From NCBI GenBank assembly GCA_002839605.1, contig PGYK01000005.1:1-64000 (forward strand): DNA of 64,000 nt, written 5' to 3'. This DNA is from Methanomicrobiales archaeon HGW-Methanomicrobiales-3 (GTDB taxonomy: Archaea; Halobacteriota; Methanomicrobia; Methanomicrobiales; Methanospirillaceae). The position numbers were made by a program, and so were the translations under genes. Positions 1-64,000 of this stretch are shown here, piece after piece; the first letter of the stretch is position 1, and the number at the start of each line of letters is the position of its first letter. The notes under the pieces were generated by a model. The model was not told where the DNA came from, did no database searches, and saw nothing but the letters and a program-made list of their open reading frames with translations.

Positions 1-1156
1 GCCCGCCGATGATAACCCCCCATGCGGCAAGCGGCTGGAAGGAGAAGACATTCCTGATATCATCTACTGCCTCGCTCGAAAGGGGGCTCTTGTACTGGCG
101 GTGAAGGATCCCGGCAGAGAAGAAGAGGGAGGCTTTTGTGAAGGAATGGGCCATGATGTGGAAGAGCACAAAAAAGAGAGCAACCGGGGTTGCAACCGCG
201 AGGCCCACGAGCAGGATTCCCATATTCTCGACACTGGAGAATGCAATGAGTTTCTTTAAATTCCGCTCCGGGATCATTGAGAACGCTGCGATAGCAATTG
301 TCAGAACCCCGAACAAAGCGAGGATGAACGAGACCATTGCTTCCGAACCGGTCTGGTGTACGATGGCAAATGTACGGATGATCCCGTAGATGCCCACGTT
401 TAAGAGAACCCCTGACAGAACCGCGCTGACTGCTGACGGAGCCTTGGCATGAGCTTCGGGAAGCCACGTGTGGAACGGGAAGATGCCCGACTTTGCAGCA
501 AACCCGATAAAGACCAGCACGAATGCCGCTGTTGCCATAAACGGGGGGAACGCATGGGCAGCTGCAAGGAGTTCAGTCCAGTTCAGCGTGCCGGTTCCCG
601 TAACCGTGCGTGAGGTCTCAAAGAGGAAGATGAAGCCAATGAACGAGAAGAGCATCGAGGTTGACGCGATGAAGATGTACTTGATGGCCGCATCGATGTT
701 CTCCCGTGCCGCGAGGATCGCAACCAGGATTGCCGAGATGATGGTGGTCAGTTCCGCAAAGATCCAGAAGAGGGCGAGATTGTCCGAAACAAAAGCGAAG
801 ACGATGACCGTAAGAAGTGCAGCCCACGCGAGGTAGAAGAGGCGGAGACTGCCCTTCTCAAGTTCCCCGTCTTCGACCAAACCCTCGACATAGCCCCTCG
901 CGTACAGGGCAGCAAAGGTGAAGATCGTGGTGCTGATAAGGATCTCAAAGAGCCCGAGGTGGTCGATAAAGAAGTACGGGCTGCCAATCCGGGGCGTTGA
1001 TATTGGCACCTGGCCGGTAACGAGAAGGAAGAGCGCAAGGAACGTAAACGCAACCGACTGGGCGATACAGACCGTATTCATCTGGCGCTGGTTCCTGCTT
1101 ATCAGGATACCAGCCAGCGTAATGGCGGCGATGACCAGGAACAGGAGGATTATCAT
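1..1156 (-). CDS. hyfF: Hydrogenase-4 subunit F-like membrane protein (HyfF), C-terminus beyond window
   Basis: Antiporter-like (NuoL/M/N, MrpD-type) membrane subunit of a group 4 [NiFe] hydrogenase or formate hydrogenlyase, which couples electron transfer to ion translocation in the cytoplasmic membrane. About 385 residues are visible, almost wholly hydrophobic helices, with the family core KSGIFPFHTWLPEAH, where the lysine is a known ion-channel residue. The ATG at 1156 overlaps the hyfE stop by four bases (ATGA), so translation is coupled. The remaining C-terminus, and probably the catalytic subunits, lie before base 1. Family assignment is firm; whether the partner oxidises formate or ferredoxin cannot be told here. 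Confidence 0.9.
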   Translation of the reverse strand, partial: MIILLFLVIAAITLAGILISRNQRQMNTVCIAQSVAFTFLALFLLVTGQVPISTPRIGSPYFFIDHLGLFEILISTTIFTFAALYARGYVEGLVEDGELEKGSLRLFYLAWAALLTVIVFAFVSDNLALFWIFAELTTIISAILVAILAARENIDAAIKYIFIASTSMLFSFIGFIFLFETSRTVTGTGTLNWTELLAAAHAFPPFMATAAFVLVFIGFAAKSGIFPFHTWLPEAHAKAPSAVSAVLSGVLLNVGIYGIIRTFAIVHQTGSEAMVSFILALFGVLTIAIAAFSMIPERNLKKLIAFSSVENMGILLVGLAVATPVALFFVLFHIMAHSFTKASLFFSAGILHRQYKSPLSSEAVDDIRNVFSFQPLAAWGVIIGG

Positions 1157-1845
1157 CGGACTTCCTCCGTGTCTTCCCAGAGGTGGAACCGGTGCAGGCG
1201 CTTGTGGTAGTCCTCAAGCGTTGAGTCGAGACCAACGGTCAGGATGGTGGTGAGCAGCACGAGGATGATAAGGTCGATTACGATTAAAAACTCGATGATG
1301 AACGGCAGTTCGGTAACAAAGAGACCAAAGAGCAGAACCCCGTTCTCCATCGAGAGGAATCCGAGAACTTTGGTGAGCGCCCGTTTGCGGGAGAAGGTCA
1401 CCATCATCCCCATGAGCATGAGCGAGATTCCGAGCACCGCGCCAAAGAAGAAGAGGTTCTCCCGATGTGCAGTACCTTCCATGACCCGGACGAGTGCAAT
1501 GTACACGAGCAGCATCAGCCCCATCGACAGAAGGAGGGAACTTGTGGGACTCAGGAAATGGAACTGGATGTCCCGCTTGATCCGGATCTTCTCCTGGATG
1601 GTGGCGATAAAGTACGGGATGATGATAACCTTGCTCGCAAACGTGATCGCGGCAATGGCAAGGAGAACCGGTGATCCTTCGAGCAGCCAGAGGAGGAGCG
1701 CGATGATGACGATTGTTAAGGACTGGAGGGCATAGACCGAGACTATCGAGAGAAGGTTCCTTGCCGAGATGATGTACGCGGCAGTAATGATGATGCAGAC
1801 GAAGAGAATCTTAATGATACTGCCGATGAATGCAGAATCGATCAT
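1153..1845 (-). CDS. hyfE: Hydrogenase-4 subunit E-like membrane protein (HyfE)
   Basis: Small membrane subunit (230 aa) of the Hyf-type complex, distantly related to NuoK/MrpC. The sequence has about six hydrophobic helices, starting near residues 8-25 and 30-55, with a basic loop carrying KIRIKRD near residue 87 and a charged C-terminal tail after residue 205. It overlaps both neighbours by four bases (start within the hyfC stop, stop within the hyfF start), so the three genes are one translational unit. Length matches known HyfE (about 215-230 aa). In the complex it would contribute to the ion-translocating arm; it has no catalytic residues of its own. Confidence 0.88.
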   Translation of the reverse strand: MIDSAFIGSIIKILFVCIIITAAYIISARNLLSIVSVYALQSLTIVIIALLLWLLEGSPVLLAIAAITFASKVIIIPYFIATIQEKIRIKRDIQFHFLSPTSSLLLSMGLMLLVYIALVRVMEGTAHRENLFFFGAVLGISLMLMGMMVTFSRKRALTKVLGFLSMENGVLLFGLFVTELPFIIEFLIVIDLIILVLLTTILTVGLDSTLEDYHKRLHRFHLWEDTEEVR

Positions 1846-2792
1846 GCGAACACCTCGATGATGATGATTAAGGTCGAGAAGAAGAACGCCATGGCAAAGA
1901 GGCTCGGGACCTGGAAGAGCCGCTTCTTGGCCATCGAGGACTCGAAGAGACCGATGATGATGGCAAGAACGGAGCCTTTGAGGATGAAGAGAACTGCGCC
2001 GATCACAACTCCCGCAGCAGTCAGGGAGAGAGCAAGACCGGCCGGGATCATAAGGTTAATGAGAAGCGCCATCAGGACCGTGAGCTTCACCGCAGCAGAG
2101 AGTTCCATGAGGGCGAGATTTTTCCCCGATTGTTCTAAGAGCATTCCCTCGTGGATCATTGTCAGTTCAAGATGCGTTTCCGGGTTGTCGACCGGGATAC
2201 GGGAGGTTTCGACAATGAGGATGATGAAGAGCGAGATCCCGATAAGAATGATCGTAGGCGTAACGAGTGCCTGGGTGGATGCAGAAGTAAAAAACATCGA
2301 AAAGATGCTGGTGGTTTTAAAGACAATGGCGAGGGCTGCAAAGACGATGATGGTCGTAGGCTCAATGATGGCAGCGATACTCATCTCGCGGGAACTGCCC
2401 ATGCCCCCGAATGAACTGCCGGCATCGAGACCGGCAAGCGCCATGAAGAACCGGGCAAAGGCAAGAAGGTATAAAAACAGGATAACATTACCGATTCCTC
2501 CGACCGGCTCCGTAACAAAGACCAGCGGGACGAAGAGTGCGGCAACGAGGATCGCGGCCATATTCAGGAACGGGGCGGCCCGCATCACCCATGACGCGTT
2601 GGGAGAATAAATGACCTCTTTTTTTACCAGTTTGAAGAGGACGAAGTACTGCTGGAAGAGCGGCGGGCCCTGCCTTCCCTGCGTCCATGCCTTAACCTTT
2701 TTGATAAGGCCGGAGAAGAGCGGGGCGATGAGCAGAACAACGGCCGTGTTGAGGAGAATGTAGAAGAAAAACTCAAGATTCATACATACCAC
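1842..2792 (-). CDS. hyfC: Hydrogenase-4 subunit C-like membrane anchor (HyfC/HycD, NuoH family)
   Basis: NuoH/HycD-type membrane subunit (316 aa) that anchors the hydrophilic hydrogenase module and lies next to the redox site. Visible hallmarks are the N-terminal cytoplasmic loop KKVKAWTQGRQGPPLFQQY (about residues 26-44), typical of HycD/EchB/NuoH, and the acidic loop NPETHLELTMIHEGMLLE (about residues 203-220). Around eight transmembrane helices are evident. It overlaps the end of hyfB by 13 bases and the start of hyfE by four. Together with hyfB, E and F this is the standard membrane-arm order of hydrogenase-4 operons. Confidence 0.9.
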   Translation of the reverse strand: MVCMNLEFFFYILLNTAVVLLIAPLFSGLIKKVKAWTQGRQGPPLFQQYFVLFKLVKKEVIYSPNASWVMRAAPFLNMAAILVAALFVPLVFVTEPVGGIGNVILFLYLLAFARFFMALAGLDAGSSFGGMGSSREMSIAAIIEPTTIIVFAALAIVFKTTSIFSMFFTSASTQALVTPTIILIGISLFIILIVETSRIPVDNPETHLELTMIHEGMLLEQSGKNLALMELSAAVKLTVLMALLINLMIPAGLALSLTAAGVVIGAVLFILKGSVLAIIIGLFESSMAKKRLFQVPSLFAMAFFFSTLIIIIEVFA

Positions 2793-4720
2793 CCCAGGAA
2801 GACGAGCAGGGCAATGACCGTAACAAAGACATAGAGGATGTACGTGTCAAGGCAGCCGTTCTGAAACTGTGCAATGGTTGCTGAAATTTTGACAAAACCC
2901 CGCGCAACCGGAAGGTAGAGGTATTCCTCAAAGACCCGCAGAAGCTTGATCTCGGCAGTGCCTGACTGGAAGATGACCCCGTGTTCGTCAAAGAAAGCAC
3001 GCTCGTTTTTGATCCGGGTGCGGTACAGGGGGGAGAAGATGATGTCGAGCGGTTCGGAAAAACCGTGACCGGAGTACTCGGCACCTGCCTCCTGGAAGTG
3101 CATGCCGCAGCCCCAGGTTTCGCTCACCCGGGAGGTCCGGGGCGAGATGAAGAAGAGGACAGCGTAGGTGAGCGCGAGCATCATGAGGAGGAGGAGCCCG
3201 ACAAGGAACAGGTCCGGCAGGGGAACAGAGAACCCGGCAAGGGTCATCACCTGCAGGGCAAAGACGCCAAGGAGTATGCAGGCCGCGGCAAGGATGCCCG
3301 GGCCAAGCAGCATGAGGGGCGAAACCTCATGCGCTTCTTCGCTCTTTTGAGAACGTGGCATCCCGAGAAAGACCGAGCCGAACGCCTTGACAAAGCAGGC
3401 AGCCGAGAGAGCGCTGGTTAAGGCAAAGAGGGCCAGGCAGAGGAAGAGGAAGACCTTGAGGAGCGGGTCAACAACGGTCACGGAGGTAAAGAAAGCCATG
3501 AAGATCAACAGCTCGCTTGCAAACCCGTTTAAGGGCGGGAGGGCGGCAATCGCAAGGGAGCCGGTGCAGAAGAGGGCCCCGGTCACAGGCATGCGGTGGA
3601 CAAGGCCGCCCATGTGCTCGATGTTCCGGGTGTGCGTGGCATGGATGACGGACCCGGCAGTTAAGAAGAGGAGGCTCTTGAAGAGCGCGTGGTTGAGGGA
3701 GTGAAAGAGGGCGCCGAGGAGCGCGATGGAGGCAAGGACGGAGAGGCCGGAGGTTTCCAGTACCACGAACAGGCCGATACCCATGAAGATGATCCCGACA
3801 TTCTCGATGCTCGAATACGCGAGCATGGCTTTGAGATCATGTTCCTTGAGGGCATAGATGACCCCGAGGACCGCAGATGCGGTCCCGAAGGCGAGGATGA
3901 GAACGCCCCACCAGATCTCCGGAGTGAAGACATCAAGGATAAACCGGAGAAGCCCGTAGATGGCGACCTTGAGCATGACGGCCGACATCAGGGCAGAGAT
4001 GGGAGACGGGCTGGCCGGGTGGGCATACGGGAGCCACTTGTGGAACGGGATGATGCCGCTCTTGATAGCAAAACCGGTAAATAGGCAGATAAACGCACAG
4101 GTGGCAGTGAGCGAAGGGGTACCGGCCAGCCGTTCCAGCGCAAACGAGCCGCTCTCGAACCAGAGAAGGAGGATGCCCAGCATCACGAAGAGAGCCGAGA
4201 GATGGGTCATCACAAAATAGAAGATGCTGGCCCGGGGAGTTGCCGGCCGGTCATATTCGTACATAACGAGAATGAACGAGGCGGCAGCCATGAGTTCCCA
4301 GAAGATGAAGAACGAGAATGTGTCGGCAGCAGCCACCACCAGCACCATGGCAAGCACAAAAAGGTTGGTTGCGCCGCACAGGATGTTGCGCCGCACTCCC
4401 CCGTCCATATGTTCAGAATATTCAATGGCATAGAGTGCAACACAGAAAGAGACGACCCCGATGAGGAGGAGGAAGAATGCGGCGAGCCGGTCGATGAAAA
4501 AACCAATGGAGAAGAGACCGGCCGGGGCATACGCGGGAAGTGTTATGGTGCCGCTGCCAAGAAGGACCGGCAGCGAGAGGATGGCAAGGATAAGAGACGC
4601 AAGGATCGTGCACCCGTACGAGACTGTCCGCAGGAGAGTGTTGTCAGCACGGATCACGAGCGGGATGATAAACCCGGCAAGGAGTACGAGGAGTGCCAGA
4701 ATGAAGAGTTCTGCGATCAT
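2780..4720 (-). CDS. hyfB: Hydrogenase-4 subunit B-like proton/ion-translocating membrane protein (HyfB)
   Basis: Large antiporter-like subunit (646 aa) of the NuoL/HycC/HyfB family. The proton-antiporter domain spans about residues 110-400 and shows the channel glutamate in FFIFWELMAAASF and the lysine in FAIKSGIIPFHKWLPYAHPA. More than a dozen hydrophobic helices follow one another, and the C-terminus is a shorter tail with a final helix (IALLVFLGW). The ATG at 4720 overlaps the upstream acetyltransferase stop as ATGA, which makes that gene part of the operon. The product would sit in the cytoplasmic membrane and move protons or sodium when electrons reach the hydrogenase. Confidence 0.92.
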   Translation of the reverse strand: MIAELFILALLVLLAGFIIPLVIRADNTLLRTVSYGCTILASLILAILSLPVLLGSGTITLPAYAPAGLFSIGFFIDRLAAFFLLLIGVVSFCVALYAIEYSEHMDGGVRRNILCGATNLFVLAMVLVVAAADTFSFFIFWELMAAASFILVMYEYDRPATPRASIFYFVMTHLSALFVMLGILLLWFESGSFALERLAGTPSLTATCAFICLFTGFAIKSGIIPFHKWLPYAHPASPSPISALMSAVMLKVAIYGLLRFILDVFTPEIWWGVLILAFGTASAVLGVIYALKEHDLKAMLAYSSIENVGIIFMGIGLFVVLETSGLSVLASIALLGALFHSLNHALFKSLLFLTAGSVIHATHTRNIEHMGGLVHRMPVTGALFCTGSLAIAALPPLNGFASELLIFMAFFTSVTVVDPLLKVFLFLCLALFALTSALSAACFVKAFGSVFLGMPRSQKSEEAHEVSPLMLLGPGILAAACILLGVFALQVMTLAGFSVPLPDLFLVGLLLLMMLALTYAVLFFISPRTSRVSETWGCGMHFQEAGAEYSGHGFSEPLDIIFSPLYRTRIKNERAFFDEHGVIFQSGTAEIKLLRVFEEYLYLPVARGFVKISATIAQFQNGCLDTYILYVFVTVIALLVFLGWYV

Positions 4721-5373
4721 GCCGGAATGCCCCCTTCAGGTTCAGGAACAGCAAAGCCCGGCTCCCGGCGCATCGGGCAGACCTTGATGCTTGCAAGGTC
4801 GCCCATGACAAAGTCGAACCGTTCGCGGATGGTGAGCGGAAGTTCCGTCTCGGGGATGAGCCGGAATCCCAGGCTCCCGTAAAAGTCCACGAGCTCGGTC
4901 TTGGAATGCATGTACAGGGTTTCGTTCCGGCCGCACTCTTCGATTAAGAGCTGCATGACCGACCGGGCATAGCCTTTGAGCCGGTACTCGTCCAGCACGT
5001 AGACGGCATCCACCTCAAGACCGTCCGGGTGACGGGAACAGCGGGCAACTCCGATGAGCCGGGTGCCGGCAAACGTGGCAAAGAGCCGGTCGTTCTTCCG
5101 GTCGGCTTTCTGCTGGTGGTAATGGATCCAGAGTTCCCGTTCGGCCCGCTCCATCTCGGCAGGGGTGAGTTCCCGCACCGTAACGGGACCGGGAATGTGT
5201 GCCTGGACCGCAGCAAAGGTTCCCGGTAAAAGGCTTCGGGAGATCCGGTCCATGAAATGCGGCCGGAACGTGACAAAACCCCCGCTCTCCTCACCGGCGA
5301 GCTGGTAGAGGGTGAGCATGGTCTGGTCTTCGTTCCTTGATGCGACTTCAGGAACTTGTACAGCGGGCGGCAC
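4717..5373 (-). CDS. GNAT-family N-acetyltransferase, first gene of the hyf operon
   Basis: GNAT fold acetyl-CoA-dependent acetyltransferase (218 aa from the GTG at 5373). The acetyl-CoA site is visible as motif A, DAVYVLDEYRLKGYARSV (R-x-x-G-x-A), followed by the typical GNAT ending SKTELVDFYGSLGFRLI. I prefer GTG 5373 because GGGGGGA precedes it at ribosome-binding distance; an in-frame TTG at 5388 has no such site. The N-terminal 85 residues are not recognisable. It overlaps hyfB by four bases, so it is probably co-transcribed with the hydrogenase arm. Substrate unknown; a role in modifying or regulating the complex is only suggested by the coupling. Confidence 0.75.
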   Translation of the reverse strand: MPPAVQVPEVASRNEDQTMLTLYQLAGEESGGFVTFRPHFMDRISRSLLPGTFAAVQAHIPGPVTVRELTPAEMERAERELWIHYHQQKADRKNDRLFATFAGTRLIGVARCSRHPDGLEVDAVYVLDEYRLKGYARSVMQLLIEECGRNETLYMHSKTELVDFYGSLGFRLIPETELPLTIRERFDFVMGDLASIKVCPMRREPGFAVPEPEGGIPA

Positions 5374-5456
5374 GTTATTTCCCCCCAAAAAGAGCGGGGC
5401 CGGTCTGAAAGATTGGCAGGTTGATTGTTCTCATTGCGATCATCGCTGGAGATATT

Positions 5457-5466
5457 CTTTATAAAA
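5457..5466 (-). promoter_or_regulatory. Candidate TATA box for the GNAT-hyf operon
   Basis: On the minus strand TTTTATAAAG lies in an AT-rich patch about 85 bases before the GNAT start. Transcription would begin near 5432 and give a leader of about 60 bases. Further upstream, to 5766, the 300-base stretch holds a second AT-rich patch (about 5470-5505) and otherwise nothing I recognise. Confidence 0.45.
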
Positions 5467-5766
5467 CAATCTATAGCGATTATCACTGCATCAAGATAAA
5501 TCTATAGGAGAAAACCGTTCACTCCTGCCCGCATTTCCCACCCGGAATCTGCGGGCTTTGGTGCCGGGGAACGGGCCGGGTCAGGAAAAAACCGGTTCCC
5601 TCAACGGATTTTGAAAAAACCAGACAATTTTCGCAGATTCTGAATTCCTGCGCGCTCGTGCACAACGGGTTCAATCCGAAAGGTTCTTTCATCCCCGTTT
5701 CCTGTACCAGTAGTACGCATAGGCCGGCGCCCGCCGGGTTATGTACACTGTCAGAGGTGTGTAGCA

Positions 5767-6348
5767 TTGATTGACAAGCTCTTACTAGGGAACCTGAGGT
5801 TTCGGGAGTCTGATTTTTCTCCCAACATCGACTATTACCAGGAACTGGCCGGAAGTCAGCACCCGGAGACACTCTGGATCGGATGTTCGGACTCCCGGCT
5901 CCAGACCGGCCATATCACGCAGGCCAAAGCCGGCGAACTCTTCATCCAGCGGAACATCGGCAACATCGTACCGATCCATGACTGGAACTTTGCAACCGTG
6001 CTGGAATATGCGGTTCTGCACCTGAAGGTCAAAGACGTAGTCATCTGCGGCCATTCGAACTGCGGGGCGATCCGTGCCCTTGACAAGGAGAGCACGGACT
6101 CCTATATCCCGCTCTGGCTCAATAATGCCCGCGAGGCAAAGGAGCGGGTGGATGCTGCCATTCAGCCCCCGACAACGCCCCTTGAGAAGGAGAACCGGTA
6201 CCGGCAGATTGAGCAGGAGAATGTCCGGCTCCAGATCGAGCACCTGCATACCTATCCGCTCCTGAAAAAGGCGGTTGACGAGAGGCGGGTTGAAGTCCAC
6301 GGGCTCTACTACGATCTTGCAAACGGGCTGTTAAGCCGGGTAAAGTAG
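5767..6348 (+). CDS. Beta-class carbonic anhydrase, copy 1
   Basis: Zinc enzyme interconverting CO2 and bicarbonate, cytoplasmic. The 193-aa protein shows the beta-class ligands: Cys40 in CSDSR (with the Asp42-Arg44 dyad) and His96 plus Cys99 in HSNCG. GELFIQRNIGNIV is the usual strand after the first ligand. The start is a TTG preceded by AGAGGTG; no ATG is available before the conserved region. The downstream gene is a paralogue of exactly the same length with ligands at identical positions. In a CO2-reducing methanogen it would supply CO2 or bicarbonate to carboxylating enzymes; that role is inferred. Confidence 0.93.
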   Translation: MIDKLLLGNLRFRESDFSPNIDYYQELAGSQHPETLWIGCSDSRLQTGHITQAKAGELFIQRNIGNIVPIHDWNFATVLEYAVLHLKVKDVVICGHSNCGAIRALDKESTDSYIPLWLNNAREAKERVDAAIQPPTTPLEKENRYRQIEQENVRLQIEHLHTYPLLKKAVDERRVEVHGLYYDLANGLLSRVK

Positions 6349-6436
6349 ACCCCTCCTTTTTTCTGTCGTATCCGAAAGGTTCTTTCCCGCTCCTTTCCAG
6401 TTTTTATGGATACATAACCGTCCGGTACGGAGGGGT

Positions 6437-6478
6437 ATGGCATCAGGCAGGCAGACCCATGCTCAAACGAATCCTTGA
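6437..6478 (+). CDS. Possible 13-codon leader ORF overlapping the start of carbonic anhydrase 2
   Basis: A short frame (MASGRQTHAQTNP) begins three bases after the strongest purine-rich site in the area (GGAGGGGT, 6429-6436) and ends 20 bases inside the downstream carbonic anhydrase gene in another frame. The anhydrase ATG (6459) itself has no close ribosome-binding site. The small frame could couple translation or be accidental; nothing else supports it. Confidence 0.18.
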   Translation: MASGRQTHAQTNP

Positions 6479-7040
6479 AGGCAACCGTTCGTTCAGAACC
6501 CGGGAATTTGACCCGAACCGATCTCATTACGAGACCATAGCAAAGGGACAGAAACCTGAGGCGCTCTTCATCTGCTGTGCGGATTCCCGGATCGAGCCCG
6601 GGAAGATCACCGCAACCCGGGCCGGCGAGTTGTTCGTGTTCCGAAATGTAGGCAACATCATCCCACCGGGCGATACGGGGATTGCGGCGCTGCTTGAATT
6701 TGCAATCCCGCAACTGAAGATCTCAACAATTATCCTCTGCGGCCATTCAGGTTGTGCCTCAATCCGGGCATTGGACCGGGAGCCGGCAGACGAACCGGTC
6801 TTCCGCTGGCTTGATTTTGCCCGTGCTGCACAGGAGCGGGTGGATGCACAAATCCCCCTGCCCCGGACTGAGGAAGAAAAGGACGAACGCTTCCGGCTCA
6901 TCGAAGAGGAAAATGTCCGGCTCCAGATCGGGCATCTGCTCACGTACCCTGTCCTGAAAAAGGCTGTTGACGAGAACCGGGTTGAAGTCTTCGGGGTTTA
7001 CTATGATCTTACTACCGGTGAACTGACACGGGTAACATAA
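6459..7040 (+). CDS. Beta-class carbonic anhydrase, copy 2
   Basis: Second zinc-dependent beta-carbonic anhydrase (193 aa). The ligands are Cys40 in CADSR (Asp42, Arg44) and His96/Cys99 in HSGCA, the same positions as in the upstream copy. The two proteins are clearly paralogous over their full length (for example the shared ending LKKAVDE.RVEV.G.YYDL) but much diverged, so the duplication is old or both copies were kept for different roles. The gene lies 110 bases after copy 1; a TATA-like TTTTTATGG near 6400 suggests its own promoter. Confidence 0.93.
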   Translation: MLKRILEGNRSFRTREFDPNRSHYETIAKGQKPEALFICCADSRIEPGKITATRAGELFVFRNVGNIIPPGDTGIAALLEFAIPQLKISTIILCGHSGCASIRALDREPADEPVFRWLDFARAAQERVDAQIPLPRTEEEKDERFRLIEEENVRLQIGHLLTYPVLKKAVDENRVEVFGVYYDLTTGELTRVT

Positions 7041-7134
7041 TGAAGGGGATTTTCCATTCACTCTCAAGGGGAATAACCCCTTTTCCGGCCGGGATTGCAC
7101 AACCCTTATCCACCGTACTGCTCAATATTTACCT

Positions 7135-7854
7135 ATGAGTCTGATCGGCCGGTGGAGGAGTATCGTACTCCTTTTTGCTCTCCTCACTCTTGCGGCCTCG
7201 GCATCCGCTGCGACCGGCTCGATCCAGATCAATGTCCACCCGGGTGGCGGGACCGTCTGCCTTGATACCGCCTGCAAAGAGTGCCCGGCCACGCCCGATG
7301 GGCCCGGTACCGTCACCTTTGAGAACGTGGAAGCGGGCTGGTATCATATGCTCAACGTGTACGGGACACCGGGGTATGAGCCGTGGCTGGGGCAGATCTA
7401 TCTAGACCTCTCCGGAACTGCCCTCACCCGCGATATCTACCTCCAACCCCTCCCAAAAAAGCCGGCCGGGACCGCTACTGTGCGGGTCGCGATCACTCCT
7501 GACGGGGGCAAGGCCTGTCTTGACCGCATGTGCGAGCTGAGTTCCGGCGATGGTTCGGGCAGCTGGAGCGTCCAGTTCACCGACATTGAAGCCAACACGA
7601 ACCATACGGTTACCATTGCCAGGGAGGGATATGCGACCTGGACAACCGAAGTCCGGCTCCTGCCGGGCCAGACCAGCACAATGTCGGTTGTTCTTGACCC
7701 GCTTCCACCGGAAGAGTCCCCGTCCCCAACCCGGTCCTCTGCTCCCACGCCGCAACCGGAACCAACCCGGGCCGCTGTCCCGGGATGGCTTGCGCTTCTT
7801 GCGTTTGCTGCCTGCGGAACAGCGTGGATGCTGAACGGTCGCAGGGCGCAGTAA
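7135..7854 (+). CDS. PEGA-domain cell-surface protein with C-terminal membrane anchor
   Basis: Exported protein of 239 aa. A signal peptide covers residues 1-26 (hydrophobic core LLFALLTLAASASA). Two PEGA-like beta repeats follow (about 28-100 and 107-185), each with Cys pairs in GGTVCLDTACK and GGKACLDRMC that could form disulphides. A Pro/Ser/Thr-rich stalk (about 190-215) leads to one transmembrane helix (GWLALLAFAACGTAWML) and a basic RRAQ end. PEGA proteins in methanogens are surface-associated with unknown ligands. The ATG is close to an AT-rich promoter-like stretch, so the message may be nearly leaderless. Confidence 0.8.
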   Translation: MSLIGRWRSIVLLFALLTLAASASAATGSIQINVHPGGGTVCLDTACKECPATPDGPGTVTFENVEAGWYHMLNVYGTPGYEPWLGQIYLDLSGTALTRDIYLQPLPKKPAGTATVRVAITPDGGKACLDRMCELSSGDGSGSWSVQFTDIEANTNHTVTIAREGYATWTTEVRLLPGQTSTMSVVLDPLPPEESPSPTRSSAPTPQPEPTRAAVPGWLALLAFAACGTAWMLNGRRAQ

Positions 7855-8132
7855 CTGTTTTGGCTCTGAAGAAACGTGCATGAGCCGATCCGGGTCACAC
7901 CCGAACTATGAAAACCGGCAATTGATTTTCACCGTTTTGAACCGCCGCGGGAGTGTCCATTTGAGCCCAACAGGCAATCAGCCCTTGCAGGTAAACTCCT
8001 CAAGAGGTAAACCTGATTGGAATACCCTCCCCGCACGATGCACCCCTCCCAGCAGTTTCCGGAGCATTCTCTACAGAAATTTTCCGGCACCTGATGAAAA
8101 TGCCGGTACGGTGCGCGAAGCAACGCCCTTTA

Positions 8133-9047
8133 TTATGCGGATTCGCGGCCGTCTTCTCTGCCGGGAACCCGGCTCATCCAGCGGCGCAACCGCAACCCGT
8201 TGATGCAGAGCGTGGTCCCAAGAAGGATCGTGATTGCCCCAAGCACGAAAAGCAGGATGGCGAGGATCCCGGCAGGGCTCACCATGAGCGTGACAGCCGC
8301 TCCAAGCGAGAGGATCCCGATCGCCATCCGGCTGAAAAACCCCTCGGGGACAGCATGCCGCCCTTTTGCAACGCGGAAGAGCAGCATGACGGCACTTGCG
8401 ATCATCCAGAGAGCAAGGATTCCAAGAAGGAAGAGGATCCAGAGATCAAGGGGCAGGTAAAATGCAAAGATCCCGGCACAGAGGACGATGACCCCCCGTA
8501 CCAGGTTTTGCGTCTTTTGCCCATCCACAAGACCCGGACGAAATGCCCGGACGATGACAACTGCCGCAACCCCGATGATTGCACAGGGAATGAAAAGTTC
8601 GAAGATCCGGAAAAAGAAAATGCGGGGGTTGTTGAGGATAGAGAACCCGACAAGGAACAGGATGATCCCGCTGACCACCTGCTCCTGCCAGATGCGCTTC
8701 TCGAGCGAGAGGGTATCGGCAGTGGATCGCATCTCCGATCTCCGGGTTTCCATAATCAGGGTCATGAACGTGTCGCTGATCATGAGAAGCAGCGGGGCAT
8801 CATCAATAAGGTGGAGCAGGGGGTTGACGGCCGGATCGTACCGGTCGAGATGGACCCGCCATTTTGTCCCGGTCTCGTGAACATGGTACCGGCCCTTCCG
8901 GTAACAGGCGATTGTGCCGGGTGAGGGAACATTGATCCGGGACTTCTTCCACCCGGAATCGAGGGGTTCGGTGACGGTCTCTTTTGGGATAACTACCTCC
9001 CATATGCCCTCATGGAGTGGGTGTAAGTAATCATCGAGCCGGGTCAT
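8133..9047 (-). CDS. HdeD-like (DUF308) multi-pass membrane protein
   Basis: Protein of 304 aa with a soluble N-terminal domain (about residues 1-120) and a C-terminal membrane domain of about six helices (125-285) arranged as the repeated two-helix units of the HdeD/DUF308 family, for example GIILFLVGFSIL and GVIVLCAGIFAFYLPL. The soluble part has the look of a small beta domain (GTIACYRKGRYHVHETGTKW) but I do not recognise it. The tail is basic (RRWMSRVPGREDGRESA). It converges on the PEGA gene with 278 bases between them in which I see nothing. Function unknown; HdeD relates to acid resistance in enteric bacteria only. Confidence 0.7.
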   Translation of the reverse strand: MTRLDDYLHPLHEGIWEVVIPKETVTEPLDSGWKKSRINVPSPGTIACYRKGRYHVHETGTKWRVHLDRYDPAVNPLLHLIDDAPLLLMISDTFMTLIMETRRSEMRSTADTLSLEKRIWQEQVVSGIILFLVGFSILNNPRIFFFRIFELFIPCAIIGVAAVVIVRAFRPGLVDGQKTQNLVRGVIVLCAGIFAFYLPLDLWILFLLGILALWMIASAVMLLFRVAKGRHAVPEGFFSRMAIGILSLGAAVTLMVSPAGILAILLFVLGAITILLGTTLCINGLRLRRWMSRVPGREDGRESA

Positions 9048-9148
9048 GATCGTTTGCCTCTTTCTTGATCAGCGTTCGTTTTTCGTTTATCTTCTGCCGG
9101 TTCCTATCCATTGCGGCCACAAGATGCCGTGGGGGGTAAAGATTTTTA

Positions 9149-9271
9149 GCTCTTCGTTATTTTAAGTGGGTAAGATAAACGATGAATTCATCTGCCATTG
9201 CATTGTCTGAACCGCCGCGGGGGCGCCCCGCCTTTGGTCGGAGGAATTCATCGTAAAGGTGGGTCGGGAGC
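9149..9271 (+). repeat. 123-bp structured element, copy 1 (candidate ncRNA or MITE)
   Basis: This 123-base block recurs at 45487-45609 with the same length and strong conservation, especially GGGTA(A/C)GATAAACGATG and the two ends. The ends GCTCTT and GGGAGC can pair (four Watson-Crick and two G-U). An inner perfect 11-bp stem joins 9179-9189 to 9244-9254, and a GC hairpin (GCGGGG/CCCCGC) lies inside. No open frame is conserved. A T-rich patch just upstream could act as a promoter. The stretch 9048-9361 holds nothing else. Confidence 0.6.
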
Positions 9272-9361
9272 GCGGGGAGAAAGTGAAGAAAAAAAACAAT
9301 TCCGGAATTTCCCCTGCGCATAAAAACCCGGGCGGGTCAGGAAACCAGCCCGGTCTCCGGA

Positions 9362-11371
9362 TTACAGGCAGAAAACCCAGAGGTTGTTCACATTCACCCA
9401 CCAGAGCATCGCGATGAGCGCACCAACGACCGCGGTATAATGCACGCGGTGCGGGAGCGTCCAGTACTCCGATCTCCAGGCCGGGACCGTAGAGAGGATG
9501 GCTGCCACGGTGAGGACCAGGACAATGACCGGCAGCGTCAGGACGGCGGTCAGGGCTGCCGGGACGGCCTGCGTCTGCATGTAGATGGTGAGAATTTCCA
9601 CATCGCTGGAAATCCACGGAACCAGAACAAACACAAAGACCAGGAGGGCCAGTGCTGCTGAACCGGCGATCCACCGGGCGATCCCGGCCGGTTTTGGTGC
9701 TGATGGATCCGGGATTTTGTGCATGCGACGGAACAGGGCGAGCAGGGGCCAGAGCAGGACCGTTGCAAGGACGAGCCCGGCTGCGGTCTTGAGATTGTCC
9801 CCAAAGGATTTCATCGCGTACCACGGCACGCGATCATAGACCATGGCCGGGTTGTTCCGGTACATGAAGAAATCATACGAGCCGTCCGCTGCTGCGTGGA
9901 AGACGACATCGCCATCGGCCGGGCGGCTCCCGTCTGCCGGGGAAAAGACGCCCGGCTCCACCTCAACATACGCGACCGGGCCACTGCTGCCGGTGATAAT
10001 GAGTGTGCCGTCCGGCGATGCAGCAACGTTCAGGGGATCCGGGAGGGAGAAGTATTTCTCGAACCCGGCATAGTTGTGCCGGTTTGAGCGGTAGGATCCG
10101 TCAAACTGCCGGAGCCGGGCTGATGCAGACGGGTCCGGGACAGGAAGCACGCGGGGTTCTGCGGGGTAGTAGTGGTCCATGAACGAGGTGAAGAGGGCAT
10201 TGCGCACGCCCCTGCCACCGGCGCTGCTGCCCGAGACAAAGAAGCCGGTCTTTTCTTCGGGAAGGAGGAAGAAGAGGGAATGGAACGTGTCGGTGTCGCC
10301 GCCATGGACAATCGCACGCCGGCCATTGTAATACTGTTCGTAGAACCCGAGGCACATCCCGGTGATGCGGGGATCGTTCTCAAACGCCCGGGCATGCATC
10401 AGTTCTGCGGTTTCGGGAGCAAGGATCGTTGCGTTGCCATACGTCCCGTTCTGTAAATGCGCAATCATGAATTTTGCCATGTCCGGCGCGGTTGAGGTGA
10501 TGCTTCCCGCAGGGCCGACCACGAAGATGAAGTCATCGGCAGGTTTGTTCTCGCTGTTGGCAAACGAGTATCCCTGGGCGAGTTTCACTGCAAGTTCCGG
10601 CGGCAGTTTTTCCCGGATGCTCGTGTCTTTCATGGCAAGCGGCGTTAAGATGCGGGTTTGCAGGTACTGCTCAAAGGGCATGCCGGAAACATCCTCAACC
10701 ACGACCGCCGCGAGGGTGGTGCCGTAATTGGAGTACCGGGATACTTTCCCCGGGGGGTTGACCCGGGCCGGGATATTCTCCTGGCAATACTGCCGGGTCG
10801 AGATGAGGTCTTCGGGATCCATGCCGGTCATGTGGAGGCTCGAGTCCTCGAACCCGGCCGTGTGAGTCATGAGGTGGCGCATGGTCAATGGCTGCCCCGG
10901 GTACGTGTCCGGGACCTTCATGTCTTTTAAGTACGTGTTGACGTCAGTATCAAGGTCAATCTTCCCTTCTTCAGCCAGCTGCATGACAGAGGTCCACGTG
11001 AAGAGCTTGGATATCGAGCCGATGCGGAACGTGGTAGTAGCAGCATCTACCGGAGTCCGGTTCGCGAGATCGCGATACCCGTATCCTTTGAATGCAACCA
11101 CTTTGCCATCCTTCACCACAACAACCGTGGCCCCGGGGACATTGTAGCGGGCAATGGCTGCCGGCATAATCTCATCAAGGAACGCTTCCACCTCAGCGGG
11201 ATCTGACGGACCGTCCGGAGCTGCGGCATCCAAAACCCCAACCTGCCCCCCCGGCAGGCTTTCACTGACAATCATGTCGGCCCCGAGCACAGGGGGACAG
11301 GCAAAGATCACCAGGACAAAAAGAGCGATACCAGCGAGCGAAACCGGGAACTGCATACTGGAAAATTGCAT
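9362..11371 (-). CDS. Membrane-anchored serine hydrolase, beta-lactamase/PBP (class C) family
   Basis: Exported serine hydrolase of 669 aa. A signal peptide (residues 1-30) is followed by a class C beta-lactamase/D-Ala-D-Ala peptidase fold with the three catalytic motifs in place: SISK (Ser119, Lys122), YSN (213-215) and HGG (356-358). After a beta-rich linker (about 400-510) come four hydrophobic helices (about 515-669), a common layout for archaeal members with the enzyme outside the membrane. Methanogens lack murein, so the substrate is probably a peptide or ester rather than peptidoglycan. It converges on the 123-bp element downstream. Confidence 0.88.
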   Translation of the reverse strand: MQFSSMQFPVSLAGIALFVLVIFACPPVLGADMIVSESLPGGQVGVLDAAAPDGPSDPAEVEAFLDEIMPAAIARYNVPGATVVVVKDGKVVAFKGYGYRDLANRTPVDAATTTFRIGSISKLFTWTSVMQLAEEGKIDLDTDVNTYLKDMKVPDTYPGQPLTMRHLMTHTAGFEDSSLHMTGMDPEDLISTRQYCQENIPARVNPPGKVSRYSNYGTTLAAVVVEDVSGMPFEQYLQTRILTPLAMKDTSIREKLPPELAVKLAQGYSFANSENKPADDFIFVVGPAGSITSTAPDMAKFMIAHLQNGTYGNATILAPETAELMHARAFENDPRITGMCLGFYEQYYNGRRAIVHGGDTDTFHSLFFLLPEEKTGFFVSGSSAGGRGVRNALFTSFMDHYYPAEPRVLPVPDPSASARLRQFDGSYRSNRHNYAGFEKYFSLPDPLNVAASPDGTLIITGSSGPVAYVEVEPGVFSPADGSRPADGDVVFHAAADGSYDFFMYRNNPAMVYDRVPWYAMKSFGDNLKTAAGLVLATVLLWPLLALFRRMHKIPDPSAPKPAGIARWIAGSAALALLVFVFVLVPWISSDVEILTIYMQTQAVPAALTAVLTLPVIVLVLTVAAILSTVPAWRSEYWTLPHRVHYTAVVGALIAMLWWVNVNNLWVFCL

Positions 11372-11446
11372 TCAACAATGATAATGACTATCCTTTCGCA
11401 CCGGGAGGAATCCTGAAAGGATCCGGAACAGGTTTTTCCTGTTCGC

Positions 11447-11815
11447 TCACACTTCCCGGACCCGGCTTGCGCTATCCGTCCCCGCCTCGATCACGAGCGT
11501 GTTTGCAAACTCGCCCTGCATCTCGGCGATGTGGGAGATGAGGAGGATCTGGGGGAACCGCGACTCCTGCGTGCGGAGTGCGGTGAGGAGATTGGCCCGC
11601 CGCTCCTCGTCCTGGCTCCCGAAGATCTCATCGAAGATGAGGAAGGTGCTCTCGTGCACCTGGTGGAGTTCCGCGAGGTAGCGGGAGAGGGCGATTCTCA
11701 GTGCGACGGCGATGTCGTCCTGCTCGCCGCCGCTGAACCGGTCCACGGGCCAGTCGGTGTCGATGTCGCGGACGAGAATCGGGTCACTTTCACATTGCAG
11801 TCGGGATGTTAATAA
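11447..11815 (-). pseudogene. C-terminal remnant of a Rad50/SbcC/SMC-type ATPase
   Basis: Only the last ATPase half-domain is present: the ABC signature FSGGEQD, the Walker B/D-loop FLIFDEIFGSQD and the switch histidine in LLISH. The frame opens at a stop near 11818, so the Walker A half and the coiled-coil arms of a roughly 900-aa protein are missing. Matching residues begin at about DPILVRDIDTDWPVDRFSGG (about 11805), and the divergent RmuC-like gene starts 55 bases beyond. The gene looks cut by insertion or recombination at about 11810. A functional free-standing 99-aa peptide (GTG start at 11746) is unlikely. Confidence 0.75.
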
Positions 11816-11869
11816 GGTTTATTCACCCACAACTCAACAATCGTTAAGAGAATAATCCGGTGAAATTCC

Positions 11870-13393
11870 ATGGATAGTCCAGCCTTTGAACATCTCCGCA
11901 GATTTTTTGAACGAATAAAGAATGTCGGCTTCTTCGAACGCATCTTCTCATGGCAGGGGATCGTGTCGCAGGGCTACGATGCATTCGGAGAGTACCAGCA
12001 ACTCCAGAATCTGCTCGGAGAAAAGGACCAGGAAATCGCCGGTCTTCTTTCCAGGAACCGGGATCTGGAAAAGGATGCAGCTTACCAGCGGGAACGGGCA
12101 GGCCAGATCCAGCAGGAACTTTCCCAGGAACAGCTCAGGACACAGTCTCTGAATGAACGCATGGCGGAAAATGCCAAAGTCCTGAATGAAAGAATCACCG
12201 GAATCGAAGGAGAGCGGGCAAGGCTTTCGGCAACTCTTGCAGAGACCCAGACAAATACTGATAATACCATCCTTCAGCTGAAAGATGATCTGGTCAGACT
12301 CAAGTCAAAGAACGAAGAGCTGCTCGGGAAGATCGGTGAGCGGGAGAATGAGGCGGGGGGACTGGTTGCATCCGATAAGAAAAACCGTGAGACCATCGAG
12401 AGACTCAACCATGAAATTACCACACTCACGGTCAAAAATGATAACCTGAACGCCCAGATCACCGCGATCAAACAGGAACTGTCCCAGTACCAGCAGATCG
12501 AAGAAGACCGCATGCGGGAGCACGATCAGCGTATCACCGCACTCAATTCACTCCGGCAGCAGCTGGAAGACGATCGCCTGCGCATCGATGCCGAACGTAC
12601 AGCCGAGATCAAATCCCGGTTTTCCGACATGGAGCAGACATGGAAGAGACACGAAGAGATTGTCGAGCAATCCCTCCGGTCGATCTGCCAGCGGCACACC
12701 ATCGAATACTGCGACAAGGAAAAATTCCCGGTCTCCGGCAAAAAGCCGGACAATGCAGTTATCATTGCCGACCAGTATGTCGTCTTTGATGCAAAGAGCC
12801 CGAAAAATTCTGAGGAACTGGGGAATTTCCCGCTCTATATCAAAACCCAGGCCGAAGCAGCGAAAAAGTACACCCGTGAGGACAATGTCAAGAAGGATAT
12901 CTTCCTTGTTGTCCCGGCCAATACCATCGAATACCTGGAGGACGTCCATCTTGATATGGCGGATTACCAGGTTTATGTTGTCACGCATGACTGTCTTGAG
13001 CCCATTGTCCTCGCCCTCCGGAAGATCGAGGATTACCAGTTCGTTGATCAGTTAAGTCCCGAGGACCGCGAGAAGATTTGCCACGTGATCGGGAAGTTCG
13101 CCCATGCGACCAAGCGGCGGATGCAGATTGATACATACTTTTTCAATGAATTCCTTGGTCTTCTCAAAAGTTGCGAATCCCTTCCGGATGATATCCTGAA
13201 AAGTGTTGTGAGTTTTGAGAAAGCGGAGAAGATGAACCCTCCGATGGAGAAGCGCAAGAAACAGATACCGATCAAGGAGCTTGAGCACGAGATTAAAGTG
13301 ATCACGAAGGAGGCCGAAGCCCGTGAGATCGATGTTACGGCTGTGACAAAAGAGAAGATCGAGATGATCCCGCTCGACCGGTACCTGGAATAA
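11870..13393 (+). CDS. RmuC-like coiled-coil protein with PD-(D/E)XK nuclease core
   Basis: Protein of 507 aa. Residues about 42-262 form a long coiled coil rich in Glu, Gln and Lys heptads. A restriction-endonuclease-like core follows, with the acidic residues in KKPDNAVI (Asp294) and VVFDAKS (Asp307-x-Lys309), the arrangement seen in RmuC, which limits DNA rearrangements in bacteria. The rest is a helical C-terminal region. GGTGA precedes the ATG at good spacing. The next gene in the same direction is addB, 40 bases on, so the three genes probably form one DNA-processing operon. RmuC is the best family guess; the exact reaction is unknown. Confidence 0.65.
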   Translation: MDSPAFEHLRRFFERIKNVGFFERIFSWQGIVSQGYDAFGEYQQLQNLLGEKDQEIAGLLSRNRDLEKDAAYQRERAGQIQQELSQEQLRTQSLNERMAENAKVLNERITGIEGERARLSATLAETQTNTDNTILQLKDDLVRLKSKNEELLGKIGERENEAGGLVASDKKNRETIERLNHEITTLTVKNDNLNAQITAIKQELSQYQQIEEDRMREHDQRITALNSLRQQLEDDRLRIDAERTAEIKSRFSDMEQTWKRHEEIVEQSLRSICQRHTIEYCDKEKFPVSGKKPDNAVIIADQYVVFDAKSPKNSEELGNFPLYIKTQAEAAKKYTREDNVKKDIFLVVPANTIEYLEDVHLDMADYQVYVVTHDCLEPIVLALRKIEDYQFVDQLSPEDREKICHVIGKFAHATKRRMQIDTYFFNEFLGLLKSCESLPDDILKSVVSFEKAEKMNPPMEKRKKQIPIKELEHEIKVITKEAEAREIDVTAVTKEKIEMIPLDRYLE

Positions 13394-13433
13394 ATCCTTC
13401 TCATTTTTCTTCTGTGCAGATTAACCACATATC

Positions 13434-16400
13434 ATGCCAGCACAGTCTTCCCTGGAATCCTTTGATCGCGCTGTTACGTACGATTACAGGCTCCCCGGGG
13501 AAAAACTGGATTTTGTTATCGACCGGTTTGTTGCTGCTGCAAAGGAAGATCCGTTCACGAGCTGGCTCCTGCTTCCCACGCAGAGACTGGTCCTTCACGT
13601 TACCGGTAATCTGACAGAGAATACTATCCCCTTCATCTCCTCCCGAATTTGTACACTCGATGGATTCTGTAAGATCCTGTTCGAGGAGAACCGGACAACC
13701 GGGAGGTTTCTCTCAAAAGGGGAATCGAAACTGCTGCTCACGCAGGTTCTTGTAGACCATGCCAGGGAAGTCCCTCTCTTCATGGCCCGCGATCATCCGT
13801 CATCCGGCACGATCGATGATCTCATGACCTTCATGAACGTCACGCTGACCCGGAAGGTCCCGTTCCCTGAATGCCTCCTGGATCTTGAGAGCGAGAAGAG
13901 CCGGCAGCTTGACACGATCATCACGGAATACCGGAACCGGTTGAGAGAACTGGATCTGGTGGATGGCGATACGATCCTTGAATGGACCATCGATCACCTG
14001 AACCGTTCCGTCACATCTTCCCTTGGCAGAGTTTTCATCTACGGGTTCCATGAGCCCCTGCCGCTCGAACAGGATCTCTTTACGGCACTACGGGAGCATG
14101 CCGCACAAGCGCACTTCTTCGTTCCTGACGGTATCGATCAGAATATCTTCAGGAGCCGGGCTGCCGGGGGAAACCAGCCAGGATCCCAACCAGTGTTCGA
14201 TCCATCCACTCTTCAATCGCAGATTACCGGCCTCTTTTCTGGTACAGGGACCATTTCTTCAGATAATTTTTTCAGAATTTCGACAGTCCCCACACGCTAT
14301 GCTGAAGTGTACAATATTGCAGCCGAAATCAGCCGGCTGAATAACAGCGGGACACGACTTTCCGATATCGCGGTTGTTTTCCCGGATCTCCGGGGGGATC
14401 TTACGCTTATCGAAGAGGTATTCTCCGATTTTTCAATCCCGTGGAACGCGGCAGTCGGGCCCCGTCTCTCCCGTTCGCCGGTTGTCCAGTTCTTTCTTTT
14501 GATCGCCGGCCTTGCATCCGGCGGACATTCCCGCGAAGACATTGTCCGGCTGATCGCAAGCCCGTTCTTCCAAAAAGGGCCGGTGCCCGGCGGAACGTCC
14601 CGCCTGGATGCCGCGGAAGTTGATCTCGTCTCCCGGTATGCCGGAATCGACGGACCCCGGCCCAACTGGGAGAAACAGCTGGACTGGCTCTTCCAGCAGA
14701 TGCAGGACCCGGAAAAAGCAAAAAATTTCCGGGGGATCACGGTTCATTCCGTTGAACGTGTCCGGGATGGAATGCGGATCCTCAAACGCGATCTGGATAT
14801 TCTGTCGGACAAGAAAAGACTCCGGGATCATATCCGGGGATTTGTCCAATTCCTCGCATCGTGGGAGATCCCATACGTGTTCGGAGCGCCGGATTCGCAG
14901 CTGAAAGAGCGTGAGATCCGTACACGGAAAAAATTCCTCACCCGTATTGAGGCTCTTGAACGGATAGCATGGATGCCGTCCGATGAGCCGATTAGTTCGC
15001 AGGATTTTTCCCGGCTCCTCTCCGCCATTGCCGAAGAACCAGATGATTCCGGCCGTCAGGATGATTGCGGCGTCACCCTGCTCGGTCTCCGGGAATGCCC
15101 GCACATGAAATTCCCCGTCGTCTTTATCGGCGGCCTCACGGAAGGGGTCTTTCCACGCCTGACCACCCGGCTCCCCTTCACGAACTCGCTTGAAAATACC
15201 CGCATGGGAACCCGCTCGCTCGCTGAGATCCTGCGGGAAGAACAGTACTATTTCATCGCGGCACTGCTTTCAGCGACGTCCATGGTTTACGTAAGCGCCC
15301 CGCTTGCCGAGGGGGAGAAGACCCTCCTCACCTCGGCATTCTTCGAACGGGTCCGGATGCGGACCGGCGATTGCCCGTGGCCGGCTCTTCCGGAAAAACC
15401 TTCGGGATCCCGTCGCACTGCTGCTCTCGGGGCCGGGGGCGGGATTCGTGACGGGGAAGCCTGCAACGTTCTTCACCTGATCCCGGCATCACAGGATATC
15501 AGCGATCTCACCGGGCGCATCAACATGGAACGGTACTATCGCCGGGGCGTCTGCGATTCTCCGTTTGACGGGATTCTCTCCGGGGATGAAGCCATCAGCA
15601 CAGCCCTTGCCGGGCAGTACGGTCCGGACCATGTGTATTCCCCGACAAGTCTTGAGACCTATGCCACCTGCCCGTTTGCGTATTTCCTGAACCGGGTGAT
15701 CGGCCTCAACCCCCTGCCGGAGGTGGAGCTGAACCTTTCCGCAAGCGATCGCGGAACGGTCATCCACGATATCCTCACCACGTTTTACCGGCAGTGGCTG
15801 GCCCGCGGCCCGGCAAAGGTCAGTCTCTCATCTCTTGCGGATGCAATGGAAATAATTCTCGGGATTGCCCGTGACGAGCTGGCGCAATATTCATTCCAGA
15901 GCCCGCTGTGGGATGCAACCCGTATCCAGATGCTCGGGGACTCGCACACCGGTCCCGGGTATTTCGAACGGTTCCTTGAAAGCGAGGCGGCCGAAGCGGA
16001 CTCCCCACTCGTGCCCTCCCGTTTCGAGTTCTCGTTCGGTATGCCGGCAACAGATTCCGATGATCCTGCATCATCCCCGGAACCAGTTGAACTTGCAGCA
16101 CCGGATGGTGAGCAGAAACTGCGCATCCGGGGCCGGATCGACCGGATCGATATCACGCCATCGGGCGAGTTCCTCATCTGGGATTACAAGTCCGGTTCGC
16201 AGCATCCCAAGGCAAAGGATATCGCGGCGGGAACGGCCCTGCAACTGCCGCTCTACCTCCTCGCGTTCGCGCAGATCACCAGCTCGCACGGGATCGGAGG
16301 GGGATATTATAAAATCCGGCGCGAGGTGGAACAAAACATCGTGCTTGCGGATACTGCGGTAAAGGAGCTGGTGATATCCCGCGTGCGTCCAACCGCGGAT

Positions 16401-16574
16401 TTCACCGGCACGATCCGGCACTCCTGCGATTGTGCCTTTGCCTATATCGACGGGATCCGGAACGGGCGCTTCCCGCTCCCCCCGGAAGAGAAATGCCCGA
16501 ATACGTATTGTGACTTCAAACGGATCTGCCGCTTCGACCCCTACCGGATTTTAGAGACCGGGGAGGAGACCTGA
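13434..16574 (+). CDS. addB: AddB-like helicase/exonuclease subunit with Fe-S nuclease domain
   Basis: Large protein (1046 aa) of the AddB/RexB type, which pairs with AddA to resect double-strand ends. The N-terminal UvrD-like fold has lost its Walker A (LLLPTQRLVLH instead of GxGKT), as in AddB. The C-terminal RecB-family nuclease is intact: GRIDRID, then IWDYKSG and LQLPLY. Cysteines in YATCPFAYFL and in CPNTYCDFKRIC near the end are placed as the four Fe-S ligands of AddB. The stop is two bases from the addA start. AddAB is mainly bacterial, so its presence here suggests transfer. Confidence 0.82.
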   Translation: MPAQSSLESFDRAVTYDYRLPGEKLDFVIDRFVAAAKEDPFTSWLLLPTQRLVLHVTGNLTENTIPFISSRICTLDGFCKILFEENRTTGRFLSKGESKLLLTQVLVDHAREVPLFMARDHPSSGTIDDLMTFMNVTLTRKVPFPECLLDLESEKSRQLDTIITEYRNRLRELDLVDGDTILEWTIDHLNRSVTSSLGRVFIYGFHEPLPLEQDLFTALREHAAQAHFFVPDGIDQNIFRSRAAGGNQPGSQPVFDPSTLQSQITGLFSGTGTISSDNFFRISTVPTRYAEVYNIAAEISRLNNSGTRLSDIAVVFPDLRGDLTLIEEVFSDFSIPWNAAVGPRLSRSPVVQFFLLIAGLASGGHSREDIVRLIASPFFQKGPVPGGTSRLDAAEVDLVSRYAGIDGPRPNWEKQLDWLFQQMQDPEKAKNFRGITVHSVERVRDGMRILKRDLDILSDKKRLRDHIRGFVQFLASWEIPYVFGAPDSQLKEREIRTRKKFLTRIEALERIAWMPSDEPISSQDFSRLLSAIAEEPDDSGRQDDCGVTLLGLRECPHMKFPVVFIGGLTEGVFPRLTTRLPFTNSLENTRMGTRSLAEILREEQYYFIAALLSATSMVYVSAPLAEGEKTLLTSAFFERVRMRTGDCPWPALPEKPSGSRRTAALGAGGGIRDGEACNVLHLIPASQDISDLTGRINMERYYRRGVCDSPFDGILSGDEAISTALAGQYGPDHVYSPTSLETYATCPFAYFLNRVIGLNPLPEVELNLSASDRGTVIHDILTTFYRQWLARGPAKVSLSSLADAMEIILGIARDELAQYSFQSPLWDATRIQMLGDSHTGPGYFERFLESEAAEADSPLVPSRFEFSFGMPATDSDDPASSPEPVELAAPDGEQKLRIRGRIDRIDITPSGEFLIWDYKSGSQHPKAKDIAAGTALQLPLYLLAFAQITSSHGIGGGYYKIRREVEQNIVLADTAVKELVISRVRPTADFTGTIRHSCDCAFAYIDGIRNGRFPLPPEEKCPNTYCDFKRICRFDPYRILETGEET

Positions 16575-16575
16575 C

Positions 16576-19500
16576 ATGGGTGCGACAGAACGGCAGGGCG
16601 AGGCAATCACTAAGCATGACAAGAGCATGGTGGTCACGGCCGGTGCCGGGACCGGCAAGACGTACGTGCTGGTCCAAAAATATATCGACCTGCTCAAAAC
16701 TCAGGGAGTGGGCGTCCCGCAGATCCTTGCCCTGACCTTTACGGACAAAGCGGCAGCCGAGATGAAGGAGCGGATCCGGGCCGGGATTCTCAAACAGGAA
16801 GGTCCGCAGTGGGAGAAGGCTTGTGAGGACTTCATGATCGCGCCGGTCCAGACATTCCATTCGTTCTGCGCCCAGGTACTCCGGGAATTCCCGATCGAGG
16901 CCGGGCTGGAACCCGGCTTCGCAGTGCTGGACGAGCAGCAAGCATCCCGCATCCATGCTGCCGCGTTCGAGGACCTGATCCATACAAGGCAGGATGGCCC
17001 GGTTCACGAGGCGCTGATCCATGTCCTCTCCATCACCGAGCAGTACAACCTGCGCACGATGCTCCTTGCTATGTACGGGAAACGGGAACAGTACGCCCGG
17101 TTCTTTTCCGCGCTTGGCGGGGATGAGCGCAATGTCGTCGATGTCTGGAAGCGTGAGGTTGATACATTCCGCGATGAGGAGATCGCGGCACTCCGGAAGG
17201 ATCCCACGTTCTCGTCCTGTCTCCGGACGCTGCTTCGGCTTGCACCGGCATACGCTGGCGTGGATGACAAGGCGGCGATCTTCCTGCAGGAGATCCGGCC
17301 GCTCCTCTCCGCTCTTGAATCCCCCGCAGATCCCGGGGAGTTCTCCCGGGCCGGGCTCGAACTTGCGGGAAGGAAACCCGGCAGGATCGGGGTGAAGAAG
17401 AACTGGAAGGACAATGATCTCGAAGAGTTCCGGCACTCCCGGAAAACCCTGACGGATATCCTGGAGCGGAAGAGTTCCCTGTTCCGGATGACCGTGGACC
17501 CTGCCGATCCGCTCATCACCGGCTCCGTCCAGTTCCTGAAATCATTGTCCCTGGTCTTTTTACGGTACGCGGATCTTGTCGGGAGCGGGAAAACTGCTCT
17601 CGGCGGCCTCGACTTCTCCGATCTCATCCTCAATGCCCGGAAACTATTCCTTGAGCAGGGCGGGCTTGTTGCGAAACACCTGATGCCCCGGTTCCGGTAC
17701 ATCCTTGTCGACGAGTTCCAGGACACGGACCTTGTGCAGTTCGAGATCATCACCTCCATCATCGGGGAGCTCTCGCCGTCCATGGACCGGCTCTTCATTG
17801 TCGGGGATCCCAAGCAGTCGATCTATCTCTTCCGCGACGCTGACGTGACCCGGTTCAAGGAGGCGCAGGAGAAGATCGCAACTGCCTGCAAAGGCCGGGT
17901 GGTGAACCTCGACACGAGCTTCCGGAGCACGAAGGAGGTAATCGGCCTCTCGAATATCATCTTCTCCCGGCTCCTTGCCTCGGCCGAGAAACCGTGGGAG
18001 TTCGGGTACGAGCAGGTCCGGATTTCTGAAAGCCGTGCCGATCATGCTGGTTCCGTAGAACTTCTGCTGCCCCCCAAAGGAGACGATGCAGCCACAACGA
18101 AACGGAACGAGGCCGGCATGGTGGCCCGGCGGATCCACAGCATCGTGCATGCGCAGCCGCTCACCGTGTACGAGGAGCTGCCGGATCACACGTTTGTACA
18201 GCGGCCGGCCCGGTACGGGGATGTCGCAATCCTGCTTGAAGCGCGGACCAACCTCTCGTATTACCTCTCATCGCTTTCTGAATACGGGATTCCGTTCTAT
18301 GTCCATGGCGGGACCGGGTTCTACCACCGGCAGGAGGTGTACGACCTGTACAGCATCCTCTCGTTCCTCCAGCACCGGCACGACAATGTCAGCCTTGCCG
18401 GTCTCCTCCGGTCTCCGTACTTCGGCCTTGCGGACACGGAACTTTTCTGCATTGCGCAGGAGAACGGGATTACCTTCTGGGATAAACTCCGGGCGTATGC
18501 GGAGAAGACCGGGGCCGGGCAGGCCTCTCATGCACGCGACCTTCTCATCTCGTGGCAGCAGTACGCCGGGCATGTCGGGCTCGTTGCACTGCTCCGGAAG
18601 ATCCTTGCGGAGTCCGGGGTCTACACCGTGTATGCCGCTCTCCCGGCCGGGGAACAGATTCTGGCAAACATCGAGAAGCTGGTCGCGATGGCCCGGAACC
18701 GGGAGGAGGCCGGCCTGTATGCCCTCGCCGACTTCACGGCCGATCTCCGGATGGCGATGGACGAGGACGAGCGGGAGGGCGAGGCGCCGCTCGATGCGCT
18801 CGCAGAAAATGCCGTCAACATCATGACAGTCCACGCGGCAAAGGGACTGGAGTTCCCCATCGTCTTCGTGCCGGACATGGGCAGGTCATTTCGCGACACG
18901 TATCCCCCGATCATGATCGGCGACAACCCGCTGATGGTGGGTGTGAAGGTTGCGGACCCGGGGAACAATTACGCGATGACCGAGAGCGCCGTCCTCCTCA
19001 CCCTCCGGGAGCAGCAGCGGCAGAAGGAGCGGGCCGAGAAGAAGCGGTTGCTCTACGTTGCATTGACCCGTGCGAGAGATCATTTGTTCATGAGCGGGAC
19101 AGCCCCGGAGGATGCCGGGGTGTCGTTCGATCTCGCCCGGTCCCGGATCGAGTGGGTGTTCACGGCGCTTGGCGTGACCGGGGATGCGGTTGCGGCCGGG
19201 GGATTAACGCTTGAGTTGCCGGATGGGGCCGGGTCGATCCGTTTAACGATTGTTTCCGATCCAATGGCGATCCCGGCCGAGAGCGGGAGGATTGAGCCTT
19301 CTCTGATTATTGTACCGGAGGAATGTGAGGGGAAGGCCGGGACGTGGGCTGCCCCAAAGTATTCTGCCGGGCCGGAACGGGTGAAGGTGAAATCCGTTTC
19401 GGATATTGAGAAAGAGCAGACGGTAAAGGGATCAGAACCTAGCCCGGCCCGGGAACCGGTGGTGTCGAAGTACCTGCCGGGCGTTGAAGGGACGAAGAAG

Positions 19501-19923
19501 GGCACGATCATTCACGAGGTGCTGCGGGGTCGGGATGCAGCGACTGTATTGCGTGAGTACGGCGAGTACTCGGAGGAGCAGGTCCGGCAGTGTGAGGAGA
19601 TTCGTGCGAAGTTTTTGTCGTCGGATTTGATGAAGCGGGTGAAACGGTCGTTTTGCGAGGTGCCGTTTGTGGTGACGGTTGACGGGAGGCCGGTTGCCGG
19701 GAAGATTGACCGGTTGTGCGAGATGGAGGATGGGTCGTGGGTGGTGATTGATTACAAGAGCATGCCCGTCGCCGGTCCGGATTCTTATCCAGCACTTGTT
19801 GGGGAGTTTTGCACCTCGCTCGGGATTTATGGCGAAGCGGCACGGCACCTGACCGGGGCGGGGAAGGTTGAGGGGTATGTGTATTTCACGGAGACGGGGG
19901 AGTTCTTGTCGGCAATTTGTTGA
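16576..19923 (+). CDS. addA: AddA/RecB-like UvrD-family helicase-nuclease
   Basis: SF1A helicase fused to a nuclease (1115 aa). The ATPase motifs are complete: Walker A GAGTGKT (23-29), motif Ia LTFTDKAAAEMKERI, Walker B VDEFQDTD, motif III VGDPKQSIYLFRDAD, and motifs V/VI MTVHAAKGLEFP and LLYVALTRARD. The C-terminal domain has GKIDRL and WVVIDYKS, a RecB-type nuclease active site. AGGAG precedes the ATG. Partner of the upstream AddB; together they would unwind and digest broken or invading DNA ends. In bacteria such complexes also degrade phage DNA, so a defensive role beside repair is possible. Confidence 0.88.
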   Translation: MGATERQGEAITKHDKSMVVTAGAGTGKTYVLVQKYIDLLKTQGVGVPQILALTFTDKAAAEMKERIRAGILKQEGPQWEKACEDFMIAPVQTFHSFCAQVLREFPIEAGLEPGFAVLDEQQASRIHAAAFEDLIHTRQDGPVHEALIHVLSITEQYNLRTMLLAMYGKREQYARFFSALGGDERNVVDVWKREVDTFRDEEIAALRKDPTFSSCLRTLLRLAPAYAGVDDKAAIFLQEIRPLLSALESPADPGEFSRAGLELAGRKPGRIGVKKNWKDNDLEEFRHSRKTLTDILERKSSLFRMTVDPADPLITGSVQFLKSLSLVFLRYADLVGSGKTALGGLDFSDLILNARKLFLEQGGLVAKHLMPRFRYILVDEFQDTDLVQFEIITSIIGELSPSMDRLFIVGDPKQSIYLFRDADVTRFKEAQEKIATACKGRVVNLDTSFRSTKEVIGLSNIIFSRLLASAEKPWEFGYEQVRISESRADHAGSVELLLPPKGDDAATTKRNEAGMVARRIHSIVHAQPLTVYEELPDHTFVQRPARYGDVAILLEARTNLSYYLSSLSEYGIPFYVHGGTGFYHRQEVYDLYSILSFLQHRHDNVSLAGLLRSPYFGLADTELFCIAQENGITFWDKLRAYAEKTGAGQASHARDLLISWQQYAGHVGLVALLRKILAESGVYTVYAALPAGEQILANIEKLVAMARNREEAGLYALADFTADLRMAMDEDEREGEAPLDALAENAVNIMTVHAAKGLEFPIVFVPDMGRSFRDTYPPIMIGDNPLMVGVKVADPGNNYAMTESAVLLTLREQQRQKERAEKKRLLYVALTRARDHLFMSGTAPEDAGVSFDLARSRIEWVFTALGVTGDAVAAGGLTLELPDGAGSIRLTIVSDPMAIPAESGRIEPSLIIVPEECEGKAGTWAAPKYSAGPERVKVKSVSDIEKEQTVKGSEPSPAREPVVSKYLPGVEGTKKGTIIHEVLRGRDAATVLREYGEYSEEQVRQCEEIRAKFLSSDLMKRVKRSFCEVPFVVTVDGRPVAGKIDRLCEMEDGSWVVIDYKSMPVAGPDSYPALVGEFCTSLGIYGEAARHLTGAGKVEGYVYFTETGEFLSAIC

Positions 19924-20066
19924 GCCTGTTTTCGCGATGAAATCAGCGGGTTGTCCGGCCCTTTTTCAACCATTTGGCATCCAAGGAACATTAGTTCAAA
20001 CAAGGTTTAATTCCCTTATTTATATGGAAATTCGAGAAATTAATTAATTCGATCTTATTAAACTTG

Positions 20067-21662
20067 TTAGAAACCGGATGTCGAAGGTCCAGGAATCGAT
20101 AGGATTTCTGACTTAGTTGTATCATAAAATGAAACCTCATTGTCTTTGAGAGCCTTAAAAAATGGATCACTTTCGAGATAATCCGTAGAGGGTAGGAGCC
20201 ATTCTTTGTTTGCCGCTTCATAAGTCAAGAGCCAATGATCATCATACAACTGGTCCCTTACAAGGAATTTTTTCCAACGGCTTTCATCAATATCGTCTGA
20301 TATTAATTCATGATCACGGAGATCAAGAGCTAACAATACAACAACGGGATTATCTTGTTTTGATAAAAGTGGATAAAGCGATTTGTCAATATTAATTTCG
20401 AACTCTTTTGCCAACCATAATGCCCAAGAAATTTCATGGTGATTCGCATATTTAGTGTGAATCCGAATTATTTCCGATATTGTTCGACCAATCCGTTCTT
20501 TTTTATCCACATATTTCTTATTTTGATTTTCTTTTAAGATACCAGCAACATCTGGTATGCACGAACTTTGTGTCAAAATTGATTTAAGAAGGAGCGATTC
20601 GAATAACGGAAGATTATCTTCAAAAATGGAGATGTTGTGAATTCTTTTTACTGCATATTTCATTATGTTTGTTTCAGGAAATAACTTACAAAAATCATTA
20701 ACCCGACTGAAAAAATTTATCAAATCTGATCGTTGGACCGAATAATTATTCTTGCGATTTTCCGCGACCCTGAAATTAAAAAGTTTGATTGTTGGTTTCC
20801 ATATCGGTTCTAAAACATAAGGTAATTCAAGGATTTGAATTTTTATTGGATTCATCTCTAATTCAAATTCTTTAAAAATTTCATGCAAGCATTCTAATGC
20901 TATTTCACACTCGCACTTTTCTTTGAAAAACAGCAGATAATCATCAATAACTCGTAACCCATGTAATTTTTTTCCGATACGATGTTCTAATTCAACATCC
21001 ACTGCATTTGTCAATATTTCAGCAATAATTAACGAAGTATCAGGACCAATTGGAATTCCTAGAGTTTGTCCATCTCGAGTACTTCTCACACATTTATCTA
21101 AATCATTTCCGTACAATGACGATGAATTTCTCTTTTTCTTTGCTTCATCCTTTCCATGAAGTGCCCAAGAGATACTATGTGTGTAGATAGTTGGATAATA
21201 TCGAGAAATATCTGTTTTCAAAGCAAAACTGAATTCCGTCGATCTTAATGCAATTTCCTGTTCGTTACTTATTGTATGTCTAACCTGATCAAAAGCACGA
21301 CTATTCTTTTTTGATCTTTGAATTGGAATGACCGGGCGGGTAATCGAAATTGGGGATTTCCTAATGTGTTGTTTGATGTTCTTCCAATTTTTTTCAATTT
21401 GATTACACAATATCATTTGATAAAACGGATTGGGAATACTTAAAACTCGTCTAAAGTTTTTGTAACGAGGTACTGAGTAATTTACACACTTACTCTCGGG
21501 TCTATTTATTTTTGAATTTATTTTTTGCCATTCCTGTTGCCATTTCTCATATTGTTCTAATGGAATCCTTGAAGCAAATTCACCGAGAGTAATTGTATGA
21601 AAAGAGGGTGGCAATTCTGAAGGGAAGTATCCGTATTGGATCAAATCCTTGGCTTTAAGCAT
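20067..21662 (-). CDS. Stand-alone reverse transcriptase of the Abi/defence (unknown group) type
   Basis: RNA-directed DNA polymerase of 531 aa. RT motif A is LKTDISRYYPTIYTHS (Asp151), motif B is QTLGIPIGPDTS (199-210), and the catalytic motif C is RVIDDYLLFF (Asp240, Asp241), where the usual Tyr/Phe before xDD is a Val. There is no maturase, X/thumb intron or endonuclease domain; instead about 250 alpha-helical residues follow, the layout of antiviral RTs (DRT/AbiK-like classes). The gene is strikingly AT-rich against GC-rich surroundings, a sign of recent transfer. It stands alone with a GC-rich, hairpin-forming stretch upstream. I cannot assign a DRT class. Confidence 0.85.
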   Translation of the reverse strand: MLKAKDLIQYGYFPSELPPSFHTITLGEFASRIPLEQYEKWQQEWQKINSKINRPESKCVNYSVPRYKNFRRVLSIPNPFYQMILCNQIEKNWKNIKQHIRKSPISITRPVIPIQRSKKNSRAFDQVRHTISNEQEIALRSTEFSFALKTDISRYYPTIYTHSISWALHGKDEAKKKRNSSSLYGNDLDKCVRSTRDGQTLGIPIGPDTSLIIAEILTNAVDVELEHRIGKKLHGLRVIDDYLLFFKEKCECEIALECLHEIFKEFELEMNPIKIQILELPYVLEPIWKPTIKLFNFRVAENRKNNYSVQRSDLINFFSRVNDFCKLFPETNIMKYAVKRIHNISIFEDNLPLFESLLLKSILTQSSCIPDVAGILKENQNKKYVDKKERIGRTISEIIRIHTKYANHHEISWALWLAKEFEINIDKSLYPLLSKQDNPVVVLLALDLRDHELISDDIDESRWKKFLVRDQLYDDHWLLTYEAANKEWLLPSTDYLESDPFFKALKDNEVSFYDTTKSEILSIPGPSTSGF

Positions 21663-22127
21663 TTGTTGGAATATTCTTATTCACATGTGAAAATAGTATC
21701 TACAAAAGGCGGCACTTTCTATGGCGTGGCGGGAGTCTCTGCCCCCGTTCGTAGACCCGTCCCAAAGAAATGGGGTTTCCCCACTTCCCCGCACTCATAG
21801 CCCGATCCCCCATGCGATCCGCCGCTCTAACTTGCCCATACCTGCCTGTTTTTCTCCGACGGGAAATCTGTGGAAAACAGGGGTATAATGGCTGGTTTTT
21901 CGCGAAACCTGGTTGCCGGGACCAGAAAAATGGGGAATCCGGTTGGGTGGCGGGGCCGGATTCCCGCAGCCCCTCTTGGACGGAGGGTCCCCACCCCTCA
22001 TTTAGGTCCAGTCTGGAACCTTCCCTTGGGATCCCCCTTCAGAAGGAGTGAGGGTGAGGATGGTTTGGGTACTCACTTTTTCAAACCCGATCGTGAGCGA
22101 TGTTGTAAAAATTAAACGGGTGAAAAA
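21663..22127. other. GC-rich structured intergenic stretch between two AT-rich genes
   Basis: Between the RT and the transglutaminase gene lies a GC-rich block without a convincing frame. It contains TGGGGTTTCCCCA (21771-21783) and a 10-bp perfect hairpin, GGGAATCCGG (21933-21942) with CCGGATTCCC (21956-21965). It sits upstream of the RT in the RT's direction, where some defence RTs carry a template RNA. That role is only a possibility. Confidence 0.3.
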
Positions 22128-23090
22128 TCATATCGGGTAGATTTTAACTTTCGTATTTTGATATTCCTCGGGAAGTTGTCCAACATTCCAATTGTTTCCT
22201 GTCGTTTCGAGATAGTAATATTTCTTTTTATTGTAACTATAGGAAGTTCCGGAACAGTCAGTGCAAGTAATTCCTACTGCCATGTGTTTTGGTGGCGAAA
22301 TTAAAACAACATCATAATTCATTTCCTTCAAGAGTGCGGCGGTGAGAATTGCAGTATCCTCACAATCCCCCTTACCATCGACAAGGGTCTCTATCGGATA
22401 CCGTGGATAGTCATTATATCCGGTCGAAACATAATCTTTGGAATAGGGAAGTGACTGAACAAATGCAATAAGATTGTATGCCGCTTCTGTTTTGGAATCT
22501 GCTTTGTTTTGAAAAGTCGTTGTTATCCGATCGAGTGCTTTCCTGTCTTGTTCAGAAATTGCATATTTTGCATAATTCCTATCGTGAGATTGTTCTTTGT
22601 AATATGCGTAAAGTGAAGTCGGGATTTTCATGCTGTAGGTATATCGATAATTATCGAATGTCCACTGGTAGTTGCGTGTATAATATTGAATGGGTGTCGC
22701 CGTGGTTACTTGTTTGCTTTGTTTTGATACAGTTCGAGTTTCAATCGGCATTGTTGAGACCGTTGGCGGAACGGTTATGGGAGTTTCGCCAGTAATTGTT
22801 GATTTTACGCTGTGAGGAACTTCCATTATTTCACTATCTGCCCCAAAGACTGCGGGAAAAATAATAAACAAACCGATTCCAAGCACCAAAAAAAAACTAA
22901 AAAACATAGGGAAAAACGTTCTCCCAATATCGAATCTATTCATAATATAGTCGAGAATTAGTCCTATGATAAGACCCAGGAGGAATACTGCTCTCAATCT
23001 GCCAACTGGGACATCATAAATAAAAAATGAAAAAAAGGCACAAAAAATTCCGACGAATATACTAAAAAACCAATCCTTGACCCATTGCAT
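22128..23090 (-). CDS. Membrane-anchored transglutaminase-like (cysteine protease fold) protein
   Basis: Protein of 320 aa. Three hydrophobic helices occupy about residues 8-25, 33-50 and 60-82, followed by a Thr/Pro-rich linker and an extracellular transglutaminase-core domain (about 160-320). The catalytic Cys is Cys243 in DGKGDCEDTA and the His is His269 in PKHMAVGI; the third position falls in LETTGNNWNVG. A further Cys pair, CTDC, follows the His. The gene shares the AT-rich composition of the neighbouring RT gene, so the two may have arrived together, although no functional link is visible. Archaeal members probably cleave peptides at the surface. Confidence 0.78.
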   Translation of the reverse strand: MQWVKDWFFSIFVGIFCAFFSFFIYDVPVGRLRAVFLLGLIIGLILDYIMNRFDIGRTFFPMFFSFFLVLGIGLFIIFPAVFGADSEIMEVPHSVKSTITGETPITVPPTVSTMPIETRTVSKQSKQVTTATPIQYYTRNYQWTFDNYRYTYSMKIPTSLYAYYKEQSHDRNYAKYAISEQDRKALDRITTTFQNKADSKTEAAYNLIAFVQSLPYSKDYVSTGYNDYPRYPIETLVDGKGDCEDTAILTAALLKEMNYDVVLISPPKHMAVGITCTDCSGTSYSYNKKKYYYLETTGNNWNVGQLPEEYQNTKVKIYPI

Positions 23091-23344
23091 AAATTTTTAT
23101 TTTATTTTATAGTGTTTAAAGAATGTTTTTTGAAATTGTAAATATAGCCTTTTAGAAACGACTGCTCCGAACATCCGAGTAGAAAACTGCATTGCATATT
23201 GAAGGCTGCCAGGTTGTAAAAAAGTGAACCGGGGGGTCTGTAGGGAGAGAGGAGGCCCTCCGACAATGGAGGGGATAGGACGTTGTCCTGGCCTCCCGGA
23301 CCCCCGGCTCTCACTACTCCCCACGAACACCCGACTTTTGCCCC

Positions 23345-23515
23345 GGTAATTGGCCTATATCGGCCGAATTTTGCACACGGAAATGCCCGATTCCCGCCAA
23401 TCGGAGTTTTTTTTACGCTCCCCGGAAAACCAAAGGCCGGTTTTTTGGCGAATGTGACCGAAAGAGTGTACCGGGACAGGTCATCGGAGACGATTTCGGC
23501 CCCGGATGAGTGCTC
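23345..23515. repeat. Dispersed non-coding repeat family A, short copy
   Basis: This stretch resembles parts of 40585-40830 and 44243-44488. Shared blocks are CGGCCGA, CCCGATTCCCGCCAA, CGCTCCCC.GAAAAC, GTGTAC and CGATTT.GGCCCGGATGAG. No frame is kept between copies. It directly follows the broken end of the KilA-N gene. The flanking 23091-23344 is AT-rich near the transglutaminase gene and then contains an imperfect inverted repeat around CCGGGGGGTCTG and CCCGGACCCCCGG (about 23229-23310). Confidence 0.55.
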
Positions 23516-23548
23516 CCCCTGGATGAGGTCCCCCTTACGACAGGGATT

Positions 23549-23817
23549 CCCGTTCCCCCGTACCGGCCGGACTTTGCGATGATGCCACGGGCACGGGTCT
23601 TTTCAATCCATTGTTTGGGCGTGAGCGTGAAGTTTTTGAGACCTGCCTTTTTTCTAAACCCGTCGATTTCGAGGGGATTAAAATTCGGGTTGTTGAGCTG
23701 TTCCCAGATTCCCAAAAAATCGATCGTGTTCCGGTTCCGGATCCAGTTACGGATAAGATCGTCAGTGCCGTCAGGATTCTTATACCGTGCAACATCGGAT
23801 ACAGATGTAGTCCTCAT
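23549..23817 (-). pseudogene. KilA-N domain protein, N-terminal remnant
   Basis: From the ATG at 23817 about 90 residues match the start of the phage-type KilA-N DNA-binding domain, including YKNPDGTDDLIRNWIRNRNT, GIWEQLNNPNFNPLE and FTLTPKQWIEKT. The match ends after SGRYGGT, where intact proteins continue with a conserved helix (typically HKDIAFEFASW). Here the frame runs into unrelated sequence and then the family A repeat. The 3-prime half is therefore gone. KilA-N proteins are common in viruses and mobile elements, so this is probably a scar of one. Confidence 0.7.
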
Positions 23818-23888
23818 TAAATCACCGGCCCGCACCGCAGGAAAAAACACCAACCCCCACGCCCAAATACCATCCCCCCAAAATACTA

Positions 23889-24467
23889 GTGATGCTCCTC
23901 TTCCTCGACACCGAAACCACCGGCCTCCCGAAATACTCCGCCACAACCGACACGGAAAAATGGCCCCGGGTGGTCCAGCTCGCCTGGTCACTCTACGATA
24001 TCGATGGCAACCGCCAGAGCCGGAACAGTTTCATCATTTACCCGACCGACTTCACCATCCCCATGGCCTCGGTAAAAAAACACGGCATCACGACCGAGCG
24101 GGCGAAAGCAGAAGGAACCTCGCTGCACAAAGTTCTCCCGCAGTTCAATGCGGATGTGGAGAAGTCAACGATGGTTATTGCCCATAATACTGAGTTTGAC
24201 CTGCCGATTGTGCATACCGAATTCGTCCGGTGCAGACTCAAAACAAACCTCCTCGAAAAAGAAAACTTCTGCACCATGAAACCCCGGGAAATTGTATCGT
24301 GGTGCAAGATCCCGAAGGCCTCCGGGTATGGATACAAGTGGCCGACCCTTTCCGAGCTGTATCTCCAGTTGTTTGAAGAAGAATTCACCGGCTGCCATGA
24401 CGCCGGTGCCGATGTGGAAGCCTGTGCGAGATGTTATTTTGAGTTGCGGAAGCGGGGGATTATCTGA
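23889..24467 (+). CDS. DEDD-family 3'-5' exonuclease (DNA polymerase III epsilon-like)
   Basis: Exonuclease domain protein of 192 aa. The acidic metal ligands are in place: FLDTETTGL (Asp7, Glu9 counted from the GTG at 23889; an ATG follows at once), AHNTEFDLP, and CHDAGADVEAC with the His and Asp of a DEDDh enzyme. It has no other domain and is the size of stand-alone proofreading-type nucleases. Its start is 72 bases from the divergent KilA-N remnant. It could trim DNA or RNA 3-prime ends; a specific role cannot be deduced. GC-rich like the core genes. Confidence 0.85.
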   Translation: MMLLFLDTETTGLPKYSATTDTEKWPRVVQLAWSLYDIDGNRQSRNSFIIYPTDFTIPMASVKKHGITTERAKAEGTSLHKVLPQFNADVEKSTMVIAHNTEFDLPIVHTEFVRCRLKTNLLEKENFCTMKPREIVSWCKIPKASGYGYKWPTLSELYLQLFEEEFTGCHDAGADVEACARCYFELRKRGII

Positions 24468-24735
24468 TCTGGATACGTGGGGATGAACGGCATGCCGGAT
24501 CTTTTCATCAGCTTTTTTTCTGTGCAGTATCCAGGAAGACCAGGATAACGAAAGAACCCGGAATACTGCACGCAGTGCATGCACAATTCAGTTCCCATGG
24601 ACTGGCAGTATTGTGACCTTAACGGATGATTCTCCAGTCAGATTCTCCAGCCTGTCACTGCCCGGATCATCGCAAGCACTATGTGGGAGAACGATCACCT
24701 TCTACTAAGGTGCCCTGCAAAAGAGGTGGCACTTC

Positions 24736-25047
24736 ATGAACCGCATCATCGAACAGAACCTGGAGGCAATTATCCGGCTATGCACGCACCGGAAGGTCCG
24801 GCGTCTTGCAGTTTTCGGTTCGGCAACGGATGACCGGTTCGATCCGGAGAGAAGCGATCTCGACCTGCTCGTCGAGTTTGAGAAGATGCCGCCCTCAGAG
24901 CATGCAGACCAGTATTTCTGTCTTGCAGAAGATCTCGAACGGCTTTTTGGTCGCCCGGTCGATCTCGTTGAGGCAGGGCCGATCCGGAATCCGTATTTCC
25001 GCAAGACTCTCGAAGATACGCAGGTTGAGATCTATGCAGCCGCATGA
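24736..25047 (+). CDS. mntA: MNT-type minimal nucleotidyltransferase antitoxin (MntA)
   Basis: Small nucleotidyltransferase of 103 aa with the signature [10 protein letters not shown] and SDLDLLVEF (Gly28-Ser29, Asp41 and Asp43). It overlaps the next frame, which encodes a HepT-type HEPN protein, by 14 bases. In such type VII toxin-antitoxin pairs MntA adds AMP units to a tyrosine of HepT and so silences its RNase. All catalytic residues are present here. A GAGGTGG ribosome-binding site precedes the ATG. The 268 bases before it hold no recognisable gene. Confidence 0.85.
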
Positions 25048-25383
25048 CACCCTGAAATACCTTTTCGATATATCTGAAGCGTGCGATCTGATTACGCAGT
25101 TCACCGCCAATAAATCCCTTGACGACTACCGGAACGATCCTCTTCTCCGGTCCGGTGTCGAACGCCAGTTTGAAATTATGGCGAAGCCCTCGGCCAGGCG
25201 ATCCGGTATGACCCCAAAACAGCCCGCCAGATAAGCGATCCTTCCCGTATCATTGCATTCCGGAACCGGCTGATCCACGGGTACGCAACAATTTCAGATG
25301 ATGTTGTCTGGGGTATCATCGAGACCCGTCTTCCCGTGCTCGCCCGGGAAGTCAAAGAACTCCTTGAAAAAGCCGGGAAATGA
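25034..25383 (+). pseudogene. hepT: HepT-type HEPN toxin, interrupted by a one-base frameshift
   Basis: The first frame gives [18 protein letters not shown] and on to QFEIM, then loses the family and stops at 25232-25234. One base on, the second frame continues the expected protein: [12 protein letters not shown], then IIAFRNRLIHGY (the HEPN R-N-x3-H motif) and on to the stop at 25381-25383. A single missing G at 25180-25181 (ATGGCGAA for ATGGGCGAA) explains the break; restoring it gives about 116 aa, the normal HepT size. Either the toxin is dead, or the base was lost in sequencing a G run. Confidence 0.8.
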
Positions 25384-25500
25384 TGCCCGCCTCACAAGCG
25401 TGAAACGGATCTGAATCCGGATAGCAGGTGGTCTTTAAAAAAGATAAAAAGAGCACGGGATTACCGTTTCCGGAAGAAATGATAGCGGCTCATCAAACCG

Positions 25501-26364
25501 TTATGACCGGGCGATCTCCGCCTCCGGACAAACCTCCGCAAACTTACATCCCAGACACTCACGCTGCGTTGGCCGGGCCGGGAAATCCGCATACTCGTAC
25601 GAGGCATTCATATCAGCAAATTCCTTCGGGATCATGTCCTGGACCTCGACCAGCTGCTCCCAGAAGAAGGAATACGGTTTTATCTTTCCGGTCTTGAGGA
25701 AGACAAGCTCGGTCCGGATGTCATCGGGCCGCATCCGGTAATGCTGCATGGCCCAGAGCACATACGCGGCCATCTGGAGCTCGGTCTCGTACTCGTCATC
25801 GTCCCTGCCCGTCTTCCAGTCAGTGAGGACAAGTGTCCCGTCCGGCAGCTTCGTTGCAAAATCCACCTTGACCGTGACCCCGACATCCCCGATGCTGAAG
25901 TGATCGAAGGTCTCGTGCCTCAGGCATTCCCGGCCCGCGTAGTCCGGCCATTTCCCGAAGAACGTGTGGAGGCAGGTCTTCCCGTTCTCCTCAATGTAAT
26001 TGAAGAACGAATTTTGGATCTTCTCGCCGTTGTGGTATTCGGTGAAGGTCTCGCCGCCGATCCCCTTGTAGAGCGAGACTTTCTTTACAAACGCGGCGAT
26101 CGCGGCATCCTGATCCATCGGCTTCTTCTCGCAATGGAGCTGGATCTGCTGGTCGATGATGTCGTGGATGATCTGGCCCTGAACTACAAACTTGGAGGTG
26201 AAATTCTTGAGATACCGGATCTTTTCGGGATTGACGACCGGATCGGTCTTCACGTACGGGGCGATGTACTCGAAGTAGTATTGGCGGGGGCACCGGTTCC
26301 AGACGGTGTGCCGGGTGAAGGACCAGGAGTTTATTTTGTGGAAGAAGGGATCGAGATCTGGCAT
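25501..26364 (-). CDS. PD-(D/E)XK nuclease of the RecB/Cas4 exonuclease family with Fe-S cysteines
   Basis: Protein of 287 aa. The nuclease core reads VKVDFATKLPDGT and LVLTDWKTG (acidic residue, then D-x-K), with YETELQMAAYVL as the following QxxxY motif. Cys25 in NRCPRQYYFEY and Cys270, Cys273 and Cys279 in CLGCKFAEVCPE match the four Fe-S ligands of Cas4/AddB-type enzymes. There are no CRISPR repeats nearby, so this is a free-standing PDDEXK protein. Two 20-bp palindromes lie 130-185 bases upstream of its start. Likely a single-strand or end-specific DNA exonuclease. Confidence 0.8.
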   Translation of the reverse strand: MPDLDPFFHKINSWSFTRHTVWNRCPRQYYFEYIAPYVKTDPVVNPEKIRYLKNFTSKFVVQGQIIHDIIDQQIQLHCEKKPMDQDAAIAAFVKKVSLYKGIGGETFTEYHNGEKIQNSFFNYIEENGKTCLHTFFGKWPDYAGRECLRHETFDHFSIGDVGVTVKVDFATKLPDGTLVLTDWKTGRDDDEYETELQMAAYVLWAMQHYRMRPDDIRTELVFLKTGKIKPYSFFWEQLVEVQDMIPKEFADMNASYEYADFPARPTQRECLGCKFAEVCPEAEIARS

Positions 26365-26495
26365 ATGTTCCGGTTGTTCGACAAACCGAAATAATTTCTC
26401 ATGCTAATTCCGTCATTCCACGTCAAAATTTGACAGAGAAAATGATTGAGATTTTCCCGTTTTTTGAAATAAATTCGGAATATGAATCCAGTACG

Positions 26496-26549
26496 TGTCG
26501 GGTTATAATCCGACATGTTTTGGGAAATGTGTGGGGTCGTAACCTGACA
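26496..26549. promoter_or_regulatory. Pair of 20-bp palindromic operator-like sites
   Basis: TGTCGGGTTATAATCCGACA (26496-26515, 18 of 20 positions symmetrical) is followed 14 bases later by a second copy, TGTGGGGTCGTAACCTGACA (26530-26549). A third occurs at 28377-28396. They lie upstream of the Cas4/RecB-like gene and downstream of the LVIVD gene. The symmetry and recurrence suggest a dimeric repressor or a recombinase site. The rest of 26365-26658 is GC-rich without a gene. Confidence 0.5.
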
Positions 26550-26658
26550 TGTTGCGGGGACAAAAAAAATTTTGCCCGCGGTGACAGGGGCGGGGGGGCA
26601 TCGGAGATGTTTGCCGGGATTATTATGGGGGATAGGGGGTGCGGGGGGAAAATGTGGA

Positions 26659-28191
26659 TTATTCTTTTCTCTGTTTCCTGAAGATTATCGCAATGATGAG
26701 GATTCCAACAACAGCAGAAAACGGCAGAATCCTCGCTGTCGGCGTTGTTTCCGGAGGATTTTCTATCGGCATCTCAGGTTCTGGTTGTGATCCCACCGGT
26801 TCCGGGATTTTAAATCCGCTTTCAAGAACACCGAACTGCCCATCGGGGTTTGTGATGACAACATTATACAAACCGGGGACTGATTTTTGCGGCAGCTCAA
26901 TAGTGCATGATGCCTCCTCCTGACTGTGTATCGTCACATCCGTCGCGGGGATGAAACCGATATCGAAAATATCCAGCATATTTTTTGGATCTTCATAGGG
27001 CATGGTATATCCATCCGAGACCTTGTTGCGGGTCACATACGCGTAACGCCCTTCAATATCGAATGCATTCCGGGGTCCGTGAACATACGGTGACGTATCT
27101 TCATACATGCTGTGTTTATGACGGGGACGTACCGGATCGGTGATGTCGATAATCTCAAGCGTGTTATCGGTGCCGACAAACAAATAATTCCCGGCTACCT
27201 TTACACCGTACGGGCCGCTCAGCCAGGCACCGGTCTCGCCATTTGTCAGACTTCCTGCGTGAACCGGTTTCTCCGTGTCTGAAACATCGATGATTTCGAG
27301 GGCATTATCACCCGAACTTGTCACATAGGCATACCTGCCTTTTACGTATACGCTGTTCGGGATTGTCAGGAGCGCCCCTCCTTCCCCGTTTGCAAGGTAG
27401 CCCTTATGGTCCGGCATCCGTGGGTTACTGATGTCAATGATCTCGAATGCATTGCTTGCAGCACTGGTAAGATAGGCATAATTTCCCGATACGAAGATGT
27501 TGTTCGGGTTGTTTATTTTCGATCCGAAGTCTCTGTTCGTTATGCGGGCACGAAATACCGGTCTTTCGCGATCCGTGACATCAAAGACTTCAAGGGAATC
27601 GGTCAGGACGCTGGGTATATACACATGGTTGTCCGCAACACCGATGCCGAAACCTTCCCGCAGGATCGTACCGCTGTTGCCGTTTGAGACATATCCTGCA
27701 TGAATCGGGTTTGCCGGGTCTGATATATCCAGGATATCGAGCGCTGCTCCCCCTGTCACATATGCATAATGACCCTGAATTGCGGCAACGATGCCCTTTG
27801 TCCGCAGGGGTATCGTGCCCGTTCTGACCGGGTTGCGGGGATCGGATACATTGACAATGGTAAATGTGTTCCCCAAATCGAAGAGATAGAGATAGTTTTT
27901 GATAGCAACGAGATCCATCGGCTGGACCAGCAGTTTCTCATCGCTGTTCTCGTCCATTGTGCAGAGCAGTTCCGGTTTAAGGGTTACTGGTGTCAGGACA
28001 ATTTTTGCCCTTGGTTCAAAACCGGACCCGTGCAGGGTAAGTGTGAGGTTCATTTCATTGCCGGCTTCTGATGGTGTGACTGAAGAAATGACCGGGGCGC
28101 CGGCCGCTGATATGACAACGGTCAAGCAGAGACAGCAGATGATAATGAGAACGAAGCGGCGGGATTTCCGTTGTAACCGGAATATGTTCAT
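26659..28191 (-). CDS. Surface LVIVD-repeat beta-propeller protein with IPT/TIG domain and membrane anchor
   Basis: Exported protein of 510 aa. The signal/anchor helix is at residues 12-32. An IPT/TIG-like segment (ISSVTPSEAGNEMNLTLTLHGSGF) follows. About seven propeller blades of the LVIVD type then repeat the pattern GNYAYLTS...NAFEIIDISNPRMP roughly every 50 residues between 90 and 420. A second Ig-like stretch, a Pro-rich linker and a C-terminal transmembrane helix (FSAVVGILIIAIIF) with FRKQRKE end the protein. Such propellers bind surface partners of unknown nature. Palindromic sites flank the gene on both sides. Confidence 0.8.
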   Translation of the reverse strand: MNIFRLQRKSRRFVLIIICCLCLTVVISAAGAPVISSVTPSEAGNEMNLTLTLHGSGFEPRAKIVLTPVTLKPELLCTMDENSDEKLLVQPMDLVAIKNYLYLFDLGNTFTIVNVSDPRNPVRTGTIPLRTKGIVAAIQGHYAYVTGGAALDILDISDPANPIHAGYVSNGNSGTILREGFGIGVADNHVYIPSVLTDSLEVFDVTDRERPVFRARITNRDFGSKINNPNNIFVSGNYAYLTSAASNAFEIIDISNPRMPDHKGYLANGEGGALLTIPNSVYVKGRYAYVTSSGDNALEIIDVSDTEKPVHAGSLTNGETGAWLSGPYGVKVAGNYLFVGTDNTLEIIDITDPVRPRHKHSMYEDTSPYVHGPRNAFDIEGRYAYVTRNKVSDGYTMPYEDPKNMLDIFDIGFIPATDVTIHSQEEASCTIELPQKSVPGLYNVVITNPDGQFGVLESGFKIPEPVGSQPEPEMPIENPPETTPTARILPFSAVVGILIIAIIFRKQRKE

Positions 28192-28197
28192 TACAAA

Positions 28198-28335
28198 TTA
28201 ATTATTATTTTTGTTTAAATTCGTTTTGAAATTAATTCGCGTCGAATTTTCCCGGCGTGACTGCGCGAGGTCCTCGAACGGCCGGCCGATCCACCACGGG
28301 TTCCGGGCCGCCAGCTGCTCGAAGAATGTTGCCAT
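28198..28335 (-). pseudogene. N-terminal stub of an archaeal AAA+ ATPase-like gene
   Basis: A 45-codon frame starting MATFFEQLAARNPWWIG then FEDL resembles the start of archaeal P-loop ATPases whose N-termini carry NPWW. It changes to unrelated AT-rich sequence after about 30 residues and stops just before the LVIVD gene. A TATA-like ATAAATATTT (about 28361-28370) and a 20-bp palindrome (28377-28396) stand upstream, so the promoter seems to survive while the gene body is lost. The family match rests on short motif similarity only. Confidence 0.4.
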
Positions 28336-28376
28336 GATGGTATGCAGGGTTACAACACCTCATAAATATTTGTTTG

Positions 28377-28396
28377 TGTAGGGTTACAACCCGACA
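28377..28396. promoter_or_regulatory. Third 20-bp palindromic site, beside the ATPase-stub promoter
   Basis: TGTAGGGTTACAACCCGACA matches the palindromes at 26496 and 26530. A partial copy (AGGGTTACAACA) lies at 28345-28356, so two half or full sites bracket the AT-rich box at about 28361-28370. That layout fits repressor control of the minus-strand promoter. Confidence 0.5.
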
Positions 28397-28593
28397 CGAT
28401 CGATGGATTGTGGGGGGTTGTGATCGGATACACGGGGAGTTTTACCCGGAAACCGGCGTCCGGGTCATGCTGTGGTTGCCGGCGATCATTCTCACCGGAA
28501 TCCCGGGCCTTTTACGGACACCTGTTTTTCCTGATTGCGATTGTAAAATGGATAACCGGAAGATTTTCGTGGTAACAATGCGATTATTGGCTG

Positions 28594-28827
28594 ATGGCGA
28601 AATCCTGGAAAGAGGCAAAGGAATGCGCAGCGAAGGAGGGGCACCCGCTCGTGTACCATGACTGCGATGCGGAAACCTACGGGTCGTGCGGGCAGGGTGA
28701 GCAGCAGGGCTCGTTCCAGGGCGGGGTTTTTGTCGAGCACCGGTGCATCTGCATGCCGGCGATTCTGAGCGAAGAGGAGTTGTGCCAAAAAGAGAAAGTG
28801 TTCCTTGAGGAGAATCCGGACTGGTGA
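28594..28827 (+). CDS. Small cysteine-rich protein of unknown function
   Basis: Protein of 77 aa, MAKSWKEAKECAAKEGHPLV then several Cys residues: one near residue 11, HDCDAE, GSCGQG, EHRCICMP and EELCQK. The spacing is not a classic zinc ribbon. Codon use is GC-rich and the frame is free of rare features, so I take it as real, but I do not recognise it. It ends with an acidic helix (EKVFLEENPDW). It lies alone between the ATPase stub and a convergent DUF998 gene. Confidence 0.5.
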   Translation: MAKSWKEAKECAAKEGHPLVYHDCDAETYGSCGQGEQQGSFQGGVFVEHRCICMPAILSEEELCQKEKVFLEENPDW

Positions 28828-28836
28828 GCGGGCCGT

Positions 28837-28923
28837 TCACGCTGGCGTGAGGATCCGGGGCATGCTGGCCGGAGCGGATGTTGCGAGGCCCAGGAGGGTG
28901 TCGGCGATGGGGATGAGTTTCAT
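28837..28923 (-). CDS. Possible leaderless 28-codon ORF
   Basis: MKLIPIADTLLGLATSAP and ten more residues. A TATA-like GGATATA complement (28952-28958) stands 29-35 bases before the ATG, the right distance for a leaderless archaeal message. It may be the stub of a longer lost gene or a true small protein; there is no other support. Confidence 0.22.
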   Translation of the reverse strand: MKLIPIADTLLGLATSAPASMPRILTPA

Positions 28924-29019
28924 CGTGTCTGAATTTTATTTGGGGTGTGCCGGGATATAAGGGGGTGGGGGTGCGGTGCGAAAATTGGCAATTTGTATCC
29001 GGAGACATGGCCATCCGGA

Positions 29020-29580
29020 TTATTTTTTTTCAGGATCCATCAGGATAGCGCCACTCCCGAACACCCAGAAGAGGAGTGGATATGCGATCATCCGCTCCAT
29101 GCCTCCCGTGCCAAGTCCGGCATAGAATTTCACTTCAAGAAGGACAATCGCAACAAGCGTGATGGTACCAAGTACTACCGAGATATATGCCCAGGGCCTG
29201 GGGAAAACCCGGTATGACATAATGGCCAGAATTCCGCCAAAGAAGAAGACAATTCCGGCAGAGACAATGTGAGGGACTCCCATGGTTTCCGGAAAAAAGC
29301 CGACCCCCATCTGGCCTATTCCGACCAATGCCATCAGTCTGCAGAACCAGGGGTCTAACCCTTCTTTCTTAAGAAGAAACCCAGCTGCAATGAGGAGGAT
29401 ACCAAAAACGATAACGGATGAGTTGAAGATTAGTGCCGTTGATCCAACTCCGAGATCGCTGATGACCTGTGTGACATGGTAACCAGGGTACAGTGCTTCA
29501 GAAACAATAATTCCCATAAACGACCATGCAGCACCGAGAAAAAGCAGGATGCCGGCCAGAACTTTGTTTGAGAACATCAT
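29020..29580 (-). CDS. DUF998-family membrane protein
   Basis: Protein of 186 aa with about six transmembrane helices: 7-28, 46-68, 77-95, 103-122, 128-148 and 160-180. The pattern HVTQVISDLGVGSTALIFN after the first helix and GFFPETMGVPHIVSAGI in the middle are typical of DUF998 proteins, which are widespread and uncharacterised. It stands alone, converging on the small Cys-rich gene and followed by the lipase-like gene in the same direction with 104 bases between them. Membrane location is clear; function unknown. Confidence 0.75.
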   Translation of the reverse strand: MMFSNKVLAGILLFLGAAWSFMGIIVSEALYPGYHVTQVISDLGVGSTALIFNSSVIVFGILLIAAGFLLKKEGLDPWFCRLMALVGIGQMGVGFFPETMGVPHIVSAGIVFFFGGILAIMSYRVFPRPWAYISVVLGTITLVAIVLLEVKFYAGLGTGGMERMIAYPLLFWVFGSGAILMDPEKK

Positions 29581-29684
29581 AGAAATGATTCCCTGAACTG
29601 TATATGTCCTTATTAGCTGGGATAATCGTTACGTATGATTTTTTTAACCGGTGTGATTTCCTTTTGCCTCAGACCTGTGGGAGA

Positions 29685-30920
29685 TTATGAATAATTTTTC
29701 TGATCATGAGAATGATAATCTTGTTCAACCTCATTTTCAAAATCCCCGGTCATTCGTAAATCCGGATTTGAAACAAGATAAAGTCGTATTAACTCACAGA
29801 CATCCGGATCCCTGATTATCGTGCTGTGATTGAGCCCATCAAAAGCATCTGTGGAAGCATATGATAACATGCTGTGGCAATCTGCCACAACTCCGTCGCC
29901 ATAATATGTTTTGAAATACGTCTTTCCCGACAAATTACGGGCTTTTGTCTTCCCGTCAAAACTGAGCGGGACTGGCAAACCCTCGCTGAATCCCGCCCTT
30001 CTCAGGAGGTAGAGGATAAACCCGGGTATACGGTCATTTTCATACCACACGTAAAACAACTTTCTTCGTCTGCCATTGTACCCGATGATAATCCTGTACC
30101 TGACTGCGTTTTCCCGCTCATACCGTTCATTTTGTTCCAGCAGATTCGTGGTCATGCTGTACGTTTTCAGTTCTGTAAAAGCCGGGCGGTTCAGGAAACC
30201 CGCAAGAATATCCACGAGTCGTCCATCTGCTCCCGCAGAACCATGGTTGACCGGGGCAATACCTATCCACTGGCGAACTTTTCCGGCATTGGCATTGTCA
30301 TTATTAGGGTAATTCAGAATCCATAACCGGGATATCTGCGCACCCATGGAATGACAGACAATATCGAACCGACCGGAGTATCCTTTCCGGGTTAGCTCCG
30401 TATCAATGAACACCTTAAAAGAAGCCAGGACCGTAATTGCAGTCTCAAAATTCTGCTTCTCATAATCAAACGTCAGATAGAGAAGTCGTTTATCGTTGTG
30501 CATCTGCAACGAATCAAACGTCTGGGGAGATGCAAGAAATCCATGGATGAGAACTGCAACTGAATCATAGATGTGAAACGCGCCTTTTACCCTGTTGATC
30601 TCATCTTGGCCTTCCAACAGGATGAGATCGAATGTCCTGTCGGTTGCATTCATGGAAGACGAATCGGGAATATCAGCACGTGCGGAAATCCATATTGTAC
30701 CTGCCGGGTTTTGAGCATCACTCTGTGTCCCACAGCGGATATCTGCGGATTCTGTTGTGAGGGTGATTCTCCTGCCGCTTTTGTTGACAAGGTAAAGAGA
30801 AAAACCGTTCCCGTTCGGAACCGGTGCAGGTTTGTTAATGAAACCCTCAACGATAATCATCTGGTTTTTTTCGCCGGACATACCAAAGGATGGAAAAACG
30901 GACAGGGTTCTTTCGTTCAT
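29685..30920 (-). CDS. Alpha/beta-hydrolase, lipase/LCAT-PGAP1-like
   Basis: Cytosolic-looking hydrolase of 411 aa, without a signal peptide. After about 120 N-terminal residues of beta-type sequence comes the oxyanion strand VAVLIHGFLASPQ. The nucleophile elbow is VCHSMGAQ (G/C-x-S-x-G type), the acid is probably in YYGDGVVAD, and the His in GLNHSTIIRDP, the order and spacing of lipases acting on acyl esters. It is divergent from the DHH-CorA-like gene across a 364-base regulatory gap. Lipases serve as membrane-damaging effectors in several antiviral systems, so it may belong to that locus, but this is inferred from position only. Confidence 0.75.
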   Translation of the reverse strand: MNERTLSVFPSFGMSGEKNQMIIVEGFINKPAPVPNGNGFSLYLVNKSGRRITLTTESADIRCGTQSDAQNPAGTIWISARADIPDSSSMNATDRTFDLILLEGQDEINRVKGAFHIYDSVAVLIHGFLASPQTFDSLQMHNDKRLLYLTFDYEKQNFETAITVLASFKVFIDTELTRKGYSGRFDIVCHSMGAQISRLWILNYPNNDNANAGKVRQWIGIAPVNHGSAGADGRLVDILAGFLNRPAFTELKTYSMTTNLLEQNERYERENAVRYRIIIGYNGRRRKLFYVWYENDRIPGFILYLLRRAGFSEGLPVPLSFDGKTKARNLSGKTYFKTYYGDGVVADCHSMLSYASTDAFDGLNHSTIIRDPDVCELIRLYLVSNPDLRMTGDFENEVEQDYHSHDQKNYS

Positions 30921-31188
30921 TTTCAGTCAGCCACAGGTAAATATGATGGAAGAAATTCTGGAATGCCAAGGGGTGTTTCCTTTACAGACGGTATCATTTA
31001 ACTATCTATTCTGCCTGTGTTTACCCTTTTCCATGGATCAAATAAAGCAGGAAAAACGCCCGGTTTATTGAGAATAACAGATGATTTCCTGCCAAAAAAT
31101 TTCTCTTATGGAAAAGAGTCATTCTGATAAACCGCTGGCTGTCGGGACGGATGTTTGTCCTTCGGATTTTCAAACGCGAATCGAATAA

Positions 31189-31198
31189 TATATTTATA
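31189..31198 (+). promoter_or_regulatory. Candidate TATA box of the DHH-CorA/HEPN-NACHT operon
   Basis: AT-rich box ATATTTATAA in the divergent gap 30921-31284. Transcription would start near 31222, giving a leader of about 60 bases to the ATG at 31285. The rest of the gap shows no palindrome or gene. Confidence 0.5.
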
Positions 31199-31284
31199 AT
31201 CAACTCGAATAGCGGGAGATATTAACCTGAATACTCTCAATTTTCCTTTTAACGGTGAATGGATTGATTCAACAAGGTAGTAAG

Positions 31285-33756
31285 ATGCAACCAAATATTT
31301 CCTTTAAGTTCATCCCTCCGGGTCAGAGCTATACGCCATCGGATAAAAAAAGTGAAGTTGTACTTGATGTCGGGGGTCTGAATGAAGGGCACTTCTTCGA
31401 TCATCATTTCCCCCGGGGCCCAGGCGACTGTGCTGCCCTGCTGGTCCTTAATAATAAGGATCGGCTGAATGACTTGTTGCCCCTCCAGAACGTGACCATC
31501 GTTATTCATAGAGAACCAGATTTTGACTGTGCCTGTGCAGCCTGGCTTGTGTCCAATTACTTATGGAATAAAGGGCATTTTCCCGAGGGTTCAGAGTGGG
31601 TGGCACAATATGCCATGATTGTTGATTCCGGTAAGCTGAATATCAAAAAAGAGTTCTTTTTAGTGCCTGCAAGCGTGCTCTATGGATTTTACCGGTCAGC
31701 AGAGAAGAACAAAGACCTGGATACTCCGGAGAAACGGGATCGCTGGATTTTGGAAAGAGCATTCGACCTGATGAGCTGGTGTGCAAAAAACCTGTCAACC
31801 GGCATTTCGATCGGAAATGATGACGAGAAAATCTTTGACCTTATGAAAGGATCCGGCGTATTCGAACCGGAATACCAGCTGCTGAAGGAAGACCGGTTGA
31901 ATTACGATAACGATCTCGCGGATAACCGTATCACTGAAAAAAATGATCAATTCCAGGTATACAATAAACTGACCTGCGGCGTGGAATGCGTCAGGGCATT
32001 AATTTTTCGCCAGTGCGCCCGGTCTTCCCTGACGAAATACTGGGCAAGAAATGATGGTTTCATCGTGACGCTGATCCCTCTGGCTTGTGACGGGTGGGGT
32101 GACGGGTTATGGAAACCCGACGGCTTTGCTGTAAAACCCAACCGGGTCATTATATCGATCCCCCCGGAATTGCCGTTCAGCCTGCAACAGCTGGCGGTTC
32201 AGCTCGAACGTGCAGAATGTGAAGCCGAACGGCAATTCCTGGGTGACAAAGCCGAACTCAAACGGACAAGAACTGTTATCAGGCGTGGTTATGAAGATGC
32301 GAAGTGGGTTACCAATAACGATCCCTGGTACGATGGCAGTTCTCACAATTATACCATTGTGGATTCCCCGTCAAGCCTGAGTCTTCTGTCTACCGAGCGA
32401 ATAAAAAATATTGCCCTGAACTATACCCTGTGCGATATAACTTCAGCACGGATTACCGTGATCTGTCCGCTCTCGTTAAAAACAGACGGGATGGATTCAA
32501 AGATAACCTGGGAAAATGTACTCGCCGGGGTCAACGGCAGCGGGTCCCGTTGGGCTCTGTTGAAAATGAAAACGGGAAAAAAGACACATTGCGAGGATGT
32601 AACCGGTTATCTTTATGATTCTGTCAGGAGATTTCTGAATCTTGATTATTCAGGTCACCGGGAAACGGCCTGGTATGAAAATACTGTTGATACGCTCCAT
32701 ATTGTCAGGTCGGACGCACCGGATACAAACGGTACCCGGTACCTGTTTCCACAACTTGAAACGGTTGAAAATATCCGATCCCCGAAAAATAATTTTCACA
32801 CATTCCGGCTCGTAAATTTTGGTTCAAAGATCGGGTTCCTGATCCTGTCTGTTGATCTTCGGGAGATTATGTCCCACGACATCCAGAAAATTCTCTCCGG
32901 CATAAATGAGCGGTACCCGGATTTTCTCTCTCTTCTGTCCCTATCCTCCAGTCACATAGAATGTAAAGAACCGGTATTCATGGTGTTTGCAGAATTCAAT
33001 GGTGATAAAATCAATAATATCGACATCGGGCAGGATGTTTTCTCAGCATGCTCATTTTTGGACCCGACAATCCCTTCGACAGACGGTTCAAGTGAACGGG
33101 CACGAATGGAACAGATGCTGCTCAGAATTACCGCAGGTACCCTCTTTGGATTCTCACGGAACTGTACGGTATTCGGTTCAATTGCCCGGCCGGTTCTTCA
33201 TGCTGAGGCAGAAAAACAGGACGGGAACAGGCAGGAGACGAAAAGATCGCATTTCATCGATGCATATTACCGGAGGTTCAACGAACCCTGGCTGTACGAG
33301 TGGATCGTTGCCCTGCACCAGCACTGGGTTTTGATAGATATGAAGACCCGGTTAGGTGCCGTCGGTATCAATGAACGACGCAGTCTGTCCCGCCTTCAGT
33401 CAGAATTCGTGGAATTCACTGCAGATGCCTGTTTCACAGAAGTGACAAGCGACCCGATAGGCGCTGAGCTCTATAACAAATGGAAAGAACTGCTCTCGTT
33501 CGATGATCTGAACCAGGAAGTCAATTCTCAGATCGATGCCCTGAACAATCGTGTCACATCATCCATCCAGGGCATCCTGGGAATTATTACATTCGTCTTC
33601 TTCCCCTTGTCCCTGATTGTTGCCATTCTGGCATTCTTCGAATTTACCGATATGTCGGAAATGGCGGTTTTGACGAAACTGGTGATATTGGGCAGTCTAA
33701 TCGTATTATGTATCGTCATCTGGTATGTCATCTCATACTTCTCTGAAAAAAAATGA
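31285..33756 (+). CDS. DHH-type phosphoesterase-like domain fused to CorA-like membrane domain
   Basis: Protein of 823 aa (ATG 31285 chosen because AAGGT lies six bases before it; an in-frame GTG at 31255 has no site). The N-terminus holds DVGG (28-31) and FDHH (38-41), then VIHREPDFDCACAAW (His75, Asp79, Asp81). These are the metal motifs of DHH phosphoesterases, but with the DHH motif first, so the order looks permuted. The central 300 residues are unassigned. The C-terminus has a coiled helix, DLNQEVNSQIDALNNRV, and two transmembrane helices (about 764-786 and 796-818) with IITFVFFPLSLIVAILAFF, as in CorA-type channels, but lacking the GMN loop. The HEPN-NACHT gene follows at once. Confidence 0.6.
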   Translation: MQPNISFKFIPPGQSYTPSDKKSEVVLDVGGLNEGHFFDHHFPRGPGDCAALLVLNNKDRLNDLLPLQNVTIVIHREPDFDCACAAWLVSNYLWNKGHFPEGSEWVAQYAMIVDSGKLNIKKEFFLVPASVLYGFYRSAEKNKDLDTPEKRDRWILERAFDLMSWCAKNLSTGISIGNDDEKIFDLMKGSGVFEPEYQLLKEDRLNYDNDLADNRITEKNDQFQVYNKLTCGVECVRALIFRQCARSSLTKYWARNDGFIVTLIPLACDGWGDGLWKPDGFAVKPNRVIISIPPELPFSLQQLAVQLERAECEAERQFLGDKAELKRTRTVIRRGYEDAKWVTNNDPWYDGSSHNYTIVDSPSSLSLLSTERIKNIALNYTLCDITSARITVICPLSLKTDGMDSKITWENVLAGVNGSGSRWALLKMKTGKKTHCEDVTGYLYDSVRRFLNLDYSGHRETAWYENTVDTLHIVRSDAPDTNGTRYLFPQLETVENIRSPKNNFHTFRLVNFGSKIGFLILSVDLREIMSHDIQKILSGINERYPDFLSLLSLSSSHIECKEPVFMVFAEFNGDKINNIDIGQDVFSACSFLDPTIPSTDGSSERARMEQMLLRITAGTLFGFSRNCTVFGSIARPVLHAEAEKQDGNRQETKRSHFIDAYYRRFNEPWLYEWIVALHQHWVLIDMKTRLGAVGINERRSLSRLQSEFVEFTADACFTEVTSDPIGAELYNKWKELLSFDDLNQEVNSQIDALNNRVTSSIQGILGIITFVFFPLSLIVAILAFFEFTDMSEMAVLTKLVILGSLIVLCIVIWYVISYFSEKK

Positions 33757-33823
33757 CCTGATAATCTGTCTGTGATTTGAATACAATCGTATCTGACGGA
33801 TCGACATGTCAGCGGAGTCTGCA

Positions 33824-36800
33824 ATGAAAGAAGGTAATAATATAACAAAACTGCGGGAGAACTTTCAGTTCGCCCAGGAAAATATCGAAACCGGTGAGAA
33901 GTACAATAACCCTGCCTTTTTCGAAAAGGCGATGGGCGATCTGCAGAAAGTAGTCGATGCCCTCCTGAATATTTTTTATAACAAGTACATCGTCTCGTTC
34001 TCTGAAGAGGATCAGGCTGTTATTAATGAGAATCTTAAAAAACTCGAGAGAAAAACCTTCGATGCGCTTCCCCTGGGAAAGAAGATGAATTTCCTCCGGA
34101 TGACGGATGGTTTTTCCGATGGAATGAATTTCTGCAAAAAAGTTGAACAGCAACACAACATTTCACTGAACAATCTGGTAATCCTCCGCGATGGCAGGTT
34201 TGTCGATATCAGGAACAAAGCAATTCATATAAAAGATGATCCGGCCTCTATTGACTGGGACACGGTTATTGGCCAGTTAAACCTGGTTTCTGCGGTGCTG
34301 ACCGAGCTGGGATACCCGGGCTTTTATGAATATGCCATCAACCGGTACAACAACTTTGTCGACAAATTCAGACAGGCCGGGATTCGTTTCTCGTGTGCTC
34401 CCGATTCGCCCGTAAAAATTGACGAAAATATTATCTCCGGATTTACGCGTGATGGAGTACCTGTTAACCTGGTACAGGAGATACGCGAGTCAGGTAACAA
34501 TTTTCAGATTATCGGAGAAGGCGGCATCGGCAAGAGCACGATGTTGCGCACCATCTGTGAAAAGTTCACTGAAGAAAACAGGAAAATTGTAAAAAAAACC
34601 GTTGCTGAACACCAGGATACCTTCCTGCCCATCCCCGTCTGGATCTCCGCATCCCGACTGAAAGTATCCGGGGCATTGAGATACGAGATAAACGACTTTC
34701 GGGATGATGTTGCAAAACTATCCGGAAAAAAGGACTTAGATATCCTCAGTGAAGCAGAAAAACTGGCTGCATTATACGACGATGCTTTAGGAAAGGACAA
34801 AAAGCCAGTATTTATTTTGTTACTCGATGGGTTTAATGAAATCAATGGATTAAATGATGAAATAAAGGGAGAATTTCTCTCAATCTTTGAGTTTTTATCC
34901 GAAAAAAGAATCCAAATCGTTCTGACCTCAAGAGTAAAACTTCCCTCTCCAGGTAAAAAAACCGATTTTATTGAGGTATATGCAAAAGGTCTGGATAAAG
35001 AAACAATTGAGCGATATATCCAGGCACACCTCAACGAATCCACAGGCCGGGATATCGGGAACAAACTTTCCAGTAAAAAAATGCTCGAGGTCCTGAAAAA
35101 TCCCATGTATCTTACGTTATACACAGGATATCAGTATGATAAGGATTCAGAATCCTCCCAACAGAATATCCACAACTTAATCCGACAGAAGAAGCTAAAT
35201 ATCATCGACACCCCGGTCATCTGTAAATCCTATATTTTGTGGAATTTCGTCCAGTACAAGATTCTTTACCATAATGTATACCGCCCGTTACTGGAAGAGG
35301 TGCACTCCCCGAACGCGAAAATAAGAAAATCCGGATTAAAATTTTTCGAAAGGGAGCAGGACAAGCATATCTGGATTATCAGTGAGTTTGTCCAGAAGAC
35401 CGCGTGGGAGATGGTCTCAAAAGGGCAGTTTGAGATAGAATTTTCCAATGCCCCCACAGAGGGTCATAATCCCGGTGCACGGAACAGTAAAGAGATCCTG
35501 GACTATCTTTCAAACACACTCGGACTGATAAAATATGATGGGGCAACAATCAGTTTCAGTCACCAGAATTTCAGGGATTTTTTTGCGGCTTGTTATTACA
35601 TTAAAAATTACATGCAGCTCATCGGGGATAACAAAGATGAGAATAAACTGCACGAACAGTTAAGAAGTGAATTCATACCTTCAGATATCAAGAAAACTGT
35701 AGGTGAACTGCTCGGAGAGCTTGAGGAAAGCCGCAGTATCCCCCTGAAGAGAATACTGAAAGAATATCAGGACGCTGGCAATGCGGGCCCGGTTTATGAT
35801 CATACTGTTGAGAACATATTCGAGATTCATAAATCCCTTAATACATTATGCCCTGTCGAGTTCCTCAATACAGACATCGAGCGGCTCAATTTCAACGATG
35901 TTGAATCTGACAAAATTATCGTTTTCGTCAAAAATACTCTGGACACAATATCCATTGATCTCGTTTTATCAGATGTAACATCTTTGAAGGATATGGAAAA
36001 AAACGTCACCCTGAAAAAATTAAAAAACCTGTTCATGCTATCTGCCAGGTGTGCAAATAATCTGCAGAAGGATGATATCCGGAGAATGTTTTATGTCTGG
36101 CTCCGGTGGACGAGGAGTGTTTACCGAAATGAGACAAAGAACCCTTCGACAAGCCTGACCGGCAGAATTACTTACCGGGTGCTGTCCAGTGACAAGCTCA
36201 CCATTTTCCTTCTTTCAAATGTAATCTATACCTTTCTCGCAGGTGGAAATGTCGGTATAGGGAAAAACGGTTTCTTGAATATTTTCCAGGAGGTTGGAAA
36301 TTCAAAGAATGATTATCAGGACCTGATGGAAATACTGGAAAAAGAGGGCAAAGAAATTGATAATTCAAAAATTATCGATCCAGTATTCCGCCTGGCCTCC
36401 CGAAGCGATTATGCGGCAAATTTTGTCTGTTTCATTCTGGATTACTATCTCTATCATAACGTGGATGCCGGGTTGGACCTTATACGGATGTTAAGAGAGA
36501 AGATCGGGAAGGAGCAGACCGACCATGAAAGAGAGACCAATATCAGGTTCAGGATAATGTCCGGTCTGAATTATTGCGTCCAGGAATCAAAGTGTCATGG
36601 GAAACACAATCCGGCTGTATTCAAAGAGAAATTCAAACCTATTATGAATGAATTCCTTGATTCGGAACTCGAAAATTTTTCAGATAATATCGCAACGGAG
36701 TATAAGAATTTCAAGTACGGGTATTACTTCCCGTTTGGTATTCTGTTCACATTTGACAACGGGACAGATGATGATGAAACGGTAAGAAAGGTTTTAACGA

Positions 36801-37492
36801 AAATATTCCCCGGTGACGGCAGCCTTGATCTGTTATTATTCCAAAAGGTTATTCTCGATATTGCCTGCATATCCGCTGGAACTTTTTTTGTGCAAAATGA
36901 GAATTACACGGGTACTGAAGCCGGGGAGGCAGTTCAGAATAGTCAGTACCTTGAAAATACGTTTGATTTTTTCGAGGCATTGATCCTGAAATTGTATCCC
37001 TCATATACAATCGACTCTCCTTATGAGAAGGATAATATCGTCTGGGAATCCTTGCTTGAATCCCTTGCAATTGTGTACTGCAGTTATCCGTCAAAAACCG
37101 AGGAATTTCTCGACAGGTTATATCTCCAGTATCTCGAAGATTACGCGACAGAAAAACAAAATAAAGTCTTAAGTCTGAAATCAAACCTCAGGCAGGCAAC
37201 GGAAAAGAAATTTGTTCATCTATGTAACGCAGGACTTAATGAGAAAGAATACAAGATTCGTGAATTTGTAGAAAATTACAAAAATGTACTGATTTTTGCA
37301 GATCTCGCCAATAATGCATTTATATCGTTCCCCAATGTCACAAAATCACTCGTTCTCTGGGGAGAAGACTCCTTTTACAAAAATATCGATGTGTATAAAC
37401 ACAATCCCAAAAAATTCATCAACCAGACATTATATGAGGTAATCTCGATTTGTAAAACTCCAAATTTTTATGAGATAAAACTGGATAATTAA
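33824..37492 (+). CDS. HEPN-NACHT STAND ATPase, putative antiviral sensor/effector
   Basis: Protein of 1222 aa from the ATG at 33824, which has GGAG six bases before it (an ATG at 33806 lacks one). The N-terminal helical domain contains DIRNKAIHIKDD, an R-x4-H motif of HEPN ribonucleases (Arg130, His135). The NACHT-type P-loop is IIGEGGIGKST (231-239), Walker B is FILLLDGFNEI (Asp335) and sensor 1 is IVLTSR. A winged-helix-like part (about 480-590, ending FSHQNFRDFFAACYY) and about 600 helical residues follow, probably the ligand-sensing repeats. Such proteins form oligomers on sensing infection and activate the effector. Base composition is more AT-rich than core genes. Confidence 0.85.
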   Translation: MKEGNNITKLRENFQFAQENIETGEKYNNPAFFEKAMGDLQKVVDALLNIFYNKYIVSFSEEDQAVINENLKKLERKTFDALPLGKKMNFLRMTDGFSDGMNFCKKVEQQHNISLNNLVILRDGRFVDIRNKAIHIKDDPASIDWDTVIGQLNLVSAVLTELGYPGFYEYAINRYNNFVDKFRQAGIRFSCAPDSPVKIDENIISGFTRDGVPVNLVQEIRESGNNFQIIGEGGIGKSTMLRTICEKFTEENRKIVKKTVAEHQDTFLPIPVWISASRLKVSGALRYEINDFRDDVAKLSGKKDLDILSEAEKLAALYDDALGKDKKPVFILLLDGFNEINGLNDEIKGEFLSIFEFLSEKRIQIVLTSRVKLPSPGKKTDFIEVYAKGLDKETIERYIQAHLNESTGRDIGNKLSSKKMLEVLKNPMYLTLYTGYQYDKDSESSQQNIHNLIRQKKLNIIDTPVICKSYILWNFVQYKILYHNVYRPLLEEVHSPNAKIRKSGLKFFEREQDKHIWIISEFVQKTAWEMVSKGQFEIEFSNAPTEGHNPGARNSKEILDYLSNTLGLIKYDGATISFSHQNFRDFFAACYYIKNYMQLIGDNKDENKLHEQLRSEFIPSDIKKTVGELLGELEESRSIPLKRILKEYQDAGNAGPVYDHTVENIFEIHKSLNTLCPVEFLNTDIERLNFNDVESDKIIVFVKNTLDTISIDLVLSDVTSLKDMEKNVTLKKLKNLFMLSARCANNLQKDDIRRMFYVWLRWTRSVYRNETKNPSTSLTGRITYRVLSSDKLTIFLLSNVIYTFLAGGNVGIGKNGFLNIFQEVGNSKNDYQDLMEILEKEGKEIDNSKIIDPVFRLASRSDYAANFVCFILDYYLYHNVDAGLDLIRMLREKIGKEQTDHERETNIRFRIMSGLNYCVQESKCHGKHNPAVFKEKFKPIMNEFLDSELENFSDNIATEYKNFKYGYYFPFGILFTFDNGTDDDETVRKVLTKIFPGDGSLDLLLFQKVILDIACISAGTFFVQNENYTGTEAGEAVQNSQYLENTFDFFEALILKLYPSYTIDSPYEKDNIVWESLLESLAIVYCSYPSKTEEFLDRLYLQYLEDYATEKQNKVLSLKSNLRQATEKKFVHLCNAGLNEKEYKIREFVENYKNVLIFADLANNAFISFPNVTKSLVLWGEDSFYKNIDVYKHNPKKFINQTLYEVISICKTPNFYEIKLDN

Positions 37493-38611
37493 CGATCGGT
37501 TCCCAGCCCTTTTTACAGGATAGATCGATTGCGCCCGGACCTGCGTAATCCACCTGGCGGGTTGCGGGGAGACGACCAGCAGGGTAATCAGACCTGCTCA
37601 TTATCCACCACCCCCAACGTAACTCCCCACAACCAACTCCAGACTCTGGCAGGGGGGTCCGGCCGGATTTTTTCCTGAAGATTGGGGGGGTAGGCCGGGG
37701 ACCCCCGTCCCGTACTATTTGGCCCCCGGCTCCCTCACGGCACAATGCGGCCCCGGAGCCGCGGGTCCGGCTCCAGATCCTCCGGCCCCCCGTTTGATGC
37801 GATCCAGCTGGAGGTTTTTCCCAAAGAGATGATCCTGATACGGTAAACCGGCGAAGTCCTGCCGCTCGCCAGCGTAGGGGGAGTGCCCGCACAGGTTCTA
37901 CGACGGAAGATTCGGGCGATCCGACGGAGAGGTGGCACTCAAAACAGGCCTTCTTTTCATTTCAGCATGCCAGAGTGCGATCCGGTCTGAGATCAGCCAT
38001 GTATAATAGCTCTATTTTCGCCGGATTTCCGCCGCTTAAAATCGCCCGATTGCCCTGAATCCTGAGAAAACCGCGCATTTCCAAAACCCATGTACGGAAA
38101 TGGGGTGTTTTTGCATGGAATTCATGGATCCGGGAATGTCCCGGCCAGGAGTCTCCGACGGAGAGTGTTGGTTGGGAGAGAGTATCTGTTTTGGGGAGTC
38201 TGGCACGACGGTGCCGACGGTGAATGGGGGCCATACCCGGGATTCCCCGTTAATGCAGCGATTCTCCGACGGCGAATAACGCCTCTCCGACATGAGCCCG
38301 ATCCGGAAAACAGGCCTTCCTTTCGATCCACCCCTCCTGCACCCCCACCCCACACGCGATCCTTGAAGGATTTTAGCTCTATTTTCATTTTACAAGGCGC
38401 GGCAAAACCGTCCGATTGGCGTAAATCCTGCGCTGCGGGCGTATTCCAAAAATATGTGTACAGAATACCCCCGTTTTTGCATGAAAGTCCCGGGAGGGGA
38501 GGCAAAACTGGGACAACGGAGCCTGATACGGGGCCGGATTGGTATGCCGGAGAGACCGTTTTGGCGTATGTTTAGCCACGACGTTACCGTCAGCAGGTAA
38601 TTCCCTCTTTA
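37493..38611. repeat. 1.1-kb non-coding, repeat-rich stretch after the NACHT gene
   Basis: No gene is convincing here. Two diverged direct repeats of about 125 bp (38009-38130 and 38376-38500) both begin GCTCTATTTTC and end near GTTTTTGCATG. A piece at 38256-38325 matches repeat family A (CCGATCCGGAAAACAGGCCT). The start (37740-37850) resembles 40430-40520 around GATGCGATCCAGCTGGAG. The stretch thus looks like a pile of old repeat copies at the border of the defence locus. Confidence 0.5.
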
Positions 38612-39415
38612 TCACCGATTCCGGATTCGTGCCTTCAGTTCTTCATGGATCCGGTCAAGGTACCGGATATCCTGCCGGCGGTCCTTGTTCTGCGAGGACC
38701 ATTTCCGCGGGAGATCGGGCGATATGGAAAACCGGACCCTGGTCCTCATCTCACTGAGCGGGGTGATGACAAAGGAGAGGTGCGAGTCTGCGTACATGAA
38801 ATCGATCGTCCCTTTCTCTGCATCGGCCGGGATCATGACAAAACGCCCCCAGATCGTCTGAATCGCATCGAGACAATAGCCATGCACGACACCCGCTGGC
38901 AGGCCCATGACGATCTCCCGGCACATGGGGTCTTCGAGTTCGGCCTGTGTAAAATATTCCTGTTCATCCACGCCTGGTTCTTGCAGCGGATCGTATTCAA
39001 GCGCCCACTGGACGAAGATCCAGATCAGGAGGGCAAAGAAACAAAAATAGAGCACCGTGCGTATAAGAGAGTCTGCGGGGCTCAGGATCACACCCGCTAT
39101 GCACGCAAGGATAAAAATCACCAAAAATTTTTCCCGGGTTGCGCGGGGAGTCTCCTTATGGATATAGTTTACAAATAAACGGGAAGGGCCGGCGCCTCGG
39201 ACCGTTGTTCTCTCACCCCGGAGTGCCCGGATCGCGTAGATGAGGAAGAAAAGAATAACACCCCCGGTCACCACGACAAAAGCATTAAAGTAATTTTGTC
39301 TGGTTGCATGGTCCGGCTGCATGAGACTCATGACACCCAGCAGAAAAAGCATCATGATGGCAAAACCACCCAGAAGGATCATAAAGGCAACTGTGTTCAT
39401 CCGCTGGAGGTCCAT
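38612..39415 (-). CDS. Membrane protein of unknown function with C-terminal soluble domain
   Basis: Protein of 267 aa. Four hydrophobic helices are visible: about 10-31, 45-65, 93-113 and 116-135. Residues 140-267 are soluble and end in a basic helix (IRYLDRIHEELKARIRN). The middle, AGVVHGYCLDAIQTIWGRFVMIP, and the strand MYADSHLSFVITPL suggest a small beta/alpha domain that I cannot name. Codon use matches core genes. The upstream 297 bases to the antitoxin gene contain no recognisable gene. I found no clue to its role beyond a membrane location. Confidence 0.6.
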   Translation of the reverse strand: MDLQRMNTVAFMILLGGFAIMMLFLLGVMSLMQPDHATRQNYFNAFVVVTGGVILFFLIYAIRALRGERTTVRGAGPSRLFVNYIHKETPRATREKFLVIFILACIAGVILSPADSLIRTVLYFCFFALLIWIFVQWALEYDPLQEPGVDEQEYFTQAELEDPMCREIVMGLPAGVVHGYCLDAIQTIWGRFVMIPADAEKGTIDFMYADSHLSFVITPLSEMRTRVRFSISPDLPRKWSSQNKDRRQDIRYLDRIHEELKARIRNR

Positions 39416-39712
39416 GTTGTAGTCCCGGTACTATTCGATTTTGTTAGTATTGATGCGTTTGCTGCTCCCGGACCAGGATCGATAAAAAACCCGGTCGGAG
39501 TATGACCTCCTGCAGATGGCCGGGATGTTTTGGATACGCGGTCTCTCCCGATGCTGAGCCCGACCGTGACCTCCCTGGTGAGGTGCGTTATCTGGTGGAT
39601 CACGATCGTGCCAGATCTTCGCCAGCCGCTCCGGTTGCCGGGAGACCGGCCGGCACACAAACCCTATAATAATTCCCGACCAAGATACCATTACGCGAGG
39701 GGTGAAATATCC

Positions 39713-39904
39713 ATGGGCAAGGCAATCGAATGCATCTATGAGAACAATGTCTTAAAACCGGTTGGCAAGGTCCCTTTCCGGGAAGGAGAACGGATCCGCA
39801 TAACGGTCGAGAAAAAACTGCCGTTTGATCCAATACAGCTCAAAAAGAAACCTTCCTCGGCCCGGATCAGTTCGCTCAAGGATGAATCATGGACCTCTTC
39901 TTAG
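39713..39904 (+). CDS. AF2212-like antitoxin (DUF104), partner of VapC
   Basis: Small beta-strand protein of 63 aa, MGKAIECIYENNVLKPVGKV followed by FREGERIRITVEKK, the diagnostic DUF104/AF2212 pattern of archaeal VapB-type antitoxins. GAGGGGTGA precedes the ATG. The VapC frame starts 16 bases before this gene ends, the usual coupling of antitoxin and toxin. It would bind and block the PIN RNase and repress its own promoter. It appears intact, unlike the toxin. Confidence 0.85.
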   Translation: MGKAIECIYENNVLKPVGKVPFREGERIRITVEKKLPFDPIQLKKKPSSARISSLKDESWTSS

Positions 39905-40339
39905 ATACCTCATTTATTATTCCGTTGATCATTGAAACCGACACGACAAAACGAGCCCGGGATTTTTACTCTTCCTATCCGGGCACCTGTGCCGCGAGCA
40001 TGTCGGTCTATGAAGAAGCGTTCTTTGTTTGGTCTCCGGCTGCTTGCGGATGATGAATTCGGGATAACCAACACCTCCCGGCTCAAGGAGCATATCCAAA
40101 AGGAAGGATACGGCTTTGCGGACGAATTTATCAGCCACCTGCATGAAGTTTTTTCCGGCCTTGCGATCGTTCCGGATTCCGTGAACCTGAACCTGATCGA
40201 AGAGATTGCCCGCACACACCGGCTTCTTCCCAACGATGCCCTGATTGTTGCAACATGCCGGGAACATGCAATACCGAAGATTGCAACGTTCGACCGGGAT
40301 TTTGCAAAAATCCGGGATCCTGTTCGCGTAAAAATCTAA
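39889..40339 (+). pseudogene. vapC: VapC-type PIN-domain toxin, interrupted by a one-base frameshift
   Basis: The first frame begins MDLFLDTSFIIPLIIETD (the first PIN aspartate is Asp6) and reaches YEEAFFV, then runs out at a TGA near 40053. The second frame continues with GLRLLADDEFGITNTSRL, LPNDALIVATCREH and ATFDRDFAK, carrying the remaining PIN acids. One extra T in the TTT at 40028-40030 explains the break; removing it restores a protein of about 149 aa. An internal start in the second frame would lack Asp6. Either the RNase is dead or the base is an error. Confidence 0.8.
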
Positions 40340-40584
40340 AAAAAACGGTATTCGCACGAGTCATTATCCCCTCATCTTTTTTTACTTGCCCTCTCACTCT
40401 TCCACCACCGGGTTTCGTCCGGCACAATCCCGTTCCGGAGCTGCAGACCATGATCCAGATCCGTCGATTCCCTGTTCAGCATGATCCACCTGGAGAATTT
40501 TCACGAAACGCTAGATCCGAATGAGTGGCCGTTACAAAGAAATAAGCCTGGAATGCAGCCATTCATGGATGGCGAACCTGAGCG

Positions 40585-40830
40585 CTCCGTCGGAACCCGA
40601 TCCGGAAAACAGGCCTTCCTTCCGACCGCCAGTCTGATATACGGTCAAACCCGGCTTTTCGACGTGTAACCGGTCTATACCGGCCGATTTTTGGCACGCA
40701 CTCCGCCCGATTCCCGCCAACCGGCGTTCATTTTGCACTCCCCTGAAAACATGCGGCCGATTTTTTTGCGTTTCCGGCCGAAAAAGTGTACATGGGGTGA
40801 CAATCGGAGGCGATATTGGGCCCGGATGGG
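40585..40830. repeat. Dispersed non-coding repeat family A, long copy 1
   Basis: About 245 bases align almost without gaps to 44243-44488, at a constant offset of 3658. Shared blocks are CTCCGTCGGAACCCGATCCG, GCCAGTCTGATATACGGTCA and TTTTTGGCACGCACTCCGCC. The alignment has many substitutions and no common frame, so the copies are not coding. The whole gap 40340-40992 is otherwise empty; 40430-40520 also resembles 37740-37850. Confidence 0.7.
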
Positions 40831-40992
40831 ATATACTCCGTCAGGTGTGCCTTTGGACGTGTCCCCGATTCATCATATCGCAATGGTGAATTCAGCTTTT
40901 GCAAACCTTTCGAAAGGCGGGGTGTTGCATGACCCGAATGCTCTGAAAATGATACCGGGGATCCTGACTCCAGAAAAAAAGGGGAGTATATG

Positions 40993-41787
40993 TCACTCTG
41001 TTGCATCAACGTAAAGGTTGAACGGTTCCGTTTCAGAGCCCATGATTGTCTTGTAGACCCAGACCGGTTTCAGAGCATCGCTCTTCTTATCGTAGTAGTA
41101 ACCAAATTCAATCGCTGATACCTTCGATCCTGTGGGGATGGTGCCTTGTAATTCCGCACTCGTCTTTCCCTCCTTGAGCTTTTTGAAACCATCCTCAGCG
41201 GAAATTACTGACGATTCCCCGGATTTTTCATATACTGTGATCCAGTTTTTGTAAATGTCCAGGATTTCACCATTTTCCCCAAGCATCAGGCTGATGCCCG
41301 CTTTGTATACGGGATATCCATCGATGTTCTGTATGTAGCGTACCTGTGTCCGGACCGGATATTTTTCCACCTCGGTCCCGGTAGTGACATTGTATTTTAC
41401 CCGATACAGAGGTATGGCGTTGATGAGGCTTGCATCATCAGGCAGACCCCCGTACTCTTCGAGAGATTTTTCTGCCAGAGCCGGAGCTTCATCCGCGGGG
41501 GGTATGCTGTTCTTGACCGTCATACTCAGTTTTTCATTGACATCCTGGAACGTCTCAACAGATTTTACCGTATAAAGATGTACGGTTCCGGGTGTTTCTG
41601 GATACCTCGTTTCCAGAATCAGTTTTTCCGTACTTCCCTGAACCGGTGCGAGTGTTTGATCTTGCGGGATTCCTGCATGGGAAGATGAACCGCTCCACCC
41701 GTACCCGCCAAAAACCGCAACTCCTGCGATCATGCAGCTTGCGAATATAAGGCTGAATATTACCCATTTGATTTTCAGTGGTGTCAT
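40993..41787 (-). CDS. Membrane-anchored surface protein of unknown function
   Basis: Protein of 264 aa from the ATG at 41787. A signal anchor (WVIFSLIFASCMIAGVAVF) is followed by an extracellular region with two similar alpha/beta units (about residues 80-150 and 190-255), each with a helix like ALAEKSLEEYGGLP or AEDGFKKLKEGKT and strands such as VRTQVRYIQNIDGYPVYKAG. That pattern recalls PepSY/FTP-type propeptide domains, which often inhibit proteases. The gene starts six bases after the stop of the DUF6345 caspase-like gene (restored frame), so the two form an operon and might be a protease with its regulator. Both points are inference. Confidence 0.6.
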   Translation of the reverse strand: MTPLKIKWVIFSLIFASCMIAGVAVFGGYGWSGSSSHAGIPQDQTLAPVQGSTEKLILETRYPETPGTVHLYTVKSVETFQDVNEKLSMTVKNSIPPADEAPALAEKSLEEYGGLPDDASLINAIPLYRVKYNVTTGTEVEKYPVRTQVRYIQNIDGYPVYKAGISLMLGENGEILDIYKNWITVYEKSGESSVISAEDGFKKLKEGKTSAELQGTIPTGSKVSAIEFGYYYDKKSDALKPVWVYKTIMGSETEPFNLYVDATE

Positions 41788-41792
41788 TTCAA

Positions 41793-42531
41793 TCACGTGT
41801 ACCAATAATCGTAATAGATGGTGTCATCATCCAGAATCTCACTTGACGCTACGGTACCATGGCCGGGTAAGTGATCATTCTGTAATTGATCTGCTGTATC
41901 AAATACTACACGAACCTGCGTTCCGTCGCCAAATAAAAACACTTTGCGTTGCAGACTGCCATGACGAAGCCAATGAATAATCGTACGTAATGCAGTTGTT
42001 AAGGAACGAGTTTGTAAGAGCCGGATCTGAATATTTTATACTCGCAAAACCGAGGATCCCATGAGAATGTCTGAGGGCCCCGCCCCATTGGAGATCCAAT
42101 AGCGCCCAGCAGGAATCGAGCACAACCCATTTGTTTGCACTTATCAGACTTGTTCCCCATTTCTTGTAAACTTCAGTCCTTATCAGAGACGATGTCGGAT
42201 AGTTGCTGTACTCCAGGTAGCCGACACTGCTGATCCAGTCCCCATGACCATAATGGTAATGGAAATCTGCGTTGTTAAGGCCCCCGCCGGATGTGGCGAA
42301 ATCGGTATCATCCACACTGGTGTCAACCTGGTAGAATGCCTGTGACCATCCTTGTCCGGTCAGCCAATTGTATACATACGCATGGCTATATGTTCCATCC
42401 GGGTAAAGATCGGTCTGGCTGTTATAGTTTTCAACATTCGTCATGGAAAACTGATACGCCGACACAGGGAGCATGAACATACATAGTATCATCAGTCCCG
42501 ATAGAACGATGATGCTCTTGTGCATTTTCAT
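41793..42531 (-). pseudogene. DUF6345 secreted caspase-like (clan CD) protein with C-terminal frameshift
   Basis: Signal peptide (residues 1-25), then a DUF6345 domain with YHYGHGD (His96) and VVLDSCWAL (Cys141), a His/Cys pair placed as in clan CD peptidases such as caspases and gingipains. The first frame ends early after SATQSVF at 41899. One base on, the second frame continues LFGDGTQVRVVFDTADQLQ and ends YYDYWYT at 41793-41795. An extra T in the run at 41935-41939 explains the break. The missing tail is about 48 residues, so the truncated product might still fold. Peptidase activity is a suggestion, not shown. Confidence 0.65.
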
Positions 42532-42746
42532 TCTTTTTTCACTTCCTTTGATGTTTTCTCATAGCTTACGCTCGACAGGCACAAGGAAACCATCATCAGG
42601 TCAAGAGAAGATGTTCTCATGCCTAACAGGCGGGGACGTGGGTTCATTGGTTTGCTAACTCAGGTGAACCCGTCCTTTTCTTTTCACGGAGCAACCACCG
42701 GTTGCCCGCGTATCCCGGATTCATTACGGGACTAATAAAACTTCTA

Positions 42747-42788
42747 TGGCGTTTGGCTAAGTATTGTACAACACTTAGCCAAACGCCA
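42747..42788. repeat. 42-bp near-perfect inverted repeat in a divergent promoter gap
   Basis: Perfect 16-bp arms, TGGCGTTTGGCTAAGT and its complement, flank ATTGTACAAC. Beyond one mismatch, CTTCT and AGAAA extend the symmetry. It lies 45 bases before the secreted-protein ATG at 42833 and about 215 bases before the divergent DUF6345 start. As DNA it suits a dimeric regulator; as RNA it forms a strong hairpin. No T tract follows, so a terminator is less likely. The remainder of 42532-42832 is empty. Confidence 0.75.
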
Positions 42789-42832
42789 CAGAAAGTTTAA
42801 GAGCCGGGTCACAAAAACTGCTTTTCGATACG

Positions 42833-43273
42833 ATGAAAGCATCAGCGCTCTGTCTTTTGGTCCTGATTGGAAGTGTAGTACTCGTTTCAGGAGTATCGGC
42901 ATCGATTATCGAAGAAACCGGGAAGTATACGGTCGAACCGGCAGGCAGACTTCATCTCCCGACAATCACACCCCTTGTATCATCCACCATTACCCAGGGA
43001 GAGATCGATGTATATTACCGCACGATATCATCAGGAACCTCATAGATGGTCACAGATCTCTATTGGGGAAACCCTGCAAACTCGCTCTCCCTGACCATTG
43101 TCGCACCCGACGCAACGCTCGGCCCGTTTTATGACTCCGCGGACGGGATTGTGAATGGCCGCATCGCATTGAGCGTTTCAAGCCCATCCGGCCTGACGCC
43201 GGGAACATGGACGTTTTACATCAGGGGGCATTCCGTGTCCGGGTCACAGGTTTATTCCTTCATAACATATTGA
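42833..43273 (+). pseudogene. Secreted beta-domain protein split by an in-frame TAG codon
   Basis: A signal peptide (about residues 1-23) leads into EETGKYTVEPAGRL, then ITQGEIDVYYRTISSGTS, a TAG at 43043-43045, and in the same frame MVTDLYWGNPANSLSLTIVA to the stop at 43273. Both halves belong to one small surface-protein family of methanogens (N-terminal ITQGE...Y segment, then TDL.WGNP.NSLSLTI). Without the TAG the protein would be 146 aa. I treat it as a nonsense mutation; readthrough or pyrrolysine is possible in principle, but Methanomicrobiales are not known to use pyrrolysine. Confidence 0.65.
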
Positions 43274-43321
43274 CAAACGAGAAAAACAAAAGCTTAATCG
43301 GTACAGACTTATAAAAACAGA

Positions 43322-44086
43322 ATGATGGAAACGAGAGGGATCCGGACTGTCATTCTGATCATAACACTCCTCTTCTGCATTCTCATCCAGCCCGGGGTTG
43401 CAGGAACACCGTATGTGGTCGAACCGGTAGCCAATCCGGACCTGATTTCTGCGGTGCCGGTCGATCCCGTTCCTGTATCGTTCTTTCATCTCTCCCCCCG
43501 GGAAATGGCAATTTTCCTTGCATTGATGTTCTCTCCGCTCCTGCTCTTCCCAATCGAGATCCTCTTTACATTCCGACTGTTTCTGTTTCTGGGATACCGT
43601 AAGGCCGAACAGAATGTGGTCCTGTTCAACGATAACCGACAGAAAATCTGTCAGGCGATTCAGTCCAACCCGGGGATTTTTTTCAACGGTCTTTGCCGCG
43701 TCACGGGCATCAATCGCGGGACAGTGAAATATCATCTCATCATGCTGCAACTCACCGGGAAAATTTCCGCATTCTCCTGTGCAGGTCCGGACCGGTATTT
43801 TGAAAACAACGGGCGCTTTTCCGAAATAGAACGTCTCATCTTTATGTACCTGCAGGAAAGAACTGCAACGAAGATCATCTGGCTGGTTCTTGAGAACCCG
43901 GATATATCCCAAACCGAAGTTGTCGAACACGTCGGAATATCGGCACCTTCGGTATCACGGCATATGGCAGTACTCATCCATGATGGAATCGTCACCATGC
44001 AAAAAAAAGGACGACAGGTACATTACCGGATCAGTGAGAATGTTGATCCGGTTTTGCAGAAGTATCGGGGCCGAGTGGCTCTCTGA
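43322..44086 (+). CDS. Membrane-anchored winged-helix transcriptional regulator
   Basis: Protein of 254 aa. An N-terminal signal-like helix (VILIITLLFCILIQPGVAG) is followed by a short outer loop, a second helix (IFLALMFSPLLLFPIEILF) and two cytoplasmic winged-helix domains. The first carries GLCRVTGINRGTVKYHLIML and the second SQTEVVEHVGISAPSVSRHM with VTMQKKGRQVHYRISE as the wing. Two wHTH units behind a membrane anchor are typical of Methanomicrobiales. It lies 48 bases after the split secreted-protein gene, which may be its co-transcribed partner, and the 42-bp inverted repeat upstream of that gene could be its target. Confidence 0.82.
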   Translation: MMETRGIRTVILIITLLFCILIQPGVAGTPYVVEPVANPDLISAVPVDPVPVSFFHLSPREMAIFLALMFSPLLLFPIEILFTFRLFLFLGYRKAEQNVVLFNDNRQKICQAIQSNPGIFFNGLCRVTGINRGTVKYHLIMLQLTGKISAFSCAGPDRYFENNGRFSEIERLIFMYLQERTATKIIWLVLENPDISQTEVVEHVGISAPSVSRHMAVLIHDGIVTMQKKGRQVHYRISENVDPVLQKYRGRVAL

Positions 44087-44242
44087 ATTGAACTGAACCC
44101 TGGAACGTCCAGTTTTTTCTCAAAAAGGGCACACCATTTTTTGGGGAATCATTCCCTTGGTACTCCCTCCCTCCCACCAAATGCTCATCTGTTGGCGTAG
44201 TGTGAGGTGTTCGCAGGTTTTCTCTGACGGCGAATAATGCCT

Positions 44243-44488
44243 CTCCGTCGGAACCCGATCCGGAAAACAGGCCTTCCTTCCGATCGCCAGTCTGATATAC
44301 GGTCAAACCCGGCTTTTCGACGTGTAACCGGCCTGTGCCGGCCGATTTTTGGCACGCACTCCGCCCGTTTCTCCCCAACCGGGGTTCATTTTACGCTCCC
44401 TTCAAAACATGCGACCGATATTTTTGCGTTTCCGGCCGAAAAAGTGTACAGGGGGAGGCAATCGGAGGCGATTTTGGGCCCGGATGAG
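44243..44488. repeat. Dispersed non-coding repeat family A, long copy 2
   Basis: Aligns to 40585-40830 over its full length and to 38256-38325 at its left end, where the match extends to about 44218 (CTGACGGCGAATAATGCCTC). It fills the gap between the winged-helix gene and the next minus-strand gene (44087-44626), which otherwise holds nothing. Confidence 0.7.
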
Positions 44489-44626
44489 AGCACTCCCGGA
44501 TCAGCCATGCACACGACAGGTTTTTTCAATAACCGGCCCATGAGTCGGATAAATGGATGCGGGCGGACCGGGCATCACGGATTTGTGTTGTCCTTTTTTG
44601 CAGGATCGAGTGCCGCAGGTGGTTGT

Positions 44627-45427
44627 TCACGGGCGTTTTCTATCGTGAGAAGAGTGGGGGATGCTACTCAGCCTGAGCGGCTGTTTCTCCTTTGCGGTCC
44701 TGGTATCTTTCCGGGCAGAGATATAGAACGCATTCCGCACCAGCGAAGCATTCCGTTCCATCTGGGGATACCGCTTCATGGATTCGGCAACACTTAAGAA
44801 AACTTCGAGAGCGGTCTTCCCGGTCCGGCTCCGGCTCATGATATTTTTCAGATCCTCTTTGGAAAACACCGACGCTATCGCGTCAAGATCGTCCGGGCCG
44901 AGATCGCAGAGACCGAAGATCGTAAAGATCAGGGGCAGGTCCCGCCGGTCATAGACCCGGGAGAGCAGGGTTTTGCCGGCCTTTCTGATAAGCGCCGGCC
45001 GGACTTTTTTATCGCACGCGTCAAGGAGCATCTCGAGTGCCAGAACGCCATCCCGTTTGATTCCTGCAAGATCGTCAAGATCCGCGATCATAAAAAGGGC
45101 GGCCCGGTCGATCTTCCCGCCATTCCGAATTACGGAAAAAACAAATGAGCCCCCGCCAGCGCAGTCCATCTTAATAAAATTCCGAAGCATCTGCTCATGC
45201 TCGTTTTTGAACCTGCCTTCCCCCTGCTGAATCTCTTCGACCAGTTCCTCTGCTGACAGGAAGAGTTCTGAAAAGAGTCTTCCCCACGCACCGTCAAGCA
45301 GGTTAGATGCGGGCAGGGTCGACCCTGAATCGAGGCAGGCCTCAAATATTCTGAGCAATTCGGCAGATCCGCATCGCTCCAGTTTTGACAGGTGTGCGTT
45401 TGGCTGGAGCGGCAGGAGCCTTTTCAT
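44627..45427 (-). CDS. Predicted alpha-helical protein of unknown function
   Basis: Cytoplasmic protein of 266 aa with no signal or membrane helix. It reads as a row of amphipathic helices, for example AELLRIFEACLDSG, DGVLALEMLLDACDKKVRP and DLKNIMSRSRTGKTALEVFL, which recalls HEAT- or ankyrin-like helical repeats, but I cannot assign a family. The C-terminus is basic and unstructured (RTAKEKQPLRLSS to the end). A TATA-like GATATACTAA stands about 25-35 bases before the ATG, so the message may be leaderless. Confidence 0.55.
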   Translation of the reverse strand: MKRLLPLQPNAHLSKLERCGSAELLRIFEACLDSGSTLPASNLLDGAWGRLFSELFLSAEELVEEIQQGEGRFKNEHEQMLRNFIKMDCAGGGSFVFSVIRNGGKIDRAALFMIADLDDLAGIKRDGVLALEMLLDACDKKVRPALIRKAGKTLLSRVYDRRDLPLIFTIFGLCDLGPDDLDAIASVFSKEDLKNIMSRSRTGKTALEVFLSVAESMKRYPQMERNASLVRNAFYISARKDTRTAKEKQPLRLSSIPHSSHDRKRP

Positions 45428-45486
45428 ATCCTCAAATTATTTTGTTTTTTTAGTATATCTGGATTTTTCCGGGTTCATAAAAACAG

Positions 45487-45609
45487 GCTCTTCATTATTG
45501 TAAGTGGGTACGATAAACGATGAATTCATCAGGCATGGTATTGCAGAAACCGCCGCATGAGAGCCCCTTTTTGGACCGGCAGAGTTCATCGTAACGGGGG
45601 TTTGGGAGC
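45487..45609 (+). repeat. 123-bp structured element, copy 2, with 7-bp flanking direct repeat
   Basis: Same length and ends as 9149-9271 (GCTCTTC to GGGAGC). The inner stem is kept: the 3-prime arm reads GAGTTCATCGT instead of GAATTCATCGT, changing one A-U pair to G-U without breaking it. AAAACAG lies exactly at both outer edges (45480-45486 and 45610-45616), as a target-site duplication would. The rest of 45428-45944 shows only the promoter-like AGTTAAATAT near 45911 for the next gene. Confidence 0.62.
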
Positions 45610-45944
45610 AAAACAGCCCCCATCAACCGGCTTACCGGGATTCAGGTTACCCGCACAGATCAGCAAAGAGTCAAAAAACAGCGGTAATTCATACGGGATT
45701 TACCCGCAGAAAATTACAGGATTTTAGAAGAATATCCAAGTAAAAAATCATCCCGGCATTATCTTTTTTAAGTTACGATTATCCGGCGGTCTTCGCACAA
45801 GATTTGCGGGACAGTACTTTGTCGGAGATGTCTCAGCCAGCGCCCCGGTGCCCTTCTCATGATCTCTGGAGATCCTGGTTCACCAGCCGGAAAGAAACGC
45901 GAAAGCTACCAGTTAAATATCGCCCCGCACCACGGGGTAGGTGT

Positions 45945-47840
45945 ATGGCAACCACCCCCACGACCCGGTTCCTGGCAATCATCGTTGCGCTGATCGTCCT
46001 GTGCACGCCAGCCCTGGCCTGCACCAGTTTCATCATCACGCCGGGTGCATCCGCTGACGGGTCAATGTATGTAGGGCACACGAATGACGGTTTTGGCATG
46101 GGGGTTCTCGGGCACGGTGTGGCAAACGAGACTACCCGGCTCGTCTATATCCCCCCGGCAGATCACCCGCCCGGTGCGCTGCGTGCCGTGTACTTTGACC
46201 CCAATTCCGGCTCTGACGAACCCGCAAGTCTCAAAGAAGCACACAATAAACCGCTGGCTTATATTCCGGAAGCAGAACACACGTTCGGGTATTTCACCGG
46301 CAGTTACGGGATCATGAACGAACACCAGCTCATGGCCGGTGAAGTGACGACCGGTGCAAAAGTCCAGCCGTCATCCGATCCACAAAAGCGGATCTTCTAC
46401 AGTTCCGAGCTCTCGAACATCGCACTCGAACGGACCCGGAATGCAAAGGATGCCGTAACCCTTGTCGGCCAGCTCATTGACAAATATGGCTATTATGGCA
46501 CGGGCGAGACGTTGCTTTTTGCCGACCCGGAAGAAGCATGGGTCATCGAGATGTGTGGCGGTACGCCTGATGGCCGGGGCGGGCTCTGGGTAGCACAGAA
46601 AGTTGTGGACGGGGAGATCTTTGTCACGGCCAACACGTTCCGGATCCGGGATGTGGTGCCGGGCAATCCCGACCAGATGTACTCTGCCAACCTCTTCACC
46701 GTGGCAAAGCAGAACGGCTGGTGGAACGAATCGACCGGAAACCTTGACTGGTTACCAACGGTCAGTGATGGGGAATACTCCCACCCGTACTACTCCCTGG
46801 CCCGGGTCTGGAGCCTGTATAACCGGATTGCACCATCCCGCAATTTCTCGCCGTATGTGAACGATACCTATTCCCGGGAGTACCCGTTCTCCCTGGCACC
46901 CGACAAGAAACTCACAACTGCCGATGCATTCGCGCTCTTCCGGGACCATTACGAGGGCACGGTCTTCGATCTCACCACCGGCCCGGCAGCGGGCCCGTTC
47001 GGCAACCCGTACCGCTGGCGGGGACCGTTCGATGATCACGGCCCGATAAGCTTTGGCGAAGTGAAACCGGGTGCCTGGCCCCGTGCGGTATCCGAGATGT
47101 TCTGCGGGTACAGCTACATCAACCAGGGCCGGAACTGGATGCCGGACTCCATCGGGGGTATCACCTGGTTTGGATTTGCCCAGCCGGCCGAGACCGTCTA
47201 CAACCCGTTTTACGCCGGGGTCACGAGTATTCCCCCCATGTGGTCCAACACGGACCGGTCAGTGTTCAGCCGGGATCAGGCCTTTTGGGCGTTCAACTAC
47301 GTGACCAACTGGGCAACGCTCAATTATCGTGCTATGATCGGCGATATCCATGCCCGGCAGCAGGCAATCGAAACGCGGCAGTTTGACGAACAGCCGGTTG
47401 TTGAAGAGAACGCACGGCAGATCTATTACACGCAGGGGGATGCGGAGGCACGTGCGTACCTGACCGGGTACAGTTCGGCAAATGCCCGGGCTGGCGTCAA
47501 AGAATGGTGGAAGCTTTCCGACCAGCTGGTCGTGAAATACAGCAATATGATGGTGAACGACGTTACCAATGGAACCACGTCCCTTCCCGGCTATCCGGAT
47601 ACGTGGCTGCAGGAGAACGAGTACCAGTACGGCCCGCGGATTTACCAGGCTGAAGAACTCCAGGATCTTTCTGGTCTTGCTTACGTGAACAGGACGGTCT
47701 ATACAACCCCCGGTAATGAGCTCACTCTCATTAAGGAGACCCAGCGGACGAACTTGACAGAGCGTATTATCGGATTCCTTGAAGGACGACACCCCGGAAT
47801 GGTATCGAACCTTACCCACCGGATCATGAAGACCGGTTGA
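45945..47840 (+). CDS. C69-family dipeptidase (Ntn-hydrolase), exported
   Basis: Protein of 631 aa from the ATG at 45945, preceded by GGTAGGTGT; an earlier in-frame ATG (45804) would spoil the signal peptide. The signal peptide ends at PALA and exposes Cys26 in ACTSFIIT, the N-terminal nucleophile of peptidase family C69. The fold continues with GHTNDG, GYFTGSYGIMNEHQL and ELSNIALERTRNAKDAV, all typical. The C-terminal third is helical. The substrate is probably small peptides outside the cell, suiting scavenging of amino acids. A second Ntn-hydrolase lies at 61951-63159. Confidence 0.88.
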   Translation: MATTPTTRFLAIIVALIVLCTPALACTSFIITPGASADGSMYVGHTNDGFGMGVLGHGVANETTRLVYIPPADHPPGALRAVYFDPNSGSDEPASLKEAHNKPLAYIPEAEHTFGYFTGSYGIMNEHQLMAGEVTTGAKVQPSSDPQKRIFYSSELSNIALERTRNAKDAVTLVGQLIDKYGYYGTGETLLFADPEEAWVIEMCGGTPDGRGGLWVAQKVVDGEIFVTANTFRIRDVVPGNPDQMYSANLFTVAKQNGWWNESTGNLDWLPTVSDGEYSHPYYSLARVWSLYNRIAPSRNFSPYVNDTYSREYPFSLAPDKKLTTADAFALFRDHYEGTVFDLTTGPAAGPFGNPYRWRGPFDDHGPISFGEVKPGAWPRAVSEMFCGYSYINQGRNWMPDSIGGITWFGFAQPAETVYNPFYAGVTSIPPMWSNTDRSVFSRDQAFWAFNYVTNWATLNYRAMIGDIHARQQAIETRQFDEQPVVEENARQIYYTQGDAEARAYLTGYSSANARAGVKEWWKLSDQLVVKYSNMMVNDVTNGTTSLPGYPDTWLQENEYQYGPRIYQAEELQDLSGLAYVNRTVYTTPGNELTLIKETQRTNLTERIIGFLEGRHPGMVSNLTHRIMKTG

Positions 47841-47997
47841 TCCTTTTTTTTACGGCAGACTCCATTACCGCCGTAATGCATCAGGGTCTGTTCGGAAAAA
47901 CGGTTCCTCCTTTTTTGGATCATGCCCGAAAATTTTTGCCAGCAATGCGGGTCAGGGCTAAAAAACCAGATGCCGCCCTGAACGTTGTAAGAAAAAA

Positions 47998-48738
47998 TTA
48001 CCGCACAACCGGGGATGCATGGGCATCGAACGGATTGGTCCGCATCTCCAGAGAATACAGGTACGGGTAGTTGGTGTCCAGGTATTCCATGTAATCGAGC
48101 CACTGGAGAACCAGCCGTTCGTTCACGCGGCCGATGTCGCCTTTGAGATGGGTGTAATCGGAATCGGGAAGGTCAGAAATCCCGCACCGGTGCCGGAGCT
48201 CTTCGGTGAGGTGGAAGACGGCTCGTAAGAGATCCGTGAACGACTCGTGCTCGAGCAGCACCGGATTTTCAAGCAGCCGGAGCAGGAAATCCCTGCGCGA
48301 GCAGAGGAACGCATACAGCGCATCCATGTCGATCTTTGCGATATCCACGGTGCCGGGATTTGCTGCCAGCTCCCGCCGGAGTTCTGCAAATTCATGCGTA
48401 TCCCATTTCCCCCCGGCCGGGGTTGCCGTATTCAGCCGGCTGATCGCGGGATTGCCCGGTACGATGATCTTTATGAGATCGTTCCCAACTTCGGCAAAGA
48501 AGGTGCCGATCACCATGTTGATCTTCTGCATCCGTTCGCTCTTTGCCCGCATGACCAGCAGTTTGTTGAGCACGATGGTCACCAGAAGGACATTGATCGG
48601 CAAAAAGCCGAGGGCATTAAAGATGTAGTTTGCCGTGTCGCCCGGGTTTTTCAAAAAAAGGAACTTGCCTGCATAGATGCACAGGCTTATCGCTACAAGG
48701 ACGAGTGCAAGCTTTGTTTCCCAGCTGAATTTCCTCAT
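47998..48738 (-). CDS. Two-helix membrane protein with conserved cytoplasmic domain, unknown function
   Basis: Protein of 246 aa. Two transmembrane helices (about residues 9-29 and 38-60) precede a helical cytoplasmic domain that carries KSERMQKINMVIGTFFAEVG, RDFLLRLLENPVLLEHESFTD and LVLQWLDYMEYLDTNYPYLY. This looks like a conserved archaeal family but I do not know its name or task. It stands alone with ordinary GC-rich codon use and converges on the C69 dipeptidase gene with 157 bases between the stops. Confidence 0.6.
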   Translation of the reverse strand: MRKFSWETKLALVLVAISLCIYAGKFLFLKNPGDTANYIFNALGFLPINVLLVTIVLNKLLVMRAKSERMQKINMVIGTFFAEVGNDLIKIIVPGNPAISRLNTATPAGGKWDTHEFAELRRELAANPGTVDIAKIDMDALYAFLCSRRDFLLRLLENPVLLEHESFTDLLRAVFHLTEELRHRCGISDLPDSDYTHLKGDIGRVNERLVLQWLDYMEYLDTNYPYLYSLEMRTNPFDAHASPVVR

Positions 48739-49062
48739 AAACCGGAATATTGTCCCATCATGAAATAAAGAGGCAGGATCCTCACCGGGGCAGAAAACGA
48801 CGCGATAGTGGCCCCCCCTGCTCCGGCATTTTCCCCTTTTTTTCTTCCACCCACGTCACAATCCCGTACAGGAGGAGCCAGTAATACCACAGATGAACGG
48901 CGGGTTTCGTGTGTGCAGGAAATCGGGTCTGCCCGGCAATCTCCAAACGGGGGTAACCCGGCCTGCCCCGTCCGGGCCTTGCGTTGTCACTCCGGGTTCG
49001 GGATAAAAGCCATGGACGGAGATTTTTGGTTTTTCATCCCGGCATCCAGCCCAAAAAGCGCA
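48739..49062. other. Gap with a possible gene remnant
   Basis: On the minus strand a frame reads VHLWYYWLLLYGIVTWVEEK then about fifteen residues to a stop at 48782-48784. It resembles the hydrophobic end of a membrane protein with no start or body. The rest of the stretch shows nothing. Confidence 0.2.
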
Positions 49063-49296
49063 CTATTTCCGGAGTGCCAGAAGATCTTCGGTTGCATCTC
49101 TCATGAATTGATGCGAATCATACACCGCCTGGTTGTAAAATTCCGGTGCCAGTTTTTCGATGATGAAATCCAGAATCAGTCCCGCAGCAAGATCCCCGAT
49201 CTCTTCCTCCCGTTCGGCGGAAAAATAATTCCTGACCTCCGAGATCATCTCGTCCCGCCGCTCTTTTGTGAGCACAACAGAATTTTTCTTTTTCAT
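49063..49296 (-). CDS. DUF2164-family small protein
   Basis: Protein of 77 aa that matches DUF2164 throughout: LTKERRDEMISEVRNYF near the start, then EEIGDLAAGLILDFIIEKLA and YNQAVYDSHQFM. GGAG stands eight bases before the ATG and a TATA-like TTTTTATGAC about 45 bases upstream. The family is widespread in bacteria and rarer in archaea, and has no known function. It is a single-gene unit between two mostly empty gaps. Confidence 0.8.
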   Translation of the reverse strand: MKKKNSVVLTKERRDEMISEVRNYFSAEREEEIGDLAAGLILDFIIEKLAPEFYNQAVYDSHQFMRDATEDLLALRK

Positions 49297-49850
49297 ACAA
49301 CAACTCCGGTTTACTATTCAATAATCACTCATTCATGTCATAAAAATGGGAATGTATCAGGCCCGTGAGAATCAAAAGATCTCCCCAGCGTCGAATCCGG
49401 TGACCAAACCGACACGAAACCCCGATCCGGAAATCCACCCCACATTTCGATCCCGCCCGCCATAGCCAAAAAAACGATCGCCCCACAAAAAACGCCGTTG
49501 AGCTTCGGGCGAAGGGAAGTTGATCCCATTACGTAACACGGGTCTGTTTCCCGCGAGTTTGTCGTATCATTCCTGCTGTTATTTTTTCGAATTTTTCCTG
49601 CTGGAGGGTACCAGCGGGTGTTCCTTAAGGGGGACCTTTTGACACATAATGCTCATCGCACAAAAGTATCCCCGATGAGATCCTTCAGGATCGGGACCGG
49701 CATCCGCTGTCGAAGACAACACAGATCCTAAAAATCCAAAGATTTGAAAAGATTATTCCCAGCAGACGTGTCATCGTCAGGCATGCAGGAACAACCCGAT
49801 TACTGCGGGGAACCCGCCCGCTCCTCTCTCGTGCATACCGGAGTACGCTC
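49297..49850. other. Mostly empty 550-base gap
   Basis: Apart from the promoter of the DUF2164 gene at its left edge, I see only a weak hairpin (about 49598-49618, CTGCTGG to CCAGCGG), a T-rich patch (49580-49595) and the GGAG site of the CPBP gene. No frame is supported. Confidence 0.3.
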
Positions 49851-50864
49851 ATGACCGATAAACTGCCGGACCGGAGCCAGATAAAAAAGGAACTGGTTGT
49901 CTTCCTTTTCCTCACCTTTGCTGCAACGTACCTGCTCGAACTCATCGGCATCGGGCTGTATGGATCCGGCATCCTGGTAAACAAACTGATGCTCATCCCG
50001 ATGTACATCCCGGCAATCTGTGCGATCCTCTGCATGATATATTTCGCATCGGCTGCCCTGACAAAGGAAGCGAAGATCTTCCTCTCCGCGTTTCTTGTTG
50101 CCTCAGCGGTCTCCCTGATCGAGGGGCTGTACCAGCCGCTCCTCGGGACGATCGGACCCCTGCCGCTCTGCACGGTCGTGGTGTCTGTCGGGGCATTCCT
50201 TCTCGTGGTGATCCAGAACACGAAAAAACCCTGGCGGGAGAGCCTTGAGCCGGCACGGTTATCCTTTGGCAGAAATTACCGGCAGTACCTCTTTCTTTCG
50301 GTCATCTTTGGGGCATTGTTCATCCTCGGACTAATGATCAGTTATTACACCGGGCTTTCCCTTCCGGTCCAGGAGTATAACCCGGGGGTCTTCTTCACCT
50401 TCATCGGGCTCTACCTGGCGACCTTCTTTGTCGCCTGGCCGAAATATTTCGGGGAGGAATACGGCTGGCGGTTCTACCTCCAGGACCGGATGTTCGCGCT
50501 CTTCGGGGGATACAAGGGAGTTGTCCTCGTCGGCCTGATATGGGGGCTCTGGCATATGCCGCTGATGCTGATGGGCCTGAATTTCCCGGGCAACCCTGTT
50601 GCCGGCAATCTGGTGTATCTCGTGTACACGGTCGTGATTGGGATCATCTTCAGCTACAGTGTCCTTAAGACAAAGAGTATCTGGATTGCCGTCCTGCTCC
50701 ATGCCATCACCGATTCCCTGGTCTCAACCGGCTATCCTTATATCGCGAACGGGCAGGTCCTCGTTGCATTCCTGCCGGTCCTTGTGCTGCTGGGTATACT
50801 CGCGGCCGTCCTCCTGCGATCGAAGATATGGACCGGAGAGGACACGGCTTCACCGGTCTTGTGA
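49851..50864 (+). CDS. CPBP-family intramembrane metalloprotease (Abi/Rce1-like)
   Basis: Membrane protein of 337 aa with about eight helices. The protease motifs are GEEYGWRFYLQ (Glu202, Glu203, Arg207), LWHMPLML (His235) and VLLHAITDSLV near residue 295, the EExxxR, FxxxH and HxxxN/D set of CPBP enzymes. GGAG precedes the ATG. Archaeal members process unknown membrane substrates, and bacterial relatives act in bacteriocin immunity. It is the first gene before the small-membrane-protein cluster, on the opposite strand. Confidence 0.85.
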   Translation: MTDKLPDRSQIKKELVVFLFLTFAATYLLELIGIGLYGSGILVNKLMLIPMYIPAICAILCMIYFASAALTKEAKIFLSAFLVASAVSLIEGLYQPLLGTIGPLPLCTVVVSVGAFLLVVIQNTKKPWRESLEPARLSFGRNYRQYLFLSVIFGALFILGLMISYYTGLSLPVQEYNPGVFFTFIGLYLATFFVAWPKYFGEEYGWRFYLQDRMFALFGGYKGVVLVGLIWGLWHMPLMLMGLNFPGNPVAGNLVYLVYTVVIGIIFSYSVLKTKSIWIAVLLHAITDSLVSTGYPYIANGQVLVAFLPVLVLLGILAAVLLRSKIWTGEDTASPVL

Positions 50865-50944
50865 GGGAAAAGGGGCCGGCCCGGAACGGTGGAGCCCGAG
50901 ACCCTGCAACGGGCCGGCACTCATGGCAGGGGCAATTTTCCCGT

Positions 50945-51139
50945 TCAGGTTACCGCGTCAGTAATCTGATCATTGACGGGTGTTGGATACGTGTTCAGCG
51001 GTGCGGCAGCAAGGGTCGGTTCTACGGGGAATATGCCGGAAAACTGGATCACCAGGGCGAGAATTATTCCCAAGGCTGCAAGGCAGACCATGAAGCGGAC
51101 CAGATTTTTCAGTGCGTCAGATGTTGGTGCGTGTGTCAT
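50945..51139 (-). CDS. Tiny membrane protein, family member 1 (divergent)
   Basis: Protein of 64 aa: a short N-terminal tail, then LKNLVRFMVCLAALGIILAL as a single transmembrane helix, then a short outer segment ending in PTPVNDQITDAVT. The core ..NLVRFMVCLAALG matches LARLVLFMVCLAIAG of the three other small proteins at 51312, 52052 and 55817. GAGGATG precedes the ATG. It lacks the HYY..DLP stretch of the others. Function unknown. Confidence 0.6.
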   Translation of the reverse strand: MTHAPTSDALKNLVRFMVCLAALGIILALVIQFSGIFPVEPTLAAAPLNTYPTPVNDQITDAVT

Positions 51140-51311
51140 ATTTTCATCCTCATTTTTTGCTGGTACATAGGATTAGAGCGAAACAGGAAAAACTGGTGGT
51201 ATTCCTGCCAGTCACGAATGGTTCAATCCGTATGCAGGGATGATTGTCAGTACCTTCAGCTCATTCCTGCTGTTCTCAACGGGGAAAGGTATTCTTTTGC
51301 GCAGAAATCCC

Positions 51312-51542
51312 CTAATATTTACTGTGTGAATATCCCTGCCATTGTGAACCATCAACGGTGGCTCCGGCATAGGTTTCCATCGTGAGAGCCCCGTCCTCCA
51401 CATTTTCCGGAACCTGTACATTCTTTTGCACCGGAAGGTCCACAGCATAGTAATGCACCCCGGCGCCAGCACTTCCGGCAATCGCTAAGCAGACCATAAA
51501 GAGCACGAGCCGGGCGAGCGGAGATCTTTTTGATGCTGACAT
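51312..51542 (-). CDS. Tiny membrane protein, family member 2
   Basis: Protein of 76 aa from the ATG at 51542, which has GTGAGGAT before it and a TATTATATG box about 50 bases upstream. The conserved core SPLARLVLFMVCLAIAGSAG forms the membrane helix and is followed by VHYYAVDLPVQKNV. The outer tail (EDGALTMETYAGATVDGSQ) is unlike the Cys-rich tails of members 3 and 4. Conservation of the helix with variable tails suggests a shared membrane partner or insertion mode. Confidence 0.65.
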   Translation of the reverse strand: MSASKRSPLARLVLFMVCLAIAGSAGAGVHYYAVDLPVQKNVQVPENVEDGALTMETYAGATVDGSQWQGYSHSKY

Positions 51543-51627
51543 GGATTTATCCTCACTATCATCTGTGTTTGCCGGGGCGGGCATATAATACCCGTGAAAT
51601 GGGTCTAAAGCCCCCGGCCTCCCTGCC

Positions 51628-51936
51628 TCACTCGCCCATCGTGATCGATTCTGTGGATGCGATCTCGTAGATCTTCAGGAGCGTCGGGGATGCATGATAA
51701 GGATTCGTTTTTGCGAAATACTCCTGCATATGGGGCTGTGCAATGTGCTCACCGGGATGTTTCCTGCTTGCCCATTCTTCGAGGAAATGACAGGATTCGC
51801 CGGATATGCCGACAACCAGTTCGTAGCGGGTGCACCCGTTCTCTTTTTTTACCGTGGGAATAATCTTCAAACCTTCGCGGATGAAATCGCCGCGATGTTC
51901 CGGCCTGACAAAGCATTCGGCATCAACAAGGATCAT
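51628..51936 (-). CDS. ABM-superfamily (YgiN-like) putative quinol monooxygenase
   Basis: Protein of 102 aa with the dimeric ferredoxin-like fold of antibiotic-biosynthesis monooxygenase proteins: VDAECFVRPEHRGDFIREGL, NGCTRYELVVG, FLEEWASRKHPGEHIAQPHM and a final strand LLKIYEI. The His and Trp/Glu positions match YgiN-type proteins, which act on quinols or simply bind small aromatics. A cytosolic stand-alone protein set among the tiny membrane proteins, with no evident link to them. Confidence 0.8.
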   Translation of the reverse strand: MILVDAECFVRPEHRGDFIREGLKIIPTVKKENGCTRYELVVGISGESCHFLEEWASRKHPGEHIAQPHMQEYFAKTNPYHASPTLLKIYEIASTESITMGE

Positions 51937-52051
51937 CGTGTCTCTCCTTTATGAGGTTCACCAAAAAAAGGTAGTGGGGTTTGTTAAAAAAATAGCGGCC
52001 GGCCTGCCTCATGGACCGGGGAGATCCCTCCCCGGCAATCGGTTACACTGT

Positions 52052-52303
52052 TCAGGAACATTCAAGGTCATTGCATATCGCCAGGCAGGCGTAGTAATCC
52101 GTGTCGACCCGACAGTTGTGCTTGCATATCTCGCAGTTTGATGTGCTGCTTACCGAGTTCTCCGGTGCCGGCAGGTTCTTCTGCGCCGGGAGATCCACTG
52201 CGTAATAATGCAGTCCGGCAACAACACTTCCGGCAATCGCTAAGCAGATCATGAACAGCACGAGACGGGCAAGCGGCGTTTTTCCTGATTGTATTTCAGC
52301 CAT
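52052..52303 (-). CDS. Tiny membrane protein, family member 3, with Cys-rich tail
   Basis: Protein of 83 aa from the ATG at 52303. The core TPLARLVLFMICLAIAGSVV is the membrane helix, followed by HYYAVDLPAQKN and a tail with six cysteines (NCEICKHNC, YYACLAICND and one near the end). The spacing C-x2-C-x3-C then C-x3-C is close to that of member 4. A TATA-like TTTTTATACC lies about 60 bases upstream, and a block GTTGGAAAATTTCC about 90 bases upstream is shared with member 4. Confidence 0.68.
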   Translation of the reverse strand: MAEIQSGKTPLARLVLFMICLAIAGSVVAGLHYYAVDLPAQKNLPAPENSVSSTSNCEICKHNCRVDTDYYACLAICNDLECS

Positions 52304-52627
52304 AAAGAAAATCCTCTGTAAGGGTCCGTGAGTATTCCAAGGTTTGGATGAACGGTATAAAAACGTTGGGAATCTGGAATAAATCAGGAGGAAATTTTCC
52401 AACGGTCATGCTGCGTTCCGCTATACAATCCTCCTCCGAGTAGTTCCCTATGGCAACTCCCACCGGCCAGGACGTTGACCCCCCATACTAAAAAGCCCCA
52501 ATGCCCGCGTGCGCATCGGCCGGTCTATGCGAGGACTCCGTTTCCGTCATCTCACCCCCTCTTCCCCTTTCCCGGTCACCCGCCCCCTTCACAATCCTTA
52601 TCAGCAATCCCGTTCACAGATGAAATC

Positions 52628-53878
52628 ATGCGGCGCGCTTCCCCCATGATCCCGTATTACCTGCTCGCAGCAGCTCTCGTTCTCCTCCTCTGCATCCTCC
52701 CGGCCGGTGCCGAGAGCCCGACCGTCATGGTGGCCGATTACACCATCACGCCCACTGTCCTCCAGCCGGGCGATGTCGGCACCATCACCGCAACCATCCG
52801 GAACACGGCCGGCATGGCGAGCGTCCAGCAGGGCACCGGTATCCAGACCGGCGGCGCCTTCGAGAGCGTCCGGAGCACCGATATCAGCGTCAACATCGAG
52901 AGCGTCCAGATCGTGTCAACGGACGTGGAGGTCATCTCCGGCAACTACAAGCGGATCGGCGCCATCGGGCCCGGCCAGTCGATCCCGATCACGTTCCTGA
53001 TCCGGGCACCGATGCAGGACGGCATCTACTTCCCGGAGATCTGGATCGATGTCACGGGCGGCCAGAGCGTGCGCCAGCCGATTCCGGTCAATGTCAACAC
53101 CCGGATAGCCCTTGTCAAGAAACCGGCCCTCACCGCAATCAAGACCGTGCCGGAAGGCGTGAACCCGGGCGATGACGCAATTGCCCATGTCGTGCTGAAA
53201 AACGACGGCCTCTCCCGCGCCGATCTCGTGACCGTTGCGGTCAACTGCTCGAGCCCGACCATCACCCAGAAGACTCCGAGTGTCTTCCATGTCGGGAGCC
53301 TGGAGAAAGGAGAAAACGCAACCGTTGACATGATCTTTGCAACCGACAAGAACACCCCCATCGGCATCAACCGCGTCTGCCTCTCCATCACGTATGTCAG
53401 CCCCGACGGGACCACGACCTCGCAGGACGAGACTCTCGTGATTCACGTGAAAGGCAGGGCACGGATCGGCATCGCGTCCCTTTCCTCGGACCCGGTTCAG
53501 ATCAAGAGCGGCGACACGGTCACGCTCGTCATCCGGCTCGAGAACACGGGGACGGACAATGCCAACTCCGTGAGGGCGGCAATCGATCTTCCCGTGAGCG
53601 GTACAAAAGAGGCGTTCATCGGCAGGATCGAACCCGACAACGATGCTCCGGCCGTCTTCATCTTCCGTGCGGGCGATGCGGGTGAATACCGGTACAATCT
53701 CTCCGTGCAGTACGAGGACGATTACGGGGTGCAGACCCGGACCGAGCCATTGCAGATGGCCGTACAGGGCGGGAACTCTACACTCCTCTTCATCGCTGCA
53801 ATCCTCCTGATCGTTCTTGCCGGGGCCGGGGCATACTGGTATCTTGCCCGGGCCAGGAAGGGCAACGGCGATGCTTGA
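52628..53878 (+). CDS. COG1361-type surface protein with repeated Ig-like domains, linked to ABC transporter
   Basis: Exported protein of 416 aa from the ATG at 52628; the earlier frame is Pro-rich and unlikely. A signal peptide (about residues 7-27, YYLLAAALVLLLCILPAGA) is followed by three beta-sandwich repeats with ITPTVLQPGDVGTITATIRN, VNPGDDAIAHVVLKNDG and IKSGDTVTLVIRLENTG, the CARDB/COG1361 S-layer-like pattern. A C-terminal helix (LLFIAAILLIVLAGAGAYWY) with a basic end anchors it. The permease gene starts within its last codons, so it is probably the outer component of that MacB-like transporter. Confidence 0.82.
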   Translation: MRRASPMIPYYLLAAALVLLLCILPAGAESPTVMVADYTITPTVLQPGDVGTITATIRNTAGMASVQQGTGIQTGGAFESVRSTDISVNIESVQIVSTDVEVISGNYKRIGAIGPGQSIPITFLIRAPMQDGIYFPEIWIDVTGGQSVRQPIPVNVNTRIALVKKPALTAIKTVPEGVNPGDDAIAHVVLKNDGLSRADLVTVAVNCSSPTITQKTPSVFHVGSLEKGENATVDMIFATDKNTPIGINRVCLSITYVSPDGTTTSQDETLVIHVKGRARIGIASLSSDPVQIKSGDTVTLVIRLENTGTDNANSVRAAIDLPVSGTKEAFIGRIEPDNDAPAVFIFRAGDAGEYRYNLSVQYEDDYGVQTRTEPLQMAVQGGNSTLLFIAAILLIVLAGAGAYWYLARARKGNGDA

Positions 53879-55073
53879 GGAGGAACAGGTTGCCTTCTTC
53901 CTTGCCTCCCGGCTCATCACCCGGGGGAACAAGGGCACACTCCTGTTAACGGTCACGATCATTGCGCTCGTCTTCGTCAACCTCATCTTCCTCCCCTCCA
54001 TCATCGCGGGCGTGGTCATCCTCTTCAACCAGCAGACCATTGATTTCAGCTACGGGAACCTGGTCATCGAGCCCCGCGAGAACGAGCTTGTCATCACAAA
54101 AGCAGACGAACTCCAGCAGAAGATCAACCGGATCCCGGGCGTTGTGGCAAGTTCGCCGCGGTATGCGGGCGGATCAACCATCGTGTACAAGGGGAGGTCG
54201 GCATCGCCCCTGCTTGTCGCGATCAAACCCTCCGATGAGGTGCAGGTGCTCAAAACGCACACGAAAGTCATCAGCGGCGACTTCTTAACCGACGCGGACC
54301 GTGGCCAGATCGTGATCGGCAGAACGCTTGCCGGCAGCGCAGACCAGAAGGTGGACCGCGTGGCATCGCTTGGCGGTGCCGAGGTCGGAAAGACCGTGGA
54401 GGTGACGTTCCGGAACGGGGAGACGCGGCAGTACCGGGTCAAGGGGATCCTGTACTCGGGAACCTCGGCCACCGACTCGAACGCGTTCATCACGAGAAAG
54501 GAGTACGAGTCGGTGATGGGCGTAAGCGACAGTGCAAACCAGATTCTCGTGAAGACCCAAACGACCGGGAACGAGGATGCCATGCGGATCACGCTCATGC
54601 AGTACGGGGTGCAGGAGCAGGTCTGGACCTGGGAGGACAAGTCCGCGGACTTTTTGCAGTCGATTGTCGGGAGCTTTGCCATCATCAACTTCATCAGCAC
54701 CATCGTGAGCCTCATCATCGCCATTGTCATCATCTTCATCGTCATCTTCATCAACACGGTCTACCGGCGCAAGCAGATCGGGATTCTGCAGGCGATCGGG
54801 ATCGACCGCTCGATCATCATCAAATCCTACATCTTCCAGGCGCTCTTCATCTGCGTCTGCGGGACTGCTGCCGGCTGCGTTCTGCTCCTTCTTATGCTCC
54901 AGTACCTGACCGCCTCGCCGCTGGTCTTCCCCGGCGGGCCGGTTGCCCCGGTTCTGGAGCTGTCGCTCGTGCTCCAGGCGGTCGGGAGCCTGTTTGTCGT
55001 CTCGCTCATTGCCGGCTACGTGCCATCGTGGCTGACCACCCGGGAGGAGATCCTCTCGGCAATCCGGGGGTAA
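53871..55073 (+). CDS. MacB/FtsX-type ABC transporter permease
   Basis: Protein of 400 aa from the ATG at 53871, which overlaps the upstream stop by eight bases. Layout: first helix (about 22-50, LLTVTIIALVFVNLIFLP), a large extracytoplasmic MacB-PCD domain (about 55-250) and three C-terminal helices of the FtsX domain (about 265-295, 325-350 and 365-385) with the coupling segment YRRKQIGILQAIGIDRSI between them. It ends in LTTREEILSAIRG, typical for the family. It pairs with the ATPase one base downstream. Such transporters move lipoproteins or peptides or transmit mechanical force. Confidence 0.9.
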   Translation: MLEEEQVAFFLASRLITRGNKGTLLLTVTIIALVFVNLIFLPSIIAGVVILFNQQTIDFSYGNLVIEPRENELVITKADELQQKINRIPGVVASSPRYAGGSTIVYKGRSASPLLVAIKPSDEVQVLKTHTKVISGDFLTDADRGQIVIGRTLAGSADQKVDRVASLGGAEVGKTVEVTFRNGETRQYRVKGILYSGTSATDSNAFITRKEYESVMGVSDSANQILVKTQTTGNEDAMRITLMQYGVQEQVWTWEDKSADFLQSIVGSFAIINFISTIVSLIIAIVIIFIVIFINTVYRRKQIGILQAIGIDRSIIIKSYIFQALFICVCGTAAGCVLLLLMLQYLTASPLVFPGGPVAPVLELSLVLQAVGSLFVVSLIAGYVPSWLTTREEILSAIRG

Positions 55074-55074
55074 C

Positions 55075-55752
55075 ATGATCGCGGGCAACAGTCTTTTTAA
55101 GATCTACGGGAAAGGCAGCGTGGAAGTCCGGGCGCTGGACGGGGTTGACATCACCATCAGCCGGGGCGAGTTTGTGGGGATCACCGGCGCAAGCGGGAGC
55201 GGGAAGTCAACGCTCCTCCACCTGCTCGGGCTCCTTGACCGGCCGACTTCAGGCAGCCTCCGTATCGATGGCGTGGAGGTCAGCGCCCTCTCAGAAAAGG
55301 AGCGGACGGCATTCCGGCTCAACCGTCTCGGCTATGTCTTCCAGGATTATGCGCTCGTGCCGGAGCTGACGGCGGAAGAGAACATCTTTCTCCCGTCAAA
55401 GGTCCGGGGAATGACATCCAAGGAGTGCACCCGGGCCTGCCGGGATATCCTGTCGCTTGTCGGGCTCAAAGATCGTGTCAGTTTCCTGCCCGGCGAGATG
55501 TCGGGCGGCGAGCAGCAGCGGGTTGCCATTGCCCGGGCCCTCATCAACAACCCGGCGCTGATCCTTGCCGACGAGCCGTGCGCCAACCTCGACACGAAGA
55601 ACTCAATCGTCATCCTCGAACTCTTAAAGAAGCTCAATCACGATCTCCGCCAAACGGTCGTGATGGTCTCGCACGAGGAGTGGCACCAGCGGTACTTCGA
55701 CCGGGTTGTCACATTGCAGGACGGGAAGATAATCTCCGATATCGGCACGTGA
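55075..55752 (+). CDS. LolD/MacB-type ABC transporter ATP-binding protein
   Basis: ATPase of 225 aa with Walker [10 protein letters not shown] (38-46), Q-loop [15 protein letters not shown], signature [15 protein letters not shown], Walker [14 protein letters not shown] and the switch His in VSHEEWH. It starts one base after the permease stop and completes a surface protein-permease-ATPase operon. Families with this signature energise MacB/FtsX permeases. The signature begins MSGGE rather than LSGGE, a common variant. Confidence 0.93.
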
Positions 55753-55816
55753 GAGTGGGGACGGGGAGCGGAGCCGGGCAGGGGGGGATCATTGTGGTTC
55801 CGCCATGGATCCTGCC

Positions 55817-56071
55817 TCACGTCTTCCCGCACACGTAGATCAGGCAGTTGTATTTGCAGCCACCGGAGTTTGGATAGTCACGGGCGCACCGGTCATAGCA
55901 GTCCTGGCAGTTGTCCGAAGGGCTGTTTGCCGGGGCCACAACCGCTGCCTGCTGCGGAAGGTCGATGGTGTAATAATGGGCGCCGGCAACGATGCTGCCC
56001 AGTGCAGCAAGGCAGATCATGAACAGCACGAGCCGGGCAAGGGGTGTTTTTTCAGGTTTTATCTCAGCCAT
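55817..56071 (-). CDS. Tiny membrane protein, family member 4, with Cys-rich tail
   Basis: Protein of 84 aa from the ATG at 56071. The core TPLARLVLFMICLAALGSIV is followed by HYYTIDLPQQAAVV and a tail with six cysteines (NCQDCYDRC, GGCKYNC and VCGKT). It is nearly identical to member 3 in the first 40 residues. A TATA-like CATATATGCC lies about 60 bases upstream and GGTTGGAAAATTCCC about 90 bases upstream, matching member 3. Confidence 0.68.
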   Translation of the reverse strand: MAEIKPEKTPLARLVLFMICLAALGSIVAGAHYYTIDLPQQAAVVAPANSPSDNCQDCYDRCARDYPNSGGCKYNCLIYVCGKT

Positions 56072-56261
56072 GATGAAGATTCTCCGTATGGATCGGTTGT
56101 ACATCCATTGTCTGGATGTGCGGCATATATGCATTGGGATAGTGGAATTTTTCGCACGGGAATTTTCCAACCGGTTATGCGGTGTTCTCCCCCGCGATTC
56201 CCGAAGAAATCTTCGGGTTTATTCCCAATGGGGCCCCCAAAAACGGGTGAAATGAAAAACG

Positions 56262-56340
56262 GGGGTTGCGGGGGGGTTGCCCACTTGGGCAGCCTCCCAC
56301 TCTGGGGGAGAGAGGGAGTCACCCTCGCAATTCCACAAAA
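56262..56340 (-). repeat. Dispersed repeat family B, copy 1
   Basis: Read on the minus strand, GTGGAATTGCGAGGGTGACT then CCCTCTCTCCCCCAGAGTGG then GGCTGCCCAAGTGGGC matches the plus strand at about 61400-61487. GC-rich and palindromic inside (GCCCAC...GTGGGC type). No frame is shared. Confidence 0.5.
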
Positions 56341-56357
56341 GGACTGCCCCCTCTTTT

Positions 56358-57515
56358 TCACAGCACCCGGTCCACGCCCGGCACAGCCCGTATCAGGTGC
56401 GCGAGGATGAACGAGATCGCGATGGCGAGCGGGAGGACGATGGCGAACTTTGCCAGCTGCGGGAGGGCAACGCCCGCGAACAGGAGGGAGAGGGAGACGA
56501 GGACGACCGGGTGGAAGACGTACACGGTGTAGGAGTCGGCGGCCATGGCGCTGGTGACCGGGCCCTGCATGTTGAGCCGGCGGGAGAAGATCCAGATGAG
56601 CGCGGTGATGATCATGACGCACGCCATCTGCTCCCAGAGAGCATAGGCGATGGCCTGCCCGTGCAGCCCGCCCATGACAAGCGCAAGCCCGCCCGGGGTG
56701 TTCAACACAGCGTGCAGGATGAACGGCTCGATGAGGATCAGGGCGAGGGCGGTGAGCGTGCAGGCCTTTCCCAGCCGGTCGGGGATATGGTCGAACCACC
56801 GGTTCTGTGCAGCCCATATGCCGACGATGAAGAGGGCGATGTACTGCGGGAAGAAGGGGAGCTGGAAGTTAAAGAGCCAGGTCGATCCGATGGGGATGAA
56901 GATGCGGACAATCGCCGTGACGATGCCGAGCAGGAGACCGAACCCCGCGATGGCGGCAAAGCCCGGGAGCGGTCTTGGCGGCACACTGCCGGGCGCTGCG
57001 GGCGGGCGGAATGCGATCCATACCAGGTACGCCCCGGTGGCAAGGAGGAGGAACCAGACAAACCACATCGGCCCGAACGCGGGACCGGTGACCGGGTTCA
57101 AAAGGGTTGCAAGAGGCAGGGGGAGCGGCGCTCCTGTTGCCATGAGGAGCAACGCGATGAACGGGTTGATGATGAGGACGAAGAAGAGGAGGGGGATGCC
57201 GAGCCGGATGAGCCGGTCGTGGGCGAACTTCTTTTGGCCCTTCCGGAGGAGTGACGGCAGGACGAAGTAGGCCGAGACCAGCGTAAAAAAGCCCATGAAG
57301 AACGACTGGTTGATGGTGTCGATGACGGCAAGGACAAACGGTGTTGTGGGCGCATTGCCCGGGTCGATGAAGAACCAGCCACCGGGTCCCCCGTAGGTGA
57401 TGGAGCAGTGCGAGACGATGACGAGGCTGATAACGAGGATCCGCAGGTTGTCGATGTAGAGAAGACGCGGTTTTTGTGGTGTTCCTGCGGGCCCGGGATC
57501 CTGCATAAAAAGCAA
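56358..57515 (-). CDS. Acyltransferase-3 family membrane protein
   Basis: Multi-pass membrane protein of 385 aa with about ten helices. The opening LLYIDNLRILVISLVIVSHC places a conserved His (about 37) and Arg in the first helix, as in OafB/NodX-type acyltransferases, and HDRLIRLGIPLLFF with MWFVWFLLL are further family marks. It would transfer acyl groups (often acetyl) to surface sugars or other exported acceptors. The last helix ends in HLIRAVPGVDRVL. No neighbour gives the acceptor. Confidence 0.85.
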   Translation of the reverse strand: MLFMQDPGPAGTPQKPRLLYIDNLRILVISLVIVSHCSITYGGPGGWFFIDPGNAPTTPFVLAVIDTINQSFFMGFFTLVSAYFVLPSLLRKGQKKFAHDRLIRLGIPLLFFVLIINPFIALLLMATGAPLPLPLATLLNPVTGPAFGPMWFVWFLLLATGAYLVWIAFRPPAAPGSVPPRPLPGFAAIAGFGLLLGIVTAIVRIFIPIGSTWLFNFQLPFFPQYIALFIVGIWAAQNRWFDHIPDRLGKACTLTALALILIEPFILHAVLNTPGGLALVMGGLHGQAIAYALWEQMACVMIITALIWIFSRRLNMQGPVTSAMAADSYTVYVFHPVVLVSLSLLFAGVALPQLAKFAIVLPLAIAISFILAHLIRAVPGVDRVL

Positions 57516-57532
57516 TCCGGCACTGGTGCTAT

Positions 57533-58684
57533 TTATTCCTGATCGGGATCTACAGGATGCAAATCAGATCCATCCTGCTCAAGGGTGCGCATGGCTGCGT
57601 TGAACGACGATTCCCAACGGTCGATCACCGCAATCCGCTCTTCCAGCTGACGCACCTTCTTCTCCGATTCAAGCCGGAAGACCGGTCGCATCGCACTTTT
57701 TTTACCGGTCGATTTCCAGAAAAAGAGCCCGGACTCCTCAGCCATCATTGAACGGTACTCCTTCTCTATCCAGTCAATCTCGGAGGCTATCGCCGCGGAC
57801 CGTTTACGGAATTCCGGTTCGCTTTGTGCCGGCTGCCGGGTGCGGGCAAGGGAAGCGAGCCTCTTATGGAAAGTCCTGTCCCGGATGGAAGGATAGAATG
57901 CATGCAGCCGTTCAAGCAGCGGTGCTGCGAGGATGAGCAGGCGGCGACGATAGCTGATGGCAGCTCTTGTCTCTTCCAGATACCGCAGGTAGTTCCCGTT
58001 CAGCACCTCCCGCACCCAGACCGCAATCGGGATCTCCGGATTGTTGGTGGTAAAAAGGGACTGGTCTTTCACGCGCAGCCCGGCACTGCGGATACTCTTT
58101 GCAGAAAAGAGATGGTTCTCCGGTCCGGTGGAGAAGAGCGAACGGTCGATTGAGAAGACGTCCTCTGCCCGCGGGCCGCCGTCCCCTGCAAGGGAGGTAT
58201 CGTACCATGCAGCCAGGACCCGGGACCGGTTCGGGAAATCTGCCAGCAGCCAGTACGACTCAATCCCGGCATTCTGGTAGTGGGCGTCCCGCTCCGCAAG
58301 TTCCGCAGGGGAGATGGGACTGACCTGGACCTCAAAGACGACCGTCCGCCCACCCTTTGTTGCAGAGACATCCGCGATCCATGACCGGTCCGGGGACGGG
58401 CACTCAACCTGCGTCTCCCATCCTTCTGCCACACTGGCCCGGTAGACGAGATACTTGATAGCCAGGTGCTCCTTTGACTCCTCCGCGTAGTGGCACCCGG
58501 ATCCGGTTGCGTGGTAGAAGTGCCGGAGCCCGCGGCCCGATGTCCGGAGATGGCCCGGCGCACCGCAGCAGGCCATTGTCACTGCAAGTCCATGGCGGTG
58601 CCGGACCGCAAGCTCGTTCCATGCTTCCTGTGAAAGCTCCGGGCCAATGACCGTCCGGCAGTCAATGATCGCCTTCAGCGGCAC
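57533..58684 (-). CDS. CoiA-like competence-family nuclease
   Basis: Protein of 383 aa. I place the start at GTG 58684 because recognisable sequence begins PLKAIIDCRTVIGP and an AT-rich TTTTATTG lies about 25 bases before it, as for a leaderless message. An N-terminal region (TMACCGAPGHLRTS) leads to HYAEESKEHLAIKYLVY and the nuclease core SWIADVS and VVFEVQVSPIS (Asp105, Glu118, Gln120), the CoiA PD-(D/E)XK site. The C-terminal 180 residues are helical and basic. In bacteria CoiA acts in DNA uptake; here it could process foreign DNA. Confidence 0.75.
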   Translation of the reverse strand: MPLKAIIDCRTVIGPELSQEAWNELAVRHRHGLAVTMACCGAPGHLRTSGRGLRHFYHATGSGCHYAEESKEHLAIKYLVYRASVAEGWETQVECPSPDRSWIADVSATKGGRTVVFEVQVSPISPAELAERDAHYQNAGIESYWLLADFPNRSRVLAAWYDTSLAGDGGPRAEDVFSIDRSLFSTGPENHLFSAKSIRSAGLRVKDQSLFTTNNPEIPIAVWVREVLNGNYLRYLEETRAAISYRRRLLILAAPLLERLHAFYPSIRDRTFHKRLASLARTRQPAQSEPEFRKRSAAIASEIDWIEKEYRSMMAEESGLFFWKSTGKKSAMRPVFRLESEKKVRQLEERIAVIDRWESSFNAAMRTLEQDGSDLHPVDPDQE

Positions 58685-58769
58685 AGGGGTACCGTTCGCG
58701 GGTTGGCAATAAAATTCTGCGCCAGTTGAGTCCGGAGCCGGTGCCCGCGGTGCCCCAGTCCACAGGCAC

Positions 58770-59090
58770 CAATGCGCCGCGGACTCGCCGGGCATTGCTG
58801 CGGAAGCAGACTTTGCGCTCACCTTCTCCATGGTGCACGAGGTTCCAGACCAGACGAGGCTCTGCCGCGAGATCCATACCCTCTTAAAGCCCGGTGCAGC
58901 CAGGCTGCTTGTCGAGCCGGCCTTCCACGTGACCGACGCGGATTTCCAAAAAAAAACGCTGGATTGCGCAACGCAGGCCGGGTTCACCATACAGGAACGG
59001 CCCTGCCACACCCTGAGCCGGGCAGCAGTCCTTGTAAGGGAGGATCGGGCGGCAGCGGCAGGCAGGGAGATGACAATGCCGGCTTCATAA
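58770..59090 (+). pseudogene. C-terminal remnant of a SAM-dependent methyltransferase
   Basis: The frame reads AEADFALTFSMVHEVPDQ, LLKPGAARLLVEPAFHVT and SRAAVLVRED, the last third of a class I methyltransferase (the segment from strand 4 on). There is no SAM-binding GxGxG half upstream; the frame starts in the region shared with the CoiA promoter. Small irregularities (KPGAAR where KPGGR is usual) support decay. Confidence 0.6.
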
Positions 59091-59154
59091 GCGGATCTGA
59101 AAGTAACCGTTGGGTAGGATTATTTGTTACGGCAATGCCGGCCGGCAGCCTGAA

Positions 59155-60252
59155 TTACCAGCGGCCTTTCCCTTGCGATATCTCCTTACCCATCTTTGCG
59201 ATCTGCTTCCACCGCTTCCGCTCGGTGCGGACAAGCCCGATCTCCGCCTTCTCCTGCGAAAACGCGATCTCCCGCATAAGCCGGCGGTAGTTTTCGAGCC
59301 GGGACTCCGCAAGCGTGCCGTTTTGGACTGCTTCCTGCACGGCACAGCCGGGCTCCCCATCGTGCCGGCAGTCGGAGAACCGGCACTGGCAGGCAAGGCC
59401 GGTTATGTCGGGAAACGTATCCGCCATCCCGTCTGCTGCTGTTCCCAGGCCCACCTCACGGATACCGGGGTTGTCGATCATGATCGCCCCTCCGGGAAGG
59501 ATGAAGAGCTGCCGGACGGTCGTGGTGTGCCGCCCCCTGCCGTCCTGCTCCCGTATCGTTGAGGTCTCCTGCACGGCGCTGGAAAGCAGCCGGTTGATGA
59601 GCGTGGACTTGCCGACACCCGATGAGCCGATGAGCGCGATGGTTGTTTTCGAGGAGAGGAAGGGCGAAAGGTGTTCGATGCCATCGCCGTTTGCCGCACT
59701 GAGCGTGATGACCGGGGCACCTGCGGCAACCGTTGCCAGCTGCTCTGTAAGTGTACGGGGATCGTCCGCGAGATCGGATTTGTTGATCACGATAACCGGG
59801 CGTGCGCCGGACGCATGAGCGATCGCGAGATACCGTTCGGTCCGCCGTGCATTCAGGTCGTGGCCGGCAGCGGTCATGATGAAGACCGTGTCGATGTTTG
59901 CCGCGATAACCTGGTCGGTGCCATCAGGTCCGGCCTCACCCCGGGAAAAGATGCTCGTACGAGGGAGGATGGCAACAATCGTTGAGGTTCCGGTCTCCTG
60001 CCGGTCGAGCAGCACCACGAAGTCGCCGACTGCCGGGTATTGGCCGGATCTCTTCAGCGCCCCCGAGACGGTTGCGGTCAGGGCGCCTGCGTCAGTGAGC
60101 ACCTCCCAGACGGTCTTCTGCCGGCAGGAGACCCGGCCGGGTTTGTAGTGATCCGGGTATTGGGCGAATGCCGCTGCATGATCTTCTGTCCAGCCGAGCT
60201 GATGCAGGGTAGGGGGATGCAGGGTGCCGCATCCCGTATCGTTCCGTTCCAT
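59155..60252 (-). CDS. rsgA: RsgA-type ribosome small-subunit-dependent GTPase
   Basis: Circularly permuted GTPase of 365 aa (ATG 60252). Domains: N-terminal OB fold (about 40-115, ending VGDFVVLLDRQ), GTPase with G4 VINKSDLAD before G1 GSSGVGKST and G3 DNPG, and a zinc knuckle CQCRFSDCRHDGEPGC near residues 303-318. The order G4-G1-G3 defines the family. Bacterial RsgA checks late 30S subunit maturation; archaeal copies are uncommon and probably acquired. The C-terminal helix is very basic (RKRWKQIAKMGKE). Confidence 0.9.
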   Translation of the reverse strand: MERNDTGCGTLHPPTLHQLGWTEDHAAAFAQYPDHYKPGRVSCRQKTVWEVLTDAGALTATVSGALKRSGQYPAVGDFVVLLDRQETGTSTIVAILPRTSIFSRGEAGPDGTDQVIAANIDTVFIMTAAGHDLNARRTERYLAIAHASGARPVIVINKSDLADDPRTLTEQLATVAAGAPVITLSAANGDGIEHLSPFLSSKTTIALIGSSGVGKSTLINRLLSSAVQETSTIREQDGRGRHTTTVRQLFILPGGAIMIDNPGIREVGLGTAADGMADTFPDITGLACQCRFSDCRHDGEPGCAVQEAVQNGTLAESRLENYRRLMREIAFSQEKAEIGLVRTERKRWKQIAKMGKEISQGKGRW

Positions 60253-60504
60253 GGTAAAAAATCCCAGACGTGTGAGAGAAGCGTGAGCGTTCTTCTGCCA
60301 AGGGGTTTGTGGTCGCGAGCGCAACATTCCCCTAATGCAGGGCCGGATGGGCGGTGTCTGTAACGACAGTTTTTTTTACTATTTCTTGAGGAAATCCTGT
60401 AAAAGGGATGTTTGCAGGAAGTGCAATCCCATTTGCATGAACGTTTTACACGGTCAGGATCCATCGAACAGTTTTTCGATCGCAAACGACAACCAATAAC
60501 GTGA

Positions 60505-61179
60505 ATGAACCACGGCGATCATATCCTGAATCTCCTGAAAAACCACGAGTGGGACGGAAGGACCATTCTTTTAATCCGGCATTCGGTACGGGAATCGCTG
60601 CAGGGTCTCCCTGACGGCATGAGCGAGAACGTTGGGATAACGCCGGAAGGGATCGTCCATGCTGAGGAGTTCGGCAGGAAACTCCGTGAGATCGTCCCTG
60701 ACAGGAACCTCCTTCTCGGGCATACGGCTCCCCGGCGCTGCCGAATGACTGCCGAATCTATCCGGCAGGGTTTTTCCTCTCCTGACACTACCCGCGACCT
60801 GGGAATTTTTCCGGCTATTGAGAGTGTGATTTCCGATCCCAAAAAATTCAGTGCTCTCTGGGAAGAGAAGGGCTGGCACACCCTGATGCGGCAATGGCTC
60901 TGCGGGGAGATTCCCGAACATACACTTGAGAACCCGCACCGGTACAGCCACCGGCTGCTCGAGAGGCTCGTCTCATTCCCCGTGGAGAAGGAGACTGATC
61001 TGCTGGTTGTGGTTGCCCACGATGTCACGATCCTGCCAATCCTTGCCAGTACCTGTAGCACAACCCTGACCACGATCGACTTCCTCAACGGCATCGTGAT
61101 CAGCGCTGACGGGTCCGGTGCAGAGATCCGGTTTGCGGATCCGAAGAATACCCTGCACGCAGAATGGTGCCCGGAGTGA
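60505..61179 (+). CDS. Histidine phosphatase (phosphoglycerate-mutase-like) family protein
   Basis: Protein of 224 aa. The catalytic His is in ILLIRHSVRES (RH motif) and the second His in VVVAHDVTILPIL, with GRKLREIV and GHTAPRRCRMTAESI as the helix and second Arg region. It lacks the usual third Gly of RHG, having RHS. Members remove phosphate from sugars, phosphohistidine or nucleotides, and this one cannot be assigned further. It stands alone, divergent from rsgA across 252 bases that hold no gene. Confidence 0.8.
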   Translation: MNHGDHILNLLKNHEWDGRTILLIRHSVRESLQGLPDGMSENVGITPEGIVHAEEFGRKLREIVPDRNLLLGHTAPRRCRMTAESIRQGFSSPDTTRDLGIFPAIESVISDPKKFSALWEEKGWHTLMRQWLCGEIPEHTLENPHRYSHRLLERLVSFPVEKETDLLVVVAHDVTILPILASTCSTTLTTIDFLNGIVISADGSGAEIRFADPKNTLHAEWCPE

Positions 61180-61368
61180 CCGGAGATATTGCCGTGATCT
61201 ATGGGAAGAAGAGAGAGATCTGATCTTTTTCCAGGTACGAAAAACTCCAAGTCCCCGATATGAATTCCCTTTTTTTCATTCTACTCTATGAACCATCGGA
61301 TAATGGCGCGCTCTGTTGAAACGCAGATGAATCGATCTGGTTCACACCAGAACAATGTGAATTTCTGT

Positions 61369-61605
61369 TCTGTAGAAATCCTTTCAGAAACGCTCAGTGG
61401 AATTTGTGAAGGTGACCCCCTCTCTCCCCCAAAGGGGGAGGCAGCCCAAGGGGGTAATCCCCCTTGGCCCCCCCTTTTTCTAGCAATTTTCACTCATAAA
61501 ATCCACTACCCCTTTGATGCTCCACGGGGCGAGGGGCGACGAGACCCCGAGCGCCCGTGGCTCTATCGCAATCGAATTCTGAAGAGTGGTAAGGATTTCT
61601 ACAGA
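61369..61605. repeat. 237-bp inverted-repeat-bounded element containing repeat family B copy 2
   Basis: Perfect 15-bp inverted ends, TCTGTAGAAATCCTT (61369-61383) and its complement (61591-61605), enclose a copy of repeat B (about 61400-61487) and a hairpin CCACGGG/CCCGTGG (61522-61528 with 61554-61560). The layout resembles a MITE. The remainder of the gap 61180-61950 has no supported gene; 61640-61850 is GC-rich with small inverted repeats. Confidence 0.5.
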
Positions 61606-61950
61606 GCAAAAATTTCTAAAAAAAATTGAACATAACCGTCATCGCCCGCATCCTTGCACTCCTTATGGGTGCGGTAAGGCCCCAATGTCGCGCAATGGTC
61701 GGGCTGCGGGTGCGATAGTGCTCCTTAGAGTCTCCATGCGGGACCCTCAAACGGGTGATTTCCCGGGATATTTTCATGAAAAAACCGTATTGAGGCCGCC
61801 ACGGGGGCTTCCTGTCGGGGGTGGCGGCAGGCATCGCAATTAACTAACAAAGTTCTCCAAAATGCTTCCCGATTGCGTTTTTCATGGGAAACGTGCATGG
61901 AGGGGGGTTCACCAGCGTTTCTCAAAAAAAAGGTTTGCCCCACTCATCCA

Positions 61951-63159
61951 TCACCCGAAGAGCGGGCCAAGCTCGACCTTCTGCCACTCCTTATCCATGA
62001 CCGTCATCCAGAGGGTCCGTGTCCCGGGCACGTACACAACCTGGTGGTTGCTCGAGTACGCGTTGCTTCCAAAGACCGTGTGACAGAACTTCGAGCCGCC
62101 GTTCTCCATGCACACGTCACGGATCTGCATCATGCGCCCTGCATCGATGGAGCCCCTCGCCTCACCGGCCTGCCGGAGAAGGTTGTTGTAGCGCAAGAGC
62201 GAGTGTTCGGGAGGTTCCGGCAGGCCCCAGGACGGGTCAACGAAATGGTTGGCGGCTGCGATGACCCCGTTGCCCGTCCGTTGCAGCGTCCGGTTGGTCA
62301 TCTTCTCGTACACGTATGCCCCGTCCGGTGCGGCAACGTCAACGATCCACCCGACATCCGGGTTCGTCCCGCGGATGACTGCATCGAGCCCTTTGAGGTC
62401 TGAGTAGTCGAGCATGAACCGGAAGTACTCGGTGATAAACTCGGGCCGGGTCTCCGGCGCAGCATCGCTGATCCCGGCATTATCGTTTGCAATGAAGAGC
62501 CCTGCACTGTTCATCCAGGTCTCGGGCCGGACCCCCGCCGGGCTCCAGGTTGCAACAGCATTGCTGCCGTCCGTTGGCCGGTACACGGAAAGGACGTACC
62601 ACCGCGTGAGCGGCAGCACGGCATCGTCGAGGTCCCAGTTCCGGGAGACGATGACGGAGCCGTCCGGGGTGTATTCTCCCCACGTGGCAAGATACGAGCA
62701 GGACGGCGGCGGGACAGGGGATGCGGCCATCAACTCAAAGATCGCCCCGTACCAGAGGACTGCGACATCATCCTCCGTCAGGCCGGAGGTCTCCGCCATG
62801 CCCGCGAAGATCTCCCTGACCCGCAGGGGATAGTATGCCGTTATTTCCCGGCCATATCCCCGCACCTGCTCGCGGGTATACCCCTGTTTTTCGAGGCTGT
62901 CAAGGATGAACGTATACTCGTCGTTGAGCTCGGTCTTCATCAGGGCGCCGTACTGGCGGCCCATCTCGCGATATGAACCGGTGAGGACAATCACCGGGTA
63001 GTCGCCAGCCTGGAACCGCTCTCCGCCTTCAAATGAAGCAACATGCATAAGGTCGGGGTTCGTGGCCGGCGGGGTGAAGATCTCCATGTGCGGCAGGGAG
63101 AGCGCGGCAGCCGGGATGGTAAGGAGAGAGAGGGCAATAATGAACGTAATGAGTTTCAT
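61951..63159 (-). CDS. C45-type Ntn-hydrolase (acyl-CoA:6-APA acyltransferase/penicillin acylase-like), exported
   Basis: Protein of 402 aa from the ATG at 63159, the first that opens a signal peptide (LITFIIALSLLTIPAAALS). GSYREMGRQYGALMK is the typical N-terminal signature of the C45/acid ceramidase-like group. The nucleophile is Cys154 in PSCSYLATWGEYTPDGS, with VSRNWDLDD and IANDNAG as later active-site strands. In this family the precursor cleaves itself just before the Cys. The substrate is probably an amide outside the cell. It is the second exported Ntn-hydrolase in the window besides the C69 dipeptidase. Confidence 0.82.
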   Translation of the reverse strand: MKLITFIIALSLLTIPAAALSLPHMEIFTPPATNPDLMHVASFEGGERFQAGDYPVIVLTGSYREMGRQYGALMKTELNDEYTFILDSLEKQGYTREQVRGYGREITAYYPLRVREIFAGMAETSGLTEDDVAVLWYGAIFELMAASPVPPPSCSYLATWGEYTPDGSVIVSRNWDLDDAVLPLTRWYVLSVYRPTDGSNAVATWSPAGVRPETWMNSAGLFIANDNAGISDAAPETRPEFITEYFRFMLDYSDLKGLDAVIRGTNPDVGWIVDVAAPDGAYVYEKMTNRTLQRTGNGVIAAANHFVDPSWGLPEPPEHSLLRYNNLLRQAGEARGSIDAGRMMQIRDVCMENGGSKFCHTVFGSNAYSSNHQVVYVPGTRTLWMTVMDKEWQKVELGPLFG

Positions 63160-63396
63160 GCACGTCCTGTTGTTTCTGATACGATAATGCATTCGATTGG
63201 TATGCTCCGGCAGCCGGTCGCATGGCGGGCTGATGGGAGAAAGACGATTGGCAGATCCCCGGGCATGGTATGAATATAAAAACCCTTGGCGCCCCACAAA
63301 AAACAAGGTACGGCGACCGGGCAAAGGGAGGGCCGGTTCAGCTGTTGTTTCATTTCGGTTATGACCCATATAGCGTATGAAAAAAGAAGTGCGGGC

Positions 63397-63894
63397 ATGA
63401 AACCGTTCGCATCCTGCATCTGCTTCGTCTTCCTGCTCCTGCTCGTCCCGGCCGGGGTTGCAGCGGACGATTCAGATACCTCCGATTCGGAAAAGACCGG
63501 GGGTCACATCACGTTCGAGACCACCCCCACGGATGCCACGATCTGGCTGGACGGGGAAAAGATCGGCACCAGCCCGTTTACGTATTATTCGGAAAAGACC
63601 GGGACCCTTGACGTGGTCGTGACCAAGAGACTGTATGAAGACTATACGGGAATCGTTATCGTGAACGAGGGTGAACGGGCCGTGTTTACCGCCCGGCTCC
63701 TTCCGGTTTCAAGTAAACCGCTGGTTCCGGAAACCCCGGCAGTCGTCATGACAACCGCAACGGTACCGGTAAAGGAGTCCCCCATAACGGTGCCCACGCC
63801 ATGGCCGTCACCCACGGAATCACCCCTCAATCCGGGAGTGGTTGTCGGGGCAGTTGCCCTGTGCGCAATGATTGTTTTGAGCCGGCGCGGGTAA
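63397..63894 (+). CDS. PEGA-domain surface protein with C-terminal anchor
   Basis: Protein of 165 aa from the ATG at 63397. Signal peptide (FASCICFVFLLLLVPAGVA), one PEGA domain (ITFETTPTDATIWLDGEKIG then SPFTYYSEKTGTLDVVV), a Thr/Pro linker and a C-terminal helix (GVVVGAVALCAMIVL) with SRRG. A CATATAG box about 25-30 bases before the ATG suggests a near-leaderless message. It is a shorter relative of the two-repeat PEGA protein at 7135-7854. Surface protein of unknown ligand. Confidence 0.82.
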   Translation: MKPFASCICFVFLLLLVPAGVAADDSDTSDSEKTGGHITFETTPTDATIWLDGEKIGTSPFTYYSEKTGTLDVVVTKRLYEDYTGIVIVNEGERAVFTARLLPVSSKPLVPETPAVVMTTATVPVKESPITVPTPWPSPTESPLNPGVVVGAVALCAMIVLSRRG

Positions 63895-64000
63895 CTTTTT
63901 GGACACGGGAGAACCGGCATTGTCCGGAATTCTTTTACTTTCGTCACTCCTTTCAGGAAAATGCCCCGTGATTCCTGACAGGAAACGAACGCTGTTTTTT

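Follow-up and report, generated by a model that had tools for sequence, protein, structure and literature searches.

The element and its copies

A 187-bp repeat lies at positions 45486 to 45672 of the window, the whole 64,000-nucleotide stretch of DNA analysed here (contig PGYK01000005.1, Methanomicrobiales archaeon HGW-Methanomicrobiales-3), in the neighbourhood of a C69 peptidase gene. Its terminal inverted repeats are 26 bp long and imperfect (GGCTCTTC...GTGGGTAA), and they are flanked by an A/T-rich target duplication of 8 bp that is preserved at 7/8 positions. No open reading frame of at least 60 aa overlaps the 187 bp, in agreement with an earlier note on this DNA that reported no coding frame. 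The following features are distinguished.

45486 to 45672, + strand: predicted full ISL3-type MITE, 187 bp, delimited by end-to-end alignment of 11 copies, with ends and flanks computed
45486 to 45511, + strand: left terminal inverted repeat GGCTCTTCATTATTGTAAGTGGGTAC, 17/19 on the end motif GGCTCTTCGNTNNTNNNNGTGGGTAA
45647 to 45672, - strand: right terminal inverted repeat, reading GACTCTTTGCTGATCTGTGCGGGTAA on the - strand, 16/19 on the motif GGCTCTTCGNTNNTNNNNGTGGGTAA
45478 to 45485, + strand: left copy of the target-site duplication, TAAAAACA, read directly; 7/8 against the right copy
45673 to 45680, + strand: right copy of the target-site duplication, AAAAAACA, read directly
45548 to 45626, + strand: core two-hairpin module B, element positions 63 to 141; 78% identity to the module-B consensus
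45610 to 45616, + strand: the right-hand AAAACAG of the earlier note, internal to the element in all aligned copies and not a flank
9148 to 9271, + strand: second window copy, truncated, with the left end and about 100 bp but without the right end; the BLAST match stops at element position 124

Copy counts rest on sequence searches of genomes. The host genome holds about 11 full or partial copies, dispersed over several contigs. The earlier note had taken a 123-bp segment (45487 to 45609) for the complete element. This segment covers only the left two thirds of the 187-bp element; a search of the genome with it found eight places, and most full copies extend about 63 bp beyond it on the right, to the inverse of the left end. 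Eleven copies from five genomes (the host's own, G003, G013, G020 and G028) align with 82% mean column identity, from GGCTCTTC... to ...GAAGAGCC. All 11 share the same bounding ends, and the copies are about 72-90% identical to one another. Related elements are present in other species of the host's genus. Among the matches listed, elements with the same ends also occur in Methanosarcina, Methanothrix, Methanolinea and some bacteria, and a similar element is found in a Methanoregula record (L128). This match makes Methanoregula a likely genus for the host, whose neighbouring genes and ISL3-bearing relatives indicate a methanogenic archaeon. The search for further copies that had been recommended was productive within the genome, across the genus and beyond it.

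Ends, target duplications and empty sites

The 7/8 duplication of the window copy is weak evidence alone, as its setting is A-rich. For the family, 62 distinct elements were picked by their paired ends only, with flanks ignored, from all loci retrieved among the matches listed. In 34 of these 62 elements the two flanking 8-mers match at 7 or 8 positions; in a swapped control, with left and right flanks taken from different elements, the share is 1.6%. Such a control is important here, as the targets are A/T-rich. Flank agreement is highest at a length of exactly 8 bp, with 0.71 for the genus and 0.73 elsewhere, and lies at 0.34-0.53 for lengths of 5-7 and 9-11 bp. Exact 8-bp duplications include ATTGAAAT (L038), AAAAAAAT (L075) and TTTCATTT (L089); at a few elements, such as the host's own C12 copy, the duplication is not seen. 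The earlier note would have counted transposition as refuted if other copies lacked duplications and orthologous positions always kept the element; the duplications at other copies, and the element-free loci of a sister copy described below, leave the idea unrefuted.

Across the 39 genomes of the genus, the end motif GGCTCTTCGNTNNTNNNNGTGGGTAA was matched 58 times with at most two mismatches, in 15 genomes, and its reversed pattern not once. Unrelated bacteria, for example Opitutaceae and Desulfobacterales, also carry elements with these ISL3-type ends and 8-bp duplications, at sizes of about 170-370 bp (L118, L156, L175, L185, L190 and others), and the ISL3-type end found here is therefore very widely spread. 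Combined with the 8-bp duplication, the signature GGCTCTTCGNTNNTNNNNGTGGGTAA detects ISL3 elements together with their MITEs in archaea and bacteria alike.

A scan for the end motif covered 84,980 species genomes. Among the matches listed are two complete insertion sequences whose ends are near-perfect and whose 8-bp duplications are exact: L120 (1327 bp, with ATCTTTTC twice) and L171 (1302 bp, with ATGTTTTT twice). Their proteins match PF01610 at 7e-80 and 1e-74, respectively, and pass the cut-off of the NCBIfam ISL3 transposase model, with values of 2e-109 and 4e-102. Both contain the ISL3 DDE, helix-turn-helix and zinc-ribbon domains. In L191 the motif stands 66 bp ahead of an ISL3 transposase gene. 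An ISL3 copy within the genus, L057, starts with the same GGCTCTTC (8 bases). The genus copies L057 and L058 were rejected as partners, as their ends diverge after GGCTCTTC.

The transposase with matching ends that the earlier note called for was accordingly found in complete insertion sequences of other taxa, but not in the host. No match to PF01610 or PF14690 (ISL3 transposase and ISL3 zinc ribbon) occurs in this 98%-complete, 18-contig draft genome, nor was an ISL3 transposase with exactly this end type found in the genus, so the likely partner is modelled on those of other taxa. Absence from the draft is not proof, since insertion sequences can drop out of assemblies. Archaeal MITEs usually resemble their partners in the inverted repeats only, and some archaeal MITE-like elements are without a recognizable partner (PMC3852290). 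Because such partnerless elements have been reported, a partner in the same genome is treated here as supportive, not defining.

Sites that lack the element were sought as well. In three other species the two genes that enclose the host's C10 copy stand next to each other, separated by a short spacer that lacks the element; this sister copy therefore provides the element-free orthologous sites that had been asked for. The window element itself has no match at any retrieved orthologue of the C69 peptidase gene beside it. For this copy, no precise empty site could be placed through these orthologues, because the intergenic region is too diverged from that of relatives to align. A different element of 192 bp, which has ends of this type and is flanked by an exact AAAAAATC duplication, was observed near the peptidase-gene orthologue of species G012 (L239, 2954 to 3145).

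Module B and alternative readings

The interior of the element contains module B, a repeat of two hairpins, about 48-79 bp long (CCGCCGCGGGGGCGCCCC..GGGGGCGGCGG...GGGGGTATGGGGGCATCAGCCCCCAT), that occurs both inside and outside MITEs (L016-L037, L043-L056, L275-L286). Dozens of copies are found across the genus, with more than 100 candidate places in one species. In addition to the copy in the element, the window carries a fragment at 61790 to 61840. Module B was matched in nearly all searched species of the genus and, at the threshold used, in 0/24 genomes from the order's other genera; the Methanolinea element L125 has a similar core. It has no Rfam match. It is found in either orientation, within otherwise different MITE interiors. 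Outside copies lie between convergent genes in 13/33 cases by a simple ORF caller, a count that is not a tested enrichment. A candidate second repeat end, AGGATTTCCCATGAAA, located near module B copies and sought as an inverted pair, has no consistent partner. A hairpin repeat, CCCCGCCTCAGGGCCTCTCCGAGGCACGGCGGGGCA, was often observed just upstream of module B (L046 1382 to 1657, L056, L074, L275-L286), and the intergenic repeats around module B therefore look like mosaics of a few modules. Module B appears to be carried repeatedly by the ISL3-type MITEs of the genus. Because dozens of copies also lie outside MITEs, it could be functional cargo spread partly by them, although we consider this rather improbable; putative roles would include that of a processing, termination or protein-binding site between genes. 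This core is the sole odd point of the element and might deserve later attention.

The earlier note had described a separate 123-bp element with the ends GCTCTT and GGGAGC and a 7-bp duplication. The letters are as quoted: GCTCTT begins at 45487, GGGAGC ends at 45609, and AAAACAG stands at 45480 to 45486 and at 45610 to 45616. The alignment nevertheless refutes this reading, to which we assign practically no probability. In all full copies the proposed right border falls within the longer repeat, and the true ends are at 45486 and 45672. The two AAAACAG strings pair the left flank with internal sequence, whereas the family duplicates 8 bp. The internal string corresponds to GAAACAG in the aligned C10 copy of the host, and other copies have shorter versions of the TTAG type at this place; by coincidence, AAAACAG is also present at 45675 to 45681, right after the true end of the element. 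The stretch 9149 to 9271, cited as a second copy of equal length, does match over 123 bp with 77% identity, but represents only the left 124 bp or so of a longer element. The lengths are equal because the copy at 9148 to 9271 matches only about the first 124 bp of the element. Its left end has one mismatch to the motif GGCTCTTCGNTNNTNNNNGTGGGTAA.

Two further readings assign the repeat a function or a different unit. It could be a conserved structured or cis-regulatory RNA, multiplied or retained for its function, whose inverted ends form a long RNA stem, and the sequence is indeed foldable with paired ends and two inner hairpins. This folding is only marginally better than that of shuffled sequences (z -1.3 as DNA, -1.6 as RNA). 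The consensus fold of the 11 sequences has an unfavourable covariation term (+1.4), with two-sided change in 5/42 pairs, and no Rfam family matches. An RNA origin also leaves the exact 8-bp duplications and the empty sites unexplained, and we regard it as very unlikely. Slightly less probable still is a REP/BIME-like intergenic repeat, in which the two-hairpin core is the unit and the outer parts are incidental. Across the genus, module B does reach dozens of copies per genome, and the majority of these are not in MITEs. However, most such copies are without the ends described here, the window element is conserved end to end between its inverted ends, and 8-bp duplications flank the members of the family.

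Proposed origin and known relatives

Judged from its sequence, the window element is very probably a 187-bp non-coding ISL3-type MITE that was once inserted by an ISL3 transposase acting in trans. The broader proposal of the earlier note, that a small element without a coding frame was transposed by an enzyme from elsewhere and duplicated its target site, is supported in this form. The ends are common to ISL3 insertion sequences, the duplication is 8 bp, and the element is short, non-coding and dispersed in multiple copies. An element-free orthologous site is seen for the C10 copy, and for the window copy only absence beside an orthologous gene. An autonomous partner in the same genome, usual though not required, was not found.

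The likely mechanism is derived from ISL3 family membership and the anatomy of the element. (i) An ISL3 transposase, now lost or absent from the draft assembly, would have bound the GGCTCTTC...GTGGGTAA ends in trans. (ii) The element would have been joined to its target, an A/T-rich site cut with an 8-bp stagger. (iii) Repair would then have left the 8-bp duplication. (iv) The copies presumably diverged afterwards. The element is probably an immobile relic, because no ISL3 transposase was found in the draft genome, and the divergence among copies given above suggests that the family is probably inactive in this genome. The analysis sets right the borders of a dispersed repeat in a genus of methanogens and assigns it to a family. 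The element adds to a known kind and its mechanism is not new; the finding alone changes no view of how ISL3 MITEs operate.

The closest published counterpart is the ISMac21-associated MITE of Methanosarcina acetivorans, an ISL3-family element of 179 bp with 6 copies, IR 22 and DR 7 (PMC3852290 Table 4). By published description, it resembles the window element as an ISL3-type, non-coding element of an archaeal methanogen with very similar size, long inverted repeats and short duplications; its published duplication is 7, whereas 8 was measured here. Among the matches listed, elements of 177-179 bp with the present end motif were found in Methanosarcina. Their size matches the ISMac21 MITE, and they differ from the window element in interior sequence. 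The complete insertion sequences L120 (Euryarchaeota archaeon BM5_bin.6) and L171 (Methanosuratincola) share the 26-bp end motif with the window element and likewise have an A/T-rich duplication of 8 bp, but are about 1.3 kb long and encode a transposase of about 400 aa; the likeness claimed is that of the ends. The ISL3 transposon Tn7546 is bacterial, 3.8 kb long and carries a transposase and mercury genes, yet its inverted repeat GGGTCTTCGGA and its 8-bp A/T-rich duplication AAAATAAG (PMC9782665) are both like those of the window element.
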